Shown: positions 1 through 64,000 of the stretch, one piece after another
Numbering within the stretch: the stretch's first letter is position 1
Layout of the letters: each line of letters opens with the position of its first letter
Virus record (IMG/VR): IMGVR_UViG_3300044858_004394
Span: 1 to 64,000 of that record
Length of the DNA: 64,000 bases
Strand: one strand, 5' to 3'
Origin: a virus
Program-made: the position numbers and the translations under genes
The notes under the pieces: generated by a model
Seen by the model: the letters and a program-made list of their open reading frames with translations, nothing else
The model's database searches: none
What the model was told of the DNA's origin: nothing

Positions 1-1
1 G

Positions 2-112
2 CCGGATTGGGTTGTGAGGGACTGCCCGCTGATTGTTGTCAGCAACGCCGCCACAATGCGGGCCAACGGGCGCAGCAATCTAGGATTCATGGGCATGGAT
101 ATGACGCTCTAG
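2..112 (+). CDS. C-terminal fragment of an unidentified protein (cut by window edge)
   Basis: Frame 2 is open from the window edge to a TAG at 110-112 and reads as a plausible 36-residue C-terminus ending FMGMDMTL. It would converge on the minus-strand thioredoxin-like gene at 126. The fragment is too short to identify. It could be the end of a rightward phage or host gene, or a chance open frame. Confidence 0.3.
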   Translation, partial: PDWVVRDCPLIVVSNAATMRANGRSNLGFMGMDMTL

Positions 113-125
113 TGGTGAGATACGG

Positions 126-422
126 TCAGTCGGTTGCCCGCAGCCAGTTCGTAATGTCGCTTGGCCGAGAGTAGCCGACGCGTCTGGCAACCTCGCGGCC
201 ATCTCTCAGACGAATGACTGTAGGGACCATGTCAACCAGATGGCGGGACATCGCCTCGCGGCCCTCGACGAGACGCAGCGAATGCGGCGCGTACATCTCA
301 GGCTTGGCGAGAAGGTCTCGCTTCAGCGCGCGGCACGGCGGGCACCCGTCGCGGGTGATCACCAGCAACTCGTCTGCCGCCGCCGATGCAGACATGGCAA
401 TGAGCAGGGCGAGCGTTCTCAT
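126..422 (-). CDS. Secreted thioredoxin/glutaredoxin-like protein
   Basis: The 98-residue product has an N-terminal hydrophobic signal peptide (about residues 1-16, ending ASAAA). A compact thioredoxin-fold domain follows. The redox motif CPPC is at residues 27-30 (RDGCPPCRALK) and the VPTVI segment supplies the expected cis-proline. A role in thiol-disulfide exchange outside the cytoplasm is inferred. Its start overlaps the stop of the upstream membrane-protein gene by four bases (ATGA), so the two are probably co-translated. Such a protein could protect or mature disulfides in the exported proteins encoded nearby (trypsin-like and papain-like proteases); this is an inference from position only. 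Confidence 0.8.
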   Translation of the reverse strand: MRTLALLIAMSASAAADELLVITRDGCPPCRALKRDLLAKPEMYAPHSLRLVEGREAMSRHLVDMVPTVIRLRDGREVARRVGYSRPSDITNWLRATD

Positions 423-679
423 TCCTTCACCTCGACCTTGACCGGGACGGCTCGCTCGCTCCGCGGCTGGAGCGCATAGAGCAGCCTCGTCTGCTCTTGG
501 ATCGCGAGGCTGATGTCCCTCTGCGTCTCGCCAAGTTGTTGCACGAAGGCACGGTGTTCGGCAACGAGCGGAAGCAAAACGTCATTGCGAAGAATCCAGC
601 CCGCGGCAATCGCCACGGCGACCGGAAAACCCAGCTTCTCGACCAGACCGTACGCAGCTTCTTTTGTTTGCTCTGTCAT
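419..679 (-). CDS. Small membrane protein, holin-like topology
   Basis: The 86-residue product has one strong hydrophobic segment (about residues 17-33, FPVAVAIAAGWIL) after a short polar N-terminus. A helical, probably coiled-coil cytoplasmic or periplasmic tail follows (residues 40-75). The start at 679 is chosen because longer upstream reading gives arginine/serine-rich shadow sequence. This single-pass design is shared by BhlA/UviB-type holin-like proteins, but no family match can be proven by eye. The neighbours are other small membrane proteins and a papain-like protease, so a lysis-cassette role is possible. Confidence 0.6.
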   Translation of the reverse strand: MTEQTKEAAYGLVEKLGFPVAVAIAAGWILRNDVLLPLVAEHRAFVQQLGETQRDISLAIQEQTRLLYALQPRSERAVPVKVEVKE

Positions 680-695
680 GCCCGTGTGCCCCGAG

Positions 696-1055
696 TCATC
701 TCGTGAAATCTCTCCGCCACCCCTCCATGAGGACGCGGTGCGAGGTTTCGGAAAACCACCACTTGACCAAGATTTGGACGATGGCCGACACGACGGCCGA
801 GAGGACGATGGCCCACAAGAAGCCAAATTCCGCGTCGCTGTAACCGCTGCACACGTGGTACATGCGCTTCACGTTGCCGGACACCGCGATGCCGTACACG
901 GCCTGCTCGCGAGCGTGTCTGCAATGCACGAGTTTGTCCGGCTCCCACGACTCGACGCATAACCTCACCAAGTCGCGAACCTGCTTTTGCCCCGCGATCC
1001 ACTTGCGCGGTCCGAGGCGATCCCATACGTGTGCCTGCAAGTCGTCGAAATTCAT
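696..1055 (-). CDS. Small membrane protein of unknown function
   Basis: The 119-residue product starts MNFDDLQAHVWDRLG. It has a soluble N-terminal half with four cysteines or histidines around CVESW and VHCRHARE, then a C-terminal hydrophobic helix (about residues 78-98, FLWAIVLSAVVSAIVQILV) followed by a basic tail. The start at 1055 overlaps the stop of the upstream gene by four bases. I do not recognise the family. With two other membrane proteins beside it, lysis or superinfection functions are conceivable. Confidence 0.6.
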   Translation of the reverse strand: MNFDDLQAHVWDRLGPRKWIAGQKQVRDLVRLCVESWEPDKLVHCRHAREQAVYGIAVSGNVKRMYHVCSGYSDAEFGFLWAIVLSAVVSAIVQILVKWWFSETSHRVLMEGWRRDFTR

Positions 1056-1327
1056 TGCTCGCTCGCTCTCTTGCATTCGCATGTCGGAGGGCAGGGGCAG
1101 GGGGTGCGATGCCCGTCTCCGTGAGTGATCCAGCCGTTTTCGCACCGCTTGCAGCACTCTCCGGGCTTCGGCTCCGGGCTTGGCTCTGGCTTCTCGCGAC
1201 GAAGGCGAACGATCTCTCTCGCCGTCTGCGCAGCAAGGTCGCCCTCCCACGGCGCGGCCGGCATCACGACGACCGTGCAACCGGCGAACAGTGCGATCAG
1301 CCAAGAGAAGTTTGCGGCGCGTGGCAT
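1052..1327 (-). CDS. Cysteine-rich exported or anchored small protein
   Basis: The 91-residue product has an N-terminal hydrophobic segment (residues 8-24, SWLIALFAGCTVVVM) that could be a signal anchor. After it come a charged linker with repeated E-P-K-P and a Cys-rich tail (CCKRC ... CPCPP ... CEC) that could bind a metal or form disulfides. The start codon shares one base with the stop of the protease gene upstream (TGATG). No family was recognised. Confidence 0.55.
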   Translation of the reverse strand: MPRAANFSWLIALFAGCTVVVMPAAPWEGDLAAQTAREIVRLRREKPEPSPEPKPGECCKRCENGWITHGDGHRTPCPCPPTCECKRASEQ

Positions 1328-2715
1328 CAGAAAATGTCTCCAACCCAGTTCGGCAATCGCTGCGCGGGCCACCCGTTGAAGCCAGAGAACGCGATCATCT
1401 CTCTGTTTTGGAAGTCGCTCCAGCGCGACCAGAACGAACCCTCTGGGATGTCGATGTTCGTGCCGAGGACTCTGCGCGGGCCTCCGTTCCATAAATTCCA
1501 AGAGTTCTGCACGTGAACCAAAGGCTCCCCGTACTTCTCTTTGATGATGTCTCTGTCGTCCGCTCCTAGCACCGCGAGGGCGTGGCTCCACCCGCCTTGC
1601 CGCCGGGATGCGCCGTTCTCGTCGCGCGTTGAAGACCACCCCTGCCCGCCGCAGGTCGTCAGAGCAAAACCGTTCGCCAACAGGTCTCGCACTTGTTCAA
1701 ACGTCTCGCACCTTGTCGCGGTGCGCATGAGGTGCTGGCGGCCGAACGCGGTGATGTTTTCTGGCGGAGGAGTGGCCCCGTATTTTCCGGCCAGCTTGCC
1801 GCTGTAACGAGTGAGGTCGAAGCCGAACTCCGGATAGTTTTTGCGAGGCCACAGGCCGCTCTCAGTACACATCACCTTGGCGGAAGCGCCGCACTGCCAT
1901 CCATCGCCCCCGTGCCGACGATAAAAATAAACTACTTCACTGGAGCAAATAACATCGCGATATCCCTCGACCGGCATCTCGGGCTTGTCCTCGATCTCGC
2001 CGGTCACCTCGTCTGGCCTGCCGGCCGCGATCTCGCAGCACATCGTGCAGACAGCCGCAGTCCGTGTTGAATGCGAGACGCAGTTATGCACCGCGTACCC
2101 GTTCGCGATGAATGAGTGGTCTTCCTCGACCTCTAGGCAGTAAACGTCTCCGACAAACGGCCCGCTGTCCCAAGACACGATGGGGGACTCCTCGCGGTGA
2201 ACGACGACATCACCGACCGTGAGTCCCCCGATAGCCTTCCACGTTGTCCCGCTGTCATCGACGACGACGAACCTGTGGTCCGGCGTCGCGGCGACCGGCT
2301 GATCGCTGCACTCTGCGCGAATCTCGACAAGGTGCCCGTCGAACGGTTTCTTGATCGTGGCCGTGACGCGTCGCGTCTTTCCGACATGCGACACGACGAG
2401 GTCTCCCTCGACAACGGACTCGATTGTCTTCGTCGTGCCGTCGGCCATCGACACGAGCGTCCCGGCCGGGAAGCAATCGCCGCGGGTCTGTGCGGCGCCC
2501 GGCAAGCATCCGGGGAACAGTCTCTCCATGTACACCCAAAGGGCGGTCAGCTTGCCCGCACCGGAGCCTTCAAGGCCGTGGCTTGCAATCGCATCGGCCG
2601 CATACGGGTAGAGCCCCTGACCGGACACCCACGCGTCGAACTCAGCCTTGTCTTCCGGAGTGCTAGAGCATCCGACAAGGCCAGCGAGGTATTCGGCAAG
2701 GGGATCGAACGGCAC
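1327..2715 (-). CDS. Papain-like cysteine protease interrupted by a mini-intein
   Basis: The 462-residue precursor contains a self-splicing element at residues 81-211. Joining residues 1-80 to 212-462 gives a 331-residue protein with papain-family hallmarks: Q76 before a GD-C-VSHS nucleophile (C212), a GGWSHALAVLG histidine (H378) and a VQNSWNLWNGG asparagine (N404). The order Cys, His, Asn with NSW is the classic C1-like triad arrangement. The intein sits immediately before the catalytic cysteine, which is also its obligatory +1 residue, so the protease should be inactive until splicing. The substrate is unknown; a role in lysis or head maturation is speculative. The downstream gene overlaps by one base. 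Confidence 0.85.
   Translation of the reverse strand: MPFDPLAEYLAGLVGCSSTPEDKAEFDAWVSGQGLYPYAADAIASHGLEGSGAGKLTALWVYMERLFPGCLPGAAQTRGDCFPAGTLVSMADGTTKTIESVVEGDLVVSHVGKTRRVTATIKKPFDGHLVEIRAECSDQPVAATPDHRFVVVDDSGTTWKAIGGLTVGDVVVHREESPIVSWDSGPFVGDVYCLEVEEDHSFIANGYAVHNCVSHSTRTAAVCTMCCEIAAGRPDEVTGEIEDKPEMPVEGYRDVICSSEVVYFYRRHGGDGWQCGASAKVMCTESGLWPRKNYPEFGFDLTRYSGKLAGKYGATPPPENITAFGRQHLMRTATRCETFEQVRDLLANGFALTTCGGQGWSSTRDENGASRRQGGWSHALAVLGADDRDIIKEKYGEPLVHVQNSWNLWNGGPRRVLGTNIDIPEGSFWSRWSDFQNREMIAFSGFNGWPAQRLPNWVGDIF
2083..2475 (-). mobile_element. Mini-intein (no homing endonuclease)
   Basis: This 131-residue Hint-type element is inside the papain-like protease. Block A is CFPAGTLVSM (C81), block B is TPDHRFVV (T144 and H147), block F is VYCLEVEEDHSFIANG, and block G is AVHN followed by C (H210, N211, C212). 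All residues needed for class 1 splicing are present. There is no room for an endonuclease domain, so it is probably no longer mobile on its own. Confidence 0.9.
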
Positions 2716-2718
2716 GGG

Positions 2719-3189
2719 TCACCTTTGTTGCAAAGCTGCCCATGCAATCGCGTCACAGAGGTCTGAGAACCGCTGCCTCGCCGCCTGATCTATCGCCTTC
2801 GACTCAAGGCCCATCGTCGCGACGAACGCCTTCTCGATTGCGTCGCCAAGGCCCGAGTACTTTCCGGGGGCGTTGCCGGCCAGCCGCTGCCAGCCCAGCG
2901 TCGCGGCGACCCTCGTATACTCACGGAGATACCTGCTGTCCGGGAACAGAGTCTCGCCATCTTTGTCCGCTGTCACCGCGCGGCCGACCTTTGAAAACAG
3001 GTCGGCCAGCACAGCACGGTCGGTCGCAGCCGCCCCCGCCATCGCGACGACAACCGGCTGCACTGCCTCGCGAAGCGTGCTACTTGGCGTGTCGATGCTG
3101 GGTGGCGACGGCGCCGGGGCTTTGGGCATCGGCAGGCCGAACGCCGCAACGTACCCCAGTATGACAGCCAGCGCGATGCGATTGATCAC
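2719..3189 (-). CDS. Exported protein of unknown function
   Basis: The 156-residue product begins with a signal-peptide-like segment (MINRIALAVILGYVAAFG) and a proline-rich stretch (KAPAPSPPS), then a mainly helical domain rich in alanine. No catalytic motif is visible. It lies just upstream of the intein-containing protease and overlaps the start of no other gene except by a few bases with the one at 3186. The role is unknown. Membership of an exported lysis or envelope-interaction set is inferred from context. Confidence 0.65.
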   Translation of the reverse strand: MINRIALAVILGYVAAFGLPMPKAPAPSPPSIDTPSSTLREAVQPVVVAMAGAAATDRAVLADLFSKVGRAVTADKDGETLFPDSRYLREYTRVAATLGWQRLAGNAPGKYSGLGDAIEKAFVATMGLESKAIDQAARQRFSDLCDAIAWAALQQR

Positions 3190-3491
3190 GGCGTCGTTCC
3201 CGGCTTTGTGTCCGGCTTGGGTTCCGGCCTTGCTTCAGGCGTCAGCATTACGTCGATCAGCTTCTGGCATAGCTCGACGCCCTCGGCGTTGCCGGCGTCG
3301 CGAAGCCTCGCCGCTAAGTCCAGCACCGTTCGCATCTCTGCGAGGCCGACTTCGGCGGGCGAGGCTTCTCGCTTCGCCGAGAGCCATGCGGCTGCTTTTT
3401 TCCAAACAGCCACCAAGGCGGGCGAGGCAACGAGAGCAAATGCCGCCAAGGCCGCACAGAGACGTACAACGATCTCGACATCTAGGTTCAC
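3186..3491 (-). CDS. Small membrane-anchored protein
   Basis: The 101-residue product probably starts at the GTG at 3491, which overlaps the upstream stop (GTGA). It has one hydrophobic helix near the N-terminus (residues 8-28, RLCAALAAFALVASPALVA), a helical charged region and a proline/lysine-rich C-terminus. No family was recognised. It belongs to the run of small membrane or exported proteins at 0.4-3.5 kb. Confidence 0.55.
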   Translation of the reverse strand: MNLDVEIVVRLCAALAAFALVASPALVAVWKKAAAWLSAKREASPAEVGLAEMRTVLDLAARLRDAGNAEGVELCQKLIDVMLTPEARPEPKPDTKPGTTP

Positions 3492-3769
3492 TGCGGCACC
3501 TTGCTGAGAATCCAGCGAATCAGCCGCTCGCACTCAGGGGTCTTCACGACATCCCCGAGCAGCTTCACGGCTTCGTCGTCGATGGTGGTCTGCGAACGCG
3601 ACGCCAGCCACTCGCAGGCGTCGGAGACGACGATCCCCTTGCGATATGGATCGGGTTCGTTGATGACTCTCTGCGCGTACGAAACCAGCGGCATAAGCTG
3701 CTGGAGAAGCTGAAACGTGTCCCACCAACTTGCATCGTAGGCGCCGAACTGATCCTGCTTCTCTGCCAT
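3488..3769 (-). CDS. Hypothetical protein, 93 aa
   Basis: This is an acidic, helical soluble protein (MAEKQDQFGAYDASWW...). The conserved-looking C-terminal region includes ACEWLASRSQ and CERLIRWILSKV. There is no signal peptide and no recognised motif. It is translationally coupled to the gene at 3186-3491 by a four-base overlap. The function is unknown. Confidence 0.6.
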   Translation of the reverse strand: MAEKQDQFGAYDASWWDTFQLLQQLMPLVSYAQRVINEPDPYRKGIVVSDACEWLASRSQTTIDDEAVKLLGDVVKTPECERLIRWILSKVPQ

Positions 3770-3793
3770 CTGGGTGATCCTCCGGTTTGGGGT

Positions 3794-4048
3794 CTACCCT
3801 GATTCTGGCCTACGGGGTGGCGGTGCTTGCAGTTCCGGATTCACAGCGCAGTCGATTGCGTCATAGAGGACGTTGAACAAATCCCGGCACTCCTCGCTGC
3901 ACTCTTCGGTGGACATGGTGAGCGGGTAGCGGAACACCTCCTGATCGATCACGTACCCCAGCTTGTCGCACAGGTAGAGGATCGCGTGGTTGGGCGTTAT
4001 TTCCATGATGACGCGGCCCCTAACCGGATTCGGGTTCCTCTGACTCAC
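3794..4048 (-). CDS. Hypothetical protein, 84 aa
   Basis: The GTG at 4048 overlaps the upstream stop (GTGA), which supports this start; MEITPNH 14 codons later is an alternative. The product has a Cys pair in STEECSEECRD and a proline/arginine tail. No domain was recognised. Confidence 0.55.
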   Translation of the reverse strand: MSQRNPNPVRGRVIMEITPNHAILYLCDKLGYVIDQEVFRYPLTMSTEECSEECRDLFNVLYDAIDCAVNPELQAPPPRRPESG

Positions 4049-4455
4049 AAGTCCACCTCCTTGTTCAAACTGTCAACAAACTGCCGTGTTTCGCCGTAAA
4101 GCTCGATCCGGGCGAGCGAGAATGCGGCCGGCTTGCAGACCGCGCGGTCGGTGCGAGCCTTCTCGTCCCACCCGGATTGAATGACGGTAGCGGCGGCGGC
4201 AACCCGCGGCGCGAGGTTCAGGGAAGTCTCAGAGGCCGCTACTTCGTCGGCATCCGGCGACTCCCACTTGTCGTCTCCGCGTGGCTTGAACCGCCGGCGT
4301 CGGTCCAGCCGAAGCGGGAGCGACCAAACGTCGCGGAGGCGAACAAGCTGGTCTTTCGTTATCGACCAGTATTCGCAGATCGCCACCATCGGGACGTACT
4401 CGCCCCACTGCACTCGCAGCACCCGCTCGTCAATTCTCGCAGTGTTGCCCGCCAT
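4045..4455 (-). CDS. Possible helix-turn-helix DNA-binding protein
   Basis: The 136-residue product has a segment VAICEYWSITKDQLVRLRD (about residues 24-42) that fits a helix-turn-helix of the kind found in phage regulators or terminase-small-like proteins. A basic patch RLDRRRRFKPR follows, and the C-terminus is helical. The start overlaps the glycosyltransferase upstream by 26 bases. The DNA-binding reading is an inference from the helix pattern; no family was recognised. Confidence 0.6.
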   Translation of the reverse strand: MAGNTARIDERVLRVQWGEYVPMVAICEYWSITKDQLVRLRDVWSLPLRLDRRRRFKPRGDDKWESPDADEVAASETSLNLAPRVAAAATVIQSGWDEKARTDRAVCKPAAFSLARIELYGETRQFVDSLNKEVDL

Positions 4456-5293
4456 CTCCGCCCGGCACCCAGAAGGAAACGCACCGCTGCGAGGGGTTCA
4501 GATAGACCTCGCCCGGCAGCGACTTGTGGAAGGTCACGTGTTCGCAGTCGTGACCGGCGTACTTCCCTCTGAGGAACGGCCTTGCCGCGTACACGGCAAG
4601 CTGGCCGAACGCTGAATTGAACCTCACCGGCGGGCTTCCGACCGGCGGGTGCCAGTGATGAAACCACTGTTGGTCCCGCTGCCGCCAGTGATTGAGCCTC
4701 GCGGCGAATGCGTCATAGTGGGCGGGGAATGGCTGGCCTCCCACGAGCATCTCGCACCACGAGTAGCTCGCCATGCAGGCGGCCTTCGTGGACTCAAGGG
4801 CCGCGATGCCGGTGGCGACGCCATCGACGCTGAAGCCTCCCCAAGGGTCCGTGTCGAAGACGACCACGTAGTCCACCGGCTCGCCGGACTCGACCCACTT
4901 CTGGCAAATGCCGCGGTACTCCGCGAGCGCTTCGGTGCGGACCGTTTCCGTCGTCGTGTTCAGGTGCGGGCGGCCGTTCACGTTCAGGCTCGCCTGCCTC
5001 TGCCCACCGTCAGACCACGCCCGCAGAAAATCTTTCGTCTCGTCGGCCGAGTCGTTTTCATAAATGAACGCCGACCAGCTTTTGAACATGGCCCCGGTTC
5101 GCTCGACATGCGCAAGCGTCATCGGGAGCCACGGCATCGCGTTTCTGCAAATAGCGACGAACGCTACGGTGCGGTCTCGCGAGATTCCCCGGCCTTCCAT
5201 GACCTTGTCAGTGTACGCTGCCGCGAACTCCGGGTCAGGAGGCAGGAGGTTGTCCGCGAGGTGTGCTTCGATCTCTTTGACGGTGGTGTGCAT
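4430..5293 (-). CDS. Glycosyltransferase, GT-A fold
   Basis: The 287-residue product shows the GT-A pattern. A nucleotide-sugar-binding start is at VAFVAICRNAMPWLP (residue 43 on), FIYENDSADET lies around residue 75, and a DxD-type metal site is at VVVFDTDPWGG (around residue 148). The layout resembles fungal CAP59/GT69-like and related bacterial enzymes. It presumably transfers a sugar from an activated donor. It is one of three glycosyltransferase-like genes within 4.4-7.6 kb beside a methyltransferase, so the cluster probably builds or alters a glycan, either on the virion or on the host surface. Donor and acceptor cannot be told from the sequence. Confidence 0.75.
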   Translation of the reverse strand: MHTTVKEIEAHLADNLLPPDPEFAAAYTDKVMEGRGISRDRTVAFVAICRNAMPWLPMTLAHVERTGAMFKSWSAFIYENDSADETKDFLRAWSDGGQRQASLNVNGRPHLNTTTETVRTEALAEYRGICQKWVESGEPVDYVVVFDTDPWGGFSVDGVATGIAALESTKAACMASYSWCEMLVGGQPFPAHYDAFAARLNHWRQRDQQWFHHWHPPVGSPPVRFNSAFGQLAVYAARPFLRGKYAGHDCEHVTFHKSLPGEVYLNPSQRCVSFWVPGGDGGQHCEN

Positions 5294-5317
5294 CGCGGCG
5301 TGATTGTGGGCGATGCG

Positions 5318-6037
5318 TCAAGCGTGATCGGCACACTCGTCTGTGCGGGTGTGCGTCCACCGCGTCACAGGGTCGAAGTCAACTTCGTCTGCCGTGACGG
5401 CGACGCGGTGATGCTCCGTGTGCCACTCCGGTGAGGGAACGTGCGTTCCTTTCTCGGCGCCGATGTTCTGGATTCGGCTGACGGTGGGGAACAACTCAAA
5501 ACGCCCGGCCCTCAGAACGTGGTTCACGACGACATCCCACGACACGGAGTCGTCTTTCGCCCAGCCGGCCGCAATGCCAAGCCAGCGATCCCGCCAGACG
5601 CCCCAGCCCCAAGGGGTGAACCATCGACGCGAACCGCACTCTGCCGGCCGACCGTTGCTGATTCTCTGATACCCGGAGACAGTCATCACGCTCGCATCGT
5701 GCTTGTACGCCTCGCCGGCCCAGCGAAACCACGTGATCGCATCGCGAGACGGAACGGTGTCATCCTCAAAGTGCAGATGGAACTCACTCTGCATCTCTGA
5801 GAATCCGTAGGACAAAGCACCAAGGATGGCGCGGTTGCATCCGGCCCGGCCGGAAAACGCGACCGCCTCAAAGCCGTACTTCGCGGCGGTGGTCACCTGC
5901 TCTCGCGTCTCTTCGCACGGATCGAGCAGCACCGTCACGCGGCAGTCTCCGATGCCCTCGCAACGTGAGAGCGCGGCAAGAGTCGCGCGCAGATACGCGG
6001 GTCTGTTGTACGCGGAAACCGTGACGTTCATGTTCAT
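5318..6037 (-). CDS. Family 2-like glycosyltransferase
   Basis: The start at 6037 (MNMNVTVSAYNRP) overlaps the stop of the radical SAM gene by four bases; longer reading upstream is shadow sequence. The 239-residue product begins with the classic GT2 start VTVSAYNRPAYLRATLAAL. It has an acidic metal motif FHLHFEDDTVPS (about residues 90-101) and a later WGWGVWRDRW segment of the acceptor region. It lies between the other glycosyltransferase and the radical SAM fusion, so all belong to one modification operon. Confidence 0.8.
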   Translation of the reverse strand: MNMNVTVSAYNRPAYLRATLAALSRCEGIGDCRVTVLLDPCEETREQVTTAAKYGFEAVAFSGRAGCNRAILGALSYGFSEMQSEFHLHFEDDTVPSRDAITWFRWAGEAYKHDASVMTVSGYQRISNGRPAECGSRRWFTPWGWGVWRDRWLGIAAGWAKDDSVSWDVVVNHVLRAGRFELFPTVSRIQNIGAEKGTHVPSPEWHTEHHRVAVTADEVDFDPVTRWTHTRTDECADHA

Positions 6038-7593
6038 GACACCTCCACCTGTCGCGGCGTCCAAGCCGGCGACACGCGGCCCTGCCAGTTGTCTCCGCTC
6101 TTGCCGAGATGAGCGACGGTGATCGGGAGCATCGCTACTCGCGGGAACGTCGCGGCGAAGTCCAAGTCGCACTTCTCCGCCGAATGGCTCCACTCCGCGT
6201 AGAGGCGGTGCGACTTGTAGAGATGGAAGAAGCCTGCGGGCCAGTCCGGGTAGCCTTGCGTCGGCACTCCGGAGGCCACGGCGGCGTCGTCGTGGTAGTC
6301 AACGCGATGAGCGACGTACAGCGTGTCATCGTCTGGAGGCAGCGAGGCCGCGACCGACCGCACGTTTCCCGGCACGACGATGTCGGCATCGACAATCAGT
6401 TGCCACGCGTTCGGGTGCGTCTGCCGGACCCACAGCTGCGCGAGCCTCAGGGCGCCGGACTTATTGAAGGCGGCGCCATTCGCCTGCCAAAGGGCCGTGA
6501 CGAGAACCTTTGCGTCATTGGCTTCGGCAATGGCGGTCGTCGTCGCGGAGCCATCGGTCACGACGTAGACATGATCGACCTGCCTTCGCAGGTGTGGGAG
6601 CGTTACCTGAAGCTCACCGTCATAGTTGACGGCGACCACGATAGCCGCGATCTCGATTGCCCCGTTTTCGATATAGTCGGTGGCCTTGCCGAGCCGGTCG
6701 CCAAGCTGATCGAGGCTCGTCACGACCTCGACCTCTCGGCCGCGAATTTTCGGCCTGTAGATATCTGCGTGCGTCTTGCTGACCTGCTCCGTCGTGCCTC
6801 CGACTGCAAGCTCCCCATGTCCGCGGAGCGGAATCCCGCAGCGGTGGCAGTGGTAGCGAATCTGCTCCGCGTACGCCTCGATTCCTGCCTTCCACCAGCC
6901 CGGCACGATCCTGACCCCGGTGTCCGGGTAGTCCGGGTCGTTCTGGTGGAGCATCGCCTGCGCCCCGGCGATCTCGCAGAACCAGCCGCGAAGCTCGCCT
7001 CGGAAGACTCCGATCATGGCAGACCAGTACTTGTTGATATCGCAGTCTGCGATAAGCCTCCATCGCTCGCCTTCGTCCTCGATGACATCCTGCATGGCGA
7101 CGAACACCGGCGAATGCCGGCTGTCACCATCAAGTCCTTTCACGTACGGCGCCGCCTCGGGCCAGTCCATCGCGAACTCCTCCGCGGCCTCGCGGTCGAG
7201 GTGGACGTTGAGATTGCTGTACTTCGGATCGAAGGTCTGCCGGCAGGCGGCACCCTTGCCGTTCGGGTGATTGCACCAGAGGCCACGCTGCTCAAACGGA
7301 ACCCACGAGTCGCGGAGGATGCCGCACAGTTCCTCAAAATGCGGGTGGATAGCCGGGTTGCCGCCGAACATTCCGACGACGCCGAAGTAGCCTTCCAAGC
7401 TCGCCACGGCTTCGCGGTACTGGTCCGGCGTCATCATGCCCGGCTTGCCGGCAAGGTTGCTGCCCTGCGTGCATCCGAAGCACGCCTTATCGCAGGCCCG
7501 CGTCACCCAAATCTGAAGCACACCGCCGTGTTCGTAGCAGTCTCGCCGCATGGAAGGGGCGACCATCCGAGAAATGGCATCGGCTTCGTTCAT
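6034..7593 (-). CDS. Radical SAM protein fused to a glycosyltransferase-like domain
   Basis: The 519-residue product starts at 7593, overlapping the methyltransferase stop (ATGA). Residues about 25-300 form a radical SAM domain with the cluster motif CDKACFGC (CxxxCxxC, around residues 35-42), a glycine-rich strand GMFGGNPAIHPHFEEL, and extra Cys/His near YHCHRCGIP. Residues about 310-519 look like a second, GT-A-type domain: IAAIVVAVNYDGELQVT, VYVVTDGSATT and WQLIVDADIVVPGN, with DAD as the metal site. Fusion of a radical SAM enzyme to a transferase is unusual and suggests that a radical-made sugar or nucleotide intermediate is handed on directly. The reaction is unknown. Confidence 0.8.
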   Translation of the reverse strand: MNEADAISRMVAPSMRRDCYEHGGVLQIWVTRACDKACFGCTQGSNLAGKPGMMTPDQYREAVASLEGYFGVVGMFGGNPAIHPHFEELCGILRDSWVPFEQRGLWCNHPNGKGAACRQTFDPKYSNLNVHLDREAAEEFAMDWPEAAPYVKGLDGDSRHSPVFVAMQDVIEDEGERWRLIADCDINKYWSAMIGVFRGELRGWFCEIAGAQAMLHQNDPDYPDTGVRIVPGWWKAGIEAYAEQIRYHCHRCGIPLRGHGELAVGGTTEQVSKTHADIYRPKIRGREVEVVTSLDQLGDRLGKATDYIENGAIEIAAIVVAVNYDGELQVTLPHLRRQVDHVYVVTDGSATTTAIAEANDAKVLVTALWQANGAAFNKSGALRLAQLWVRQTHPNAWQLIVDADIVVPGNVRSVAASLPPDDDTLYVAHRVDYHDDAAVASGVPTQGYPDWPAGFFHLYKSHRLYAEWSHSAEKCDLDFAATFPRVAMLPITVAHLGKSGDNWQGRVSPAWTPRQVEVS

Positions 7594-8216
7594 CGCTTCA
7601 CCCAGATGGAGGAGCCGTTTCGGACGAATGCGCTGCACCAGACGCACGCCCACTCCGGAGATGCGGCCAGTGTGTCGTGGGCTTGGGCGCACTTGTAGGC
7701 GGAGTAAACGTCGTCGAGCATGAAGCAGCGCACGCGACCCCGCAGAAGCCGGAACTCGTCGAGCCCCGTGAACTCGCTGCCGTCTAGCAGGGCGAAGTCA
7801 TAGCTGTCGGCAGGGTGCGCCTCCAGATATCCGGCCGGCGAGGAATCCATGTACTCAATGAACTGGTCCCACCACCCCCGGACCTGATCCTCCGGGTAGG
7901 CGAGCCTGTTGTGCGGGCTGTTCCATACGTCCGCAAAACTCCGCGGTGTCAGCGAGCCGGCCGAAATCGAAGAGCCGTGGTATGCCTCGACCCACGGCGT
8001 TTCGGCGAATCGCTCCGCCAGCCGTTCGTGCCTTTCCCTCACGCTCTCGATTGCCACGAGCCTCGGCTGCGGCTGTCGGCTCAGTGCAGCCACGATGACG
8101 GACGTAGAGCCGGAACCGTCCCACGATCCGATCTCGATCCCGGACCGATAGCCGAACGAAAGGATCGTCGTGGCGATGGCCCGGCCGAAGTCGTCGTGTG
8201 CCGTGATCTCTGGCAT
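7590..8216 (-). CDS. SAM-dependent methyltransferase-like protein (class I)
   Basis: The 208-residue product has a glycine-rich SAM-binding loop GIEIGSWDGSGST (residues 23-35), an acidic residue at the end of the next strand (LVAIESVRER) and a motif IV-like YDFALLDGSEFTG (about residue 135). It resembles methyltransferases found in glycan-modification clusters. It is the first gene of the modification operon and is translationally coupled to the radical SAM gene. Confidence 0.7.
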   Translation of the reverse strand: MPEITAHDDFGRAIATTILSFGYRSGIEIGSWDGSGSTSVIVAALSRQPQPRLVAIESVRERHERLAERFAETPWVEAYHGSSISAGSLTPRSFADVWNSPHNRLAYPEDQVRGWWDQFIEYMDSSPAGYLEAHPADSYDFALLDGSEFTGLDEFRLLRGRVRCFMLDDVYSAYKCAQAHDTLAASPEWACVWCSAFVRNGSSIWVKR

Positions 8217-8223
8217 TGATGCT

Positions 8224-8448
8224 CTATCGCTCTAGCGACACTCCTCGCTCGTCCAAGTTGCGGTGCAGTTCGTCGCGGACCTTTTGCAACGCGTCGGCTA
8301 CATCTGAAGAGAGTTCTCCGTACTTCAGGCGGCTTCTCAGGTAGCTGTCCATCTCCCACAGAACGGCATGAGCGCCCCTTCCGTCCACGGCGCAGCGGAA
8401 GTCGTCTTCATCATCGGGGAGCAAAAACGTGAACGTGACTTTAGCCAA
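8224..8448 (-). CDS. Hypothetical protein, 74 aa
   Basis: The likely start is a TTG at 8448 that overlaps the upstream stop (CTTGGCTAA). The product begins AKVTFTFLLPDDEDDF and ends with an amphipathic helix. Its small alpha-beta pattern looks coding, unlike the arginine-rich upstream extension of the same frame. The function is unknown. Confidence 0.5.
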   Translation of the reverse strand: MAKVTFTFLLPDDEDDFRCAVDGRGAHAVLWEMDSYLRSRLKYGELSSDVADALQKVRDELHRNLDERGVSLER

Positions 8449-8842
8449 GGTGCAATATCCAGTCGTTGCCGTTACGGGTGTAGTTGTAAACGTCACGAAA
8501 CCCCAGCGACCTCGCAAGAGGAATGCAGTCCGGCGAGAAGACTGCAAGAGGCTGTTTCCTGTTGAGGTAGCTCGTGGAGAGAAGAACCATCGCGCCGATG
8601 GACGCAAGGCCGCACCGCCTCCTGTCCTCCGCGACGAAAGCCTCAAGGGTTTGCTGTCCGCGCCACTCGTGCGACGCGACCCACGCCACCGGCTCTCCGA
8701 CGCAGATGACGACGACAGGTGTGTCCGACTTCCCCTCGCGGAACTCCGCCTGCATCTCCGAGCCTTCGCGGCAGAGCTTGGTGGCGCAGTACTCCGCCGT
8801 GTCTTTGCATAGCTCGCCGATTGTCAAAAGCTCGATCTCCAC
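8441..8842 (-). CDS. GNAT-like acetyltransferase-fold protein (tentative)
   Basis: The 133-residue product has the strand order and motifs of a short GNAT: TPVVVICVGEPVAWVA (beta4-like), then LEAFVAEDRRRCGLASIGAM (acetyl-CoA loop-like R-R-R-C-G-L-A). A C-terminal VFSPDCIPLARSLGFRDVYNY (SLGF as in many GNATs) follows. The catalytic details cannot be seen. It sits directly downstream of the trypsin-like protease gene. Confidence 0.55.
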   Translation of the reverse strand: MEIELLTIGELCKDTAEYCATKLCREGSEMQAEFREGKSDTPVVVICVGEPVAWVASHEWRGQQTLEAFVAEDRRRCGLASIGAMVLLSTSYLNRKQPLAVFSPDCIPLARSLGFRDVYNYTRNGNDWILHLG

Positions 8843-9577
8843 TCAGTTGTTCTCCGTCGTGTCGGCGATCCAGTCGCGGTAAAGCCACACGTTCGTGTGG
8901 CATGACTCCTCGCCGTAATTGCCGCGGCGTCTGCCGGCCGGCCTCGCCGTGTAGCTGTGAAGCCCCACGAGATTGCCATCGTCGTCAAACAAGGGGCCTC
9001 CGGAATCACCGGACGCCGGGCAATACAAAAGCCGGCAGCACCCGCGATCCGCGAAGCACACGACGCATGTGTTTTCCGTATGCCGGACGATTGCGTTCCC
9101 GGCCCGCAGCCGACCGTCATAGCTCAAATCACCGCCGTCCAATTTGCCGAACATTCCGAAGCCGACCACGGAAACGCCACTGCCCATCCGAGCCTCGGCC
9201 AAAGGCGGGTACTCTCTCTCGGACAGCGAGCGGGCGAGCTTCACGAGCGCGATGTCGTGAAAACCGATCCGCTGCTTGTCGAAGCGAGGCTCCTGAAAAA
9301 CCGCGGACGCCTCGACGGTCGTGCCGTCGGCGAAGCGAACGCGAACGTCTCGCGGGGCGTCGGAAATCACGTGCGCGGCCGTGAGTACCCAGTCCTGCGA
9401 AATCGCCACGCCGCTGCCCTTGGCCCTGAGACCTCGCCTCTCCTCGCCAGAAACCTCACACGTTACAGCGGCCCACCGGCGGCCGGCGTCGATGTAAAGC
9501 TCGTCCGGAGTGTCGTTGTCGCGGTGTCCGGCCAATGCCGTGGCCGCGATCAAGAGGTGTGCAGCGGCGAGTCTCAC
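8843..9577 (-). CDS. Secreted trypsin-like serine protease (S1 family)
   Basis: The 244-residue product has a signal peptide (MRLAAAHLLIAATALAGH). It then shows all three catalytic motifs of the chymotrypsin fold in order: LTAAHVI (His), DIALVKLAR (Asp) and GDSGGPLF (Ser). Additional cysteines (CVVCFADRGCCRLLYC) could form disulfides. It is translationally coupled to the sliding clamp upstream (four-base overlap). An exported S1 protease is rare in phage genomes. It could act on host envelope proteins or on a virion precursor; neither is shown by the sequence. Confidence 0.9.
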   Translation of the reverse strand: MRLAAAHLLIAATALAGHRDNDTPDELYIDAGRRWAAVTCEVSGEERRGLRAKGSGVAISQDWVLTAAHVISDAPRDVRVRFADGTTVEASAVFQEPRFDKQRIGFHDIALVKLARSLSEREYPPLAEARMGSGVSVVGFGMFGKLDGGDLSYDGRLRAGNAIVRHTENTCVVCFADRGCCRLLYCPASGDSGGPLFDDDGNLVGLHSYTARPAGRRRGNYGEESCHTNVWLYRDWIADTTENN

Positions 9578-10698
9578 GGCCCCTCCATCGAAAGCGGCAT
9601 GATCACCTCAGTCGTTGAATCGCACCGAAAGACCGCGGCGCTCTCGCCGTCGGCGATCTCCAGTTCGACGGGGCAGGCGGGATCGTCGATGCTGCGAACG
9701 AACTCAGCGACGTACTTCGGGTGAAGCTTGATCTTCGCCGCGACGCCCTTTGCAATGAACGGGACTTCCGCAGCGGACTTGCCGATCTCCGAACTCTCGC
9801 TCGTCAGCTTGAGCGCCTCGCCCTCAGTCGAGAACACAACGCCGCACGATGTCTCGCTCGTGCAGACAGCGACCGCACGGGTTGCCGCAAGCAGCGGAGC
9901 CGCATCAACCACCGACGCCTCAACCTCGCGATCCGGGATCACCTTCCGCCAGTCTGGAAATGGTGCGGACAGGAGCCGGCACGCGATGACCTTGTCCGCA
10001 ATAGTCGCGACAGCCTCGTTGCCGTTGGCCTCGATCTGGACGGCATCGTCACTGTCCGCAGCGATGGCCGCGATGGCCTCGACAGACGAAGCCGGAATCA
10101 GCGTTCGCGAGTCGTCAACGGCTTGGTCGATCTCAAGCTCATAGGTTGCCAGACGCCGGCCGTCTGTAGCCGCCAGCACGACTGTGCCATCGGCAACGTC
10201 GATCAGAACACCAGCGAACGCCGGCCTCGATCCGCGGCCGTCCGCGGCGTGGATGACGCTCTTCACGGCGCGAACAAACTGATCGGCCGGGATTCGGCAG
10301 ACCGGCGACACGGCGTTCTTCGTGATGTCCGGGTAGCTGTCGATGTCCTCCAGCGGCAAACGCCACGCCATGCTGCCGCATCGAACCGTGCATGTGCCTT
10401 CGGCGAACGTCAGCGTCAGGTCGTCTGCCTCACACAGCCCGAGAATCTGCGAAAGCCTCGCGTGCGGAAGCAGGGTATCCAAACAATCGAACGGCACGAT
10501 GGCCGAAATCTGGAGGTCGCCGTTGTACGCGGAGGCCGTCCCGTCTCTGACAATCACGTTTCGCAGAACCTGCGTCGGGCAGGACGCCGACGCGACCGCC
10601 GGCTTGAGGATGTCCAGAAGCGCCTTGAGGTCACTTCTTGCGAGGTTGAGGCGTGTGCCACCAGTTGTCTGCCGTCTGGCCGTTGCTGTTGCGGTCAT
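9574..10698 (-). CDS. dnaN: DNA polymerase III beta subunit-like sliding clamp
   Basis: The 374-residue product matches the length and three-domain pattern of bacterial beta clamps. Visible features are the N-terminal LKALLDILKPAVASA, the middle GVLIDVADGTVVLAATDGRRLATYELEI typical of clamp domain 2 (TDGHRLA-like), and a C-terminus ending STTEVIMPLSMEGP in place of the usual MPMR. It should encircle DNA and tether a polymerase. No polymerase is encoded in this window, so it may recruit the host replicase to phage DNA. The start at 10698 follows an AAAGGAGTC ribosome-binding site. Confidence 0.92.
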   Translation of the reverse strand: MTATATARRQTTGGTRLNLARSDLKALLDILKPAVASASCPTQVLRNVIVRDGTASAYNGDLQISAIVPFDCLDTLLPHARLSQILGLCEADDLTLTFAEGTCTVRCGSMAWRLPLEDIDSYPDITKNAVSPVCRIPADQFVRAVKSVIHAADGRGSRPAFAGVLIDVADGTVVLAATDGRRLATYELEIDQAVDDSRTLIPASSVEAIAAIAADSDDAVQIEANGNEAVATIADKVIACRLLSAPFPDWRKVIPDREVEASVVDAAPLLAATRAVAVCTSETSCGVVFSTEGEALKLTSESSEIGKSAAEVPFIAKGVAAKIKLHPKYVAEFVRSIDDPACPVELEIADGESAAVFRCDSTTEVIMPLSMEGP

Positions 10699-10801
10699 TG
10701 CGTGACTCCTTTCGACTGTTCACTCCCACGTACACTCCAAGCGCGAACGTCGCGAACTGGAGAAGAACACCGATACTGATCAGCGCGAGTTGCTCGATCA
10801 T
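10631..10801 (-). CDS. Small membrane protein overlapping the clamp gene start
   Basis: This 56-residue frame starts at an ATG overlapping the upstream stop (ATGA at 10798-10801). It ends at a TGA at 10631, 68 bases inside the clamp gene in another frame. It encodes one hydrophobic helix (about residues 4-27, QLALISIGVLLQFATFALGVYVGV cut to its core) followed by a polar tail ending WWHTPQPRKK. The coupling and membrane helix support reality, but the overlap lowers certainty. Confidence 0.5.
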   Translation of the reverse strand: MIEQLALISIGVLLQFATFALGVYVGVNSRKESRNDRNSNGQTADNWWHTPQPRKK

Positions 10802-11076
10802 TGGCTCAGGCAGGCCGCTGCCTCCTCCTTGCTGTGAACCACGTGGCAGACCGCGCCGCCCTCTCGCTCTATTTCGTTCATGCGTTTTCGTTGGATCGCC
10901 GTCGGGTGCTTGCCGGGCTGCTTCACCTCAAGGAACATCGCGTGTCCGTTCTTGAGGCAGAGCAGGTCGGGCACTCCGCTCAATTGATATGGCCCGCCGT
11001 GAATCTTCATGGCCCACCACCCATGGTGTTTGGCTTCCCGAACAATCAAAGCGACGATTGACGATTCTCTTGGCAT
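10798..11076 (-). CDS. VRR-NUC domain nuclease
   Basis: The 92-residue product is a minimal stand-alone VRR-NUC domain, a PD-(D/E)xK nuclease. It has ESSIVALIVREAKHHGW, the metal-binding GVPDLLCLKNGHAMFLEVKQPG (D of GVPD, E and K of EVK; positions about 34-56) and the conserved PTAIQRKRMNEI helix. Such small nucleases resolve branched DNA in phages. It sits in the replication/recombination operon next to the clamp. Confidence 0.9.
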   Translation of the reverse strand: MPRESSIVALIVREAKHHGWWAMKIHGGPYQLSGVPDLLCLKNGHAMFLEVKQPGKHPTAIQRKRMNEIEREGGAVCHVVHSKEEAAACLSQ

Positions 11077-11564
11077 CCGCTTCTCCGGTACTCCCTACAG
11101 TCCGTCATGTCGATGAACGCGTTGGCCCGATCTGCCACGCCGCCATTGATGCTCTTCTGCGTCGTCGTCCGGCGGCATTCAAACGGTGCGGCGAAGGTTC
11201 CGTCTTCGTCTGCAAGCCTCCGCGTCAGGAGGACGCCGTCGGCCGCGATGTAGAGAAACCCGACGAACGGCACGCGGAGCGACCTTGCGACCGCAGCGCC
11301 GCGAACGAGCTTGTCCATCGTGACGAGCCAAGAGTTGCCGAACGTGGTCCGGAAGTCGTCGAGAGTGATGCCGTAGCGGCACTTGCCCTCGATGACGGCA
11401 GCAACGTCTCCGAGCGGATCGATCAAGAATCCGTCGATGTCGCTCTGCCGGTCGCGGGGCAACAGGGCAACCCGCCAGCCGACGTTTGCGCTTTCCCACA
11501 AAGCGACCGCCTCGTCGAAGTCTTCGACGGAACGAAGGCCGGCAGGTGTGACGACATCAAGCAT
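11046..11564 (-). CDS. PD-(D/E)xK-like nuclease-fold protein
   Basis: The 172-residue product has a nuclease-like core, DIDGFLIDPLGDVAAVIEGKCR (about residues 42-63), in which Asp and the E-G-K triplet are spaced as in restriction-endonuclease-fold enzymes. The C-terminus overlaps the VRR-NUC gene by 31 bases. A role in phage recombination or host DNA cleavage is inferred from the fold and neighbours. The exact family was not recognised. Confidence 0.6.
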   Translation of the reverse strand: MLDVVTPAGLRSVEDFDEAVALWESANVGWRVALLPRDRQSDIDGFLIDPLGDVAAVIEGKCRYGITLDDFRTTFGNSWLVTMDKLVRGAAVARSLRVPFVGFLYIAADGVLLTRRLADEDGTFAAPFECRRTTTQKSINGGVADRANAFIDMTDCREYRRSGCQENRQSSL

Positions 11565-12285
11565 CGAGGCAATCCTTTGCCATCCTCACAGCGTCTCCGT
11601 TGAAACAACGGCGACACTGTTCGCACACCCGAACAATCGACTTGCTCAGGTTGAGTGGACAATCGTGAGCGACGGATGGATTTTCGTCAAGCTCATATCC
11701 GTCACGAAAAATGACCGGCGCTGCCAGCGGCGCTGGCACCTCGCCCCGGTCGCATTGATATGACCAGAACCACTGGAGTCCGGCAGGCGCGATCTCGCGG
11801 AATCGAGCGAGCCGGTCCCATGAAGTCCTGTCCACAGAGATGTGAACGTAGACGTTCTGGCGAGGATGGATCGTTGCGGCAATTTCGGGCTTTCGGCTCA
11901 CGACCCACTGCGGCACCTCGGGCAGCATCTCGGCCACCGCGTCGATGCACCGTGGCGTCTCGGCCACGAGGTCGCCGCCGCCGCACCAGCGTATGAACGA
12001 CAGCTTGAGCCGCGTCGCCCAGCCGGCGATGCTGCCGGCCAGCTTCTGCGGGTCGGCCCGCAGCGAGTTCAAAAGCCTGTGCTGTTTGTCGAGGCTCGCG
12101 GGCCACGTGGACGGCCCCTTGGCGAAGTAACACGTTTCGCTGCACACGGGCGACGGCGTGCATGTCCCGACGATTGGGAAATTCAGGCTGTGCCCAGTCA
12201 CCTTGTTGGTGCTGAATGGGTTTTCCCCGTCTCGCAGGAGCCGGGAATGCCCCTGCGGTTTCTTTGCCAGCGTGGCAACGCTCAT
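11557..12285 (-). CDS. GP88-like phage protein
   Basis: The 242-residue product matches the pattern of the phage Gene product 88 family. It has N-terminal SLNFPIVGTCTPSPVC, then CYFAKG, a long helical region, a WCGGGDL segment, and a C-terminal cysteine cluster CPLNLSK ... CEQCRRC. The many cysteines suggest a metal or iron-sulfur centre. The biochemical role of the family is not established. It overlaps the downstream gene by eight bases. Confidence 0.75.
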   Translation of the reverse strand: MSVATLAKKPQGHSRLLRDGENPFSTNKVTGHSLNFPIVGTCTPSPVCSETCYFAKGPSTWPASLDKQHRLLNSLRADPQKLAGSIAGWATRLKLSFIRWCGGGDLVAETPRCIDAVAEMLPEVPQWVVSRKPEIAATIHPRQNVYVHISVDRTSWDRLARFREIAPAGLQWFWSYQCDRGEVPAPLAAPVIFRDGYELDENPSVAHDCPLNLSKSIVRVCEQCRRCFNGDAVRMAKDCLDA

Positions 12286-12315
12286 GCGGCCACCTGACCA
12301 AACCTGTCAAGAGAA

Positions 12316-12346
12316 CCGCCCGCCGCGGAAGGTGCGCGGCGGGCGG
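12316..12346. terminator. Strong GC hairpin, terminator-like
   Basis: A 12-bp perfect stem (ccgcccgccgcg with cgcggcgggcgg) has a 7-nt loop and lies in the 140-bp gap between the GP88-like gene and the zinc-ribbon gene. There is no clear U-tract on either side, so it may pause or terminate transcription in either direction. The rest of the gap shows nothing recognisable. Confidence 0.55.
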
Positions 12347-12426
12347 CAGGAGCCTTTGCAGGCGACCGTGGATATACGCCTCTCACGGCTTGGCGACCAA
12401 TGCGGCCGATGGACAGCAGCCAGCTT

Positions 12427-12777
12427 TCAAGCCGATGGTGCGGCTGATTCCAAGTACTCCGTGATCCTCGTACGAAGCTTCTCGTTCGTGTCCCGCAGAT
12501 GCTCCAGATACCGCCGGCCGTTCGGCTCCGCGTCCGCTTCCGCGAACGTCATGCCGGCGAACCGACCGTACTGAAACTTGAAGCTGGAGGCGTCTCCCTG
12601 CGGCCGGATGAGCGGAGCCGACCGCACCATGCCGGCGGCCTTCTCCAGAACGCCGCAGAAGACGCACTCCAGAACGTCCTCCCACTGGCCGCTCTTCGTC
12701 CGGCGTTCGTCGATGCACTCCCAGCTTGATGCCTTGCATCGGTAGCAGACGAGCTTTGTTTCGTAGAAGTCGATCAT
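12427..12777 (-). CDS. Zinc-ribbon protein with DUF3820/exonuclease X-tail-like region
   Basis: The 116-residue product starts with a zinc ribbon: CYRC (residues 11-14) pairs with CVFC (about 38-41). A segment FKFQYGRFAGMTFAEAD ... GRRYLEHL follows and resembles the small C-terminal domain of exonuclease X-like proteins and DUF3820. It probably binds nucleic acid. Its start overlaps the resolvase-like gene stop. Confidence 0.65.
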   Translation of the reverse strand: MIDFYETKLVCYRCKASSWECIDERRTKSGQWEDVLECVFCGVLEKAAGMVRSAPLIRPQGDASSFKFQYGRFAGMTFAEADAEPNGRRYLEHLRDTNEKLRTRITEYLESAAPSA

Positions 12778-13124
12778 GTGGCCTCCGCGATCATGTGACT
12801 AACTGCGAGCCAGAACGACGCGTACTCCGGATCGCAGATGACGAGCGACAGCCCGTCGTCGAAGAGGGACGGGTCGCTGCCGGAACGCGTCCATCGCGTC
12901 ATGTCTTCCACGTAGACGGGGCACTTGAGCCGCTTGGATTGCGCTATGGCCGCTGCCCTCTGCGGCAGTTCTCCGCTGCCGCTTGCGATGTCCACGTAGA
13001 CCCCGAGAACGCCGGCTTTGTCCTTGCGAGCCTTTGCTTGGCAGCACTCGATCTGCCGGACGATGCCGCTGCCCCATGACTGGGTTCGCGAGCTAACTCG
13101 CGCGTAAATCACGCACCGGGCCAT
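12774..13124 (-). CDS. Serine recombinase (resolvase) catalytic-domain protein, truncated
   Basis: The start at 13124 has a strong ribosome-binding site (GGGAGGAGGGGC). The 116-residue product has the resolvase N-terminal signature CVIYARVSS with the catalytic serine (about residues 6-10). QIECCQAKA and YVDIASGSGE follow as in the catalytic core. The helical E region and DNA-binding domain of full recombinases are missing, so it is unlikely to recombine DNA alone. It may regulate, or be a domesticated fragment. The phage already has a tyrosine integrase. Confidence 0.75.
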   Translation of the reverse strand: MARCVIYARVSSRTQSWGSGIVRQIECCQAKARKDKAGVLGVYVDIASGSGELPQRAAAIAQSKRLKCPVYVEDMTRWTRSGSDPSLFDDGLSLVICDPEYASFWLAVSHMIAEAT

Positions 13125-13279
13125 CCGCCCCTCCTCCCTCGTTTTCTGGACGCCTTCTTCAGCTTCGACCAACGGGCCTTGAACCCATCGCAGGTCGCCT
13201 CGATCAGTTCCTGCGGAGGCTCATAGACCCGGTACTTTCCTGTCCTGTGCTTGTCGTCTCTTGGTGCGTTCCTAGACAC
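13109..13279 (-). CDS. Small basic protein, 56 aa
   Basis: The GTG at 13279 overlaps the methyltransferase stop, and the frame ends at 13109, overlapping the resolvase-like gene by 16 bases. The protein is strongly basic (SKLKKASRKRGRRGG near the C-terminus) with YRVYEPPQELIEATC in the middle. Overlaps at both ends are typical for this operon. No family was recognised; nucleic-acid binding is plausible. Confidence 0.55.
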   Translation of the reverse strand: MSRNAPRDDKHRTGKYRVYEPPQELIEATCDGFKARWSKLKKASRKRGRRGGWPGA

Positions 13280-14369
13280 GCGTCGTTCCCTCGATGACCT
13301 CTACGCTCCCCGTGTCGAACAGCCCGATGCTGTCCTTCACCTCTGTGATCCGCTGTTTGGCGAGCTTCGCGTACTCCGGATTGAGTTCGCACCCGACTCC
13401 GCTGCGGCCAAGCTCCGCGGCAACGGCCAACGTCGTGCCGCTGCCGGCGAATGGGTCGAGAACCGTGCATGGCACGACCTCGCGCTCTCCGCACTCGCAC
13501 CCGGCCTGCCAGCCGGTCGTTTTCGTCTTCGTGCAGTGCCGCAGCGGGTCGCGGTTGCCGACGACCTCGGAGGCCGAGTCATCCGCGACGGCGTAGACCT
13601 TCGACACCGCCCCCGGCCGCGTCGGCTCGCGATGTCGCTCGACCACGCGGGTGTATGGAGCGCCGCACCGCGAGCAGCATCCTCGCTCGCTCGTGCCGGC
13701 CTCGATGCACGGCTTCACCAGAGCGGGCGGCATGACGGCGAAGTGGGCACCGCTGTAGGGCTTCGTCGTGATCGTCCAGACGGAGCGGCGGTTGCGGCCT
13801 GTTGGATCGCAGTAAGGGATTCCCTCACGCCCCGCGTCATTCCGAAGTGTGCTGTCAGCGCCGTTCTTGCGCATGTTGCGAGTCTTTCCGATCAAGTCGG
13901 GTCGCGCACTTTCTTCCTTCACCGCATCCGCGTCGTAGTAATACCGCTCGCTCTTGGTGAGCAGGAAAACGTATTCGTGTGCCTTCGTGCAGCGATCCCG
14001 AACGCTCTCGGGCATCGGGTTTGGCTTGTGCCAGATGATGTCCTGCCGCAGCCACCAACCGTCGGCCTGAAGGGCGAAGGCGACTCTCCACGGAATCCCC
14101 AAGAGGTGCTTCTTGTCTCCGTAGGTGTCTCCGATATTGAGCCAGCACGTGGCGTCGCTTCTCATCACGCGCCGAACCTCGCGAAACACGCCGACCAATC
14201 GAGTGACGTAAGCCTCCGGGTTTTTCTCAACCCCGATCTGGCCGTCGCGCTGGTAGTCGCGGAGATTCCAGTACGGTGGCGAGGTGACGCAGCAATGCAC
14301 GCTCGCATCCGGCAGCGTTCGCAGACCTTCAACGCAATCGCCGACGATTATCCTCTGGAGGGTCTGCAT
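13272..14369 (-). CDS. DNA adenine-N6/cytosine-N4 methyltransferase
   Basis: The 365-residue enzyme starts at 14369, sharing one base with the helicase stop. Motif IV is TSPPYWNL (about residue 29) and the SAM-binding motif I is DPFAGSGTT near residue 315, so it is in the beta-class order (IV before I). Between them is an inserted Cys-rich segment (CCSRCGAPYTR ... CECGE) that may bind zinc. It probably methylates phage DNA to avoid host restriction. There is no cognate endonuclease beside it. Confidence 0.9.
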   Translation of the reverse strand: MQTLQRIIVGDCVEGLRTLPDASVHCCVTSPPYWNLRDYQRDGQIGVEKNPEAYVTRLVGVFREVRRVMRSDATCWLNIGDTYGDKKHLLGIPWRVAFALQADGWWLRQDIIWHKPNPMPESVRDRCTKAHEYVFLLTKSERYYYDADAVKEESARPDLIGKTRNMRKNGADSTLRNDAGREGIPYCDPTGRNRRSVWTITTKPYSGAHFAVMPPALVKPCIEAGTSERGCCSRCGAPYTRVVERHREPTRPGAVSKVYAVADDSASEVVGNRDPLRHCTKTKTTGWQAGCECGEREVVPCTVLDPFAGSGTTLAVAAELGRSGVGCELNPEYAKLAKQRITEVKDSIGLFDTGSVEVIEGTTRV

Positions 14370-16018
14370 CACAGCACCTCCAGCGAATTGATCGGGCGTC
14401 CGGCGCGGCCCTCCGCGACGACGAACAGGCGGCGGCGGGCGCGGGTGACCGCGACGTACGCGATGCGGCGTTCTTCGTCGGCCTGATCCGGGTTCTCCAT
14501 TGCCGTCGCACACCGCTGCCCGACTGTCGTCAGGAAGGCCACGTTGTCGGCCTCGGCGCCCTTCACGGAATGAACCGTGCCGACGCGAATCCGCGGCTCC
14601 GATGTGACCTTGGCCCCGTGCTTCATCGCCTGTCGGCGGTACTGCGATCCCTTGTCAACCAGTCCGCACCACGCGCCGGTCCTGATCGCCTCGATCAGCG
14701 GCGGCTCGGCGCCGACGTTCCTCAGGTCCGACAGAAAGATCGTGTCCCACTTCTCTGCGGATTCCTTGCCCCACTTCGTCTTCACGCCGCGAGACAGCAT
14801 CTTCTCCTTCTGCCGGTTCGTGACGGGAAGAAGCGACACGGCGTGCGCCCACTGCCTCCCGGTGATCGGTTCGTCCTTCTCAAGCGCGAAGAGCGCCGCG
14901 AGTCCCTCGCCGCGGTTCGTCGCACCGTCGTGGCTCTTCACCCAGCGGCACGGGGTCGCGTGCGACTGGAGGGCGCCGAACAGCCGCACCGCCTGATAGT
15001 TCGTCCGCGCGATGAACAGCCAGTCTTCGTCAGGCTTGGCGATGCTGATGGGATGCTCGATATCAGATGTCTCGATAACCTCGCCTTCGTGATCCGCGGG
15101 GGCGATCCCGCGGTCGAAGTAGCCGCGGGTGAGCCGCTTCAGACATCGCTCCCCAAGCTCAAGGATCGGCTTCGGGCAGCGGTATGACTTCGGCATCGTC
15201 CTTTCTTTGGCGGCGGGCCAGCCGAGAAAGCACTCGGCGCTAGAGCCTGCGAATCCGTAGATGCTTTGAAACGGGTCGCCAACCACGTAGCACCACCGCA
15301 CGCTCGGCGCACTGACGAGCCGCTTGCAGACGGCGTCCAACAGGGGAGACGCGTCCTGTTGCTCGTCGAAGAGCCACGCCGCCACCTCTGGCAGGAAGCC
15401 TCGCGGAGCCGTCGATCCGACGCCGTCCAGAGGGGAGAAGTAGACGCCGGCGAACTGCGCGAGCATGTCGGTGAAGTCGAGGCGGTCGTCGAGCCGCTTC
15501 TTCATTTCGTATTGTTCGACCACCCGAACAATCGCTGCATAGTCCGGCACCTCGTCATCGATCTGGCGGAGCTTGCGCACGACCTCCGCGAGAGGCAGCA
15601 TGGAGGCGCGGCTGAAGTTCCATGCGTTGATGGAGCCGGCGACCACGGGGTCGCCGATGAACCTGTGCCGGCCGGACTCGTCGTCGATCTCCGTGGACAG
15701 CCGGACGCCGAGGGCGTTGCTGATCCACTCGCGGTCTTTTTCCGTGTCGCCGATCAGTTGACCGGGAGCGACATCAAGGCACCGCTTGCAGGTGGAGTGA
15801 ATTGTCCGAAACCAGCCGTCTTTTTCAAGCAGGGCGGGCGACACGCCCCACGCCGTTGAGACGCGACCGACCGCCTCGGCGCGGGCCGCTCTGGTAAACG
15901 AGGCAAAGCCGAGATTCAGGGGGTTATGGTCAAGCTGCGGAAGAGCGGCCTCCATCGTGCGCTGGAGTTCGGTCGTCTTTCCGGTCCCGGCCCCCCCTAT
16001 CAAGCGGGCGATCTTCAT
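14369..16018 (-). CDS. UvrD/PcrA-like superfamily 1 DNA helicase
   Basis: The 549-residue product starts MKIARLIGGAGTGKTT at 16018. The superfamily 1 motifs appear in order: Walker A GGAGTGKTT (residues 8-16), motif II DEQQDAS, motif III GDPFQSIYGFAGS, motif IV SYRCPKPILELG, motif V GTVHSVKGAEADNVAFL and motif VI YVAVTRARRRLFVV. It is shorter than UvrD and lacks parts of the 1B/2B accessory regions. It should unwind DNA in replication or recombination. Confidence 0.92.
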   Translation of the reverse strand: MKIARLIGGAGTGKTTELQRTMEAALPQLDHNPLNLGFASFTRAARAEAVGRVSTAWGVSPALLEKDGWFRTIHSTCKRCLDVAPGQLIGDTEKDREWISNALGVRLSTEIDDESGRHRFIGDPVVAGSINAWNFSRASMLPLAEVVRKLRQIDDEVPDYAAIVRVVEQYEMKKRLDDRLDFTDMLAQFAGVYFSPLDGVGSTAPRGFLPEVAAWLFDEQQDASPLLDAVCKRLVSAPSVRWCYVVGDPFQSIYGFAGSSAECFLGWPAAKERTMPKSYRCPKPILELGERCLKRLTRGYFDRGIAPADHEGEVIETSDIEHPISIAKPDEDWLFIARTNYQAVRLFGALQSHATPCRWVKSHDGATNRGEGLAALFALEKDEPITGRQWAHAVSLLPVTNRQKEKMLSRGVKTKWGKESAEKWDTIFLSDLRNVGAEPPLIEAIRTGAWCGLVDKGSQYRRQAMKHGAKVTSEPRIRVGTVHSVKGAEADNVAFLTTVGQRCATAMENPDQADEERRIAYVAVTRARRRLFVVAEGRAGRPINSLEVL

Positions 16019-16179
16019 GTGTTCCCCCCCAAAAGAGCGTAAAAAAAGGAGTCTCCGAGAGAAAAAAGGTCGGCAAAAACCATTTTCGCGGGGGTTTTCG
16101 CGGGCAGCAAAACCCTTACGCGACAAGGACTTACGTCAAATGACGAGAAAACCGACACGTTGCGAAACGATTTCGACAT
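16015..16179 (-). CDS. Possible small ORF upstream of the helicase
   Basis: The frame MSKSFRNVSVFSS... (54 aa) ends with a TGA that overlaps the helicase ATG (ACATGA), as real neighbours do here. The 175-bp stretch is unusually AT-rich, with repeated ttttcgcggg (about 16083-16108) and homopolymer runs, and there is no clear Shine-Dalgarno. It could equally be a regulatory leader for the helicase. Confidence 0.35.
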   Translation of the reverse strand: MSKSFRNVSVFSSFDVSPCRVRVLLPAKTPAKMVFADLFSLGDSFFYALLGGNT

Positions 16180-16192
16180 GATTTTTTTTCGC

Positions 16193-17932
16193 CTATACAA
16201 CGGGATTGTCGGCAAGGTCCGTTCGTTCGGTGGCCGCCATCTCCTCCAGTGCCGCGAACTCCCGCTTGCTCCAGACCACGTAGCTCTTGCGGCTGCCGCC
16301 GATGTGGCGGTACTCGCGGTGGTGAAAGTCCCTGACCGCCCCGAGCCGGGCCAGCAGTCGCCGCTTCAATGCGAGCTTCTCGCCCTCCATGATCCGGTGC
16401 TGCCGCTCGATGTCCTCCCAGACGCGGCCCCACGCGAACCAGAGCGTTCCGTCCGCTCGCCAGCTTGCCCGGCCCGTCGGGTCCGGAACGTCGTCGTCGG
16501 ACGGCTGCGATGCCTGTGAGAGGCGGTCATAGAGCCACGTGGCGAGCAGGACGTAGCGGAGGCTCGACGCCCCCGGCTGCTCGTGTGACGGATTGTCCAA
16601 GAGCTTGGCCTTCACCCCCCGAGCCGTGTGTGACTTGGCGGGCTTGCCGTCCGGGCCGCGGGTATCGACCACCTTGTACCCGCCGTCCCAGATGCGCCTC
16701 CACCGCTTCGGCTCGTCGTCCAGCATGATCGTGCCGGTCGCCGCCAGCACAGCGGCGGCGGTCTTCGGGGCCGAGCGGAACTGATCCACCGTGAGCGAGA
16801 CGTTTCCGGTGCCGTCGGCGGTGTGCGGTCTCCACGCCGGCACGTGCAGCCGGTACTCCAGCGGGTCCGAATGCACGACCGTCAGTTGCCATTCGCCCGG
16901 CCCCCATTCCGGCTCGCTTCCGGATTCAGGGACCAGCGGTGCGAAGGACAACCCGATCTCCGTGAACACCCGCTGCCACCCCTGAGTCGGCATCGCGGCG
17001 CCGCTTGGCCGCGAAGTCTGCGTACTCACCGCATGCGTTGCCGCGGCGTCGATGGCAGAGCGTTCGTCCACGCCCGCAGCGCGGCTCTTTCGCACGAACG
17101 CGATGGCCGAGCGGTAGACGGCGACGACCTCTCCGTCCTCCATCGGAGGCTTGCACTGGACGATGTTGACCGCCCGCAGCTTCAGGAGCAGGTCTTGCTG
17201 CTCTCGCTCATCGTCGAGGTTCGGCCCGCAGCGGAAGGCTTCGGCGACCGCGAACCTGTGGAGTTCGTTGTTTCGCTCCCCGAGCTTCAACGGCCTGTGC
17301 AGCACCTCGCGGGCGGGCGACTTCGCCATGCTCACCGGCATCTGCCCGGTGCCGTCGTCGTTCCACAGAAGCGTGACAAGCTTCTCCGGAAGCGGCGCAA
17401 GCTCCACATCGTCGGGAGAGAGTCCCGGCAACCATTCGTAGAGAACCCCGGTGTGGTGCCGGCTTGGCGGCAGCACCGACTGCGCGGCCTTGCCGCCGTT
17501 ACCGATGCGAACCTCGATCCCGAGCGGCTTGCGAACCTGCGCCGTCGGAAGCCCGTCGTCCCATTTGAAGAGCCGGTGCGGCCCGCGCCCCGCCCGGTAG
17601 GTGGGCGTGTAGATTTCGCCAAGGCCGAGGCTCTGCCACGCTGCCGCAGCCTCCTCGCCGTCCAGTTCAACGTCCACGATCCCGCTGGCCGGTCCGAGCA
17701 GGATGCCGATGTTCACCGGCTTCTCTGTGTCGAACCACGAGATGATCGTGTCTTCGTCGCTCGTCGCGGACAGGTGCCATCCGTTTCCGCCGCTGGGATG
17801 CTTCCCCGGAGTGCCGCAGTCTCGGCCCTTCCAGCATGTGCAGGCCGCTGAATCCTGCACGCCGTAGAGCGGAACCAGCTTCCAGCCACGCGCCGCGTAA
17901 GAGAGCGCCATGTCTGCCGGTGTGTGACCCAT
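16193..17932 (-). CDS. Bifunctional primase-polymerase (Prim-Pol) domain protein
   Basis: The 579-residue product begins with the Prim-Pol domain: MALSYAARGWKLVPLYG, the metal-binding VDVELDG (about residues 91-97), EVRIGNGG, and the SVLPPSRH motif corresponding to the S-x-H strand. A Cys/His set (CTCWKGRDC) at residues 32-40 may bind zinc. The C-terminal half lacks a Walker A motif. It probably makes primers for phage replication together with the helicases of this operon. Confidence 0.88.
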   Translation of the reverse strand: MGHTPADMALSYAARGWKLVPLYGVQDSAACTCWKGRDCGTPGKHPSGGNGWHLSATSDEDTIISWFDTEKPVNIGILLGPASGIVDVELDGEEAAAAWQSLGLGEIYTPTYRAGRGPHRLFKWDDGLPTAQVRKPLGIEVRIGNGGKAAQSVLPPSRHHTGVLYEWLPGLSPDDVELAPLPEKLVTLLWNDDGTGQMPVSMAKSPAREVLHRPLKLGERNNELHRFAVAEAFRCGPNLDDEREQQDLLLKLRAVNIVQCKPPMEDGEVVAVYRSAIAFVRKSRAAGVDERSAIDAAATHAVSTQTSRPSGAAMPTQGWQRVFTEIGLSFAPLVPESGSEPEWGPGEWQLTVVHSDPLEYRLHVPAWRPHTADGTGNVSLTVDQFRSAPKTAAAVLAATGTIMLDDEPKRWRRIWDGGYKVVDTRGPDGKPAKSHTARGVKAKLLDNPSHEQPGASSLRYVLLATWLYDRLSQASQPSDDDVPDPTGRASWRADGTLWFAWGRVWEDIERQHRIMEGEKLALKRRLLARLGAVRDFHHREYRHIGGSRKSYVVWSKREFAALEEMAATERTDLADNPVV

Positions 17933-17954
17933 CGCAACCTCCGTGTATTAGGGA

Positions 17955-17987
17955 GCCGGCCCGCCGCGAACCCCGCGGCGGGCCGGC
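17955..17987. terminator. GC-rich hairpin (14-bp stem)
   Basis: Perfect arms gccggcccgccgcg and cgcggcgggccggc flank a 5-nt loop between the Prim-Pol gene and the small exported protein gene. In the minus direction it lies just after the stop at 17995 and probably terminates or attenuates transcription of that gene. No U-tract follows. Confidence 0.65.
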
Positions 17988-17994
17988 ATAAACA

Positions 17995-18150
17995 TCACCG
18001 CTTCGGACGCGGACGCTTGCCCGGCCGGCAGACCCCTCCGGGGCAACCGCCCCGCTCGACAGAGGACACCGAAGTCTCCTCCTCCGTGTTGTGGTCACCG
18101 AACGAAACCGGCGCACAGCACAGGGCAACCAACAGCGCGATCCATCGCAT
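17995..18150 (-). CDS. Small secreted protein with Cys pair and basic tail
   Basis: This 51-residue frame has a good ribbon of evidence: an AAAGGAGTG site before the ATG, a signal peptide MRWIALLVALCCAPVSFG, and an acidic stretch NTEEETSV. A C-terminal GGCPGGVCRPGKRPRPKR with two cysteines follows. It is placed alone between two strong hairpins (17955-17987 and 18188-18220), so it is a separate transcription unit or is tightly insulated. The function is unknown; an exported peptide acting on the envelope is possible. Confidence 0.65.
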   Translation of the reverse strand: MRWIALLVALCCAPVSFGDHNTEEETSVSSVERGGCPGGVCRPGKRPRPKR

Positions 18151-18187
18151 CGAACACACTCCTTTCAAAAAGAAACCACCAAGAAAT

Positions 18188-18220
18188 GCCCCGGCACCGA
18201 GTCCGACTCAGTGCCGGGGC
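18188..18220 (-). terminator. Intrinsic terminator (16-bp stem)
   Basis: The arms gccccggcaccgagtc and gactcagtgccggggc give a nearly perfect 16-bp stem. On the minus strand a T-rich stretch (ATTTCTTGG...TTTCTTTTT) follows. It lies 20 bases after the stop of the 18242-19006 gene and is the best rho-independent terminator in the window. Confidence 0.8.
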
Positions 18221-18241
18221 GAACGACGAGTCGTTCCGTGA

Positions 18242-19006
18242 CTACTCCGCATCCTGCGAAACGTCGATTTGAGTCACGACGCGGGAGAGCGGCGTCGTGT
18301 AGAGCCTCTTGACGATCTCGCCTTCCTCGCGGCTGATCGTGCCGAGCAGCTTCGGCGTGATCTGCGAGTAGGGCTGACCGCCGGCGTTCTCGACCTTGTT
18401 GAGCCCGAGGCTCACGACCGCACGGTAGTGCGGAACCGGAAGCCTCTTGACGAACGAGGTGACGGACGAGAGCGACCCGACGCCAGCCGAGACGAGCAGC
18501 GGCCACGCCTCGTCTTCGCGCAGGATCGCGAGAAGCCTCGACTCCTTGCACCTCTTCCCGCGTCCGCTGGCGCTCGTGCCGAACTGGTTGTAGGGCAACC
18601 TCTGCCAGTCATAGGTGCGGTCACCCGTCCGGCAGCTTTCCAGAACGTCGGCGTCCAAATCGCCGATGTCGTCGTTCACCCTCACGGCGTTCATCAGGTC
18701 ATACGTCACCAACACCGGCTGAGACTTCCCCTGCGGGGATTCGCTGCCCCAGAGCGTGCCGCGAACGAGATACCCGACGAGAATCCCGTCGAGAGTCTTC
18801 GCGGTCTGCTCGTTGTTGCCGGCGTCCTGCCACGCCCACACCTTCGCCCCGCCGGCCGGCGTCGGCACGCGGGGAAGGTCGGCTGCGGACAGCGACTCCC
18901 CCGGACCGAGATTTGCCATGAGGGCTTCGCGGATATCGCTGTCGGGGCGGAGCGCGAGCCACTTGCTGCCCTCGGCGCCGGTGATCAATTCGCCTGTCGG
19001 AGTCAT
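18242..19006 (-). CDS. Conserved-looking phage protein in the replication operon, unknown function
   Basis: The 254-residue product starts at 19006 after ACGAAAGGACTC. Visible segments are GTLWGSESPQGKSQPVLV, LPYNQFGTSASGRGKRC (about residue 142) and a long C-terminal alpha-beta region. There is no catalytic motif. The position between the SNF2 helicase and the Prim-Pol gene suggests a DNA-binding or replication accessory role such as a single-strand-binding or annealing protein, but this is inference. Confidence 0.65.
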   Translation of the reverse strand: MTPTGELITGAEGSKWLALRPDSDIREALMANLGPGESLSAADLPRVPTPAGGAKVWAWQDAGNNEQTAKTLDGILVGYLVRGTLWGSESPQGKSQPVLVTYDLMNAVRVNDDIGDLDADVLESCRTGDRTYDWQRLPYNQFGTSASGRGKRCKESRLLAILREDEAWPLLVSAGVGSLSSVTSFVKRLPVPHYRAVVSLGLNKVENAGGQPYSQITPKLLGTISREEGEIVKRLYTTPLSRVVTQIDVSQDAE

Positions 19007-19046
19007 GCCAGAGTCCTTTCGTAGAGAAATCCTTGTAACCAAACAA

Positions 19047-19523
19047 TCAACCCAGCGTGAGGCGCGACAAGCGCATCTCGCGGTACTCACTGATCAGTCC
19101 ATCGAACTTCGTCCCTGCGGCGAGCGAGTCGGCAGTGTCGCCTCCCTCTCGCTTGCGGCGGTCGGCGAGCCACGACTTGAGGCTCGATGTGTTCACGGTG
19201 ACGTAGTCGTCAAGCCCTTCGGCTCGCGCGGCTTCGACCACCTTGTCGCGGTTGTCGCTGGGGATGCTGACCGCGAAAAACTCGCGGACTCCCCACGACT
19301 TGCCGGCCGCACGGACGCGGTCCAGACCGCTTGCGGCGATGGCTTCGACGGCCATCGGCTCCAGTTCGGCGATCTGCTTGCCAATCGACTTTGCCTCGCG
19401 GTCGAGGCGGTCCTTCTCGGCGTACAGTTCGCTGATCCGCTCCAGCACTTTGAGCAGGTGCTGCGCATCCGCCTGCGGCTCGTTGGCCGCTGGATCGGCA
19501 AGAATCGCTTCTGCTTCACTCAT
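19047..19523 (-). CDS. Coiled-coil protein, possibly Gam-like
   Basis: The 158-residue product starts at 19523 (AGGAAAGG site). A long heptad-rich helix (LLKVLERISELYAEKDRLDREAKS cut at residues 24-50) is followed by a small alpha-beta domain including SWGVREFFAVSIPS. Long paired helices with a small domain resemble host-nuclease-inhibitor Gam proteins, but there is no decisive motif. The stop codon begins the recurring TGATTGTTYGG element. Confidence 0.55.
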   Translation of the reverse strand: MSEAEAILADPAANEPQADAQHLLKVLERISELYAEKDRLDREAKSIGKQIAELEPMAVEAIAASGLDRVRAAGKSWGVREFFAVSIPSDNRDKVVEAARAEGLDDYVTVNTSSLKSWLADRRKREGGDTADSLAAGTKFDGLISEYREMRLSRLTLG

Positions 19524-19960
19524 GTCCCGCATCCTTTCCTAAGAGTTTCAATCGCATCCGCCGCCTCAGCGCAGACATCGACGGCGCGGCGGCACCATCC
19601 GTCGTGTCCATCGTCCGGAAGATTCCGGACGACATCGATCAGCTTGTGGAGCAGGTCGTCGATCTTGTGAGCAAGCGCTGCCTTGGCCTTCACGACCGCC
19701 CGCATCGAACCCCACTCCGTCATGTCCGGGTGCTGCGACTTCCAGAACGCCGCGATGGCCCAACTCACCTTGAACACGGCGTCTGGTTCGTTCGCGTAGA
19801 CGAGAACGAAGTGGTCCGAACACACGGTCTTGTAGCAGTCGTGCCCGTCGAAGTGACCGCAATACAGAAGGTCGTCTTTGCGCCATCCGAGCGTCGCGGG
19901 ATGCTGAAAGCTTCTGGCATCCGGGTCGTCCTTGGTCGTCATTGTCGGGAAGGCGATCAC
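19520..19960 (-). CDS. Hypothetical protein, 146 aa
   Basis: The product has an N-terminal half with paired Cys/His residues (LLYCGHFDGHDCYKTVCSDHF, about residues 32-52) that could bind a metal. The helical C-terminus also ends in cysteines. It overlaps the SNF2 helicase stop by four bases and the next gene by four, so it is part of the same translation-coupled run. No family was recognised. Confidence 0.6.
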   Translation of the reverse strand: MIAFPTMTTKDDPDARSFQHPATLGWRKDDLLYCGHFDGHDCYKTVCSDHFVLVYANEPDAVFKVSWAIAAFWKSQHPDMTEWGSMRAVVKAKAALAHKIDDLLHKLIDVVRNLPDDGHDGWCRRAVDVCAEAADAIETLRKGCGT

Positions 19961-21333
19961 GCCACACGCTCCTTTCTTGGCGAGAGCTTCGACAGCACCG
20001 CCTCGACAACGTCGCGCCGGTCGCGGAGTGCGGCGTAGACCTGTTCGTCAACCGTGCCGCGGCAGACGAGGTGGTAGTAGCGCACGCAACGCGTCTGCCC
20101 CGGCCGACGCAGGCGAGCGAGCGATTGCACGTAGTCGCCGAGCGAGTATCCGAGCGAGTAGTAGACGGCGTACGCGGCCCGTGAGCAGTCGATGCCGACG
20201 CCGCCAGACTGCATTTGCACGCCGAGGATAACGGCATCTCCGTTCTGCCATCGCTCCAAGTCCTTGCGGTTTCCGCTGACTTCCGCGTACTCCCGTCCGA
20301 GTTCTCTGGCTGCGGCGGCAACGTCATCCAAGTCGCTGCGAAACCTGCAAAAAACGACGACCGGCTCCGTCGCGTGCAGGTCTTCCAGACGGTCTTGCAG
20401 CATGAGCCGCTTGGCCGGCGTGCCGTCGATGGCGCGGACGCCGACCTCGCCGTCGATCCGTGCGTAGCCGCCGGTGGCCTGCGCGAGACGCAGGAGCTTC
20501 GTGAGCGCGTTCGCCGCCGTCACCGTGCCGGCTTCGATGTCGGCCGTCATCTCGCGCTCAAGATCGCGGTAGAACCGCATCGTCTTCGGCGAAAGCTCGA
20601 CCTCCACCGTCTCGTGGAGCGCGTCCGGCAGGTCAAGCACTTCGTCCGCGGTGACTCGCCACGAGTTCGCATCGAGCTTGGCCGTGAGTTCGTCCTGACG
20701 CTTCCAAGAGGTGACCTTCGACGGAAACATCGGGTGGCAGTTCGCGTACCTCGCCCGCATGGCGGGGTAGCTTGGGCCGAAGATGCTTTGATCGAGGAAC
20801 CGCATCTGACCGAAGAGGTCGAGGGGAGAATGCGGCATCGGCGTGCCCGTGAGGCACAGTCTCTTGGCCCGCGGGTGCTTCTGCGCGAGCTTCGCCAGAT
20901 ACTTGCTGGAGGTTCCGTTTGGGCTTTTGATCCGATGGCTCTCGTCCAGCACGATGGACGACCAGTCGATCTTCTCGACCACCGCCGCGAGCGACTTCCG
21001 CCAGACCGATTCGTAGTTCACGGTCACGATGAGCGGCCGACCAGCCGCGGCGAGAACAGCCCGCGAAAGGCGTTCGGCCCGTGACTCCGACGAACCCGAG
21101 GAGATATCGACGTAGTGCATCGGCTTACCGTTGAGTCCGAGGGCGAGGAGCGCCGTGAACGTCTTGCCCGTGCCCATGTCGGCGGCGAGCAGGCCGTAGT
21201 CGCGGCTGTCTGCCCACGCGGCAGCGGCTGACTGGTGCGTCCACGGGGAAAGCTCACCGCGGGATGCCATGCCGATGATCCTGCCCCACGCCGGCGCGAC
21301 CGCCTGCGGACAGACGACAAGTGTGGCGCTCAT
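19957..21333 (-). CDS. SNF2-family DNA helicase/translocase
   Basis: The 458-residue product contains the superfamily 2 motifs: Walker A ADMGTGKTF (about residues 51-59), motif II IVLDESHRI, motif III LTGTPMPHSPLDLFGQM, motif V GVGIDCSRAAYAVYYS and motif VI QSLARLRRPGQT. It is the compact SNF2 form common in phages. It probably remodels protein-DNA complexes or supports replication and recombination. The C-terminus overlaps the next gene. Confidence 0.92.
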   Translation of the reverse strand: MSATLVVCPQAVAPAWGRIIGMASRGELSPWTHQSAAAAWADSRDYGLLAADMGTGKTFTALLALGLNGKPMHYVDISSGSSESRAERLSRAVLAAAGRPLIVTVNYESVWRKSLAAVVEKIDWSSIVLDESHRIKSPNGTSSKYLAKLAQKHPRAKRLCLTGTPMPHSPLDLFGQMRFLDQSIFGPSYPAMRARYANCHPMFPSKVTSWKRQDELTAKLDANSWRVTADEVLDLPDALHETVEVELSPKTMRFYRDLEREMTADIEAGTVTAANALTKLLRLAQATGGYARIDGEVGVRAIDGTPAKRLMLQDRLEDLHATEPVVVFCRFRSDLDDVAAAARELGREYAEVSGNRKDLERWQNGDAVILGVQMQSGGVGIDCSRAAYAVYYSLGYSLGDYVQSLARLRRPGQTRCVRYYHLVCRGTVDEQVYAALRDRRDVVEAVLSKLSPRKERVA

Positions 21334-21620
21334 GCGGTGGCCTCCGCCGTGCCGTTGAGAACCTTGGCCCGCAGGCCGTCGATCTGCGTCCGCAGGGTGG
21401 CGATGCGACCGTGCAGAATCTGCGCTGCGTCACTCATGGCCTCCTCGGCGCTGCCGCGCCACTGGCCGTCGTCCGGCACGTAGAAGGAGGAGAACTGGCA
21501 GACCAGTTCGCGGCCGTCGTCATCGACCAAGCCAGACAGGACGCCCGTCTTCACGCGAACCGTGAACCCGCTGCCGCCCCAGTTGTCGGCGACCTCGACT
21601 CTGAAAACTTGCCTGTCCAT
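21330..21620 (-). CDS. First gene of the leftward early operon, unknown function
   Basis: The 96-residue product starts at 21620 after ACGAAAGGACTC. The N-terminal half is beta-rich (FRVEVADNWGGSGFTVRVKTG) and the C-terminal half is a helix (LHGRIATLRTQIDGLRAKV). It is the promoter-proximal gene of the replication operon driven from about 21690. Early phage genes at this place often control host functions; nothing more specific is visible. Confidence 0.6.
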   Translation of the reverse strand: MDRQVFRVEVADNWGGSGFTVRVKTGVLSGLVDDDGRELVCQFSSFYVPDDGQWRGSAEEAMSDAAQILHGRIATLRTQIDGLRAKVLNGTAEATA

Positions 21621-21672
21621 GCCACGAGTCCTTTCGTGCGTTGAGAGGTCGGGAACCCGAACAATCGACTTG

Positions 21673-21711
21673 CGATTGGCGAACGATATGCCTTTCTTTC
21701 CGATTGGTCAA
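21673..21711 (-). promoter_or_regulatory. Sigma70-like promoter with direct-repeat operator
   Basis: On the minus strand TTGACC (21706-21711) and TATCGT (21683-21688) are separated by 17 bases. This gives a good leftward promoter for the replication operon starting at 21620. The plus strand shows two CGATTGG copies (21673-21679 and 21701-21707) that flank the -10 and touch the -35. They are a plausible repressor operator for the lysis-lysogeny switch. Confidence 0.65.
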
Positions 21712-21762
21712 TAGACCGGTTTATGGGGCGAGAAACGCCCGGAAAAAGAGGGGGGAAGCCCG

Positions 21763-21999
21763 TCAGGACTTTTTGTTCCGCCCCTTGCCGGCGGCAATCC
21801 ACGCGGGATTGCCCGAGGTCCGATGGATGAGCGGCTCAATGGCCGACAGGTCTTGCTCCGCGAGGGCGACGATCCGCGTGCCGTCGGCGACGATTCCCAC
21901 GCCTTTCGACTTCGCGACTCGCCGGACAGTTGGGATGGAGCAGCCCAACCGTCGCGCCGCCGCTGTCATCGTCAGATAAACCACTTTTTGCTCTCTCAC
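21763..21999 (-). CDS. Helix-turn-helix regulator or excisionase-like protein
   Basis: The 78-residue product has a MerR/excisionase-type helix-turn-helix at residues 10-30 (TMTAAARRLGCSIPTVRR), followed by a short wing and a basic tail GKGRNKKS. It is next to the early promoter and integrase region, so it may be the repressor, a Cro-like protein or Xis. Confidence 0.75.
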   Translation of the reverse strand: MREQKVVYLTMTAAARRLGCSIPTVRRVAKSKGVGIVADGTRIVALAEQDLSAIEPLIHRTSGNPAWIAAGKGRNKKS

Positions 22000-22050
22000 T
22001 GCCGGGACTCCTCACATTCCTACCAGTAGCGGCAAATGAAGGCAACCGGC

Positions 22051-22281
22051 CTAGCCGGCCAGACCCGACCGCCGCCGGCCAGCAGCCGCCGGGTCGCGGG
22101 ACAGGTACGATTTCAAGTTTTTTTCCGCGGAGGCACGGCTGACCGCCCAAGCCCGCCCGGAAAGCCGAAAACCCTCTAAATCGCCCTTTTTTAGGAGCCG
22201 CAGCACCCAAACATCCGTGCAGCCGAGCAGTTCGGCCGCCGCCGGGACGCTGATCCACTCCTCCCGTGGTTGCTTTGGCAC
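22051..22281 (-). CDS. Excisionase-family helix-turn-helix protein
   Basis: The GTG at 22281 has an ideal ribosome-binding site (GGAGGTAGTGCT). The 76-residue product contains ISVPAAAELLGCTDVWV (residues 9-25), a winged helix-turn-helix of the excisionase type, and a basic C-terminus. It is divergent from the integrase across a 246-bp regulatory gap, the classic place for Xis or a lysogeny regulator. Confidence 0.75.
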   Translation of the reverse strand: MPKQPREEWISVPAAAELLGCTDVWVLRLLKKGDLEGFRLSGRAWAVSRASAEKNLKSYLSRDPAAAGRRRSGLAG

Positions 22282-22527
22282 AGCACTACCTCCTACGATT
22301 GATTTGTTCGCAGGCCCCGCCACCTGCGGCAACGGGGGTCCAAAAAAGTGAAATGGCGGGGGTAGGAGTAGACAAAGAGTCAGTAGTGACCAAGCGTGCA
22401 CCGGACAACCGGCACGACCGTCACAACCGGAACCCCGAGTGGTAGCGAGAGGCCCCCAGTTGAAAACGAAGAACCCCCACAAGGAAGCGAGGGTGACCTA
22501 GAGTCCAAAAAGCCGTGAGGTGGCAAA
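22282..22527. promoter_or_regulatory. Divergent regulatory region between HTH gene and integrase; possible attP
   Basis: This 246-bp gap separates a leftward HTH gene from the rightward integrase. It contains repeats of acaaccgg (about 22404 and 22424), short purine/pyrimidine tracts and a ribosome-binding site gaggtggcaaa before the integrase ATG. Integrase arm sites and attP are expected here or beyond the integrase, but no crossover core can be identified without the bacterial site. Confidence 0.45.
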
Positions 22528-23457
22528 ATGACCCTGAAAGCTTTTTTCGATAACATCTATCGCCCGCTGCGATTGAGAGGGCGAAGCCAGCGAACGACGC
22601 TGCTCTATTACGCGACCATCTCGGCATACCGCCGATGGCTCCGGGCAGAGGGGATCGCAGACGAGCCTGCGATAGAGCATCTGGACGAGCTTCTCATGGC
22701 TCGTTTCTTGGAACACAGGGCCGCGACGAAGAGCGCGTACACGAGCGAAAAAGAAAGAAGCCAGTTGATGGCGCTCGCCCGCCTCGCGTGGGAACGCCGC
22801 GTGGCCGGCATGGAAAGGCTCCCGACCTGCCCCCCCGGTGTGCTGCCGGACCGCGTCCCTCACTCGTGGAGCCTAGAGGAGCTTCGGCGTCTGTTCGCGG
22901 CCGTGTCTTCCACGAAGGGGAACATCGGCAAAGGGGCGAGCGCCATCCCGGCATCGGAATGGTTTTCGGCCATCATCGCGGTAGCGTATGAGACGGGCGA
23001 GCGGGTAGGTGCGTTGCTCGACTCCTCCCCCGCAGACTACCAGCGGCCGAACCTGACGGTCAGGCCAGAAAGCCGAAAGGGCGGCAGGAGAGGCCGAACG
23101 TATTACCTGTCCGAAGAAACGTGTGACCGGCTCGACCGCCTTCGCGCCCACGGCGGCGACAAACTCTTTCCGTGGCCCTACGTCAAAACCTACCTGTGGG
23201 GGAGGCTGAAGAAAATCCTCGCGAGCGCCGGCCTTGCCGGCAAAAGGATCGCCTTTCATCAAATTCGCAGGTCTGCCATTTCTCATTTTGCTGCGGCCGG
23301 CGGCGACCCCGTCGCGTTCGCCGGCCACGCGAGCGCCGCCATGACCAAAAAATGGTACTTGGACCCGCGGCTCTCGGATCGCGGACCGAAGCCGCACGAG
23401 CTTCTGCCGCGGATCGATGTCGCCAACGACAAGCCGGCCGACAAGCCGGCGGCGTAG
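22528..23457 (+). CDS. int: Tyrosine recombinase (phage integrase)
   Basis: The 309-residue product has an N-terminal SAM-like core-binding region (LYYATISAYRRWLR, residues 29-42). The catalytic domain follows, with the first arginine in ETGERVGALL (about residue 158), HQIRRSAISHFAAAGG (HxxR), a GHAS histidine and the nucleophile tyrosine in KKWYLDP (about residue 280). All catalytic residues are present. It integrates and excises phage DNA, which makes this a temperate phage. Confidence 0.93.
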   Translation: MTLKAFFDNIYRPLRLRGRSQRTTLLYYATISAYRRWLRAEGIADEPAIEHLDELLMARFLEHRAATKSAYTSEKERSQLMALARLAWERRVAGMERLPTCPPGVLPDRVPHSWSLEELRRLFAAVSSTKGNIGKGASAIPASEWFSAIIAVAYETGERVGALLDSSPADYQRPNLTVRPESRKGGRRGRTYYLSEETCDRLDRLRAHGGDKLFPWPYVKTYLWGRLKKILASAGLAGKRIAFHQIRRSAISHFAAAGGDPVAFAGHASAAMTKKWYLDPRLSDRGPKPHELLPRIDVANDKPADKPAA

Positions 23458-23465
23458 AAACGCAA

Positions 23466-23497
23466 CCGCCTCGCCCGGAGGGAGACGGGCGAGGCGG
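23466..23497. terminator. Terminator hairpin after the integrase
   Basis: The arms ccgcctcgcccg and cgggcgaggcgg (12 bp) flank an 8-nt loop nine bases after the integrase stop. The hairpin separates the rightward integrase from the convergent leftward gene ending at 23531. It probably terminates transcription from both sides. Confidence 0.75.
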
Positions 23498-23530
23498 CGC
23501 GGCAGCGGCGCGAAAGGAAACGCTCGGCTG

Positions 23531-23722
23531 CTATTTGTTCATCTGCTCGCGGAGCTTCTCTAGCTCGTCAAGCAATCGCTTTCGCTCGTTCAGAAGCCTT
23601 CCGATCATTCTGGCGGCCGTGCCTCCAGTTGCTGTCCACGCGTTCGACGGCCCGAACCGGCAGACGAACGTGCGGGCCTCGGCCGCTTCCGAATCGCTGT
23701 ATGGAATCTCGTCATTGCCCAC
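23531..23722 (-). CDS. Hypothetical protein, 63 aa, coiled-coil tail
   Basis: It begins MGNDEIPYSDSEAAEARTF and ends with a leucine-rich helix (LLNERKRLLDELEKLREQM) that should dimerise. The start overlaps the upstream DUF6378-like gene by eleven bases. No function is visible. Confidence 0.55.
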   Translation of the reverse strand: MGNDEIPYSDSEAAEARTFVCRFGPSNAWTATGGTAARMIGRLLNERKRLLDELEKLREQMNK

Positions 23723-24119
23723 GCCGGCATTCCTCGTGGCACGCTGCGTAGCCGGCGATGTCGATGGCCGCGTCCGCGGTCGGCGACGTACCCCTCTGCC
23801 TTGCGATCTTGTCCAGCACCATGACGAGCGCCCAGTCGGACGCCGTAAAGCGGGTTCCGAATGCGGCGTTCACGAGCGCCGCAGTCCTCGCGAAATGCTC
23901 CGCCGGCGGGCCGTACTTCCCGTGCCGGTCGCTCACCGCCTCGATGGAAGCCTTGAGCGTGTTGATTGCGACGCTCTCCGTTTCTTTGAGCAGCCGCGAA
24001 GGCGGCGGCATGCTCGCGCCACCGCAGCAATTTCCAGCAAGTCGCGACTCAACCGCGCTGCGAAGCTTTGCGTTTGCGTCTGCCAGTGTTGGCGCGTCCG
24101 TCTCTACCGTCGTCGTCAT
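23712..24119 (-). CDS. DUF6378-like phage protein
   Basis: The 135-residue product ends with a helical block that matches the small phage DUF6378 pattern (RHGKYGPPAEHFART, then ASDWALVMVLDKIARQ and DAAIDIAGYAACHE, from about residue 64 on). The family has no established function. The N-terminus overlaps the phosphoesterase gene by 71 bases. Confidence 0.7.
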   Translation of the reverse strand: MTTTVETDAPTLADANAKLRSAVESRLAGNCCGGASMPPPSRLLKETESVAINTLKASIEAVSDRHGKYGPPAEHFARTAALVNAAFGTRFTASDWALVMVLDKIARQRGTSPTADAAIDIAGYAACHEECRRGQ

Positions 24120-25152
24120 GGTCCCTCCGTAAATCTCTGTCGCAGAACAGTGGATAAGCCCTCGTCACCTCGTTGCGCCCATGATCCACAATCACGAACC
24201 CCTGACAGGGCCGCTCGCGACTTGGTGACTTGATGTGGACAGCGTATGCCGTGTGTCCAATAAGCGAGCCGTTGGCGACGTATCGTGCGCCGCGCAACCA
24301 CCCCCAGTTGTGATAATGGCCGAAGATCGTCAGGTCCGCGCGGCGATGTGAATCCCACGCCGCGATGGCCTTGCCGGCAGGAAGTGCGAGGCCGTAATTC
24401 CCGCCAGAGTAGCGAATGGAATGACCGTGGGTGCAGCGAACGACGAAGCCGTCGAGGTCAACGTACCCAAGGTGGCCCTCGCTGATCTGCCAAGACACGT
24501 TCGCGTTCTTCTCCTCCGCCGCGAGCGTGTGGTACATGAGTTGTTCCCATGAATGCTCTAGCTCTGTTGCGATCCTGTTTTTCTCTGTACTCCGACCATG
24601 ATTGCCTGCGTTCGTCGCAATGATCACGGAGTCGGCGTGCTTCGCGACCGTGTCGATGAGTCCGCGGAGCCTCGCTTGTATCCATCGTGTCGCGTTCATG
24701 GGCGATAACTGCGCTACTTCAGCGCAGTCCGGATGGATATGCCCCGTCAGGAAATCGCCTCCCAGCCAAATGAGGATGCGGTTGATGTCCGCTTGATTGC
24801 GCTCGTGCCGAAGGTTCTCAAGGAACCGCTCCTGCAATTCGTCGAGCCGCTGTTGACACACGTCAAGCGAGTAGTCGTTTTCGTAGTTGACCGTGGCCGG
24901 CTCCACTCGCTCTTCGCAGTGGACATCGCTCATCATGAGGATTGCCGTGGCAGCGTGCTTCGTGCTGGCGCGTGTGGCCCGCGAGTTCATCCGCACGGGC
25001 TGCACGCCTTTGAGCGAGACGATGGCGTCCGCTCTCTCCCGCTCGCGGTCGATCTGCGCGAGCGCGGACTTGTACCTGCCTCGCAGCGCAGCCACCTCTG
25101 CCCGCAGCCGCGCAAGCTCCGCGTCCGCGGCAAGCTGCTTCGCCGACTCCAT
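24049..25152 (-). CDS. Calcineurin-like metallophosphoesterase
   Basis: The product (about 367 residues from the ATG at 25152; start uncertain) has a coiled-coil N-terminus (LAADAELARLRAEVAAL), then the phosphoesterase motifs. These are MMSDVHC (DxH), WLGGDFLTGH (GD), NAGNHGR (GNH), a CTHGHS histidine and FGHYHNW (GHxH). The metal site is complete. Substrates of phage members range from nucleic-acid ends to nucleotides. It lies among late genes between the tail genes and the DUF6378-like gene. Confidence 0.85.
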   Translation of the reverse strand: MESAKQLAADAELARLRAEVAALRGRYKSALAQIDRERERADAIVSLKGVQPVRMNSRATRASTKHAATAILMMSDVHCEERVEPATVNYENDYSLDVCQQRLDELQERFLENLRHERNQADINRILIWLGGDFLTGHIHPDCAEVAQLSPMNATRWIQARLRGLIDTVAKHADSVIIATNAGNHGRSTEKNRIATELEHSWEQLMYHTLAAEEKNANVSWQISEGHLGYVDLDGFVVRCTHGHSIRYSGGNYGLALPAGKAIAAWDSHRRADLTIFGHYHNWGWLRGARYVANGSLIGHTAYAVHIKSPSRERPCQGFVIVDHGRNEVTRAYPLFCDRDLRRDHDDDGRDGRANTGRRKRKASQRG

Positions 25153-25172
25153 GTGCCCTGCAACGCTGTCGC

Positions 25173-25439
25173 TCAGGCTTTTTCTTGTCGCTCTAGCCAA
25201 TCGATCACCCCCTGTCTGCCGGCCGTGTGCCATCCACGTTCTTTCGCAGATTCAATGATCGCGCGAGCCAAGGCGTTCTTGTTGTGAGACGCAGGGTCGA
25301 ACCGCTTCTTTATTTCAAGTAGCTCGGCCTGCGCGGACGGGTCGAGCCGGTCGAACCAACTCTTGAACCCCGGAAGCTTCCTGCCTGCGTTCGCAAACAC
25401 TTCATCTGCGAGGCTTTGGGGCTTTTGATCCTTTGCCAC
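25173..25439 (-). CDS. Hypothetical helical protein, 88 aa
   Basis: The GTG at 25439 (VAKDQKPQS) is chosen because the longer frame is serine/threonine shadow sequence. The product has LPGFKSWFDRLDPSAQAEL and AIIESAKERGWHTAG segments and is helical and charged. It overlaps the upstream gene by 38 bases. The function is unknown. Confidence 0.55.
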   Translation of the reverse strand: MAKDQKPQSLADEVFANAGRKLPGFKSWFDRLDPSAQAELLEIKKRFDPASHNKNALARAIIESAKERGWHTAGRQGVIDWLERQEKA

Positions 25440-25590
25440 GGCGTTTGCCCTCCGGTGACTTGCCTCTCCTGAGGACGATGTTTCCATCCTCGTCAGGGAT
25501 CGGGCAGGTGTGTTCTTCGTCGTCGTCGTGCAGAGGCTCGGCGTCAAACTGCGGACGGTCCGTCGCCTGCGGCTTTGTTTTGCGAGCCAT
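25402..25590 (-). CDS. Small charged protein, 62 aa
   Basis: It starts MARKTKPQATDRPQFD at 25590. The middle is very acidic (LHDDDEEHTCPIPDEDG) and the C-terminus very basic (GKRRGKGSKAPKPRR), a bipolar charge pattern. No fold was recognised. Confidence 0.5.
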   Translation of the reverse strand: MARKTKPQATDRPQFDAEPLHDDDEEHTCPIPDEDGNIVLRRGKSPEGKRRGKGSKAPKPRR

Positions 25591-25612
25591 GTGCCTTAGT
25601 GTGGAAAACTCG

Positions 25613-25933
25613 TCAAGGCAGATAGAAGTTCGCCACCTTGATCGCGGCGTTTCGCACGGCAATCTGGGCTTTGTTGCCGACTTCGTTCAGCCATTTCTGC
25701 CGTTGGGCACACCCGCACCCGCCGGGCTTGCCTGACCTGCGTGTCAGGGCTTCGACCCGCTCCTTTGTGATGCCGATGGCCGTGAGGCCACGTTCCACTA
25801 GGTCTCCAACCGGTATAGGTCGCCAGACCTTTTCCGGCACCGGGCGACACTGGCGGTACGTTGGCAGGCGCTTGGCAACGTAGCCGCAGGCCGGACAAGT
25901 CTGCGCCGGATTGTTGAAGTCGCACAGGCTCAT
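25613..25933 (-). CDS. Zinc-finger-containing tail-module protein
   Basis: The 106-residue product starts at 25933, overlapping the fibre protein stop (ATGA). It has CDFNN ... CPACGY near the N-terminus and GKPGGCGCAQRQKWLNEVG toward the C-terminus, enough for one zinc site. The CxC...W pattern is common in small phage proteins after tail fibre genes. The function is unknown. Confidence 0.6.
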   Translation of the reverse strand: MSLCDFNNPAQTCPACGYVAKRLPTYRQCRPVPEKVWRPIPVGDLVERGLTAIGITKERVEALTRRSGKPGGCGCAQRQKWLNEVGNKAQIAVRNAAIKVANFYLP

Positions 25934-28185
25934 GAAATAGTTACCGTGCCTGCCGTTTTGGAAAGGTCTCCGAATGAACCGCTTTCGCCGGACGGGCTGC
26001 AAATTGGAGTTTCAACACAGTAACCGCATTGATCTTCTTGCCCGCCGAGCGAAAAGAAGTTGTATGCGATAAAAGACGAATTATTTGCCCCGAAGAAGTG
26101 ATAGATGGTTGCGTCTACTTGTAACTCGCATTTTGGCGGGCATTGCGAACACGCCTGTTCGCAAGCCTCGTGGCGAATCTTGACGGATAACACCGCAAGC
26201 GGATTGAGGTTGTCATTTGTTGGCGTGCCGAAAAACTGCCACCACAGCGGAAATGGATTATTTGCTGGCAAAACATACGTGCCAGAGAAATCACCCAACC
26301 CGCTTGGACGGCTGGTGTTCCATGTGTCTGTTACTTCAACTTCAATTTCCTCTGGAGGAGCTTCCTCGCCGCGGCAGCAGACATGGCACGCCGACGCGTA
26401 TGGGCCGACGTTTGTCGAAACGTATGGGTTAGGGTATTTCGCAGTCGCGCTGTAGTCGCCACCCGGAACCACGGAGATGCTTGCGCCGCTGCCGTTGATT
26501 GCTGTTAGCGCGAAATCGGCGCAAGAGGTAGGAGAGTCTCCAGCCCAGTTTTGCGAGCACGCGGATGGTCCTGTTTCCTCTGTGTCACTGAATGCTCCGG
26601 ACAGCGAGGCGGTTGCCGGAACCCCCTCGCCGTTGAACGCAACGGTCAGCAGAAGGCTTTCAATGATCCGCGGAGACCCTACAGAGTCCTCCAGCAGTCT
26701 GTATCCGCCACAAAAGATATGCACGTATCGGCATGGGTCCGCTGGGTCTTTTTGCAGCACAACTTCAGTGCCGTTCAAGTAAGCCCCGCAGCACAGTTCA
26801 GTCCCAACAAACTCCCACGCCAGATAGTCGTCCCCGCCGTCGTCGATCGTGATGCCAGTGATTTGCCCAAAGGTTTCGCTGGCAGTGTCATCGTCAACCA
26901 CAGCTAAAAGCGTTGCGCCGCTGCCAGTGCTCGGAGCGGTCTGCGTGATTGTAATTGTGATGGACGACACCAACGGGTCTTCGCTTGCGTCCTCGCGGTA
27001 ATACGATCCTCCGCCATCGACGTTGACGCTCTGTGGTATGCCCGTCTCGTGGTAGTATTCGCCACCCGAGGACACTTCGACTTCATTAAGCTCATCTGAC
27101 AGGTCATAGAACAAGCCTCCGCTGGCGGTAAGTGCCGTGATGCCGCCGGTGCCATTGGTCGAAGTTACTTCGCCGACAATAAACCCATCGGCCCCGATGC
27201 CGCTGGGGTTCGTGTTGAACGCCGCAATCAAGTCGCCGACCGTGTATCCGCTGCCTGCGGCAGTGATGGTCGCTGACGCAACCTGCCATGCGTCACGGCC
27301 GTCCGGTCCTGTCGTCTGGCTAAGCGTGGCCGACAGCGTTGCACCAGTGCCAGAAGCGAATGGCGCGAACGGCTCGATGGATACTGTCGGCTGAAGTCGC
27401 ACGGTACGGTAGACGCCGACTGCTGGAGTGACCTCAACATCGTCGGTGTCATACTCAATCACCAGCGGGTCTCCGTCAACGTAGCCCGAGCCGCCGCTAG
27501 TCACCGTGACAGAGTCCACGCCCCATGTGCCGTCAAGGTTATCCACAAGCGTGACTGTGGCGGTAGCGGTTCCGGCAACAGAAAGCGTCGGTTCTGTAGC
27601 TGTGTAAACGGTGGCCGTCGCTGCCGACACCTCGGTGTCTCCACTAGCCGCACTGATTGTTAGTTGCGACAGGTGTACGTAACCCGTGCCACCAGAGACC
27701 GACACAGAATCCAGAGACCACGTTGGCACGCCGCACCCGTCGTTTGTGCTTGTCAGCGTCGGCGTAAACGTCGCACCGCTGCCACTGCCACCCGATATCG
27801 TGAGGGTAGGAGCAACACGGCCAAGGACTGCGTATCCGCTACCGCCGTTTGTCACCTCAACCGCCGAGGTCGGCCCTTTGTCCGTATCTGGGTCGCCGCC
27901 GGGGTCCGTTACTTCTGCCGAAGCGCCGCTGCCGAAGCACGAAGCAAAAGACAGCGAAATCAGGTCCGGCCCTTGCACTGGAATGCTGTCTGGAAATCCC
28001 GACAGCGTTGCTGTGACTGTCTCCGGAAGCCGCCCCGACGTGCAGAGCGTGCATGGATTGCAGCAGGGCGAACAACTCGACCCGAGCATGAATCCGACAG
28101 GATACATGCCAGCCGCGAAGATCAGCAGTCCCCACAACGGCGCGGACGTTGGCTCTGAAACGACGACGGCGAGCAGTTCAATCAT
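25930..28185 (-). CDS. Large tail/fibre protein with GGSGY beta repeats
   Basis: The 751-residue product has an N-terminal hydrophobic segment and a cysteine cluster (CSPCCNPCTLC, about residues 38-48). At least seven degenerate repeats follow (for example VEVTNGGSGYAVLG, VSVSGGTGYVHLS, VTVTSGGSGYVDGDP, ITAAGSGYTVGD). Each combines a G-G/T-x-G-Y turn with beta strands and a GSGAT-type turn. A cysteine-rich C-terminal region (about 600-751) follows. It is probably a virion surface or receptor-binding protein near the tail tip. The start immediately follows the upstream stop. Confidence 0.75.
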   Translation of the reverse strand: MIELLAVVVSEPTSAPLWGLLIFAAGMYPVGFMLGSSCSPCCNPCTLCTSGRLPETVTATLSGFPDSIPVQGPDLISLSFASCFGSGASAEVTDPGGDPDTDKGPTSAVEVTNGGSGYAVLGRVAPTLTISGGSGSGATFTPTLTSTNDGCGVPTWSLDSVSVSGGTGYVHLSQLTISAASGDTEVSAATATVYTATEPTLSVAGTATATVTLVDNLDGTWGVDSVTVTSGGSGYVDGDPLVIEYDTDDVEVTPAVGVYRTVRLQPTVSIEPFAPFASGTGATLSATLSQTTGPDGRDAWQVASATITAAGSGYTVGDLIAAFNTNPSGIGADGFIVGEVTSTNGTGGITALTASGGLFYDLSDELNEVEVSSGGEYYHETGIPQSVNVDGGGSYYREDASEDPLVSSITITITQTAPSTGSGATLLAVVDDDTASETFGQITGITIDDGGDDYLAWEFVGTELCCGAYLNGTEVVLQKDPADPCRYVHIFCGGYRLLEDSVGSPRIIESLLLTVAFNGEGVPATASLSGAFSDTEETGPSACSQNWAGDSPTSCADFALTAINGSGASISVVPGGDYSATAKYPNPYVSTNVGPYASACHVCCRGEEAPPEEIEVEVTDTWNTSRPSGLGDFSGTYVLPANNPFPLWWQFFGTPTNDNLNPLAVLSVKIRHEACEQACSQCPPKCELQVDATIYHFFGANNSSFIAYNFFSLGGQEDQCGYCVETPICSPSGESGSFGDLSKTAGTVTIS

Positions 28186-28569
28186 TCAGCACTCCGCAGC
28201 GATCAGGTACCACGCGGTCCCCTCGCGAGCGATGGCGCAGTTTCGGGCAGAGGCCGCCGTGCCGATATCCGCGAATAGGTTGCTGGAAGATACGGTATTC
28301 GGCGTGCTCGTCGTGTACTTGAACGTCACGGTTTTGAGCGTGTTCTTTGACCATGCACCAGTAAACGTGCAGACGCGAAACACCTTCCTTGCAGCCGGAG
28401 GGGGCGCACCGAACGCCAGTGATTTGCCCGCCGCTGGCGGTAGAGCCTCAAACACCAGCGGTTTGCCAGCGGGTACTTGATTCTCCACCGTCAGCACCGC
28501 CCGCCCGATCCGCTCCGCAGCGTCGGGCGTGAACTGCACAACGTCCTGCGGGCGTCGAAGCGGGATCAC
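28186..28569 (-). CDS. Probable minor tail protein
   Basis: The 127-residue product has an N-terminal DVVQFTPDAAERIGRAV helix and a proline/alanine hinge (ALPPAAGK, APPPAARK), then a beta-rich C-terminal domain. It is placed between two large tail proteins and coupled by overlap. No family was recognised. Confidence 0.6.
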   Translation of the reverse strand: MIPLRRPQDVVQFTPDAAERIGRAVLTVENQVPAGKPLVFEALPPAAGKSLAFGAPPPAARKVFRVCTFTGAWSKNTLKTVTFKYTTSTPNTVSSSNLFADIGTAASARNCAIAREGTAWYLIAAEC

Positions 28570-29486
28570 GACGGCATCGCTCCAAAGATCGTGGTGAAAT
28601 TGGCCTCTGGCAGAACGCGGCGCTCAAGGATCGCCGGGGCGCCGCCTGTTTGCGCGCCGCTGCCGTTGAGTCCCACCGGGTTCGGAGAGGCGATCCACTC
28701 GCCGTTCTGAAAATCAAAGACCATCGCCCTGCGCTTCTGCACGCCGTCGATGAAATTGAAGCCAACGTCCGGAAGCTGGAGGTTCCACCCCGTCTGTCTG
28801 TACTGGAGTTCTGCGGTCACCTGCCAGTACTTTGCCACCGCGGCGGAGAACTCCTCCTGCACAAAGGCGATGTTCACGCCCGTGACCTTGAACGTGTGGG
28901 CCGGGGCGCCGCCGTACGTGGCGTTGTTCAAGTGGTTGATGCTTGCGGCCTGCGTGTAGGGGAAAAACTGCCCGTACGTGTTTTGGTCTTGGTTCGCGCT
29001 CGGGCCAAAATTCTTCACGACGGTGAATCGAACCATCGCCTCAGAGGCCGTCAGCCCTTGATAGTAGTCATAGGCGGAGTTCGTGAGCGGTAGCCTTGTG
29101 TTGTTGCCGCTCCCGGAGTAGTAGTACAGCGCCGGGACTTCGGCGGAGCCAGACTGACTGGCCCACTGCGCGGCTCGCGCAGACGGAAACACCAGTTCTT
29201 CGTCGCGGATAAGGCCGTACTCTGCCTCGATCAGAGCCTTGTACGGGTCGCCTTCGTAGTGCTCGCTATAGCTGATCTTGCGGCATCGCAGCCACGGCTG
29301 ACTTGGGTGTGAGGCCCCCCACTGAAAAGACGGCGCGGCGATCCCCGCCAAGTCGAAGTCTATTAGAGGGTTTCCGGTCAGCGTGTTGTCATCGAGGATG
29401 GCAACCCACTGCCGACGCGCAATCGACGCCTTGCCAAGCTCAAGCTCGGCGCGGCGCGGAAGCTCGACGATTGATTTGATACCCAT
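28566..29486 (-). CDS. Probable tail-tip structural protein
   Basis: The 306-residue product is mixed beta-rich (VRFTVVKNF, VTGVNIAFVQEEFSAAV, WQVTAELQYRQTGWN), without enzyme motifs. It lies directly after the tape measure gene, where distal tail or hub proteins are encoded in siphoviruses. The exact role is inferred from order. Confidence 0.65.
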   Translation of the reverse strand: MGIKSIVELPRRAELELGKASIARRQWVAILDDNTLTGNPLIDFDLAGIAAPSFQWGASHPSQPWLRCRKISYSEHYEGDPYKALIEAEYGLIRDEELVFPSARAAQWASQSGSAEVPALYYYSGSGNNTRLPLTNSAYDYYQGLTASEAMVRFTVVKNFGPSANQDQNTYGQFFPYTQAASINHLNNATYGGAPAHTFKVTGVNIAFVQEEFSAAVAKYWQVTAELQYRQTGWNLQLPDVGFNFIDGVQKRRAMVFDFQNGEWIASPNPVGLNGSGAQTGGAPAILERRVLPEANFTTIFGAMPS

Positions 29487-29487
29487 G

Positions 29488-31935
29488 TCAGTTGCCAGTC
29501 AGCCTCGCGTACCCGACGATGGAAACAGGTGCGTTTACGTTTCTAACGACCTGCTCAAGGGCGGCGTTTGCAATTTGCTGAAGCAGTTTCGTTTGAAGCC
29601 GCTGTTCGATCAGTGCCGGGTCTTGCCGGCCAAGCTCAAGGCCCAGCACAAGGTCGGCACCCTGTTGTGTGCGAACGTCGATGCCCTGAATCGTCCGCGA
29701 GCCTAGCGTGTTCAATTCCTGAAGCCGCTGAACGTCGCGCTCAAACTCCGCCTGCCGCTCCGCGGCGATCTGGTTCAATACGTTTTCGCGCTGCTCTTGC
29801 CTCTGCTGCTGTTCTCTCTCGTACTGCTCGGCCAACTGACGCTGTTGTTCGGCGGCGGCCCTCTGGTCTGCCAGAACCTGATCCTGAAGCTTTTGCTGTC
29901 CGCGGAATTTTTCGTTGATGATGTCTTTTTCACCGCGCATGGCCTGTTGCAAGGCGCGGATGCGCTGCACGGCCGCTCTCCCGGCCTGTGCGTCCAATTC
30001 GCCGGCCTCTCTCGCTGCGTTCAGCGCCGCCCTTTCGACATCGATGCGATCCTGAATCGCCTTGATGTTGAGCGCTGCTTCGCGCTTTCTCGCGGCGACT
30101 GCGTCTTCGGCGTCGATCTCCGCCTTCTTGCGCCCCTCGATCTGCTCCTTCAGAAACGCGTCTACTCTGTTCGCGGCGGCGACCTTGGCGTCAAATATGT
30201 CCTTCTGGCCCTGAAGCTCTCGCTGCTTCCTCTCCTCCAGCCGCTGTAGCTCCAGCTTGAAAACCTGCTCCGCGTTGGCGATGGCTTGCTGATCAATCTG
30301 GATGCCGCGCTCTCTTGCGTCCTGTTGGGCCTTCGCCACGAACTGCGTGAAGGTGGCCGCGGCCACGGCCCCTTCGTTGCCGAACTGCGAGGCACTTGCG
30401 ATCAGCGACTGGAAGCCTTGGTTCATCGACTCAAAGGCTTTGTCGAACCCCTCGCCGTACCCCATCTCGGCGGCCTGCTGCTGTTCGTCAAGCTGTTCGC
30501 GAAGTTTCTCAACGTCCTTCAGCCGCTGCTCTGACGCCGCAAGCTGCGCGTCGTTGCGTAGGGTTGCGGATCGCCGCATGAACTCCTCGGCGCTGATGCT
30601 GGAGTCGCTTGCCAAGTCCTCGATCTCAGACTCGATCCTTGCCCGCTTGAAGCCAATCTCGTCTTGCAGCCGAAGCCGTTCCTCAGAGAGCGCATTTACC
30701 TGCTTTTCAAGCTCCGTCTCCTCTTGGCTCTTCTTGAGAAGCGTGTCCACGAGCTTGGCCCGCTCTTCCACAGCCGCAAGTCGTTCCTTCTCGACCTGCA
30801 AGCCAGTCTTCTGGCCGTCGGCCATCTGTTGTTCCATGTCGCGGGCTTCACGGAGACGCACGACCTTTGCGTCAATGGCCGCTGCGGCGTCTGTGTCGTT
30901 GTCTTTCCGTGCTTTGGCCGCGTTCTCCTCCAGCCTCGCGATCTCGCGATTGATCGCAGACACGTTCTGGAGTGCCTTTGCGCGGGAGGCGTCTCCACCC
31001 ATCAGCTTTTGAAGCTGAAGCTGCTCCTTGAGCGCGTCGTTCTCTTTCAGAATCTGATTGGCGATCTGCGTGTCTGTTTGGATGCGGGCTTTGTTCTCCT
31101 CTTCAATCGCGAGAAGCTCGCCCCGGACTCCCTTTACAAGCTCAAGCTGCTCCTCAAACTGCCTCTTCGCTTCCGCGAGCCGCTTGGCGTACTCTTCAGC
31201 GCCGATGTCCTCAAGCTCTCGATTGAGCCGCGCGACAGCCCTCTGAAAATCTGACGCAGCCACGAAGCCGGACTGGCCGAACTGCCCCGCCTTCGCAATG
31301 GCGTCGCCGAGTGCTTGGTTTCCCTTTTCAAGAGCGTCCTTCATGGTCTGCGACAGTTCGTCCGCAGCCGCAGCCGTGGCTCGGATCGATGTCGTGGCCG
31401 CTCCGCCGTAGCCTGTGATTTGCCTGAACCAGTTGGTTATGTCTCGGCTTAGGAAATCGATGACTCGGCCGACTCCCTTCAGAAAGTCTGCAATCGGCTT
31501 TAGCGCGATGTTCACGAGACGCAATGCCACGCCTATGACCTGCCCTAGCACATTCGCAAAAACACCAAAGCCACTTAGAAGAGGCGACAGGGCGTCCAGT
31601 ACAATCCCGAATGTTTTCCCTAGTTCAGAGATGACAGGTGCGAGGCCGTCGGCGACGCTCTTGGCAATGCCGATGAACGGCGTAAGCACCTCGTTTCCAA
31701 CGCCCCGTATCGCGGCGCCAACGTCGTTGAACGAGTTGCCAAGGTCGAGCACACGCTTGACATCTACCTCCGAGAGCCTCGCGTTGAAGCGGTCCAGCCG
31801 CTGCTCTGCTTCGCCAAGGTTCTCCAAGAACGGCAGAAGCTCCGCGCCAGACTTTCCGAAGATGGCGACGGCCGCCGTGGCCCGCTTTGCCGGGTCTTCA
31901 ATCGCCAGAAGTTGCGTTGCTATGGTGCAAATCGT
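29488..31935 (-). CDS. Tail tape measure protein, C-terminal part (after in-frame TAG)
   Basis: This is the same reading frame as the 445-residue N-terminal part, separated by a single TAG (31936-31938). Coding character continues right after the stop (TIATQLLAIEDPAKRA, AIFGKSGAELLPFLENLG), a block that is standard in tape measure proteins. It holds a hydrophobic stretch (residues 40-110 of this part) and then about 600 residues of coiled coil rich in Gln, Glu, Arg and Ala. Reinitiation could begin at the TTG at 31827. It measures tail length and helps DNA ejection. Confidence 0.8.
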   Translation of the reverse strand, partial: TICTIATQLLAIEDPAKRATAAVAIFGKSGAELLPFLENLGEAEQRLDRFNARLSEVDVKRVLDLGNSFNDVGAAIRGVGNEVLTPFIGIAKSVADGLAPVISELGKTFGIVLDALSPLLSGFGVFANVLGQVIGVALRLVNIALKPIADFLKGVGRVIDFLSRDITNWFRQITGYGGAATTSIRATAAAADELSQTMKDALEKGNQALGDAIAKAGQFGQSGFVAASDFQRAVARLNRELEDIGAEEYAKRLAEAKRQFEEQLELVKGVRGELLAIEEENKARIQTDTQIANQILKENDALKEQLQLQKLMGGDASRAKALQNVSAINREIARLEENAAKARKDNDTDAAAAIDAKVVRLREARDMEQQMADGQKTGLQVEKERLAAVEERAKLVDTLLKKSQEETELEKQVNALSEERLRLQDEIGFKRARIESEIEDLASDSSISAEEFMRRSATLRNDAQLAASEQRLKDVEKLREQLDEQQQAAEMGYGEGFDKAFESMNQGFQSLIASASQFGNEGAVAAATFTQFVAKAQQDARERGIQIDQQAIANAEQVFKLELQRLEERKQRELQGQKDIFDAKVAAANRVDAFLKEQIEGRKKAEIDAEDAVAARKREAALNIKAIQDRIDVERAALNAAREAGELDAQAGRAAVQRIRALQQAMRGEKDIINEKFRGQQKLQDQVLADQRAAAEQQRQLAEQYEREQQQRQEQRENVLNQIAAERQAEFERDVQRLQELNTLGSRTIQGIDVRTQQGADLVLGLELGRQDPALIEQRLQTKLLQQIANAALEQVVRNVNAPVSIVGYARLTGN

Positions 31936-33273
31936 CTATTCGGTGTTTTCGCCCTTGATCGACTCAAGGCTGATGCCGATGTTGCCAAGCGCTTTTGCCG
32001 CCTTCTGCCCCCGTTCGTCTGCGTTTGCAAGCGTTCGCAGGAGCCTTGTCGTGGCGGAGTTTACTTGCTGAAAGGACACGCCAGTAGTTTTGGCCGCTTC
32101 TTGCAGGGTCTCTATGAACCTGAACGAGACCCCAAGCTTGTTGGCAGTGTTCTGAAGCTTCTGTGTCTCCGCCTCAAGCCGCGAAAGCCCCGCCGCAACC
32201 GCACCTGAAGTGACCAAAAGCGCCGCAAGCTGGCCGACGGGGTTCAGCAGTATCGTTCCAAGCGTTGAAAAGACGCGACCGACACTCGCCCCAAGCGCCG
32301 GGAGGTCAGCTAGAGAGCGGCCGAGTCTCGTTATTGTTCCAGAGGCGCCCCGCACGTTGTTGAAAAAGTCGGCGACGTTGACCGCGGCTTGACCGAACAC
32401 GCCGGGCAGAAGCCTCGCTGCCGCGGCTAATTCGCTTGTCCCCTCGGCGGCTTCCGTCGCCCCCTCGCCAGCCACAAAGAAGGCTTCCCCGGTCGCGCGC
32501 GACGCCTCCGCAAGCTCTGCGGCGCTCAATCCCTCGGCAGCGCGAGCGAGCGCGGCAGAATAGTTCTCAAGGGGCAGGACTCCTGCATCAAGAAGCTCCT
32601 GAAGCTCGCGCTGCTTCTCATAAAACCTGTCAAGATTCGTTAGCTGCGATTCAATGATGGCGTCGGCTTCTTTCTGAAGCTCCGCCTGCCTTCTAGTGGC
32701 CTCCGCCTCCGCGTCCTGCGCTTCCGCCGTCCGTCGCAACGCCTCCGCGTAGTCATCGAGCGAGCCGGTCCCCGACGCAACGCTGTCCGTGATCTCTGAC
32801 AGAGACTCCGCCACCCCCGCCGTGCCATCTAATTCAATCTCAAAAGCATCCGCGACAGCTTTTTGAAACGTCTCGGCATCCAGAGCGCCGGCGCGAAGCT
32901 GTTCCGCGTATTCGGAGAGAGACTCGACAGCGGTATCCTGAGAGTCCCCAAATGCTTTCGTCGTCTCTGCGGCTGCGGCGAACACATCGGAAGCCTGCTG
33001 CGCTTCCTCCCGTATCGCGGCGAACGACTCGGCGTACTGCTGCGCCGTGATCGTCTTCTCCTCAAGCTGCTGCGCAAGCGCGGCAAACCGCTCTCCGAAC
33101 TGCTCCTGCGCTCTGGCCGCCGCGGCGGATTGCTCCGTGAACGGCTCAAAGACTTCCGTGATCTTCTCGACCTGCGTCCCGAGGGAGGCGAGTGCGCGTT
33201 CAAGCGGCGTGAGCTTGACGCCGGTGGCGTCAGCGTTGATCTTCAGCGCCAGCGAGAGGATGTCCCTAGCCAT
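31936..33273 (-). CDS. Tail tape measure protein, N-terminal part
   Basis: The 445-residue product starts MARDILSLALKINADATG (typical tape measure beginning). It is mostly helical, with repeated alanine/glutamate heptads and a membrane-like or amphipathic section near residues 290-370 (LAALLVTSGAVAAGLSRL). The frame ends ISLESIKGENTE then TAG. Homologous proteins read through this point, so this is an interruption rather than a natural end. The start overlaps the chaperone gene by eight bases. Confidence 0.85.
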   Translation of the reverse strand: MARDILSLALKINADATGVKLTPLERALASLGTQVEKITEVFEPFTEQSAAAARAQEQFGERFAALAQQLEEKTITAQQYAESFAAIREEAQQASDVFAAAAETTKAFGDSQDTAVESLSEYAEQLRAGALDAETFQKAVADAFEIELDGTAGVAESLSEITDSVASGTGSLDDYAEALRRTAEAQDAEAEATRRQAELQKEADAIIESQLTNLDRFYEKQRELQELLDAGVLPLENYSAALARAAEGLSAAELAEASRATGEAFFVAGEGATEAAEGTSELAAAARLLPGVFGQAAVNVADFFNNVRGASGTITRLGRSLADLPALGASVGRVFSTLGTILLNPVGQLAALLVTSGAVAAGLSRLEAETQKLQNTANKLGVSFRFIETLQEAAKTTGVSFQQVNSATTRLLRTLANADERGQKAAKALGNIGISLESIKGENTE

Positions 33274-33586
33274 CGTCCGTCTGCCCCAGTGCCGCGCGCA
33301 GTCCCATCAGTACGTCGATGACCTGCGATTCGTGCTGCGGGCGTTTCTCCAGCGGTATAAAGTCGTCGGCCTTGAAGGTCTTCCCCTTCGGCGCATGCGG
33401 GGCAAGCACCGCCGTGGTCAGTAACGCTGTCTGCCTCCACGGATCGGGAAGGGCTTCAAAGTAAGTCGAGTAAGCGACCCACTCAGTCAGTTCCTGAGAG
33501 TCCATCCTGTTGCATAGCTCTTTTACGGTCATTTTCAGGTGCCCGGCCAGACGAAACAGAAACTGTCTCGTCGGCAGGACACTCAA
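33266..33586 (-). CDS. Tail assembly chaperone, frameshift extension (DUF4035-like)
   Basis: The 106-residue frame contains HLKMTVKELCNRMDSQELTEW, the signature of the T-part of lambda GT-like chaperones (DUF4035). Its only start is a weak TTG inside the upstream stop region. It is in the -1 frame relative to the upstream chaperone just after a slippery heptamer, so it is most likely made as a fusion. Confidence 0.8.
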   Translation of the reverse strand: MSVLPTRQFLFRLAGHLKMTVKELCNRMDSQELTEWVAYSTYFEALPDPWRQTALLTTAVLAPHAPKGKTFKADDFIPLEKRPQHESQVIDVLMGLRAALGQTDDG

Positions 33587-33927
33587 TCTTTTCCCATCGA
33601 CTCGACATCCGCAGCGCTCATGCTGTTGTGAGAGATGGCCGCATCGAACAGCCGCCCCATAACGGCACCGGACTTACTCGCAAGCTGCTCGACCTGAGAG
33701 CGACTGAAGAGCAGCTTGCCGTGTTCGTCGCACAGGACGCGAGCAAGGTACTCCGTCCTGAAGTTGTCAACGCCCGTCTCCCTCTTGCCCATCCACAGTT
33801 TTTCGTAGGCATCCCTTTCTCCCACGGACATGATCCGAACGTAGACATCGCCACCCCACTCCGGGACGGTGATCTTTTTCAAGCCAAGGTCGTCGGCGGC
33901 AAGAATCTCGTCGGCTGTCAGAGCCAT
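33583..33927 (-). CDS. Tail assembly chaperone (G-like)
   Basis: The 114-residue product (MALTADEILAADDLGLKKI ...) lies between the tail tube and the tape measure gene, where siphoviruses encode G and GT chaperones. It contains EWGGDVYVRIMSVGERD and ARVLCDEHGKLLF, characteristic of this family. It ends with a G GGA AAA slippery sequence two codons before the TGA. It coats the tape measure protein during tail assembly. Confidence 0.85.
   Translation of the reverse strand: MALTADEILAADDLGLKKITVPEWGGDVYVRIMSVGERDAYEKLWMGKRETGVDNFRTEYLARVLCDEHGKLLFSRSQVEQLASKSGAVMGRLFDAAISHNSMSAADVESMGKD
33589..33595 (-). promoter_or_regulatory. Programmed -1 frameshift heptamer GGGAAAA
   Basis: In the zero frame the codons are ATG GGA AAA GAT TGA, so the heptamer G GGA AAA fits X XXY YYZ exactly. 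A -1 slip continues as AGA TTG AGT GTC, which is the frame of the downstream DUF4035-like part. This arrangement matches lambda-type G/GT production. Confidence 0.8.
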
Positions 33928-33928
33928 T

Positions 33929-34375
33929 TCAGTTCGTCTCCTTTGAAAGCTTGAAGGTCGCTGTGAACCTCCAAACATCGTTCACTTTTGCGCCTGCCTC
34001 CAATGTCTGGCAGATGGCGTGAGTCGTCATCAGATACCCGGCCGTCTGGGTGGTCGATGTACCAACGAACGCCGTACCGCCGATTGAAAGCACTCGCTTC
34101 GCGCCCCACTGGTCGATGGACACATTGGCCGTCGAGAGGCACAGCACTTCTATAGAACCGATGTCAACCGACCACGGCTTCTGAATCTGTGTGTAGGTGG
34201 TCGCCATTGTGGTAATCGGGCCGACCGCCGTGGAAAGCTTCACGGCAGAAAGCGACACGGTAGAAGCACCGCGTCCGAGCGGCAGACTGCCGCCGTAGGA
34301 CGACCGCAGTTCGACGACCGTGCCGAACGCCGTGCCGCCCCACGATGCTGTGACGCCGGCGGTTATCAGTGCCAT
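33929..34375 (-). CDS. Tail protein (tube-like)
   Basis: The 148-residue product is beta-rich (MALITAGVTASWGGTAFGTVV) with the composition of tail tube or tail-terminator associated proteins. It sits between the major tail-like protein and the chaperone. The assignment comes from gene order. Confidence 0.65.
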   Translation of the reverse strand: MALITAGVTASWGGTAFGTVVELRSSYGGSLPLGRGASTVSLSAVKLSTAVGPITTMATTYTQIQKPWSVDIGSIEVLCLSTANVSIDQWGAKRVLSIGGTAFVGTSTTQTAGYLMTTHAICQTLEAGAKVNDVWRFTATFKLSKETN

Positions 34376-34393
34376 GACGGACCCCCGTCAGGC

Positions 34394-34861
34394 TTATTCG
34401 CTCAGTGCGGTCGTGCGGACGAGCGACAGCACCGCCTGCCCACGAACGGCATCGTTGCCGGCAAACGTCACCGTGTTGCTCGACACCGTAGCGAAGTAAT
34501 TGGTCGCCTTCGTCGCGTTCGACGACCCAATGATCGCCGTGCCGCCGACGGTGATGAGAACCGTTCCGGTCGCACCGTCGAGCAGGAAGACGCTGGAGGC
34601 CGTGGAGGTCGAGGCGATGTAGTCGAACGTGATCTGACGACCCGAATTGCCGTTCTCGTCTGGCACGACAAGCGGGCGGTCGATCCGTGCGGCCTGCTCT
34701 CCGGTCGTCTGGCCGAGATGGCTAACGTCGATCTTGGACTCCGCCGCGGCGGGGTTCGTGTTTGCGACGACGATGTTGGTGACCGTGTAGATGCTGGCGT
34801 CAAAACGCAGAACGGTCCCCTTGGTGGTCGCGTTTCCGTTGTGCGGCGTCAGATAACTCAC
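34394..34861 (-). CDS. Probable major tail tube protein
   Basis: The 155-residue product is beta-rich: VTNIVVANTNPAAAESKID, HLGQTTGEQAARIDRPLV and ITFDYIAS. The S-K-I-D-V-S-H-L motif resembles tail tube proteins that modify a T/S-D-T segment of the tube. Gene order (after tail completion, before chaperone) supports this. Confidence 0.7.
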   Translation of the reverse strand: MSYLTPHNGNATTKGTVLRFDASIYTVTNIVVANTNPAAAESKIDVSHLGQTTGEQAARIDRPLVVPDENGNSGRQITFDYIASTSTASSVFLLDGATGTVLITVGGTAIIGSSNATKATNYFATVSSNTVTFAGNDAVRGQAVLSLVRTTALSE

Positions 34862-34864
34862 GTT

Positions 34865-35284
34865 TCAAATCTCCTGCCAAAGAATTGTGTATGTCTGACT
34901 CACGGTGTAGACGGGCGGGAGGTCGCCTCCCGCCAGCGTCACGAATCCGTCAGCCTCGTTCAAAAGACTGACGTTCCGTACCGTGATCCAGTCTCCCAAA
35001 GCTCCCCCCCACCCATCCAGAGCATGGCGGCACTTGTCGGCAAGCTCTCTGGCGCCTTCGTACGTCTCTGAGTAGAGGTCAACCTGAAGCGTCACGGTCG
35101 GAATCCCCGCCGGCCCCGACAGGGTCATTTCCCGCTGTACTGCCACCCGACGCCACGTGATAAACGGGATCGCGGCGGTCGCCGGCGCCAGCACCGGGTA
35201 AATCCGCGTGCCGACCATCGCCGCGACGGACGGGTCTGACTTGAGCGCGTCGGCCAGAAGTGGCTCTGGTGCTTTTACGCTCAT
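34865..35284 (-). CDS. Tail completion/terminator protein (DUF3168-like)
   Basis: The 139-residue product starts MSVKAPEPLLADALKSDPSV. Its pattern (ALKSDPSVAAMVGTRIYPV, IPFITWRRV, YEGARELADKCRHALDGW) is that of DUF3168 tail completion proteins that cap the head-proximal tail end. It overlaps the gene upstream by a few bases. Confidence 0.8.
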   Translation of the reverse strand: MSVKAPEPLLADALKSDPSVAAMVGTRIYPVLAPATAAIPFITWRRVAVQREMTLSGPAGIPTVTLQVDLYSETYEGARELADKCRHALDGWGGALGDWITVRNVSLLNEADGFVTLAGGDLPPVYTVSQTYTILWQEI

Positions 35285-35285
35285 T

Positions 35286-36062
35286 TCAGAGTGTCCCCGT
35301 GGAGGTGCGGACGAGAGTCTGAAACGCCTGCTCAAGCGAAATGCGAAGCTCGCGAGACAAAATCTCGGCCACAACGGATTTTGTGTCGTTCCACGCCGTT
35401 TTTATGGGTGGCTGTCCCTTTCCGCCCGGCAGCATCGGCGGAATCTGGATCGGCGTCTTGCTCTTCTTGAAGTACGCCTGCGGATATCCGGGTTCCGTCT
35501 CTACGCGGTGCCCCTCCTCGCCCTTGGGCGGTCGCGGCGTGGGGACGAACTTGAACGGGCCAAGCTTGCTGAAGCTGGAAGCGATATAGGCGTTCTGCCC
35601 CTTGACCATGTGCGGGCGAACCTCAACTGCCGGTCTGCCGGGGAGCCGGCGAAGGTGCCCCCTTCTGCCGTACGTGGTGTTTGAATACGTGGTCACAAGC
35701 CGCGGGAGCGTGCCTTCCTCAAGCCAGTACTGATGAAAAGCCCTGTCTCGGCCGGTGCGGACGCGGCCCCCCTGCGCCGAACGACTTCTGCCAGAGCCGG
35801 CACGCTTGTAGCCGACGAGGCCAACGCAATTTCCGCTCTTCGGGTAGGCGACGACCTTCTTCGCCGCCGCTCGCCTCAGGTTTCCGGTTGGGCCGACCGG
35901 CGTGACCGCTTTCAGCCTGTTGAAAAGCGGCTCGATGGCCTTTTCCATCGCAGCGCGAAGAATCTCCGCCTTTGCCTCTGGAGGCAGGGCCTTCCTGAGA
36001 GCTTCCTGCAATTCCGTCAGATTCTGGATGTCTGCGGTGAGGATGATGCCGGCGGTAGCCAT
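35286..36062 (-). CDS. HK97 gp10-like tail completion protein
   Basis: The 258-residue product starts MATAGIILTADIQNLTEL. Its first half has LQEALRKALPPEAKAEILRAAM and TPVGPTGNLRRAAAKKV, the gp10 signature for head-tail joining. The second half is long for the family and rich in basic and proline residues (ARG ... GYPQAYFKKSKTPIQIPP). Confidence 0.75.
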   Translation of the reverse strand: MATAGIILTADIQNLTELQEALRKALPPEAKAEILRAAMEKAIEPLFNRLKAVTPVGPTGNLRRAAAKKVVAYPKSGNCVGLVGYKRAGSGRSRSAQGGRVRTGRDRAFHQYWLEEGTLPRLVTTYSNTTYGRRGHLRRLPGRPAVEVRPHMVKGQNAYIASSFSKLGPFKFVPTPRPPKGEEGHRVETEPGYPQAYFKKSKTPIQIPPMLPGGKGQPPIKTAWNDTKSVVAEILSRELRISLEQAFQTLVRTSTGTL

Positions 36063-36063
36063 G

Positions 36064-36384
36064 TCAGTCTGCCCTCTCCGTGCATATGGCCTCGTGTTCG
36101 CTCCTGTTGCCGTGCTCCAGAAGCGAGGCAATCTCAAGCACTCTCCCTCTCCAGACAATCCGCATCGTGCCCTTGAACCCCTCCACGTAACGCAGCCGAA
36201 CGCGATGGCTGATTTCGGTTTGCTGCTGCCCGGTCAAGAGAACCTCGCGGCTGGAAAGTCCCTCGACGCTCGCCCACCGCTCCGCGAACGTAGACCACGA
36301 CATGACGGACTCACCCATTGCGTTGCGGGTTTCCGTCGCCTGCTCGATGGTGATCCGCTCGCGCAGCTTTCCGGGGTCTATCAT
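36064..36384 (-). CDS. Phage head closure knob protein (HK97 gp9/SPP1 gp16-like)
   Basis: The 106-residue product has the classic pattern of head closure proteins: MIDPGKLRERITIEQ, FAERWASVEGLSSREVL, TEISHRVRLRYVEG and GRVLEIAS. It plugs the portal/connector after packaging. The gene is in the expected place. Confidence 0.88.
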   Translation of the reverse strand: MIDPGKLRERITIEQATETRNAMGESVMSWSTFAERWASVEGLSSREVLLTGQQQTEISHRVRLRYVEGFKGTMRIVWRGRVLEIASLLEHGNRSEHEAICTERAD

Positions 36385-36809
36385 GAACCGTACAGAATGA
36401 TGGTGTATGAGCTAGTCCCGGCTGTGCCGACGACGCCGATTTCAAACTCGTTGTCCTCAATCGATTCGCTGACGGCGATCTGGTTCGCGCGGCTGTAGAG
36501 GGTCATCGCGTACCCGACGCCGTCTAGCTGGTCGCTCGCGCACCTGACCATGTTCGCCCCCGTCGCCGAGAATGCCACGCGGCTGATCGAGGAAAACACG
36601 ACTGCGGCGCCGGACGAATCCGTGTACGCGGGCGTGTTGCAATCCACGTTGATGACCGCCGTGCCAACGGTGCCGGTGACGACCGCCACCTTGCCGCTGC
36701 TGTACTCCGTCGCGTGCGCAAGCGAGACGGTCTTGACGCTCTTCGTCGGATCGCCGATGGACGAATCAGTGAAGTTGACATCAATCGTGAATCGTCCGAG
36801 CAAACTCAT
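36381..36809 (-). CDS. Phage structural protein, unknown
   Basis: The 142-residue product starts MSLLGRFTIDVNFTDSS at 36809, overlapping the connector stop (ATGA). It is a beta-rich fold (KVAVVTGTVGTAVINVD, ISRVAFSATG) and probably a virion protein such as a head decoration or connector accessory. There are no motifs. Confidence 0.6.
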   Translation of the reverse strand: MSLLGRFTIDVNFTDSSIGDPTKSVKTVSLAHATEYSSGKVAVVTGTVGTAVINVDCNTPAYTDSSGAAVVFSSISRVAFSATGANMVRCASDQLDGVGYAMTLYSRANQIAVSESIEDNEFEIGVVGTAGTSSYTIILYGS

Positions 36810-37402
36810 CGGTAGCTCCCCCATCTGGATGAATCGAGCAACGCTTTCACGCCGAACGGAATCTCTGAGAGGCTCGCGGCGTCTGCCGCCATCCTGCGCT
36901 CGTACCACAGCCCGACGAGCCACAGGATCGCGCTCTTGATCTTCTGAGAGACGCTTGAGCCGTCCGGGCCGTATCCGCCCCACCAGCGAACCGTAATGGC
37001 GTTCTGGTCGAGCCTGTGTGCGGGCCACGAGCCGCTGTAGTTGTTCCGGATGACACCCGGCAGGGCGTCTCTGTCAACGCGGTATCGCGTCTCCGAAAGC
37101 GTGACTGTCGCGGAACTTTCCAGCGTGTACGTCACCGACACGGCGGTGCAAGTGCCGGCCGAGGCCATCGGCGGCTTCGGCAGTTCGATTTCCACGGGGA
37201 ACGAATCGAGCTTCATCACGTACTCTCTGTGGACGAAACTTTCATCGCAGTAGGACTCGCACCACTCCCTCGCGGCTGTGATCAGGGCGCTGACGTACGC
37301 ATCGTCGTTCGACGTATCGATGCGGCAATGGTGCTTCGCTTCGGCGAGCGTGACCGGCTCAACTGCCGGCGGCGTCGCGACTTTCAGGCTTCGGTACTGC
37401 AC
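36806..37402 (-). CDS. Head-tail connector (gp6/phiE125 gp8-like)
   Basis: The 198-residue product has EPVTLAEAKHHCRID (residues 16-30), then ALITAAREWCESYCDESFV, and a C-terminal helical SQKIKSAILWLVGLWYERR region. These are the marks of the phage head-tail connector family. It forms the adaptor ring below the portal. Confidence 0.88.
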   Translation of the reverse strand: MQYRSLKVATPPAVEPVTLAEAKHHCRIDTSNDDAYVSALITAAREWCESYCDESFVHREYVMKLDSFPVEIELPKPPMASAGTCTAVSVTYTLESSATVTLSETRYRVDRDALPGVIRNNYSGSWPAHRLDQNAITVRWWGGYGPDGSSVSQKIKSAILWLVGLWYERRMAADAASLSEIPFGVKALLDSSRWGSYR

Positions 37403-37601
37403 TTCGTCGTGTCCTCCGTGGGGTGGCCGCGGCCACTTCCGTCTGGTGTTCCACTGCCGCTGTCTCGATGGCCGGGGCAGGGGCTGGCTCCTCGCTCACG
37501 GCCACGCCGTCGGCGATCAGCCGCCGTGCCGTCTCGTCCTCGCACTCGACGACCTTGCCGGCGTGGTAGGTCGAATACCGCTTCACAAGCTTGATTCTCA
37601 T
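37359..37601 (-). CDS. Small protein between connector and GT, 80 aa
   Basis: The frame starts at 37601 (MRIKLVKRYSTYHAGKVVE) with ATGA overlap and ends inside the connector gene (43-base overlap). The N-terminal half resembles short beta-rich head-associated proteins. The C-terminus is low complexity (EEPAPAPAIE, TPRRTRRS). Confidence 0.55.
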   Translation of the reverse strand: MRIKLVKRYSTYHAGKVVECEDETARRLIADGVAVSEEPAPAPAIETAAVEHQTEVAAATPRRTRRSAVPKPESRDAAGS

Positions 37602-38332
37602 GCGCCGGGAGCCTTCCATGCAGTTTTGGGTGCGCCGTTCGCGGTGTAATCGCCGACATACTGAAACACGGGGGCTTGCAGTTCCTTGCCCGGCCACACG
37701 GCCACGTACTCGCCGTGACCGATGGACACCCGCGGAGTGACGTACGCCCTGTTGCCGCCTTTCTTGAATTGGCGCCAGAAAAAAATGTCGGCGTCCGTCC
37801 TGCCGTCACCGTACTCGCCGGCCGCATTCGGGATGTCCTGAAACCAAGGCTTCGGCGTCCGCTTGAGCGCCTTGGTGCTGATGACGGTGCATCCGAAGTG
37901 GGCGCTGTCCACCTCTTGCACAGGCTCGCAGAACCACTCAATCGGCAACTGGGTCGAGCCGTCTTTCGGCGGGGCGTCAAGCTGGCCGGGGAGAGTGAAC
38001 ATCGGCCGGCCGTCCTCGCGTTTGACCTGCAATGGCGCGAGGGCGTCACAGTTGAGCGCCATTGCCATGCCGACAAGCTCCTCAACCGTTTTGCGATCCC
38101 AGAACGAATCGTAGTCGGTCGTCAGGATGTATTCCGTCGAATCCGCAAACTGTTCTAGGCAGCGTTGAATCACCTGAGGCCACAGCGCCCCCTGTCCGAG
38201 CGTCGGTCGAATCCCGAGCGGCATAAGCGCTTGCGCCCAGCCGAAGATGTTCGCGATGGGGCCAAAGCGGGGGCCACTCATCACGCATTCGATGCGAACG
38301 TCCATGTCCGTCGAACCAATCTTGACGATCAT
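37598..38332 (-). CDS. Glycosyltransferase-like protein inside the head-gene operon
   Basis: The 244-residue product has a GT-A core: VMSGPRFGPIANIFGWAQAL, a metal motif ILTTDYDSFW (D-Y-D, about residues 71-75), a conserved VISTKALKRTPKPWF and a C-terminal DADIFFWRQFKK. It is located between capsid and connector genes, so it may glycosylate virion proteins. Its start is just downstream of a terminator-like hairpin. Confidence 0.72.
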   Translation of the reverse strand: MIVKIGSTDMDVRIECVMSGPRFGPIANIFGWAQALMPLGIRPTLGQGALWPQVIQRCLEQFADSTEYILTTDYDSFWDRKTVEELVGMAMALNCDALAPLQVKREDGRPMFTLPGQLDAPPKDGSTQLPIEWFCEPVQEVDSAHFGCTVISTKALKRTPKPWFQDIPNAAGEYGDGRTDADIFFWRQFKKGGNRAYVTPRVSIGHGEYVAVWPGKELQAPVFQYVGDYTANGAPKTAWKAPGA

Positions 38333-38351
38333 TCACTGCCTCCAGAAAAGA

Positions 38352-38385
38352 AGATGGCGGGTACGGAAGCCCGTACCCGCCATCT
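38352..38385 (-). terminator. Terminator hairpin after the capsid genes
   Basis: A perfect 15-bp stem (agatggcgggtacgg with ccgtacccgccatct) carries an aagc loop. The minus-strand tail TTCTTTTCT follows. It is placed between the capsid/decoration genes and the connector operon and would reduce downstream transcription, setting a high capsid-to-tail ratio. Confidence 0.8.
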
Positions 38386-38408
38386 AATGTGTCGAGGCTG
38401 TCAAATGA

Positions 38409-38861
38409 TCAGCCGCTGTACTTCACGCGGACGCCCTTTTCGGACGCGCTGTCCGGGCCATCGGCGCCCTTCGACAGGCGGCCGACGAGGATCGCCCTCG
38501 CCGCCGTGTCGTTCGGGGCCGTCGCCAGACTGATGTAGCGGGGCTTGCCGCGGAGGTCGAAGTCGAGCCGGGCCACGGTCGCCACGCTCGTCTGCGAGGC
38601 CGCCGTGTTGGCCGAACTGGTGATGCCGGACACCGAACCGTAGGTCGCGGTGTAGTCGGCAAGACCCGCCACGGTGTCGCCAGCCCGAAGCGTGAAGATG
38701 CTCGCCACGGCGCTGTTCGCATTGCAGGTCGAGTAGACCGCGTCCACGGACAGGTATTCGTAGCCGAGCGTATCGACCGTCAGGGCCACGGTGCCGGCGG
38801 CAACCGAACTGCCGGTCGCCACGAGGCTCGCCACCGACTTGCTGTTTTCAAGATGATTCAC
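38409..38861 (-). CDS. Probable capsid decoration or virion protein
   Basis: The 150-residue product (MNHLENSKSVASLVATGSS) is beta-rich and contains LDFDLRGKPRYISLATA. It is immediately downstream of the major capsid gene and before a strong terminator, so high expression is expected. That is the usual place of decoration proteins. No family was recognised. Confidence 0.65.
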   Translation of the reverse strand: MNHLENSKSVASLVATGSSVAAGTVALTVDTLGYEYLSVDAVYSTCNANSAVASIFTLRAGDTVAGLADYTATYGSVSGITSSANTAASQTSVATVARLDFDLRGKPRYISLATAPNDTAARAILVGRLSKGADGPDSASEKGVRVKYSG

Positions 38862-38890
38862 GGACTTCGTCTCCTAGAGGGTCAAGTGGG

Positions 38891-40405
38891 TCAGGCGAAC
38901 TTCAGGGCAACGAGTGGGCCGGCCTTCGTCGAATCGCCAAGGTCCGTTACAACCATAGCGTTTCTCGTTGTTGCATGGATCAAAGTCTGATCCAGTTCGA
39001 TGTACCTCTCTCGGGCCGTCTGGATGCCGATGGCACGACGCTCGCCGAACACAGCGGCCTGCGAGAGGTCGCCGAAGAGGCAAGCGACCTTGCCGGTCGT
39101 GCCGGTCAGGTTCGACTCAAGCGAGTGAGTCAGCCGGACCGGGAAGCCGAGGAAATTCAGCGTGTTCCAGCCGCTGCCGACATCGTTGACGGTGTTGCCG
39201 CCGCCGCTGTTGGTCTGCGTTCCGACGCCGCTGGTGGCCGCACCCGGATTCAGGGCGAGGCGGGTCATCGCGGCGCCGAAGCCGACCGGCGAGATGTAGA
39301 AAGCGGCGTTCCGCTTGGCGTACATCGGGAGCTTGGCGATCAGGCTCGTGAAGTCCCGAAGCTCAAGCTGGTCGAACGTCGTGTTGTTGGTCTTCGCCGT
39401 CACGACGCTGGCGCTGTGCGTCCCGTCCACGATGGCGACGGCAGCGCCGACCGTCCCGTGGTACGTGGAGCTTCCGTCCCCGATAAAGCCCGAATTATCG
39501 AAGGCTTCTGCGTAGGCTTGTGACACCTCGACGGCCATCGCATCTGCCAGATCAATGACGGAGTCCTCAAGCAGCGAGTTGGGGATGCGGTTCGCAACGC
39601 CCCAAATCTTCGCCACAAGCTGGACGTTGTCGAACTCGACATTGCTGTCGGTGATCTCGACGTTCTCGCCGACCGGGCGGGCCGCAAGGCCGCTCTTCCG
39701 GCGTGCGATGACGAGCGTGTCGCTGTTCATCTGCACGCGGCGGGCGAACTGCGGAAACACGCCGTACTCTTCGACGAGACGGATGATTTCCGTCGAGAGT
39801 TCTTCGGAAACCAGAACGCCGCCGAGCGAATTGATGCCGCCGGCCTGCGCGCGGGTCTCGACGCCGTGGTCAGCGCACCACCGGCGGGCTTCGGCGTCGC
39901 CGAAGACGTAGCCGCGGATGTGCATGCCGGCCCGGTACGCCCGCTCCGCGGCGTTGTCGCCACGGAAGGCACGGAGGTTGGAGTGCGACGCGGGGACGGC
40001 AAAGACTCGCTTCATGGCGTTTTCTCGCTTTTCAAGGGTTTCGGCAGGGGCGGCTCGTTCCAGAACAGCACGCATTTCGGCCTCCTTGGCCGCCTTGCGC
40101 TCGTAAAAGTCGATCTTGGCCTTGACCTTCTCGGCCTTCTTCATCAGCCGCTCCAGCGAGCGGGCCTTGACCATCTCGGGGTCTTCCTCTTCCTCGTCTT
40201 CCTTCGGCATGTCCTCGCCTTCGGGCATGTCCGACGCCCTCGACATCTCGTCTTCGCCTTCGGCGGCAGCGGCGTCACCGACGACGACGCTCGCCTCTTC
40301 TCCGGTCGGCTCAAGCAGGTCGGTCGCGCCGTCATCGAGGGCGCCCATCTCTGCGAGGATGGCGGCGAGTTCGTCAAGAAGCGTTTTGATTTGGGAGGCG
40401 GCCAC
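38891..40405 (-). CDS. HK97-fold major capsid protein with N-terminal delta domain
   Basis: The 504-residue product starts at a GTG at 40405 (site AGGAG) and has an acidic coiled-coil N-terminal scaffold-like delta domain (about residues 1-125, with DMPKEDEEEEDPE). The HK97 core follows: AGGINSLGGVLVSEEL, IIRLVEEYGVFPQFA, VANRIPNSLLEDSVID and FLGFPVRLTHSLES. The delta domain should be removed by the upstream prohead protease. Gene order protease, capsid is canonical. Confidence 0.92.
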   Translation of the reverse strand: MAASQIKTLLDELAAILAEMGALDDGATDLLEPTGEEASVVVGDAAAAEGEDEMSRASDMPEGEDMPKEDEEEEDPEMVKARSLERLMKKAEKVKAKIDFYERKAAKEAEMRAVLERAAPAETLEKRENAMKRVFAVPASHSNLRAFRGDNAAERAYRAGMHIRGYVFGDAEARRWCADHGVETRAQAGGINSLGGVLVSEELSTEIIRLVEEYGVFPQFARRVQMNSDTLVIARRKSGLAARPVGENVEITDSNVEFDNVQLVAKIWGVANRIPNSLLEDSVIDLADAMAVEVSQAYAEAFDNSGFIGDGSSTYHGTVGAAVAIVDGTHSASVVTAKTNNTTFDQLELRDFTSLIAKLPMYAKRNAAFYISPVGFGAAMTRLALNPGAATSGVGTQTNSGGGNTVNDVGSGWNTLNFLGFPVRLTHSLESNLTGTTGKVACLFGDLSQAAVFGERRAIGIQTARERYIELDQTLIHATTRNAMVVTDLGDSTKAGPLVALKFA

Positions 40406-40508
40406 GAGATGACTCCTGAGTGTCGCGTGCGTGTGTGTCGATAACCTCGACACTTGCAGGCTAGACCGGGAGGGGGCCACCCATCCAGATAGAGAACGCT
40501 GTGCTTAC

Positions 40509-40685
40509 CTAGTTAGGTAGCAGCGACCGGCGCCTTATTTCAGACGATGGCACGACGCTCTTCGTCGTGTAGCCGCATTTCTGACAGCGCAGATAGCGGG
40601 CTTGGTATTCGCCGCGGCACTGGCTGGCATAAACGCCTACGCGTGCGTTGCGACAACTGGGACAAACGTCGCCGGATTTAGCCAT
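40509..40685 (-). CDS. Small zinc-ribbon protein
   Basis: The 58-residue frame starts at an ATG overlapping the prohead protease stop (8 bases). It encodes CPSC (residues 8-11) and CQKC (34-37) in a beta-rich frame ending IRRRSLLPN. The pattern is a zinc ribbon. It could regulate late gene expression like Ogr-type proteins or be structural. It ends in a palindrome (TACCTAGTTAGGTA, 40506-40519). Confidence 0.65.
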   Translation of the reverse strand: MAKSGDVCPSCRNARVGVYASQCRGEYQARYLRCQKCGYTTKSVVPSSEIRRRSLLPN

Positions 40686-41370
40686 GCTTCCGAATGTAAT
40701 CGGCCAAGGAAGTCCGTGCGCGCTTCAGAATGCTGTCGAGCCTTCCGCTTCGCGAAAGGTAGACTCGCGGCTTCGCAAGTCCTTTCGACTTGCGAAACAT
40801 GTCATAGGAACGCATCGCGACCTTGGCGTCGGCATCGGGATAGGCCGGAAAGGTGACTGGCCCGACATCGATCAGAGAATCGACGCGTTTGATCAATCTC
40901 GTGGAGCGGCCTTGCTCGACCGCCCACTCATCCCCGCCCCGCGCAACCGTGAAGCTGAAGCTGCTCCCGGAGATGATCCCGTCGCGGATGTTGGTAGCTA
41001 AATCCTTCCCGTAGCTGCTATAGGGCACAGGGAATTCATAGCGAAGACCGATGTCGTCAACGTAGAGCTTGAGCGTCTTCGGATAACGTGCCAGTGGCAT
41101 GTCGGCGTTGTGGTTGAAGAGCGCCCGCGTCTCAAGCGGCGACCGCCGTCCGCGGCGCTCCGTCACGATCCCAAACGCACTTGGATCGATCCTCTCAATG
41201 AACTCTCCGTCGATTTCAAGAGAGTTGACCCCGAACTTGGCGGCGTAGCCGACGATCCATTCGCGACCCTCCTCCCCGTCGTCCGGGCACTCGCAGCGCC
41301 GCTCGATGCGCAGGAGCGACCCGCGGCTGTTGTCATCGTACGAAAAGGACCGTCGCTCAAGGTTTTCCAC
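40678..41370 (-). CDS. HK97 family prohead protease
   Basis: The 230-residue product starts at a GTG (41370). It has VGYAAKFGVNSLEIDG, FIERIDPSAF, LFNHNADMPLARYP (catalytic His) and IISGSSFSFTV (catalytic Ser), and VTFPAYPDADAKV. These are diagnostic for the HK97 herpesvirus-like assembly protease. It cleaves scaffold and the capsid delta domain. The stretch upstream of the GTG is open and protein-like in the same frame (see the finding at 41.45 kb). Confidence 0.9.
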   Translation of the reverse strand: MENLERRSFSYDDNSRGSLLRIERRCECPDDGEEGREWIVGYAAKFGVNSLEIDGEFIERIDPSAFGIVTERRGRRSPLETRALFNHNADMPLARYPKTLKLYVDDIGLRYEFPVPYSSYGKDLATNIRDGIISGSSFSFTVARGGDEWAVEQGRSTRLIKRVDSLIDVGPVTFPAYPDADAKVAMRSYDMFRKSKGLAKPRVYLSRSGRLDSILKRARTSLADYIRKHG

Positions 41371-41447
41371 GGCTTCGCCCTTGGTCGGGTGTTTTTTGCT
41401 GCCGTAAAAACTATAGGCGAAAGCCGCCGCGCCCTTGCAGTTTCCGG

Positions 41448-41681
41448 CTATTGGACAAGGCTCTTTTTGACGGCCTCAAGGTGGGCCATGGCCTCGTCCT
41501 TCGTGACGACGCTGCCCTCTTCGTCTAGCCTTTTGATGTTCGTGAAGGGGAGCCGCTCCCCCTTGTAGTTGATCAGAAAAAACTGGATGCGGCCCTCGCC
41601 GTAGTTCTCAGCCACGACGGCAGACATGCCGCACTCATACCACGTTTCAGACTGGACTGTTCTCGCGTCGTTCTCTGCCAT
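41448..41681 (-). CDS. Hypothetical protein, 77 aa
   Basis: It starts MAENDARTVQSETW at 41681, just after the stop of the upstream gene, and has RIQFFLINYKGERLPFTN. It ends KKSLVQ at a TAG. An AAAAAG run 15-20 bases before the stop could permit a -1 shift. The function is unknown. Confidence 0.6.
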   Translation of the reverse strand: MAENDARTVQSETWYECGMSAVVAENYGEGRIQFFLINYKGERLPFTNIKRLDEEGSVVTKDEAMAHLEAVKKSLVQ

Positions 41682-41683
41682 GT

Positions 41684-42043
41684 TCAGTACCACTCAAGGT
41701 CATATTCGTCCACCTCGGCGAACTCCGCGTCGTCGAGCCAGTGCTTGATGTAGATCGCCACCTCGCCGGCCATCTGCGCCCAGTCGTCCACCTCTTGAAT
41801 CTCGCTGCGAAGGGCTTCGTACTCGACCGCCACGATGCGGCAGATGTCGATGGACTCGATGTCCTCGCGGCTTGGCTGCTCGCCGCCCTTCGTCCACCCC
41901 TTGATCGCCCGAAGCTGCGAGGCGACACGGGCAAAGCCCGGATCGTCCGGCCGGGCCTCGCTTGCCGCGATGGCCTTGTCCAGCGTCGCGTAGAAGCTGT
42001 CGCGGTCTTTGATGTGCTGGAAAGAGTCTGCGAACGAACCCAT
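41684..42043 (-). CDS. Hypothetical acidic protein, 119 aa
   Basis: The acidic helical product (MGSFADSFQHIKDRDSF ... DDAEFAEVDEYDLEWY) has no recognised motif. The gene is just downstream of a TGCGTATAAT match (42072-42080) inside the preceding gene that may be chance. It is located between a head-associated protein and the prohead protease. Confidence 0.6.
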   Translation of the reverse strand: MGSFADSFQHIKDRDSFYATLDKAIAASEARPDDPGFARVASQLRAIKGWTKGGEQPSREDIESIDICRIVAVEYEALRSEIQEVDDWAQMAGEVAIYIKHWLDDAEFAEVDEYDLEWY

Positions 42044-42047
42044 CTGA

Positions 42048-42455
42048 TTAGCTCCGGTGCTTCACAAGACGATTATACGCACCCGCCAAATACGAATGGT
42101 AGTCACGCTTGGCCTTATCGTCTGCGGCGTTCATCTGCCTGACGAGCTTCTTTGCCCACGACCACCCCGCGTCTGACCCCCACAATGCCCACGCGATCCG
42201 GGCATTCGAGGGAAAGTTTTTTTCGCCGGGACTCCAGCCTTCTTTTCCCTTGTTGACCTGATGCCTGTCGAAGAACGCCTTCATCCTGCGAGCCGTGGTC
42301 GGGCTGATCTTCGTGCCGTTCGACAGGTCGCGAGCGCGGGCCACGCCTACTGCCGTGCCTCCGCGGCCGTGTTCTCTTCGCCACGCCAGCCCTTTCTCTG
42401 CCTCCGACCGCACTCTCGCCGGCGGCGTGAAGTCGATGTGGTCATACCGTGCCAT
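42048..42455 (-). CDS. Phage head-associated protein (portal-adjacent family)
   Basis: The 135-residue product has IDFTPPARVRSEAEKGLAW, ISPTTARRMKAFFDRHQV, then SNARIAWALWGSDAGWSWA. This pattern, usually found near portal or minor head proteins, includes the conserved helix-turn-helix-like TTARRM and the G-G-D/S-A-G-W block. The function is not established. It overlaps the effector-like gene by one base. Confidence 0.7.
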   Translation of the reverse strand: MARYDHIDFTPPARVRSEAEKGLAWRREHGRGGTAVGVARARDLSNGTKISPTTARRMKAFFDRHQVNKGKEGWSPGEKNFPSNARIAWALWGSDAGWSWAKKLVRQMNAADDKAKRDYHSYLAGAYNRLVKHRS

Positions 42456-43579
42456 TACGCCGACCCCTTCACGGTCTGGGGCGCGTCGTCCACCCAGATG
42501 TCAACCTTGATGCCGGCGTCTTTAGCCGCGGCATCCTTGAGCTTGTCGGTGCCGACCAAGAGGACTCGCGAAAAGCTTGTTGCCCACTTGCCGAGTGACT
42601 TAGCGACGTACGCCTGATTCTCTGGGGTGTCCTCGCGACGGGACACCATGACGACCTTGTTGCCTTCGCCGACAGCCTCCGCAGCGAACTCGCCCCATAG
42701 TGCAGGGTCGGCTGCAAAAGTGCGGTCGAAGTCGATGCTAATGGTCAGTTTGCGACGCTGAAGCGACCGCACGCTCCGCCGCTTGCCGCCCTTCAGCTTG
42801 AACTCATCGATGCCGCCTGTCGCCTGCGCGTCCGGAACAAAGTATTGGACGCCTCCTCCGTTTGCGGCCTGCGGCCGGCTGTCCTTGGTACTCCACGTAT
42901 CGACGGCTGGGGACGCGTAAGACTGGAGGTATTGGGGTGCGGCTTGCACCTCAAACGTGTAAGGGATTTTATCGACGACGGGCTGGCCTTCGGATTTCCA
43001 AGCGGTGCCCTTCCTGCCGATTCCAAGCTGCTCTGGCTCCGTGCCCTCCGTGGAGAAGTAGCCGCCGGCCGGCGGTATGTTGCCGGGGGCCTGCCACTGC
43101 ACAAGCACGGAAGGCGGCGGCAGTTCCGGGGGCGGGCCGACCTTCACTGGCTTCGACCAATCGATTGCCTTCATCTGCCCTTCAAACCGCTGCCGGTCGA
43201 GCGGCTTGAGCTTCCCCGTTTTTCTGTCGAGAAAAGCCCCCTTGCTGTGCATGAAGTGCGACGCGACGACCTTTCTTGCTGCGATCTGCCGCGGAGAGTC
43301 GCCGTCCTGAGAGGCAAGCTGTACCTCGCTCTTCGATGGCTTGCGCGTCGGCACTCGCTCCGGGCGATTCGCGCGTCCCTTCGGCGTCCCCGACTTGTCT
43401 CCGCCGGCGGCCCCACCCTTGCCGCCCTTTCCGCTCCCGCATGAATTATCGACTCCGCCGCCTGACCCAGTCGGGCAGAAGGCGCGGTCCTCCGCGAGAG
43501 CGCCATCGATGAAGAACTTCCTTGCAAGCCTCCAGTACGTCTTCTCTGAGTCTTTCGTGTTACTGGTCATGTAGACCAT
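42455..43579 (-). CDS. RAFCP-motif protein with TNT/ART-like toxin domain and HAD-like domain
   Basis: The 374-residue product has three parts. Residues 1-47 are the shared N-terminal module (EKTYWRLARKFF and RAFCPTGSGGGVDNSC, 32-47). Residues about 115-260 show a toxin-like pattern (GGYFSTEGTEPEQLGIG, YLQSYASPAVDTWS, GGGVQYFVPD) resembling TNT/ART-type NAD-consuming toxins. Residues about 275-374 look like a HAD-type hydrolase (ISIDFDRTFAADP, KVVMVSRREDTPE, VDIWVDDAPQT). The toxin assignment is by eye. The module is shared with the next genes, so it is part of the same array. Confidence 0.6.
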   Translation of the reverse strand: MVYMTSNTKDSEKTYWRLARKFFIDGALAEDRAFCPTGSGGGVDNSCGSGKGGKGGAAGGDKSGTPKGRANRPERVPTRKPSKSEVQLASQDGDSPRQIAARKVVASHFMHSKGAFLDRKTGKLKPLDRQRFEGQMKAIDWSKPVKVGPPPELPPPSVLVQWQAPGNIPPAGGYFSTEGTEPEQLGIGRKGTAWKSEGQPVVDKIPYTFEVQAAPQYLQSYASPAVDTWSTKDSRPQAANGGGVQYFVPDAQATGGIDEFKLKGGKRRSVRSLQRRKLTISIDFDRTFAADPALWGEFAAEAVGEGNKVVMVSRREDTPENQAYVAKSLGKWATSFSRVLLVGTDKLKDAAAKDAGIKVDIWVDDAPQTVKGSA

Positions 43580-43590
43580 GCGTCACGCCG
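43567..43590. repeat. 24-bp junction repeat, copy 1
   Basis: The 24 bases here (stop-start junction between effector-like genes, minus-strand CGGCGTGACGCATGGTCTAC and four more) are identical to 44578-44601. The identity suggests recent duplication of the gene unit, and such a repeat could be used for unequal crossing over. Confidence 0.7.
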
Positions 43591-44590
43591 CTTTCTTTTT
43601 CTGTGCCGCTGGCCGCCGAACTGGCGGGCCAAGGTAGTCGTCATACAAGTCGAGAACCTCTCGCGAGTAGTCGATCCCAAGAGACAGCCCGGTCCGTGTT
43701 TCGGCGACAAACTCAAGCGGATTCCTTGTCGCGTATTCGCTCACCTGCGCGGCAACTTCTTTTGCGGCCTCTTCGCTCATGGGACCGCCTTTGTCGTTGC
43801 TGGACTTGTGCGACGCTCTCTCATATCTGGCCCACGGGTCGGTTGTTGGGACTCCATTAGAAGGCGCTGGATCACCCAGCCAGCGATCCAAATACTGCAC
43901 CGCCCGCCCTCCGCTTTTGAAGAAATCCGTCATTGCGCGCATGTGGTCGTGGTGCGCCATCTCGTGAACCATTGAAGTGACATGCTCCTTCCCCGCGACC
44001 CCAGCAAGCCATCCCTCTTCGACTGACTGCCTTACCTTTGCGACATCGTAGTCTGGGTCAAAGTAAAGCACTCCGTTATCCATATTGCATGCAGCCGGCG
44101 CGTTGCCGCTGATGTCCTCGACGATGATCTTCTTCGGCAGAGCAACTCCAAGCCTCTCCAGTTCTTCAACCCCTTGTGTGATCGCATCCATAGCGTCGAT
44201 GGACGCCGGCCCCTTTTTTCTTCCCTGCATAGAAGGCGGAAGCCCCATGCCGGTCCACTCTCCCTGATTGTGCTGAAGCTCAACTCCTTTGCCCGCAAGC
44301 CACTCCGTCACTTGCTCTATATGCGCCACCCGCTGCTCCCATGTGTGCCCGGTCAGCGATCCACGCGGGTCTTCTGGGAATGAACCCTTTGCGGCTGCGG
44401 GAGAGGGCGACTGCGGCGCACTTGTTCCGGCGTTTCCCTTGTTCGCGGGAGAGCAGGAGTTGTCCGGAGGCGAAGCGCCCGGACAGAAAGCACGCGACTC
44501 TCCGGGGGCGCTGTCGCCAAGAAAGTCTCTCGCGAGGCCCCAGTAGGCTTTCTCGATTTCTTTCAGGCTGCTGCCAGTCATGTAGACCAT
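43583..44590 (-). CDS. RAFCP-motif putative metallopeptidase
   Basis: The 335-residue product starts with the shared module (EKAYWGLARDFL, RAFCPGASPPDNSC at 33-46). The domain of about 270 residues follows. It begins DPRGSLTGHTWEQRVAHI, then has a DAMDAITQGVEEL helix, a zinc motif MVHEMAHHDHM (HExxHxxH, about residue 208) and ends ATRNPLEFVAETRTG ... YDDYLGPPVRRPA. HExxHxxH is a metzincin-like zinc site. A third His or Asp/Glu ligand beyond it is unclear. It is probably delivered with the head or released on infection, by analogy to MuF-type head effectors. Confidence 0.72.
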   Translation of the reverse strand: MVYMTGSSLKEIEKAYWGLARDFLGDSAPGESRAFCPGASPPDNSCSPANKGNAGTSAPQSPSPAAAKGSFPEDPRGSLTGHTWEQRVAHIEQVTEWLAGKGVELQHNQGEWTGMGLPPSMQGRKKGPASIDAMDAITQGVEELERLGVALPKKIIVEDISGNAPAACNMDNGVLYFDPDYDVAKVRQSVEEGWLAGVAGKEHVTSMVHEMAHHDHMRAMTDFFKSGGRAVQYLDRWLGDPAPSNGVPTTDPWARYERASHKSSNDKGGPMSEEAAKEVAAQVSEYATRNPLEFVAETRTGLSLGIDYSREVLDLYDDYLGPPVRRPAAQKKKAA

Positions 44591-44601
44591 GCGTCACGCC
44601 G
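44578..44601. repeat. 24-bp junction repeat, copy 2
   Basis: This is an exact copy of 43567-43590 at the next gene junction. Together they mark a duplicated stop-start unit of the RAFCP effector genes. Confidence 0.7.
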
Positions 44602-45547
44602 CCTTCTTCTTTGCTTTTGCGGCGGGCCTGCGGACGGTCGGCCCGAGGTAGTCGTCATAGAGCTTCATGACTTTGTCTGAGTAGTTGAGTCCTAGCGAGA
44701 GGCCCGTTCGCGTCTCGGCAACGAACTCAAGCGGGTTCATCGTCGCGTAGACGCTGACCTCGCTGGCGATGAGCCTCGCCCTTTGCGCGTTCGTTCGGTT
44801 TCCGCCTTCCGTGGCCCCGTATCCGAATCGTGCGGTCGGCTCCCACGGATCGGTAGTTGGCCCATAATCGCCCGGATTGCCGCACCACGCTGCCCACACC
44901 TCTCTCCCCTTTTCGTCGCCGTACTGGTCTTGCACGGACATGTTGTGGTCGTGGTGCGACATCTCGTGGATCATTGGGCCGCCGTCCTCTTGCCCTTTGA
45001 CGCCCGCCAGAAAGCGCTGCTCGACAGAGTCCCTCAGCGCCGCGATGTCATAGTCCGGGTCAAACCAAATTGTCTGCGTCCCAGAGTGGTATCCGGCCGG
45101 CGGGTTTCCGGGGATGTCCGCGATGACAAGCTTCTGCGGAATCCCGATACCGACACGCTCAAGCTCCTCGATTCCGCGAGTGACCGCGTCCATCGAGTGC
45201 ATCGTCGGCGGGTCGCTCTGGCCTGCGGTCCTGATGAATTCGATGCCCCGAGACGCGAGCCAGTCACTCACCTGCTCAAGGTGCGCAAGCCGCTGCTCCC
45301 TTGTGTGTCCCGTCAGCGTTCCGCGTGGGTCGCCCACAAGCGACCCCGGCGCGGCGGCAGGCTCCGGGGCCTTGGGCGGCGCTGGCCCGGCGGTGCCCTT
45401 ATTCGCCGGTGAGCAGGAATTATCCGGTGGTGAAGCTCCGGGGCAGAAGGCCCGCGACTCGTCGTCCGGAGCAAGCCCGACAGCGGCGCTCGCCGCTGCC
45501 CAGTACTTCTCCTCAAAGTCTTTGTCGGTCGGCAAAACGTACGTCAC
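44594..45547 (-). CDS. RAFCP-motif putative metallopeptidase paralog
   Basis: The 317-residue product starts at a GTG (45547). The architecture is the same as the neighbour: EEKYWAAASAAV module, RAFCPGASPPDNSC (32-45), DPRGTLTGHTREQRL, a DAVTRGIEELERVGI helix, MIHEMSHHDHN (HExxHxxH near residue 193) and ATMNPLEFVAETRTG ... YDDYLGPTVRR. The two proteins are clearly paralogs produced by tandem duplication. The start is three bases from the previous stop. Confidence 0.72.
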   Translation of the reverse strand: MTYVLPTDKDFEEKYWAAASAAVGLAPDDESRAFCPGASPPDNSCSPANKGTAGPAPPKAPEPAAAPGSLVGDPRGTLTGHTREQRLAHLEQVSDWLASRGIEFIRTAGQSDPPTMHSMDAVTRGIEELERVGIGIPQKLVIADIPGNPPAGYHSGTQTIWFDPDYDIAALRDSVEQRFLAGVKGQEDGGPMIHEMSHHDHNMSVQDQYGDEKGREVWAAWCGNPGDYGPTTDPWEPTARFGYGATEGGNRTNAQRARLIASEVSVYATMNPLEFVAETRTGLSLGLNYSDKVMKLYDDYLGPTVRRPAAKAKKKAA

Positions 45548-45550
45548 GCG

Positions 45551-48500
45551 TCACGCTGCCTTCTTCTTCTGCGCCGTGACGCGAACCGGAGGGCCGAGAT
45601 AGTCGTCATAGAGGTCAAGCACGCGCTGCGAGTACTCAAGGCCATAGGCGAGGCCAGCGCGAGTCTCGGCGACGAATTCAAGCGGAGTGACTGTCGCATA
45701 TCGACTCACCTCGCTCGCGATGGCGATGGCCTCTTTCGGCGACACCCGGCGTCCGTCACGGTCAACTGAATTCGATGCCATTCGCGTTCCCGGCTCCCAC
45801 GGGTTTTTCGTTGGGCCGAGGATACCGGGTCTGCCAATCCAATCGCGGCACTTCTCGACAGCGTCGTCCTTGCCCATCATGACCTTGAGCGCGGACACGT
45901 GTTCATGGTGGGCCATCTCGTGGACGATGGCGTTCCCGCCCTCGCTTCCGGGCACGCCGACCACGGCCTTGAGCAGCACCGCGTTTCGTATCGAATCGAT
46001 ACTCAGGTCTGGGTCGATATGCACCGTCTCCGCGACGATGTCATAGGCCGCCGGGGCGTTGTGGGGGTGTTCCTCAATGATGATCGTGCGAGGCACCTCC
46101 ATGCCGTGCCGTTCGATAGCCTCCACGCCGTCCGTAAGGGCCTGCATGGCCTGCATCGAAGGCGGGCCGTTGGCGTCGTCCTTCTGCTCAAGCGTGACGC
46201 CCTTGGCAGAGAGCCACGCAGCCACTTCGCCAAGGTGGTCATACCGCTGAAGCTTGGTGTGCCCCGTGACATCGCCGCGAGGGTCATCCGGCAGCGAACC
46301 CGGCTCGCGTGAGGGTTTGGGCTGTGCCGGCGGTCGAGCGCCGCCGCTGCCCTTATTGGAAGGGGAGCATGAGTTGTCCGGCGGAGAGGCGCCGGGGCAG
46401 AAGGCCCGAGAGACTCGCTGCGTCAGCCTTGGGGCTTGTCGAGCTTGCCGGCCATCGCCTTTTTGGCGAACTCCTGAAACGCCTCCGCCATCGCCTTGAA
46501 GTCCATCGCCGATCCAGCCGGAAAGTCGAAGCGAGCGAACTGCTTGGGCGCGGGGGCGCTTTCTGCTCGCTTCGTAGTCTTCGCGGCGGATTTCCCGCCT
46601 CTCATCGAGGTGCCAGATCGCGAGTTGGTTCGTTTCTTGCGCTGCATCGATGGCCTCGTCTATGTCCTCAAAACGCTTCGATAGGTCGAAGTATACCTTG
46701 CCGGTGTTCGTATCAACCCAGCCGCCGAAGTGAAGGTTTTCGCTTTCTTCAAAAGCTGCCTTGTTCGCTTCGTAGAAGCCCCTGAACGCGGCCTCGTTTA
46801 CCTGCTCATACGAATCATAAATCACCTCGGCTTCGGGTCGCACCGAAACCATGTATCCGGTCGTCGGGCTTTGGGAGGTAACCGGATGAACCGAAAAGCC
46901 GCCCGTAGCCTTCATGTTGTCGAGCGCGGCCCGCGACACGGTGCCGAACTCGACCTTCTTGCCTTTGCCCTTTACGGCTCCGGAAGCGGCCTTGTTCGCC
47001 CCAGCGCCAGCACTTCCGCCCCCGTCCCCCTTGTTCGCAGGCGCGCAAGAGTTGTCCGGCGGAGAGGCGCCGGGGCAGAAGGCCCGTTTCGCGGTACTCC
47101 CCCGCCGGCGGCCGGGCGGCGGCGGCACTTCGTCGAAAGCCCGCGACCAAATCAGCATCTGTGCCGCAGCCGACGCCTCAGAGATGGAGTTTGTCTTCGG
47201 GTCGGGCTTGTACAGCCCGTGGCTGTTGTCCTTCGGACTGCCACGGTTTCCGTCATACGCCTGCCGCAGGTGGAACTGAAGCTCCGTCATGACGGAGCGG
47301 CCGGCTTGCGTCTGTAGCTCCATCGTCATGTGGACGGCGCCGTAGCCGGTTTCGCTCTTGTCCTCAAACCTGTTCTTGATCGACACAGCCATGCCCGCCT
47401 TCTCGGCCTGCTGCTGCACGGACCGCACGGCGTCGCCAAGTGCTTCCGGGGTGTCTGCGATCAGTGATCCGCGGACGGCGTCCTTGAGTTCGCGGTTGAC
47501 GATTGTCGCGTCAGAAACTTCCGGGCCGAGGTTGTCTTCCTTGCGAACCCGCGGCACTTTCCCTGCCAGCGACTCAGGAATCTTGAGCATGTGCGTTCCG
47601 AACGCATGCTCGCGAAGGTAGTCGTGTGCGGGGTTGTTTGGGTCTGCTTCTCCAAACGACGCTTCAACGCCCGCGTCCTTGGCGGCCTTCTCGACAATTT
47701 CCTTGTACTGCGGCACAACGTCGCGTGCGTCCGCAAGCAACTCATCGACGGTTGTGGCTGAGTTGTTTGTCTCGCTCGACTTCTTGCTTGGAACGCCAAC
47801 CCGCTCCGCAAGCTGTCGCTTTACATCAGCGTGGTGTGTTTGCAGCTTCGCGTAGTCGCGGGGCACAACGGCGCCTTTCGGAAACTCGTCCGACACAATC
47901 GCGCCGTCCACGTAGGAGCCGCCAGCCACCTTGTCTGCGTGCTTCTCAAGCGCCGGCACGCTGACATCGACAGCACGAACCCGCCCGCTGCTTCCGCTTC
48001 CGCCACTCCCGCCCTTGCCGCTGCCGCACGAGTTGTCCACGCCGCCGCCGGGGCCGGTGGGGCAGAAGGCGCGACTGCCGCGTCCCTTCATCAGCTTCTT
48101 GTAGTCGGCTTCGCCCATGACGCGAGCCGGCATGTCCTTGCCGAGAGCGCTGTACATGGCAACGCGGTGGTGCCCGTCCACGATATGAAGGTTGCCGTTG
48201 CCGTCGTCCCACAGCTTGGTGACGTAGCCTTCGCGAAACGGCTCGTCGCCTGACACGACCTTCTCAATCGGCGCCGTCTTCAGCGTCTCTTCGTTCGCCT
48301 TGAGCGTGGTCCCGGCGGGGATCGTCGTGACCGGCAGTTCGTTCCACTTGTCGTCCGGAACCTCGCGAGCCTTCTCGACGACCTTCGCGTTCTCGGGCGA
48401 GTAGTCCATGCCGTACTCAGAGGCAAAGACACGGCCCGGACCGGCATCACCGGAGTCCTTCGCAGAGCATGTGTTATCCACTCCGCCGCCGGGGCCTGTG

Positions 48501-48613
48501 GGGCAGAAGGCGCGAATGCTTCTGCTCGACTTGGTCGGCCTCTTCAGCATCATCGAAGCCGCTGCCCAGTACTCCTTGCGGCTGTTGTCGTCCGCGACAA
48601 ATACGAAAGCCAT
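45551..48613 (-). CDS. Multi-module RAFCP polyprotein (ParB-like, RelA/SpoT-like, unknown, metallopeptidase); probably frameshifted
   Basis: One open frame of 1020 residues has four RAFCP modules starting at residues 34, 181, 510 and 736. Module 1 carries a ParB/sulfiredoxin-type domain (IVDGHHRVAMYSALGKD). Module 2 resembles a RelA/SpoT nucleotidyltransferase fold (SIKNRFEDK, TGYGAVHMTMEL, MTELQFHLRQ). Module 3 has FGGWVDTNTGKVYFDLSK and NQLAIWHLDE, of unknown function. Module 4 is the HExxHxxH domain (VHEMAHHEH near 897). Between modules 3 and 4 (46423-46560) the protein-like frame is another one, so a +1 shift or an indel near 46552 is likely. Confidence 0.65.
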   Translation of the reverse strand: MAFVFVADDNSRKEYWAAASMMLKRPTKSSRSIRAFCPTGPGGGVDNTCSAKDSGDAGPGRVFASEYGMDYSPENAKVVEKAREVPDDKWNELPVTTIPAGTTLKANEETLKTAPIEKVVSGDEPFREGYVTKLWDDGNGNLHIVDGHHRVAMYSALGKDMPARVMGEADYKKLMKGRGSRAFCPTGPGGGVDNSCGSGKGGSGGSGSSGRVRAVDVSVPALEKHADKVAGGSYVDGAIVSDEFPKGAVVPRDYAKLQTHHADVKRQLAERVGVPSKKSSETNNSATTVDELLADARDVVPQYKEIVEKAAKDAGVEASFGEADPNNPAHDYLREHAFGTHMLKIPESLAGKVPRVRKEDNLGPEVSDATIVNRELKDAVRGSLIADTPEALGDAVRSVQQQAEKAGMAVSIKNRFEDKSETGYGAVHMTMELQTQAGRSVMTELQFHLRQAYDGNRGSPKDNSHGLYKPDPKTNSISEASAAAQMLIWSRAFDEVPPPPGRRRGSTAKRAFCPGASPPDNSCAPANKGDGGGSAGAGANKAASGAVKGKGKKVEFGTVSRAALDNMKATGGFSVHPVTSQSPTTGYMVSVRPEAEVIYDSYEQVNEAAFRGFYEANKAAFEESENLHFGGWVDTNTGKVYFDLSKRFEDIDEAIDAAQETNQLAIWHLDERREIRREDYEASRKRPRAQAVRSLRLSGWIGDGLQGDGGGVSGVRQKGDGRQARQAPRLTQRVSRAFCPGASPPDNSCSPSNKGSGGARPPAQPKPSREPGSLPDDPRGDVTGHTKLQRYDHLGEVAAWLSAKGVTLEQKDDANGPPSMQAMQALTDGVEAIERHGMEVPRTIIIEEHPHNAPAAYDIVAETVHIDPDLSIDSIRNAVLLKAVVGVPGSEGGNAIVHEMAHHEHVSALKVMMGKDDAVEKCRDWIGRPGILGPTKNPWEPGTRMASNSVDRDGRRVSPKEAIAIASEVSRYATVTPLEFVAETRAGLAYGLEYSQRVLDLYDDYLGPPVRVTAQKKKAA
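46423..46647 (-). CDS. Alternative-frame C-terminus of module 3 (frameshift segment)
   Basis: This alternative frame reads KQFARFDFPAGSAMDFKA ... KKAMAGKLDKPQG before a TGA at 46423. It has protein-like composition, unlike the Arg/Gly-rich sequence of the main frame over the same bases. A C5 run (minus strand, 46552-46556) marks the probable shift point. It is listed separately because the real C-terminus of module 3 may end here. Confidence 0.45.
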   Translation of the reverse strand: MQRKKRTNSRSGTSMRGGKSAAKTTKRAESAPAPKQFARFDFPAGSAMDFKAMAEAFQEFAKKAMAGKLDKPQG

Positions 48614-51355
48614 CTACGCCGTCCTCCTGCGGGAGCCTCGACGCACGAGTTCTGCCGGCCCGCCGTAGTCGTCATAGAGCGACAGCACATCGTCGCCGTA
48701 TGTGGCGCCGGCAGACTGCCCCGAAACGACCTCGGCCACGAACTCAAGCGGGTTTGTCGTCGCGTACTCGCTTACCTTTGCGGCAATGCTGCGAGCCTCG
48801 TCTGGGTCAACGGGCTTTCCGTCTTCGTTCAGCGCCGCGGAGCCGAATCGCGCCGACTTTGTCCACGGGTCTTTTGTTGGAAATCCGTCGTCGTCCGGGT
48901 TTCCAAAGAGCATCCCCACTCGTTCGCTGGCTGCATTGTCAACGGCCTGCTCGTCCTTGCCTCTATAGAACGATGGAACTTTGTCGCGAATGCTTGCGAT
49001 GTGCTGCTTGTGTGCAGACTCGTGAACAAGCACATCCGGCAACGCGTTGCTCGCAAACTGCCCCGGCTTTGCTTTGCCAAGACTTGAGATGTTGAAGTTA
49101 GGGTTGATCGCAATGGAGTTGTTCCACTGATAGAAGGCTGCCGCTGCTTTGGGCGGAAGGCCGTCATCAAAAATGATTGCTTCCGGCTTCGCCATTCCAA
49201 GCTCAACAATCTTCGGCACCCCCTCCGTGACCAACTGCATCGCGTGCATTGAAGGTGGTAGCGGGTCAGCGAAGTCTCCGTACTCGACGAGCATGATCCC
49301 GTGGTGTTCCTTCAACCACTGTTCGACCTCTTTCGCGTAGGCAAGGCGCTGCTCCGCCGTGTGGCCGGTTAGCTTCCCTCGCGGGTCGTCGTCACCGACC
49401 GGGGTCTTCGACGGTTCCGGTGCGGCTGGCGGCCGTGGTGCTGAGTCTCCCTTGTTTGCTGGCGAGCATGTGTTGTCCGGAGGCGAGGCGCCGGGGCAGA
49501 ACGCGCGTGAGTCCTGCGGGCCGCTCGTCGGCTGCTCTGGCGCACCCGGAGGCCCGCCGGGTCCGAATGGAGACTGGCCTTCCGGGGCGCCCGGAGGAGG
49601 TTGCTGCGGCGGCTGTTGCTGCTTCGCGCCGGCAATGATCGCTTGCGCCAGCGGCTGCGGCATCGTCGGGAAGACCGCCGTCACGATGGAGAGGGCAGCT
49701 TCCGGCGTGACCGCCCCTTGGGTCACCTGCCCGAGGATCGCAAGCAGCCCGCCAACGTCTGCCGTGGGCCGCTCCTGCGGCTGAGAGGGCGGATTGACGC
49801 CCGCCACGATCTGGCGTGTCGTGGCGTCCGGCAGGCCCGGATAGACGGAGCCAAGGGCCGCGACCGCGGCGTCCGGGGTCAGGCCGCCCTCCTTCACCTG
49901 CGCGAGGATTGTCACCAGCCCGCCGACCTCCGCCGCCGGACGATCTGCCGGCTGTTCGGTCGGCTTCTCCGGACCCGATACTCCCGCCACGATCTGAGAG
50001 GCAAGGTTCTCTGGCAGCGCCGGGAAGGCGGCGGCCATGATGCTCTTCGCCGCTTCCGGGGCGATTGAGCCGGCGGCGATCTGTGAAAGAACCGCTACTA
50101 GCTCGTTCACGCTCGCCGCAGGAGTCGGGGGCGGCGCCGGGGCAGGGGGCTGGTTCGCCGCCGCCTCCAGCGTCTGCATGTTTAGCGGCGTGAACCGGGT
50201 GTCGCCGCCCTCGACCGGATTCAGGTTCTCCCACGCCCGCAGTTCGTTGACCGAAGCAACGCCGAGGCCGTGAAGCGTCTGGTAGTAGCTGGCCCGCGCG
50301 GCGGCATCGCCTCGCATGAAGCCGCGTGTGTCGAATTCGGTGAAGTGAGTCGTGTCGCCGTCGCCAAACAGGTCGCGGTGAAACGCCGACTCAAACCGCC
50401 GCAACCACGGCAGGAGCGTGTGCTGCACAAAGTCGATACTTTGCTGCTCGATATTCGCGAACGTGCTTCGCGAAAGGTCACCCACCAAATGGGGGGGTAC
50501 TCGGTAGAGTCGGCATACTTCCTCGATCTGAAACCGCCTCGTCTCAAGAAACTGCGATTCTTGGTTCGTGTTCCCGAATTCGACGGGCTTGAGTCCCCCG
50601 GTGAGTACAGCCGTTTTCTGCGCGCGGTCTGGGCCTCTATGAACGCGCTCCCAATTCACTCGCAGCGTCTCGGCCGCATCGACGGAGAGGTTGTTGTCGG
50701 TCGATAAAACAAGGCCCGGACGCGCGCCGTTCGCAAAGAAACTGGCGCCGTGAATCTCGCAGGCTCTGGCAAGCCCGATGGCGTCCTTCGCAAGCTCGAT
50801 TGGAACCATGCCGTTGACTCCGTCGTTCGTGAGCCAACGGATGTGCATGATCTGATCTTGCGAGTACGTCGTGAGCCGTCCGGTCTCCTCCTGATACGTG
50901 TATCGAATTGTTCCCGTTTCGATACTTTCAACCCGCATTCGACTCGGGTGAAGGGGAATGAGTTCGCGGACGATGTCCCGCTCGTCTCGCACGATCTCAT
51001 TGAACGACTGGCCGTAGATGCCGAGGTGCAGCATCTGCATCTCGCGCCACTCAAAGCTCGTCTGCCACGCGTTCGGCTTGTCGTGCAAGACACGGTACAG
51101 CGGATGCTCGCGGGCGATGTCCTTCCCGCCGTTCGCGACCCTTCGATATACGTGGATTGGGAGTGTCGCGACCGATTCTGCGAGGACGCGAACGCAAGCC
51201 AATACAGTGGTGCTGTTGAGGGCCGTATTCGCGTCCACCCTGACGCCGGCCGGGTTGCGGCTTCCGCCGGTGAACGTGTTCGACTCATAGTCGAACAGTG
51301 AGCGCGCCTCATAGTCCGACGCCGGGAGCCACAGGATGCCCGTCTCTTGACTCAT
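48614..51355 (-). CDS. Portal protein with repeat region and C-terminal RAFCP metallopeptidase module
   Basis: The 913-residue protein starts MSQETGILWLPASDYEA at 51355. Residues 1-430 are an HK97-type portal: RVLAESVATLPIHVYRRV, EWREMQMLHLGIYGQ, LRVNWERVHRGP and RVPPHLVGDLSRSTFANIEQQ. Residues about 415-570 hold three tandem 45-residue repeats (ILAQVKEGGLTPDAA, PxLP-type). Residue 617 starts RAFCPGASPPDNTC, followed by the HExxHxxH domain (VHESAHKQH near 777) and ATTNPLEFVAEVVSG. A portal fused to a putative protease is very unusual. The stop TAG directly precedes the next ATG. Confidence 0.82.
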   Translation of the reverse strand: MSQETGILWLPASDYEARSLFDYESNTFTGGSRNPAGVRVDANTALNSTTVLACVRVLAESVATLPIHVYRRVANGGKDIAREHPLYRVLHDKPNAWQTSFEWREMQMLHLGIYGQSFNEIVRDERDIVRELIPLHPSRMRVESIETGTIRYTYQEETGRLTTYSQDQIMHIRWLTNDGVNGMVPIELAKDAIGLARACEIHGASFFANGARPGLVLSTDNNLSVDAAETLRVNWERVHRGPDRAQKTAVLTGGLKPVEFGNTNQESQFLETRRFQIEEVCRLYRVPPHLVGDLSRSTFANIEQQSIDFVQHTLLPWLRRFESAFHRDLFGDGDTTHFTEFDTRGFMRGDAAARASYYQTLHGLGVASVNELRAWENLNPVEGGDTRFTPLNMQTLEAAANQPPAPAPPPTPAASVNELVAVLSQIAAGSIAPEAAKSIMAAAFPALPENLASQIVAGVSGPEKPTEQPADRPAAEVGGLVTILAQVKEGGLTPDAAVAALGSVYPGLPDATTRQIVAGVNPPSQPQERPTADVGGLLAILGQVTQGAVTPEAALSIVTAVFPTMPQPLAQAIIAGAKQQQPPQQPPPGAPEGQSPFGPGGPPGAPEQPTSGPQDSRAFCPGASPPDNTCSPANKGDSAPRPPAAPEPSKTPVGDDDPRGKLTGHTAEQRLAYAKEVEQWLKEHHGIMLVEYGDFADPLPPSMHAMQLVTEGVPKIVELGMAKPEAIIFDDGLPPKAAAAFYQWNNSIAINPNFNISSLGKAKPGQFASNALPDVLVHESAHKQHIASIRDKVPSFYRGKDEQAVDNAASERVGMLFGNPDDDGFPTKDPWTKSARFGSAALNEDGKPVDPDEARSIAAKVSEYATTNPLEFVAEVVSGQSAGATYGDDVLSLYDDYGGPAELVRRGSRRRTA
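49630..50115 (-). repeat. Three tandem portal repeats (about 45 residues each)
   Basis: Three copies of a 45-residue helical unit lie within the portal (about 49.98-50.11, 49.80-49.94 and 49.63-49.77 kb). Shared features are an ILxQVxxGxxTPDAA-type helix, a PxLP turn and a QIVAG end. Pro/Gln-rich spacers lie between them. They link the portal core to the RAFCP module, like beads. Confidence 0.7.
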
Positions 51356-52419
51356 ATGATCAGGATTTCGGGGGTTTTCGTGGTCTGCGGCGAGGCTTCG
51401 TTCGTCATCCAGCAGCCGACCGCTTGGCACAGGGCGACGATTCCGTCGATCCTCTCAGTGCTTTTTGCCTTGCTCGGATAGATATTTCCAAACTTGTCCT
51501 CGGCCACGGCGGCGTTGTCGGCGCACCACGACAGAACCGGGTGGTTCGCGTGCCGTACTTTGCCGCCTTGGACAAGGTTCTCAAGCGCACGAGCCGGCCC
51601 AGTCATGGTGCGACCGCCTTGTGCAAATCCTCTCACATCCACCCCCTCCCCTTGCAGAGTGTTCGCCAGCATCTGCGCGTTGAACCTGATGTCCACTCCT
51701 AGCTGACGCACGCCGTACTTCTGGCAGATTTCCACGATGTCCCTGTGCAGGATCGTGTAGTCGGTAGTGTTCCCCTCCGTGGTCCGCAGGTGGCCGTCGC
51801 GTATCCACGCGTCATACGGCACCTTGTCCCGGTTGATCCGCTCTACGGCGTTCGCCTCCGGTATCCAGAAGAACGGCAGCACATCAATCGAGCCGTCGGT
51901 GGCGTCCGGGCAGACCAGCACCATCGCCGTCAGGTCATACGTGGTCGCGAGGTCGAGGCCGGCGTAGACGGGTCGGCCGTCGAACGGCCGCAGCGGCTGG
52001 TTCCCCAACTGCCACGTTTCGGGCTTGAACCAGCGATTATCTTGGGTCGTCCAGACGTTGAGCCTGTAACGCAAAAAAGAGTTGAGCTTGGTCGGACTCC
52101 GCTCGGCCTCTCTGGCATCCGCGGCAAATGACTCGACGGTGATCGTCTCGCCGAGGCTTGGGTTCGCCATCCTCCAAACCCGCTCCTCTTTCCACGATCC
52201 GTCGGTCGCGCAGTCCTGCGGCGCAGCGTAGATCAGCGGGTAGAACGACGGATCGAACTCCGGATCGGCAAGGCACCTTTCCGCGTACTGGTGCTGCTCC
52301 CAGCAAATCGACCGGCGATCAAACCCGGCCGTGGAGATGGACAGGAGAAGCGGCTGCTTCCTCGCGGCGCCGCCGTAACGGAGTGCGTCCCATAAACGGC
52401 GGTCGCGTTGTGCGTGCAG
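51352..52419 (-). CDS. terL: Large terminase subunit, C-terminal nuclease part (after insertion)
   Basis: The frame begins at the CTG at 52419 and reads HAQRDRRLWDALRYGG, LLLSISTAGFDRRS and WEQHQYAERCL. The RNase H-like nuclease region follows with VYAGLDLATTYDLTAMV (first Asp), YTILHRDIVEICQKYGV and VKQGGKVRHANHP-like LVQGGKVRHANHPVL. These are Terminase_1 family hallmarks. It is in a different frame from the ATPase part because of the 50-nt insertion. It ends coupled to the portal start (ATGA). Confidence 0.85.
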   Translation of the reverse strand: MHAQRDRRLWDALRYGGAARKQPLLLSISTAGFDRRSICWEQHQYAERCLADPEFDPSFYPLIYAAPQDCATDGSWKEERVWRMANPSLGETITVESFAADAREAERSPTKLNSFLRYRLNVWTTQDNRWFKPETWQLGNQPLRPFDGRPVYAGLDLATTYDLTAMVLVCPDATDGSIDVLPFFWIPEANAVERINRDKVPYDAWIRDGHLRTTEGNTTDYTILHRDIVEICQKYGVRQLGVDIRFNAQMLANTLQGEGVDVRGFAQGGRTMTGPARALENLVQGGKVRHANHPVLSWCADNAAVAEDKFGNIYPSKAKSTERIDGIVALCQAVGCWMTNEASPQTTKTPEILII

Positions 52420-53027
52420 GTTTTTCTGGGTCGCCCCCCCCCGCCGCTTGGCCGGGGGGCGCAACCCAGTTCGTCGAATAAGAGGGCATGTATGTTCAAG
52501 CCCTCCGCCCTGAATGCGTCAGCGCTAAGTACGCGATAGAAAGAATTACTCCTGCGATGAAGGATCGTTTTGCGACTGTCGATGACCTCTAGCTGCTTCG
52601 ACAGAGCAGGGGAGGCTCGCACCATCGCGGCGGCCTCTCTGTAGATAATTCCCGCTTGCTCACGGTCACTCGCCGCACCGTAGCACTCACAGCCCGCTTC
52701 AGAATCAGCGACGAGCATGTAGAGCGCAATTCCGGCAAGCGTGGTCGATTTTCCTTGTTTTTTCGGGACTTCGATGTAGGCAGTTCTGTACTTGCGAACG
52801 CCCGTGGCGGGATTCTTTCTTCCGAAAAGCTCGCGGAGCATCTTCCGCTGCCAGTCCATGAGATAGAACGGCTGGCCGGCGAGGTCGCCCTTGGAGTGCC
52901 GAAGCATCTCCTCAAAGAAGCGGCACACGCGGTTGGCGGCGGCAGGGTCGAAGTCGCCGCCTTCGTCGTCAAGCGTTTCGCTTGAGGAAGTCGTCAAGCT
53001 CGTCTTGTTGCTGCGATTGCGAGGCAC
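52233..53027 (-). CDS. terL: Large terminase subunit, N-terminal ATPase part
   Basis: The frame reads a Terminase_1-type ATPase domain: Walker A-like VPKKQGKSTTLAG (about residues 89-101), GAASDREQAGIIYREA, LSADAFRAEGLNIHAL and Walker B LLFDEL (residues about 181-187). After L187 (CTG at 52467-52469) it runs into the hairpin insertion and then out-of-frame sequence. Real coding therefore ends at 52467. The GTG start at 53027 is uncertain and overlaps the small terminase by 59 bases. Confidence 0.82.
   Translation of the reverse strand: MPRNRSNKTSLTTSSSETLDDEGGDFDPAAANRVCRFFEEMLRHSKGDLAGQPFYLMDWQRKMLRELFGRKNPATGVRKYRTAYIEVPKKQGKSTTLAGIALYMLVADSEAGCECYGAASDREQAGIIYREAAAMVRASPALSKQLEVIDSRKTILHRRSNSFYRVLSADAFRAEGLNIHALLFDELGCAPRPSGGGGRPRKTCTHNATAVYGTHSVTAAPRGSSRFSCPSPRPGLIAGRFAGSSTSTRKGALPIRSSIRRSTR
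52420..52469. repeat. 50-nt hairpin insertion splitting the terminase gene
   Basis: The 20-base arms CTGGGTCGCCCCCCCCCGCC and GGCCGGGGGGCGCAACCCAG pair (17 of 20) around a GCTT tetraloop at 52426-52469, followed by ttttt on the plus strand. The element lies between two CTG codons of the minus strand (52467-52469 and 52417-52419). Removing exactly 50 nt restores FDEL-HAQRD. It may be a bypass element, a mobile palindrome or an assembly artefact. Confidence 0.75.
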
Positions 53028-53451
53028 TCAAGCCGCTCCGTGACGATGGAGTCAAGCCAAACTCTTGCTCGATGCGGAGCATCGAAGCCGCGAGCTTCGC
53101 CATCATGGTCGCCGCCGGCGTGGATTGCATGTACTTCACCTTGCCGGAGTCATCACGAATAACAAGAACGTCAAGCCCGCGACGGACCTGATCAAGGTAT
53201 TTCAGGTACTGCTCGTGCATGGAGCAGTAGCGGGCAACGGTGTCGATGTCGGCGTTCGTCATGACGCCCATGCCGAGAAGCTTCGGGACAAGCTCGTTCC
53301 ACTTGTCCAGAGATTTGCCGGTCACCCAGTCGGGCGGTGAGATGCCGTCACTGGCCGGCTTCGGCTCGTTGTGGTTGATCGCCCTTTTGCCGGGGTTGCC
53401 TTTGGCGATCTTCAGAATCGTCGGCTCTGGCCGACGGCCTCGCTTGCCCAT
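52969..53451 (-). CDS. terS: Small terminase subunit, P27 family
   Basis: The 160-residue product starts MGKRGRRPEPTILKIAKGN (P27 family signature GNPGKR). It has PPDWVTGKSLDKWNELVPKL, a helix-turn-helix-like segment GVMTNADIDTVARYC and the LRIEQEFGLTPSSRS end. It recognises the packaging site and hands DNA to the large subunit. The order small-large-portal is canonical. Confidence 0.92.
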   Translation of the reverse strand: MGKRGRRPEPTILKIAKGNPGKRAINHNEPKPASDGISPPDWVTGKSLDKWNELVPKLLGMGVMTNADIDTVARYCSMHEQYLKYLDQVRRGLDVLVIRDDSGKVKYMQSTPAATMMAKLAASMLRIEQEFGLTPSSRSGLSASQSQQQDELDDFLKRNA

Positions 53452-53471
53452 GAAGCCTCCGTGTTGTGGGC

Positions 53472-53678
53472 TTACTTTTCGGCCTTGGGTCGCCCGCGGG
53501 AACTCCGCTCAAATGTCTCGGCATCCTTGCGGTAGACGAACCACTGGCCCTCGATGCTGAACGCTCGCACCTTCCCGCTTTTGGCGAGCCTTCTCATCCA
53601 TTCTCTGTGAACATCCGCGATACTTGCAGCCGTGTGGATTGACACCCACTGATCCGGGTCGAACGATTTCATTTTCAT
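53472..53678 (-). CDS. Excisionase-like helix-turn-helix protein
   Basis: The 68-residue product starts at 53678 with AGGAGGG site. It has VSIHTAASIADVHREWMRRLAKSG cut as HTAASIADVHREW at residues 15-27, then a wing RAFSIEGQWFVYRKDAE. It is an MerR/excisionase-type DNA-binding protein at the head of the late operon, so it may regulate terminase expression. Confidence 0.7.
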   Translation of the reverse strand: MKMKSFDPDQWVSIHTAASIADVHREWMRRLAKSGKVRAFSIEGQWFVYRKDAETFERSSRGRPKAEK

Positions 53679-53760
53679 AGTAAGCCCTCCTAATGATTGT
53701 ACGCGGTCGCCGCTGTACGCGACTGCTAATATATCCACTACGCAAGCAAAGGGTCATCCG
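53679..53760. promoter_or_regulatory. Divergent promoter region with repeated CGCGTACA
   Basis: This 82-bp gap holds a leftward TACAAT (53696-53701) before the HTH gene and a rightward TAATAT (53727-53732) before the zinc-ribbon gene. On the minus strand the motif CGCGTACA appears twice (about 53697 and 53715), and GTCGC...GCGAC forms an inverted repeat. It is probably an operator that the adjacent HTH protein could bind. Confidence 0.55.
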
Positions 53761-53976
53761 ATGATTGTCGATGTCTGGAAGTGCCCCCTGTGCAAATCTG
53801 AACTTCAGTCGTCAGGCGTCATCGTCGCAAACGACCAAGAGTGCAGCGTGTTTCAGTGCGACGACTGCGTGGTTGTAAAGCCGGTGTTCGGCGAACCATT
53901 CGACGTTGCGCTGACGTTCGCCGTGAACGACGCCGGCGAGGCGTTCGATCCTGTCGATGACGAGGTCATCGGCTAG
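53761..53976 (+). CDS. Small zinc-ribbon protein (rightward)
   Basis: The 71-residue product contains CPLC (residues 8-11) and CDDC (33-36), a zinc ribbon, followed by an acidic beta-rich tail. It is on the plus strand, divergent from the HTH gene and convergent with the next leftward gene (four-base overlap at its stop). The AAAGGG site before the ATG is good. The function is unknown; transcription control is plausible. Confidence 0.65.
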   Translation: MIVDVWKCPLCKSELQSSGVIVANDQECSVFQCDDCVVVKPVFGEPFDVALTFAVNDAGEAFDPVDDEVIG

Positions 53977-54359
53977 AACGACGATACTGGCCGGGGAAGC
54001 TGCCGCAGGTAGTTGAACATCCCTTGAAGCGTGATTGACCGCGGCCCGTCCACGGCTACCTCTCGCGATTTCTTGCCGTCCTTGACGATCATGAACTCCT
54101 GAACGGCGATGCCCTGCGCCGTGAAACGAATCGCGACGACGGCGGCTGCGGTCTGGCCGCACATGACATCGACCTCAAAATACGGCTCTTCCTCTGGATC
54201 GTACCCGGCCGCGTCCGGCTGCGGGCCGGCGATCTCCGACAGAATGATGTCCTCAAACGGAATCAAGGCCGCGCGGAGGCAGACCAGATTCGGCGCGAAC
54301 CTCCGAACCATGTCGAGCCTCGCGTTGATGTCGGCAGCAATGTCACTCTCGCAGTTCAT
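53973..54359 (-). CDS. Hypothetical protein, 128 aa
   Basis: The start at 54359 overlaps the upstream stop (ATGA). The product is mixed alpha/beta (NARLDMVRRFAPNLVCLRA, YFEVDVMCGQTAAAVV). No family was recognised. It is the last gene of the accessory operon before the late cluster. Confidence 0.6.
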   Translation of the reverse strand: MNCESDIAADINARLDMVRRFAPNLVCLRAALIPFEDIILSEIAGPQPDAAGYDPEEEPYFEVDVMCGQTAAAVVAIRFTAQGIAVQEFMIVKDGKKSREVAVDGPRSITLQGMFNYLRQLPRPVSSF

Positions 54360-54775
54360 GGCAGCACCCCTTCCTTTCTGATGATTCGACGTTCCCCGGA
54401 CAGAAGTATCACGTAAGCCGGGAAACCAGTGGCGTCCGACATCTTCGCTATAAATTCCCACATGGCGGCGACGCCGCCGGCCCGCGTCTCTCTGGCGATG
54501 ATCGTTTCCGCCCCCAGCTTCGTACTCCGCGTCTCCAGAATCACTCCGCACTTATCCGGCCGTAGCTCCATCGGCATCGGCGTCTGAAGCCACATGCACT
54601 TGTAGTCTCGGCACGGCGTCGGCCGTGTGGAGTAGATTGCACAGCCTGCGGCGCACTGGTGCTGACACCTTTGCCCAGCCGGCTTTGCGACCGCCTCGAC
54701 GGACAGCGCGACGCAGCACTCTTGGCATGTGCCGCACCGCTTTCGGTGGCGCCTCGCCTTGTTTCCCCTCCCCAT
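54356..54775 (-). CDS. YkgJ-like cysteine cluster protein
   Basis: The 139-residue product has the pattern CGTCQECC (about residues 14-21), then CQHQCAAGCAIYSTRPTPCRDYKC (with R-P-x-P-C-R-x-Y-x-C). This is the hallmark of the YkgJ zinc/iron-chelating family. The family function is not firmly known; metal binding and a role in protein modification are suspected. The start was chosen by the site GGGGA before the ATG at 54775. Confidence 0.8.
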   Translation of the reverse strand: MGRGNKARRHRKRCGTCQECCVALSVEAVAKPAGQRCQHQCAAGCAIYSTRPTPCRDYKCMWLQTPMPMELRPDKCGVILETRSTKLGAETIIARETRAGGVAAMWEFIAKMSDATGFPAYVILLSGERRIIRKEGVLP

Positions 54776-54776
54776 G

Positions 54777-55079
54777 TCAGCCTCCCTTGGTTTTGCCCTT
54801 GCCGGCCATCCTCTTCTCCGCAAGCGACTTCCGCCGGCACCGCGGGCATTCGTAAGTGACGCCCTGCGCCCAGTACCTCGCGAAGAATGCCACCAAGTCC
54901 GCTGGCGCCGGCTTGCGCAGCCGCCCCGGCCCGTGCATCAGCACCTCCGTCTTCTCATAGCCGCAAGGCCATCGGTACGTCAGCTTGTTTCCGTCGCGTC
55001 CGACAACCTTGGCACGGCCGCCGGCCCCGTGAAGGAGTCCGCAGGTCGTCGCGTGCTTTTTGATTGTGCTTCGGGCCAT
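54777..55079 (-). CDS. Basic Cys-containing protein, 100 aa
   Basis: It starts MARSTIKKHATTCGLLHG. The middle has RWPCGYEKTEVLMHG and the C-terminal part has YECPRCRRKS (CPRC) with a basic tail, giving a possible zinc site with the first Cys. Nucleic-acid binding is plausible. No family was recognised. Confidence 0.6.
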   Translation of the reverse strand: MARSTIKKHATTCGLLHGAGGRAKVVGRDGNKLTYRWPCGYEKTEVLMHGPGRLRKPAPADLVAFFARYWAQGVTYECPRCRRKSLAEKRMAGKGKTKGG

Positions 55080-55083
55080 GAGA

Positions 55084-55308
55084 CTACTCCCTCTCTGGCT
55101 TGATCCACGTGTGTCCATATCGATAGTTGTAGTCGGCGGCAGCGGCCTCCGCCGCCGCACGACTACTGTACACCTCATGCCGCAGCACCAGACCGGAGCC
55201 GCGAGCCATCGCGTACGTGGCAAGCGCTCGCGGCAACTCCTCCTTCGTGCAGGCGAAGCCGTGGTGAATCACGACCGCAAGCCTTGTCCCGGCGACAACG
55301 TAGCTCAT
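55084..55308 (-). CDS. Hypothetical protein, 74 aa
   Basis: The product has a hydrophobic beta strand start (SYVVAGTRLAVVIHHGF) and an alanine-rich helix with YRYGHTWIKPERE at the end. It is a small accessory protein of the promoter-P5 operon. The function is unknown. Confidence 0.55.
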   Translation of the reverse strand: MSYVVAGTRLAVVIHHGFACTKEELPRALATYAMARGSGLVLRHEVYSSRAAAEAAAADYNYRYGHTWIKPERE

Positions 55309-55325
55309 GAAAGTCTCCCTTCGAT

Positions 55326-56333
55326 TCAGTCCAGTGCGAACAGCTTCCGGAACGCGGCGTCGATTGCCGGCATCTCGGACTCCAGCGGATAAGGATACCG
55401 TGCCTCGCCGCAGCCGAACTGGTTCAGCTTGAGGATGTTCGCGAGGTAGTCATTGTTGACGTTCGCCCGCACCCATGCCTCAAACGCCCGAGCCAGCATC
55501 TCTTCCGGCTTGGAGTAGTACTTCGCTCCGGACCGCGACCGATCCGCCTCCGCGCTCCGCTTCCGCAGTCCGTAAGGAATCGCTCGCAGCACCTCCCGCA
55601 GTCCGGCGGAGGCCGACAGGCCCGGCAGGCCAGCCGACACGCAAGCGTTGTGGTCATAAGCGTGGAACCACTCGTGAGCAAGGCACCCCGCGCCGTGCGG
55701 CTTGGTCAGGTTGATGACCTTGTGTGCCAGTTCGTAGTGGGCCGCAGCCTTGCCGTGACCTCTCGCGCCGAACGCGAGGCCGAGGCGACCGCCGAAGGCG
55801 ATTGCCTCTGGCGCGAGCCGCAGGAAGTTGGCGAGGTCGAGGAAGGCGTCGTGCGCCTGATTGAGGCACAGGTCGCGGTCCTTCTGCCAATTTCCGAATT
55901 GGACGCCGTAGGGCTTGAACACCTCCATGAACCGCTCCGGAGCGACATCGGCGCCGCCGCGATAGTCGGGGCCGACACGCGGCATGTTGCGCTCGCCGCG
56001 CAGCTTCAGGTCGTTCACCTTCTCCCGCTCTCGGACATCGTTCCACAGCGCGAGGAGGATTTCGCGGGAGTCGGGGAGCCGCCAGAACTCGGCGAGCGCC
56101 TCACGCGATGCGAACTCCTTCAGCCGGCGGTGGCCGCGGTCGCCCTTCTTCTCGATCCACCACAGGCTCGCCGCGCGGTGGCGGTAGGCCGCGAACACGG
56201 CCGGCTTGGCATCGCCGCGGGGCTTCTTCGGCTTCGCCGCGTCGCCTTCCGGCTTGTTGACGCGTGGGGCCGCGCGGTCCTTTTTTGCACCTGCGATCTT
56301 CTGCCCGAAGTCACCGATCACTGCGTTGTTCAT
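55326..56333 (-). CDS. LPD1-type (large polyvalent protein-associated) domain protein
   Basis: The 335-residue product starts MNNAVIGDFGQK. After a basic linker it contains the large polyvalent protein-associated domain 1 pattern: FGNWQKDRDLCLNQAHDAF, APEAIAFGGRLGLAFGARG, INLTKPHGAGCLAHEWFHAYDH (HExxH, about residue 229) and LARAFEAWVRANVN. LPD1 domains usually occur within giant polyvalent proteins of mobile elements; here it stands alone. The HEWFH motif suggests a zinc-dependent peptidase role. Driven by the P5 promoter 23 bases upstream. Confidence 0.82.
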   Translation of the reverse strand: MNNAVIGDFGQKIAGAKKDRAAPRVNKPEGDAAKPKKPRGDAKPAVFAAYRHRAASLWWIEKKGDRGHRRLKEFASREALAEFWRLPDSREILLALWNDVREREKVNDLKLRGERNMPRVGPDYRGGADVAPERFMEVFKPYGVQFGNWQKDRDLCLNQAHDAFLDLANFLRLAPEAIAFGGRLGLAFGARGHGKAAAHYELAHKVINLTKPHGAGCLAHEWFHAYDHNACVSAGLPGLSASAGLREVLRAIPYGLRKRSAEADRSRSGAKYYSKPEEMLARAFEAWVRANVNNDYLANILKLNQFGCGEARYPYPLESEMPAIDAAFRKLFALD

Positions 56334-56356
56334 TCTGTCCTCCCTTCTGGACACCT

Positions 56357-56384
56357 GTTATACGCATCTGCCTACAAACGGTTC
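56357..56384 (-). promoter_or_regulatory. Phage promoter P5 (TGCGTATAA family)
   Basis: On the minus strand GAACCG (56379-56384), a 16-bp spacer ending GGCAGATGCG and TATAAC (56357-56362). It is one of five near-identical copies, upstream of the LPD1 gene with a GGGAGGA ribosome site directly after. This copy has no leader hairpin. Confidence 0.75.
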
Positions 56385-56407
56385 GCCACGGTTTTCTGCC
56401 GGCGGCG

Positions 56408-56429
56408 GCGGTGCGTTAGGCCGCACCGC
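56408..56429. terminator. Hairpin overlapping the amidotransferase stop
   Basis: The arms gcggtgcg and cgcaccgc (8 bp) flank a 6-nt loop and overlap the TAA at 56416-56418. It could terminate transcription of the P4 operon just before promoter P5 restarts it. Confidence 0.5.
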
Positions 56430-57063
56430 GCCCGCCGAACTCCAACACCTCGCCCTCCGGAAACTCGCTGACACTGCCCGGCAGGCCGTGCCGCAGGGAA
56501 GCCAGCCAGAACGCGCCGGCGGTTTCTCCGATGTGCAGCGGCTGGCCGTTGGCCCGCGCGCCGATCAGCCGGTCCGGCCACAGTGCGAGCGACACGAACG
56601 GGCTGACGCCCATAGCTTCGCTGCATGCCCGGACCATCCGGTTCATCGGCTTGCCGCGAAACTTCTTGAGCATGAGGCCAATCACCTCGCTGTCGCATTC
56701 GGTCTGCATTCGCAGCCGGTGCTTTTTGACAATCGATTCGTAGTGGTGAATCACACCGTTGTGAACGACCCACGAGTCGCCGCCGTCGTGCGGGTGGTTG
56801 TTGAGGTTGTTCGCGGGGTCGCCGTGAGTCGCGTACCGGCAGTGGCCGATCAGCATCTCCGCACCCGCTGCCATGCCGAGCAGGCCAAGCGAACTCGACA
56901 CGCGGCCGTGCTGCTTGAAGGTCCGCACCTTGCCGCGGCGGTCCACCCACGCCATGCCCCACGCGTGAGGCCCGCGAAGCTCCGTCACCCGTGCGATCTG
57001 CTTGAGAACCGCAAGGTCTACACGCTTGTTGCCCTTTGACACGAAACCGAACACGCCACACAT
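56416..57063 (-). CDS. Class II glutamine amidotransferase
   Basis: The 215-residue product has the Ntn-hydrolase nucleophile directly after Met (MCGVFGFV, Cys2). RGPHAWGMAWV, IGHCRYATHGD, NNHPHDGGDSWVVHNGVIHHYES and TECDSEVIGLML follow, all GATase II motifs. It is a stand-alone glutaminase domain without a synthetase, so it should supply ammonia or act as an amidase, most probably with the adjacent amidoligase. A similar pairing is known in phage and bacterial amidoligase operons (Iyer and Aravind's predicted systems). Confidence 0.88.
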   Translation of the reverse strand: MCGVFGFVSKGNKRVDLAVLKQIARVTELRGPHAWGMAWVDRRGKVRTFKQHGRVSSSLGLLGMAAGAEMLIGHCRYATHGDPANNLNNHPHDGGDSWVVHNGVIHHYESIVKKHRLRMQTECDSEVIGLMLKKFRGKPMNRMVRACSEAMGVSPFVSLALWPDRLIGARANGQPLHIGETAGAFWLASLRHGLPGSVSEFPEGEVLEFGGRGAA

Positions 57064-57093
57064 TGCGAAGCCCTCCTTCTTGGTTTTTGCTTA

Positions 57094-57978
57094 TCAGCCC
57101 TGCCCGCCGTCGCCGCCGCCGCCTTCGGCGGCAGCGGACGCGGCGTCATACTTCCGGGCGAGCCGCAAGACTTCCCGGACATCGGAGTCGAGGTTGTCGG
57201 CCCCGAGCGCCCCGAACTTCTTCCGGCCGTACTTCCGGGTTCCGAACCCCTCATAAGTCCAGCCGAGGGAGAAGACGAGCCGAGCGACTTCCTTCTCACC
57301 GGCACCGTTGGTCCGGAACAAGCCTCCCGCCTTGGCGGGGTTGTTCCACGGCACCGGAGCGGAGGACTCGACAGCCTTCTCCACCAGCCCGACGCAGAGC
57401 CGGACCCACGCGCTGATCTTCACCGCGTTGAGGCTCGCGCCGAAGACGCGGAACTCGACGGTCGGCTTCCGGCCGGTCTTCAGGTTCAACAAGTGGTACC
57501 GATCAGACTCGGAGGCCCGGATCGCCCGCCCGGCGCTCCCGTATTGCTTGATCGACTTGCACCAGTGGGTTCCGTACCGGCCGCCGACTCCGCGCTCGCG
57601 AGAGAGGGTTCCGGTGACCGCGTACAGCGCCTTCTCGTGGTTCGCGACAAGCTGCGCCAGCTTTCGCTTTGCGGCCTTGTTGCTCTTGTCGAAGTCGATG
57701 TGAACGTGAAGGCCGCACGAGGCGTTGACCTGACCGCCGCGAGCCTTGATCTCGGCGACGACCGCGTGAAGCTGACGCAGGCCATCGGCCCCGTCGAGGA
57801 TCGGCGAGACGAACTCGACGCCGAACCGCCCGCTGTTGGGCGGGACAATCGAAGGGTCAGCGTCCGCGAGCCAGCCCGCCGGGAGCCACGGCACCGGAGC
57901 GCCGTTTCCGTGGGGGCCGCGGTTGACCGAACCGACCGGCATGTGGGTTTCAATCTCGACTGCAAAGCGAAGTGCCAT
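57094..57978 (-). CDS. Putative amidoligase (COOH-NH2 ligase, GS-like fold)
   Basis: The 294-residue product starts MALRFAVEIETHMPVGSVN (E-I-E as in metal binding) and has GRFGVEFVSPILDGADGL (FE/VSP) and ASCGLHVHIDFD (CGLHVHID). These are the key motifs of Pfam amidoligase_2 (glutamine synthetase-like fold). YHLLNLKTGRKPTVEFRVF is the later active-site strand. It probably forms amide bonds between a carboxyl group and an amine with ATP. A glycine-rich tail ends the protein. Its partner GATase II is 31 bases downstream. Confidence 0.88.
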   Translation of the reverse strand: MALRFAVEIETHMPVGSVNRGPHGNGAPVPWLPAGWLADADPSIVPPNSGRFGVEFVSPILDGADGLRQLHAVVAEIKARGGQVNASCGLHVHIDFDKSNKAAKRKLAQLVANHEKALYAVTGTLSRERGVGGRYGTHWCKSIKQYGSAGRAIRASESDRYHLLNLKTGRKPTVEFRVFGASLNAVKISAWVRLCVGLVEKAVESSAPVPWNNPAKAGGLFRTNGAGEKEVARLVFSLGWTYEGFGTRKYGRKKFGALGADNLDSDVREVLRLARKYDAASAAAEGGGGDGGQG

Positions 57979-58017
57979 CTTCGTGTCCTCCCGGCGGGCG
58001 CCATGCCCGCCACACCG

Positions 58018-58045
58018 ATTATACGCAACTGACGATAAAGGGTTC
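58018..58045 (-). promoter_or_regulatory. Phage promoter P4 (TGCGTATAA family)
   Basis: On the minus strand GAACCC (58040-58045), spacer 16, TATAAT (58018-58023). An A-rich block (AAAAGAAAAAAA at about 58060-58075) lies upstream like an UP element. The leader GGCGGGCATGGCGCCCGCC is a hairpin just before the amidoligase ribosome site. Confidence 0.8.
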
Positions 58046-58134
58046 GGTCGTCGGTTCGTTTTTTTCTTTTGCTGCCGTGGCCGCTGGCTGGCCGTAGGAA
58101 GGGCGGAGTCTCTGGCCGTCCCGGAAGCCGCCGG

Positions 58135-58392
58135 CTAGGCGGCGTGGCCTCCAGCCTCGCGCCCCGCTGCCGGGCAGGCCGTCGGCATGCCTAGCAGCTT
58201 CAGTTCGTCGAAGCCCCACCACCAGCCGGTGTCGAACTCCGTGTCATACCTCCGGGCGATGACGCGGTCGCCGGCCGTCTCGATCATGCCGATGCCGAGG
58301 TGCCCGCACTTGGCACAGCGGACCAGCACGCGCGGTCTGTGCGTCTGGTGCGCGTACTTCGCATCGGCCACGTATAGGTCATGCGGCGTCAT
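58135..58392 (-). CDS. Zinc-site protein, 85 aa
   Basis: It starts MTPHDLYVADAKYAHQ at 58392, overlapping the cyclotransferase gene by 14 bases. It has VRCAKCGHLGIGMI (one CxxC) and a C-terminal acidic-hydrophobic region. It is the last gene of the P3 operon. The function is unknown. Confidence 0.55.
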   Translation of the reverse strand: MTPHDLYVADAKYAHQTHRPRVLVRCAKCGHLGIGMIETAGDRVIARRYDTEFDTGWWWGFDELKLLGMPTACPAAGREAGGHAA

Positions 58393-58765
58393 CGGAGTCG
58401 CCTCGCATTCCGGCCCAGTCGCCGTTGGGCACCAGTTGCCTGCCGACGGTATGCCGCTGGGAAATCTGGTAAGCCCACGCTTCCACGCTGCCGTGACGCT
58501 CGACATTGGCGACGACGCGGATTCGGTCATAGAGGCCGACCGCGACGCCCTCCAGCCGGTCGAGGGCCGCGAGCGACGCATCGTCGATATCCCATACTTC
58601 GCCGTAGACGGTCCCGTGTCCGTCGTCCTGACGGAGGCCGGGGAAGCCGTTGAGGTTGTAGAGCATGCCCGCAGTCGTGGCCCGGCCAACCAGCCGGCCC
58701 TGCATGAGCCGGTTGTTGCCGAAGCCAGACATGAGCGTGCCGTAGACGAAAACTCGATTGTTCAC
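58379..58765 (-). CDS. Gamma-glutamylcyclotransferase-like (AIG2) protein
   Basis: The 128-residue product starts at a GTG (58765) overlapping the upstream stop. The motifs are NNRVFVYGTLMSGFGNN (YGTLM/GxGN), GRATTAGMLYNLNGFPGL, GTVYGEVWDIDDASLAALDRLEG (E of the active site and DxLEG). These are diagnostic for the GGCT/AIG2-like family. In amidoligase systems such cyclotransferases cleave or protect gamma-glutamyl amides. It is one operon away from the amidoligase. Confidence 0.88.
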   Translation of the reverse strand: MNNRVFVYGTLMSGFGNNRLMQGRLVGRATTAGMLYNLNGFPGLRQDDGHGTVYGEVWDIDDASLAALDRLEGVAVGLYDRIRVVANVERHGSVEAWAYQISQRHTVGRQLVPNGDWAGMRGDSDDAA

Positions 58766-58986
58766 TGTGCTACCTCCCTTGCAATCAGGTCGATGGCGTG
58801 CCCGCGGCCTTCGTATGAAGAGCCGACGAACCGGCTCCCGTGGCCGACCCCGACGTATGCCTTCCACGGCGAGCCGCGCTGCTTCTCCAGAAGCCCGACC
58901 GGGACGCCGCTGTTTTTCACCACGTAGCAGTCGGCTTTCTTGTTCCATGCCTCGCTACGGTCAATGCTGTGAACCTCCATAGCCAT
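58762..58986 (-). CDS. Hypothetical protein, 74 aa
   Basis: The start at 58986 has a GGGAGG site (MAMEVHSIDRSEAWNKK). The central part is KAYVGVGHGSRFVGSSYEG, a compact beta-rich fold. It is coupled to the cyclotransferase by a four-base overlap. The function is unknown. Confidence 0.55.
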   Translation of the reverse strand: MAMEVHSIDRSEAWNKKADCYVVKNSGVPVGLLEKQRGSPWKAYVGVGHGSRFVGSSYEGRGHAIDLIAREVAQ

Positions 58987-59015
58987 CGCAACACCTCCCT
59001 CTTGAAATGAACCTG

Positions 59016-59186
59016 TCACTCCACGCTCCACTCGCCAACCGTGTTTCCGTTGGCGTCCCTGATCTTCCCCTCGTCATGCACGGCGCCGGCCGCGACCTTG
59101 TCCGCAAGCTCGTGGAGGATGCGGCCAAGCTCGCCGGCGTCCTCAAAGGCTGCGTTGCCCATCTCGATGCGGATCGTCAGTTTCAT
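59016..59186 (-). CDS. Small protein, 56 aa
   Basis: The frame MKLTIRIEMGNAAFEDAGEL ... GEWSVE is well formed, starts in overlap with the upstream stop and ends 29 bases before the next gene. It is helical and acidic, with IRIEM strand and HELADKVAAG helix. The function is unknown; similar short proteins are frequent in phage accessory regions. Confidence 0.6.
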   Translation of the reverse strand: MKLTIRIEMGNAAFEDAGELGRILHELADKVAAGAVHDEGKIRDANGNTVGEWSVE

Positions 59187-59461
59187 GGCATCTGCCCCTC
59201 TTTCTTCAGGAACTTCTCAGCTATCACCTTCGCCCGCTTGACGGTGCGGGCGCTCCCGACTTCCTCTGCGAGGCAACCAGCGCGAATGACAGTGACGACG
59301 TAGTGACGGGTCTTTCGCCAGCCCCTCATGTTGTCCCCCGTCGTTCCGACCCTGCCGCCGATGTAAACCGGAGGCTTGGAGTTGAGGGCCGCGTAGAAGG
59401 GCGTGTCACATCCGCCCCACCTGCCCGTTTTTTCCACTTGATCATCATGATGCCACCCCAT
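59183..59461 (-). CDS. Hypothetical protein, 92 aa
   Basis: It starts MGWHHDDQVEKTGRWGGC. The middle PFYAALNSKPPVYIGGRVG and KTRHYVVTVIRAGCLA suggests a small beta-rich domain with a C-terminal basic helix (ARTVKRAKVIAEKFLKK). No family was recognised. Confidence 0.55.
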   Translation of the reverse strand: MGWHHDDQVEKTGRWGGCDTPFYAALNSKPPVYIGGRVGTTGDNMRGWRKTRHYVVTVIRAGCLAEEVGSARTVKRAKVIAEKFLKKEGQMP

Positions 59462-59484
59462 TGCCTTTGCGAAACACTCCTCCC

Positions 59485-59727
59485 TCACTCGCCCGCGTAG
59501 TCGTCGGGAAGCGAGATCACAGCCACCCGCGCCCCGGTCCGATAGAGCTTTTTTGGCCCGAACTGCTCGCCCCGGTGGTACATGCGGTAGCCGTGCCGCT
59601 CCTTGATCATGTAGATGCCGTTCTCAGAAGCCCTGAATCGAAACTTGCCGCCAACGGGGATGTTTCGATAAAGAGCGTTGCATCCCCACTCGATCGCCCA
59701 ACCAACCGCATAACCGGCGTCGTTCAT
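59485..59727 (-). CDS. Hypothetical protein, 80 aa
   Basis: The start at 59727 follows GAGAGGGGAGAG. The product is beta-rich with YRNIPVGGKFRF and GYRMYHRGEQFGPKKLYRT segments that look like a small SH3-like or RNA-binding barrel. Unknown function. Confidence 0.55.
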   Translation of the reverse strand: MNDAGYAVGWAIEWGCNALYRNIPVGGKFRFRASENGIYMIKERHGYRMYHRGEQFGPKKLYRTGARVAVISLPDDYAGE

Positions 59728-59749
59728 CGTTGCTCTCCCCTCTCTCTTG

Positions 59750-60061
59750 TCACAGGCTCGCGAGAGCCGCCGCAAACCCCTTGCTCACGCCGCTGACGTT
59801 CTCCACGAAGTGGCCGTGAAGCAGCGCCGAGTAACCGCCGACACCCGAACCGTCCGACCCCCACATGCTGCCGCCCCTCGCCGAAACGAGGCTCAACAGC
59901 CCGTAGTATTCGCCGTCCGCGGCGACGTAGGCCGCGTTGTCTCCGGGCGAAAAGTGCTTCGCGACGGAAACCACGTTGCCCCTGACGGACCAGCGCCACC
60001 CCGCGGCCTTGCAGGCATCGGCGAACTTCGCCGCCGCAACCGCCGCCTTCCCCTTTCTCAT
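59750..60061 (-). CDS. Hypothetical protein, 103 aa; first gene after P3
   Basis: It starts MRKGKAAVAAAKFADACK. The core is WSVRGNVVSVAKHFSPGD followed by a glycine-rich C-terminal half (ARGGSMWGSDGSGVGGYS). It lies 40 bases downstream of promoter P3. No family was recognised. Confidence 0.55.
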   Translation of the reverse strand: MRKGKAAVAAAKFADACKAAGWRWSVRGNVVSVAKHFSPGDNAAYVAADGEYYGLLSLVSARGGSMWGSDGSGVGGYSALLHGHFVENVSGVSKGFAAALASL

Positions 60062-60101
60062 CAGCCATCTCTCCTTCCGCCGGGCGGCACGCCCGACATC
60101 C

Positions 60102-60129
60102 TTTATACGCATCTGCCGACTAATGGTTC
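60102..60129 (-). promoter_or_regulatory. Phage promoter P3 (TGCGTATAA family)
   Basis: On the minus strand GAACCA (60124-60129), spacer 16 (TTAGTCGGCAGATGCG), TATAAA (60102-60107). The leader hairpin CGGGCGTGCCGCCCGG then AAGGAGAG follows. Confidence 0.82.
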
Positions 60130-60203
60130 GGCCGTCGCTCGGATTTCTCTCCCCGGCATCCCAAAGATTTTTTGGGCTTGGTACGGTGTTTGACGAAAAC
60201 GCG

Positions 60204-60458
60204 CTACTCGCCGCAGCCGCAGCCGTCGTGGCGTTCGCCGACCGTCCGGACGGGCGCGGTCGTCTCGATCCAGACACGCGCGCCGCATGACAGCGGCTTG
60301 TCCGGGCTGTAGACGACGACCGACGGCCCGTCGATTTCGACGGCGTGGCAGTAGGTGTTGCGGCGGCCTTGCTTCACGGTCAGCACGGGTTCGCGAGCGC
60401 CGGTCTTGGCGTTTCGCCTGATAACGTGCTGGTTCACGTGTATGCGAGTCTTCGCCAC
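60204..60458 (-). CDS. Small protein, 84 aa
   Basis: It starts MAKTRIHVNQHVIRRN and ends with the cysteine pair DGCGCGE. The centre TVKQGRRNTYCHAVEIDG and VVVYSPDKPLSCGARVWIET reads as a beta-barrel-like fold. It is the last gene of the P2 operon. The function is unknown. Confidence 0.6.
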   Translation of the reverse strand: MAKTRIHVNQHVIRRNAKTGAREPVLTVKQGRRNTYCHAVEIDGPSVVVYSPDKPLSCGARVWIETTAPVRTVGERHDGCGCGE

Positions 60459-60465
60459 GGTTCAC

Positions 60466-60597
60466 CTACTGCGCCAGTTCACCCTCGCGCCGCTCCCGTT
60501 TCTTGGCCGCTGCTTTGCTGCGCTCTTCCCAGCGGCGCCGCATCCATTCATGGTACTTGGCTCGTCGAAGCTTCCGGTTGTCTCTGTTCGCTGTCAT
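60466..60597 (-). CDS. Very small basic protein, 43 aa
   Basis: The frame MTANRDNRKLRRAKYHEW ... KKRERREGELAQ is a highly charged helix following a GGAGACGCGAGG site. It may bind nucleic acid. Confidence is limited by size. Confidence 0.45.
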   Translation of the reverse strand: MTANRDNRKLRRAKYHEWMRRRWEERSKAAAKKRERREGELAQ

Positions 60598-60629
60598 CCT
60601 CGCGTCTCCGTGCGATGGTAGTGGTGTGC

Positions 60630-60926
60630 CTACTCTTTCTTTGACCGTGCCGCCCGCGCGGCCCGGCGAGCCTCGGCCCGCGCTGCGGCCCGCGCGGCCT
60701 GCGACATCAACTGCTCCGCCTGATCTGCGATCCACGCCGCGATGGCAGTAGCCTCGTTCGCTGTCAGAAAGATCGAGGCTCTGTCCGGCGACTTCCCCGG
60801 CTCATGCTCCCCGACCACAAGAAGGCCGATGGTGTCTTCCCCGCGGTGCCCCTCGATCCGGGCAGGGAACCGCGTCCAGAGGGTCTGCGTCTTCCACATG
60901 TGGCGCTTTGTCCGTGCGCTGCTCAT
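60630..60926 (-). CDS. Hypothetical protein, 98 aa
   Basis: It starts MSSARTKRHMWKTQTLW at 60926 (AAAGGGAG site). It has a beta-rich first half (IGLLVVGEHEPGK) and a long alanine/arginine-rich helix at the end (AARAEARRAARAARSKKE). It overlaps the upstream gene by 125 bases. The function is unknown. Confidence 0.6.
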   Translation of the reverse strand: MSSARTKRHMWKTQTLWTRFPARIEGHRGEDTIGLLVVGEHEPGKSPDRASIFLTANEATAIAAWIADQAEQLMSQAARAAARAEARRAARAARSKKE

Positions 60927-61140
60927 TGCCGTCTCCCTTTGCTAGAAGTTTCTTCACGTACCGGGCGAACCGACGCCGGTAGTTCGCATCCTTCAACTCT
61001 TCATCCGTGACGTACTTTCCACAGCACGGGCAGCGGCGAATGTCCGTCAGCCCTTGAATGTCAACGAAGCCGTCGTTCTCTCTCGTGATATCGAGCCTGC
61101 ACAGCTTGCAGGCCATGATCTGGAGAAGCTCCATCCTCAT
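60802..61140 (-). CDS. Zinc-ribbon protein
   Basis: The start at 61140 overlaps the upstream stop (ATGA). The product has CKLC (residues 11-14) and RRCPCCGKYVTDEEL (CPCC, about 35-38), a zinc ribbon, then a basic helix YRRRFARYVKKLLAKG. The last 40 residues overlap the next gene in a different frame and look noncoding-like, so the natural end may differ. Confidence 0.6.
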   Translation of the reverse strand: MRMELLQIMACKLCRLDITRENDGFVDIQGLTDIRRCPCCGKYVTDEELKDANYRRRFARYVKKLLAKGDGNEQRTDKAPHVEDADPLDAVPCPDRGAPRGRHHRPSCGRGA

Positions 61141-61490
61141 GACGCGAGCCTCCGCCGCTTCGGCCTGCCGGCAAGCGACCGCACCTTCCCCGTCACCCGA
61201 TAGGGCCGGGCGACGATGATGCCGGGCGCAGGGCTTCGCCGCTTCGTGATGGCGAGCGCGGCGAAGCCGCCGTCCCGCTTGCTGAACGCCTCGATCCATG
61301 CGCGGCTTCTGTACTTCGCCAGCCGCAGGAACACGAACGGCCCCTTCGCCGCCATGCTCACGCGAACCCGCTTCCCTCCGCCGGCCGGTTCGGCGAGGTA
61401 GTACGGTCCGTCCTTCGCCCGGAAGATGTCGCCGTGCTGGAGAACCACACGGTCGCTCACCCGGTACTCGCTCTCATACGTGACGTTCAT
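61137..61490 (-). CDS. Hypothetical protein, 117 aa
   Basis: It starts MNVTYESEYRVSDRVVLQ. The fold is small and beta-rich (KRVRVSMAAKGPFVFLRLA) with a strongly basic C-terminus (GRPKRRRLAS). It follows a recurring TGATTGTTTG element. Unknown. Confidence 0.6.
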   Translation of the reverse strand: MNVTYESEYRVSDRVVLQHGDIFRAKDGPYYLAEPAGGGKRVRVSMAAKGPFVFLRLAKYRSRAWIEAFSKRDGGFAALAITKRRSPAPGIIVARPYRVTGKVRSLAGRPKRRRLAS

Positions 61491-61528
61491 CGGTCCCTCT
61501 CTTTCTGAAACGTCGGAAACACAAACAA

Positions 61529-61687
61529 TCAGCGCACGCGTTTTCCCTTCCTCTTGGCCTTCGCCTCGCGGTGCTTCTCAAGCTCGACCATCGCATCGGC
61601 GATGATCCTCGCCATCGCGGGGCTTTCCTTGACCACCGATGCGCCGAGCATCAGTAGTCGCATCTCAAGCTCGCTTGGTTTGCGCAT
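61529..61687 (-). CDS. Small helical protein, 52 aa
   Basis: The start at 61687 follows GGAGGGAAC. The product is helical (SELEMRLLMLGASVVKE, ARIIADAMVELEK) with a basic tail (AKAKRKGKRVR). Its stop TGA begins the recurring element. Confidence 0.5.
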   Translation of the reverse strand: MRKPSELEMRLLMLGASVVKESPAMARIIADAMVELEKHREAKAKRKGKRVR

Positions 61688-61692
61688 TGCTG

Positions 61693-61923
61693 CTAGTTCC
61701 CTCCATTGATGTTCCGGCCGCTGGCATCGAGAACGTACCACTCGCCGGCGTGGTTCGCCTCGGCGTACTCGTTGGCCGCGTCGTCGTCCGCTGCCACGAA
61801 TCGCTCCACAACGTCGAACTCTCCGTCAGTGCGGACGAACGCGATGGCGTATTCTTTGCCAGTCGTGACAAGCCTCGCGAAGTCGCTGATCGACGGGTTG
61901 TCAGATTCACCGAACGCTTTCAT
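61693..61923 (-). CDS. Hypothetical protein, 76 aa
   Basis: It starts MKAFGESDNPSISDFARL and has VRTDGEFDVVERFVAADDD, a small alpha-beta fold. It is coupled to the upstream gene by four bases (ATGA). The function is unknown. Confidence 0.55.
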   Translation of the reverse strand: MKAFGESDNPSISDFARLVTTGKEYAIAFVRTDGEFDVVERFVAADDDAANEYAEANHAGEWYVLDASGRNINGGN

Positions 61924-62162
61924 TGCGCCGCCTCCCTTTCGTATCGTGCCTCCGCCACCAGAATGCCCTCATACAGTAGCTCTGCGGCTCGCCTCGCCTC
62001 CGCAACGCTGCCCAGTCGCGACAGCCCCTCGATCAGCTTCCCGGTTCGGTCGAATGCCCGCACGAGATAGCCGCTGACTCCCTTGCCCTTCTGAACCTCC
62101 AGCCGCTTGACCGGCCCGTCGAACCCGACGCTGATCACGCCGTACTTAGTCCACTTGATCAT
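61920..62162 (-). CDS. Hypothetical protein, 80 aa
   Basis: It starts MIKWTKYGVISVGFDG. The N-terminal beta hairpin is followed by a SRLGSVAEARRAAELLYEG helix. It is coupled to both neighbours by four-base overlaps. Unknown. Confidence 0.55.
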   Translation of the reverse strand: MIKWTKYGVISVGFDGPVKRLEVQKGKGVSGYLVRAFDRTGKLIEGLSRLGSVAEARRAAELLYEGILVAEARYEREAAQ

Positions 62163-62374
62163 TGCTCGCCCTCCCGTCGCTGAGTGTTTGAACCGGCCCT
62201 CTCAACTAGCTCGATCAACCTCGCTTCCAGTGCGTCGGCAGCGTTGTAGCGGCGAGTTGCCTTCCACCCGCTGAACCGCCTCCCGCTCTTCTTGTTCTCC
62301 TCGATCAGCAGAAGTTGTATTCCGTCGAGGAGCAGTCCGACCTCGGACTTCGTCAGCTTCGCGTGAACGTGCAT
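62159..62374 (-). CDS. Small helical protein, 71 aa
   Basis: The start at 62374 (MHVHAKLTKSEVGLLLDG) has an AAGGAAG site. It is helical, with RFSGWKATRRYNAADALEA. The longer frame upstream is shadow. Unknown. Confidence 0.55.
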   Translation of the reverse strand: MHVHAKLTKSEVGLLLDGIQLLLIEENKKSGRRFSGWKATRRYNAADALEARLIELVERAGSNTQRREGEQ

Positions 62375-62400
62375 CGCAGTCGCCTTCCTTTCTCTCGCTG

Positions 62401-62844
62401 TCACCCTGCCGGAACCCTCTGAGCAAGAATCTCCCTCGCCTCTTGCTCGGCGTTGCGGAACGCGTCCGCGACGGCGTCGGCTTCCGCCCCGCCGCACCGC
62501 GGCGCCACCGACGCCGCGATGGCGTCGAGGTCTTCCTTGCGCAGCCGCTTGGCTCCGCACAGAAACACCCCGAACGACTTCGCCGGAAGGTGGACTCCGC
62601 GATCATTGCGAAACTTGTTGAGTAGGTGGTAGGGGGAGATGCCGGGCGGGTAGTACGGCGAAGGCTCGACCTTGTGGGCCGGGAACGCTACGAACGAGTA
62701 ACCTCGGCCTTGCCCTCCGCGCAGCCCTCGCCAATAAGCCACCCGCCCAACCACGTAGACGCCATCACCTAAATCCTTGACGAACGCGTCTCGCTCAATG
62801 TTTTTTCGTCGCTCCGACGGAGGGACTCGCCTGCGTCGCCTCAT
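62401..62844 (-). CDS. Hypothetical protein, 147 aa
   Basis: It starts MRRRRRVPPSERRKNIER. The centre has VYVVGRVAYWRGLRGGQGRGY, YYPPGISPYHLLNKFRND and SFGVFLCGAKRLRKEDLD. It ends with a long helix of accessible charged residues. Not recognised; it is the largest gene of the P2 operon besides the zinc ribbon. Confidence 0.6.
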   Translation of the reverse strand: MRRRRRVPPSERRKNIERDAFVKDLGDGVYVVGRVAYWRGLRGGQGRGYSFVAFPAHKVEPSPYYPPGISPYHLLNKFRNDRGVHLPAKSFGVFLCGAKRLRKEDLDAIAASVAPRCGGAEADAVADAFRNAEQEAREILAQRVPAG

Positions 62845-62879
62845 TGCTTTCACTCCTCTCGATTCGGGAAGCCGAACAA

Positions 62880-63089
62880 TCAACGCTGCTTCTGCTTGGC
62901 CGCAGCTTGCTCCTCCAGCACGATCAGTCGCCCCAGCCACGCCGCGTAGTCGTCCGCTCGCGGCTTGCTGTCCTTTCGGTAGAACTCGCGAACCATCTTC
63001 AAGCCGGGCTTCCCCGGCTCGGCCACGCCGACGACGTAGATGATCGCCTTGCCCGGCGCGCGTCGCTCTGCAAAGGAAACTCGCTTCAT
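62880..63089 (-). CDS. Small protein, first gene of P2 operon, 69 aa
   Basis: The start at 63089 follows a GGAGGTGAGGGAG site. The product (MKRVSFAERRAPGKAIIYVV) has a beta-rich first half and an RLIVLEEQAAAKQKQR helix. Its stop TGA begins a TGATTGTTCGG element. Unknown function. Confidence 0.6.
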   Translation of the reverse strand: MKRVSFAERRAPGKAIIYVVGVAEPGKPGLKMVREFYRKDSKPRADDYAAWLGRLIVLEEQAAAKQKQR

Positions 63090-63136
63090 TGCCACTCCCT
63101 CACCTCCGGTCCCGGCAGCAACCGCCGCCGACACCC

Positions 63137-63165
63137 TTTATACGCACATGCCGACTAGGTTGTTC
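63137..63165 (-). promoter_or_regulatory. Phage promoter P2 (TGCGTATAA family)
   Basis: On the minus strand GAACAA (63160-63165), spacer 17, TATAAA (63137-63142). The leader GGCGGCGGTTGCTGCC can fold, then GGAGGTGAGGGAG precedes the gene at 63089. Confidence 0.82.
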
Positions 63166-63170
63166 GCGCG

Positions 63171-63500
63171 TCACTTCTCGATCCACAGGCACCACGCATC
63201 CGCTGGATCGTGTCGGACCCCGCCACGAACCGGCGCCCGGTCCGGGCCGCTGAACGCGACCTCGCCGACTCTTGGCCGATAGTAGCCGGCGGCTATCAGC
63301 ACATTGATGCAATCGCGGGCCATCGACTTGATGTCGTTCGCCTCGGCATGAGCGAGAGCGTCGTGAATCGCGTCGGCCACATCGTACCCCTCATACCCCT
63401 CGGCGTCGGAGTAGGTGTCCATGTAGTAGGCCACCTCTTCGCGGAGCCTGATGGCTCCGATGGCGTTGTAGGCGTCGATTACTCGCTGGCGGTTGGTCAT
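63171..63500 (-). CDS. Hypothetical protein, 109 aa
   Basis: It starts MTNRQRVIDAYNAIGAIRL at 63500, overlapping the upstream stop (ATGA). The helical first half (AYYMDTYSDAEGYEGYDVAD, DALAHAEANDIKSMARDCI) precedes a basic stretch. Unknown; it may bind nucleic acid. Confidence 0.6.
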   Translation of the reverse strand: MTNRQRVIDAYNAIGAIRLREEVAYYMDTYSDAEGYEGYDVADAIHDALAHAEANDIKSMARDCINVLIAAGYYRPRVGEVAFSGPDRAPVRGGVRHDPADAWCLWIEK

Positions 63501-63757
63501 GGCTGCACTGCTTTCTTGGACGCGACTGCCTCGTTCACGATTTGCACCGCGCGGCGCTTGGCTGCGCCTACAGACCTGAACGCCCCGACAAACTCGCCGC
63601 CATGCTTGAGCGAGATGCAGCGCCCGTCCGCAGAGCGGAAGAAGCGAATGACGAACACCCCGCCAGAGCCGCCGTCTCCGTAAACGCCACGGCTCTTCAC
63701 ATCGCTTCCAAAGATGAGCGAGTCTGCCCACGCAATCGGCGAATGTCTTTTGCTCAT
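63497..63757 (-). CDS. Hypothetical protein, 86 aa
   Basis: It starts MSKRHSPIAWADSLIFG. The middle FVIRFFRSADGRCISLKHGGEF is a beta meander, and the C-terminal helix GAAKRRAVQIVNEAVA is basic. It is first in the P1 operon, 53 bases after the promoter. Unknown. Confidence 0.6.
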   Translation of the reverse strand: MSKRHSPIAWADSLIFGSDVKSRGVYGDGGSGGVFVIRFFRSADGRCISLKHGGEFVGAFRSVGAAKRRAVQIVNEAVASKKAVQP

Positions 63758-63809
63758 CGCCCAGACCTCCCTTCAAGTCCAGTCCCGGCGGCGACCGCCA
63801 CCGACATCA

Positions 63810-63838
63810 TTTATACGCATCTGCCTACCGCGTTGTTC
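63810..63838 (-). promoter_or_regulatory. Phage promoter P1 (TGCGTATAA family)
   Basis: On the minus strand GAACAA (63833-63838), spacer 17, TATAAA (63810-63815). The leader hairpin GGCGGTCGCCGCC follows, then GAAGGGAGG before the gene at 63757. Confidence 0.82.
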
Positions 63839-63843
63839 GCCGA

Positions 63844-64000
63844 TCAATTCACTGCCGGGAGCGCTCGCCGCATGGCTGCGGCCTTGCGCTCGATGTGTCT
63901 CTGGATGGCCTCTGCCTGCGAGACGCGACCGGCCTCGCGCTCTCTGCGCGAGTAGCACGCAAGCAGCCGTACCGCCGACTCCAGTTCGTGATAAAGCTCC
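63844..64000 (-). CDS. Partial helical protein (cut by window end)
   Basis: The minus frame is open to the window edge and ends TGA at 63844. The 51 visible residues form a charged helix (ELYHELESAVRLLACYS, IQRHIERKAAAMRRALP). It lies just upstream of promoter P1 and is the last gene of an upstream operon. The start is outside the window. Confidence 0.6.
   Translation of the reverse strand, partial: ELYHELESAVRLLACYSRREREAGRVSQAEAIQRHIERKAAAMRRALPAVN

Follow-up and report, generated by a model that had tools for sequence, protein, structure and literature searches.

The DNA analysed (the window) comprises 64 kb of a 69,747-base metagenomic virus record, in which genes for a terminase, a portal, a head maturation protease and a major head protein are present. 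An open reading frame on the minus strand, running from 2715 to 1327 with a GTG start, encodes a 462-residue bacteriophage protein in which a previously undescribed papain-like enzyme is split by a mini-intein. The coordinates given for the gene and the intein in an initial annotation hold, the strand having been left unstated there. The features of the locus are as follows:

1327..2715, minus strand: precursor gene, papain-like enzyme plus mini-intein (462 aa, GTG start, stop codon at 1327-1329)
2476..2715, minus strand: N-extein, residues 1-80, with the C-terminal end ...AAQTRGD (alignment with the intein-free alleles L002/L003)
2083..2475, minus strand: class 1 mini-intein, 131 aa, C81...H210-N211, no endonuclease domain (Pfam/NCBIfam, exact gap in intein-free alleles, alignment with 18 other inteins of the site)
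1330..2082, minus strand: C-extein, residues 212-462, bulk of the papain-like catalytic domain (family profile, E 2e-119; predicted fold)
2080..2082, minus strand: Cys212, the +1 nucleophile of the intein and the predicted catalytic Cys, Cys81 once spliced (invariant in 54/54; precedes helix 213-231 in the model)
2488..2490, minus strand: Gln76 in the N-extein, likely oxyanion-hole Gln, equivalent to papain Gln19 (invariant in 54/54; role from knowledge of papain)
1582..1584, minus strand: His378, His247 once spliced, predicted catalytic His (invariant in 54/54)
1504..1506, minus strand: Asn404, Asn273 once spliced, of the NSW motif, predicted catalytic Asn (invariant in 54/54)
126..422, minus strand: thioredoxin-like gene with a signal-peptide-like start and a CPPC motif (Pfam Thioredoxin_2, E 3e-7; L002 has an ortholog next to its intein-free allele)

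Intein models match both ends of residues 81-211 (nt 2083-2475). The Pfam Intein_splicing match (E 1.3e-9) lies above the model cut-off; TIGR01443 (intein_Cterm) matches with E 9.2e-9, and the N-terminal model TIGR01445, with E 5.7e-5, falls slightly below its cut-off. The residue set of a class 1 intein is complete: Cys1 (C81), a block B TxxH motif (TPDH), H210, N211 and Cys+1 (C212). Block F reads VYCLEVEEDHSF. Its Cys at F:4 suggested a class 3 intein, an assignment that we rejected because Cys1 is present, and the combination of a missing position-1 nucleophile with a WCT motif is not seen. No endonuclease domain, such as a LAGLIDADG homing intein carries, was found in the 131-residue element by Pfam or in the alignment of the inteins at this site, and no other intein was found within the window. 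Comparison with the intein of the viral contig L042 points to purifying selection (dN 0.24, dS 1.80, dN/dS about 0.14, with dS near saturation), as is expected if splicing is needed.

The gene also exists without the insert, at 80-85% identity, in two sister viruses and one Phycisphaerales metagenome-assembled genome (MAG). The two viral alleles, L002 and L003, came from a scan of viral contigs and are 84-85% identical over the full protein of 331 aa, that is, 462 minus 131; the alignment gap corresponds exactly to residues 81-211, and QSRGD|CVSHS is continuous there. Hence, the insert is not due to chance, and, since the empty alleles run straight across GD|CVSHS, the +1 residue is native to the host protein. 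The MAG allele (L084) is the third close empty relative and reads TRGD|CVAHS at the site. The homologous allele L034 likewise lacks the in-frame insert; L034 and L035 are empty alleles beside the occupied L042 and L043, and the exteins of L034 and L042 are 100% (N) and 97.6% (C) identical. The mini-intein identity proposed in the initial annotation is thus borne out by the model matches, the full class 1 residues and the exact gap in intein-free alleles, and the element would be expected to splice as a class 1 intein.

Empty sites are common. In a scan using patterns outside the intein, L042 and L043 alone carried one among the 80 loci listed. A group of loci missed by the first family scan and suspected of harbouring inteins (L122-L157) reads GDCVSW without an insert. 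Homologs were found in 14 of 392 genomes of Planctomycetota, where the protein reads through the site with no intein. Several of the intein-free homologs encoded by the planctomycete genomes L239-L252 have N-terminal transmembrane-like stretches.

The host protein had been called papain-like from its motifs. All 54 of the diverse relatives compared have Gln76, Cys81, His247, Asn273 and Trp275 (numbered as in the spliced protein), which gives the Cys-His-Asn order of papain-like C1 enzymes with an oxyanion Gln before the Cys; the role of Gln76 in the oxyanion hole is what we take it to be from knowledge of papain. The papain triad aligns once residues 81-211 are removed, the point on which the initial annotation had made its proposal depend. 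The intein-free protein was modelled (pLDDT 62, pTM 0.71), and the model gave 55 PDB matches in Foldseek at E<=0.001, and the best 50 of these 55 are papain/cathepsin-type cysteine proteases, with xylellain first (E 2.7e-6). In a deeper model of the precursor, most extein blocks are above pLDDT 85-90 and Cys212 lies immediately before helix 213-231; the extein again has xylellain as its top match (E 3.3e-8), followed by cathepsins and papain-type enzymes. The intein part of this model matches BIL2, PI-SceI and gp41-1 at weak E-values, and its core (residues 125-189) is of low confidence (pLDDT about 30-50). The papain fold is assigned from these predictions, in which target TM values of about 0.4-0.6 indicate a related fold and not a close relative. 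The extein has no match in Pfam, including its C1 family profile, in PHROGs or among PDB sequences. The invariant residues and the predicted fold support a papain-like enzyme, which, once spliced, would presumably be a protease. They also agree with the earlier proposal that the +1 Cys of the intein is the predicted catalytic Cys, the residue being Cys212 of the precursor, Cys81 once spliced, and invariant in the 54 relatives. The 80-residue N-extein may contain an ordinary propeptide.

No extein homolog was detected in isolate phages (INPHARED, five queries) or plasmids (PLSDB, one query). Other INPHARED matches centre on the intein, and the two that were inspected, in Microcystis phage Mvi-JY20 and Eggerthella phage LE2-3, are in other host proteins. 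With INPHARED giving no member of the family, metagenomic contigs and assembled genomes are the basis of all statements made here.

Scans that used either the intein pair or the C-terminal junction showed that many intein-bearing proteins belong to this family, and they place no fewer than 14 distinct inteins, in diverged viruses, at one D|C position; most are 340-402 aa long and bear LAGLIDADG endonuclease motifs. Mini-inteins are present in the window and in L042/L043 (131 aa), L088 (130 aa) and L089 (158 aa), with L193 as a remote 142-aa case. Inteins of 339-402 aa are present in L090, L091, L092, L093, L097, L100, L184, L186, L187, L188, L191, L192, L195 and the remote L229. On an extein tree of 63 rows, well-supported branches force at least eight changes of intein state; because inteins guided part of the sampling, this is a minimum number of events and not a frequency. 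Pfam LAGLIDADG_3 is found in the site inteins of L090, L091, L097, L184 and L229, and weakly in that of L195. In L187 (2597-5788), one predicted protease contains two inteins, the first at the catalytic Cys (380 aa), bearing LAGLIDADG motifs, and the second immediately behind NSWG, the catalytic Asn motif (338 aa, junctions INSWG|C...N|SNW), with a reported LAGLIDADG_3 match. The position of the second intein at the catalytic Asn motif implies that conserved active-site motifs are targeted in general. Phage inteins in active centres, with active endonucleases, are well established (PMC5050341, PMC7765530).

The interpretation that we favour, with a probability of about 0.85, is that the Q..GD|CVSH motif is a homing hot spot and that the mini-intein of the window is a relic, the dependence on splicing being a by-product and not an evolved switch. 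Since related viruses carry endonuclease-bearing forms or no insert at the same spot, the element looks mobile and selfish, sheltering at the active site and not having evolved there to switch the enzyme on, and homing endonucleases appear to have driven the invasion of the site. Full-length inteins bearing LAGLIDADG would invade the region of the catalytic Cys codon, where the DNA is strongly conserved, and move between viruses; some would lose the endonuclease and persist as mini-inteins, the window carrying one of these. During splicing, Cys81 of the intein would attack the carbonyl of Asp80, the N-extein would be transferred to Cys212, Asn211 would cyclise with release of the intein, and an S-N shift would restore the native Asp80-Cys81 bond. 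Gln76, Cys81, His247 and Asn273 would form a single active site only after these steps. The precursor is probably inactive, because the intein separates the oxyanion Gln from Cys-His-Asn and Cys212 is still joined to Asn211; the dependence of activity on splicing would simply follow from where such an element can survive.

The initial annotation had proposed that splicing could time protease activity, citing the thioredoxin-like gene (126-422) as a pointer to redox control. Under such a natural zymogen switch, conditional splicing in response to redox, zinc or another cue would have evolved to time the protease in infection. This we consider unlikely, even though activity should depend on splicing, given that the +1 position and the predicted catalytic Cys coincide, and even though Cys1 is kept in 19 of 19 and the block-F Cys in 17 of 19 site inteins. 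A disulfide between these two cysteines is a possible redox route, and in other systems splicing is blocked by a disulfide or by zinc at the cysteines of the intein (PMC6195587, PMC7360933, PMC4031507). However, among inteins at large only one residue is more frequent than Cys at F:4 (PMC4031507), and intein-free alleles dominate, with two occupied loci among the 80 listed in the intein-neutral scan. The close relatives L002, L003 and L084 are empty, as is the near-identical L034 beside L042, and so are the planctomycete homologs, and the site is repeatedly targeted by endonuclease-bearing inteins. No conserved regulatory partner was seen. An ortholog of the thioredoxin-like gene also adjoins the empty allele in L002, which removes this neighbour as evidence for a specific redox partner; given this and the signal-peptide-like start, its proximity says nothing for redox control. 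Also unlikely, in our judgement, is that the inteins of this site were co-opted as splicing-controlled zymogens, with oxidation (a disulfide between Cys1 and the block-F Cys) or zinc holding the precursor, and a reducing cytoplasm or a phage thioredoxin releasing a protease that shares the splicing nucleophile. A later regulatory use of an intein that persists selfishly is possible.

An ancestral intein inherited vertically, with many losses and little transfer, is quite improbable and, for the window, strongly disfavoured. In agreement with vertical descent, the identities of the inteins correlate with those of the exteins (r 0.74), and inteins and exteins branch alike within the L088-L195 group. 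In contrast, the inteins of the window and L042 are sisters on the intein tree (94/96; 98% of bootstraps) and have 69% of their residues in common, whereas their exteins share 39% (N) and 50% (C) identity and reject a clade of the two (p 6.2e-52). The window intein is also about 15-20 points more similar to several other inteins than its extein is. The simplest reading of these relationships would be a horizontal movement of the intein or of an endonuclease-bearing parent; as the window intein has no endonuclease, any recent mobility of its own would have to come from recombination or a helper.

It is very unlikely that the element is a degenerate Hint domain, still able to cleave but not to ligate, so that the protein would be dead or remain in two chains: HINT/BIL structures do occur among the sequence and fold matches, but Cys1, TxxH, His-Asn and Cys+1 are intact, the dN/dS is about 0.14, and every catalytic residue is kept in the extein. 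An assembly chimera can practically be dismissed, for although the window is known from a single metagenomic record, an intein of the same length, 69% identical and at the same site and phase, is found in two other contigs (L042 and L043), and the open frame is uninterrupted.

Seen as a homing hot spot, the locus represents a new site and a new host family for a known kind of element. Like the class 1 mini-inteins and LAGLIDADG inteins of phage proteins, for example those at the P-loop of mycobacteriophage TerL, it combines an invariant active-site motif, sporadic presence, and endonuclease-bearing and empty alleles, and in TerL1-a, too, the +1 residue is a functional nucleophile, the P-loop Thr (PMC5050341). 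Unlike in TerL, the intein here interrupts a papain-like enzyme, whose predicted catalytic cysteine serves as the +1 residue. The enzyme resembles papain-like C1 peptidases, the nearest solved structure being xylellain (3ois), in its predicted fold, its Gln-Cys-His-Asn residues, its NSW motif and a Cys starting the central helix; it differs from them in having no Pfam, PHROGs or PDB sequence match and about 80 residues before the Cys. The Gln-Cys spacing is 5, compared with 6 in papain. Inteins also occur in proteases such as archaeal Lon, which is not a cysteine protease. The chloroplast ClpP intein (PMC5784728) similarly lies inside a protease, but ClpP is not a cysteine protease either. As in inteins whose splicing depends on redox state or zinc (Msm DnaBi1, PMC6195587; DnaB zinc inhibition, PMC7360933), the catalytic cysteines of the window intein could be oxidised or metal-bound; conditional splicing has been shown by experiment for Msm DnaBi1 and DnaB, whereas it is a possibility for the window intein. 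We found no paper on an intein at a cysteine-protease nucleophile, which is weak evidence of absence as subscription literature lay mostly outside the search.

With this locus comes a papain-like family that has no name so far and is widespread in phages and Planctomycetes, together with an intein site at which the splicing nucleophile and the predicted nucleophile of the host enzyme are one atom. Full-length, mini- and empty alleles, including the L034/L042 pair and the two-intein L187, offer a good natural series for comparing active-site inteins as selfish passengers or regulators, and the mini-inteins are candidate splicing tools with natural Asp-|Cys junctions.

Several minor observations concern the family and the window. 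The relatives L088, L089, L187, L191, L192 and L195 have twin-arginine-like signals at the N-terminus, such as LRRDFLKWG, and in L187 Pfam TAT_signal matches with E 0.003. This suggests that some family members may be exported, possibly folded and already spliced. In the large-phage contigs L066, L069, L071, L073, L074, L075 and L077, a second, larger ORF near the protease (e.g., L073:7216-8991) matches the family profile and has Gly-Thr around the place of the catalytic Cys (e.g., DGGTAHAI, KSGTAHGI); it is perhaps an inactive paralog. Small membrane or exported protein genes flank the protease in the window (126-1343 and 2719-3769, minus strand), and this gene order is kept beside the intein-free allele in L002. 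Finally, adjacent ORFs at 42455-48613 (minus strand) have repeats such as SRAFCPxGxxxxDNSC in common and make up a series of repeated proteins that lies downstream of the portal gene.
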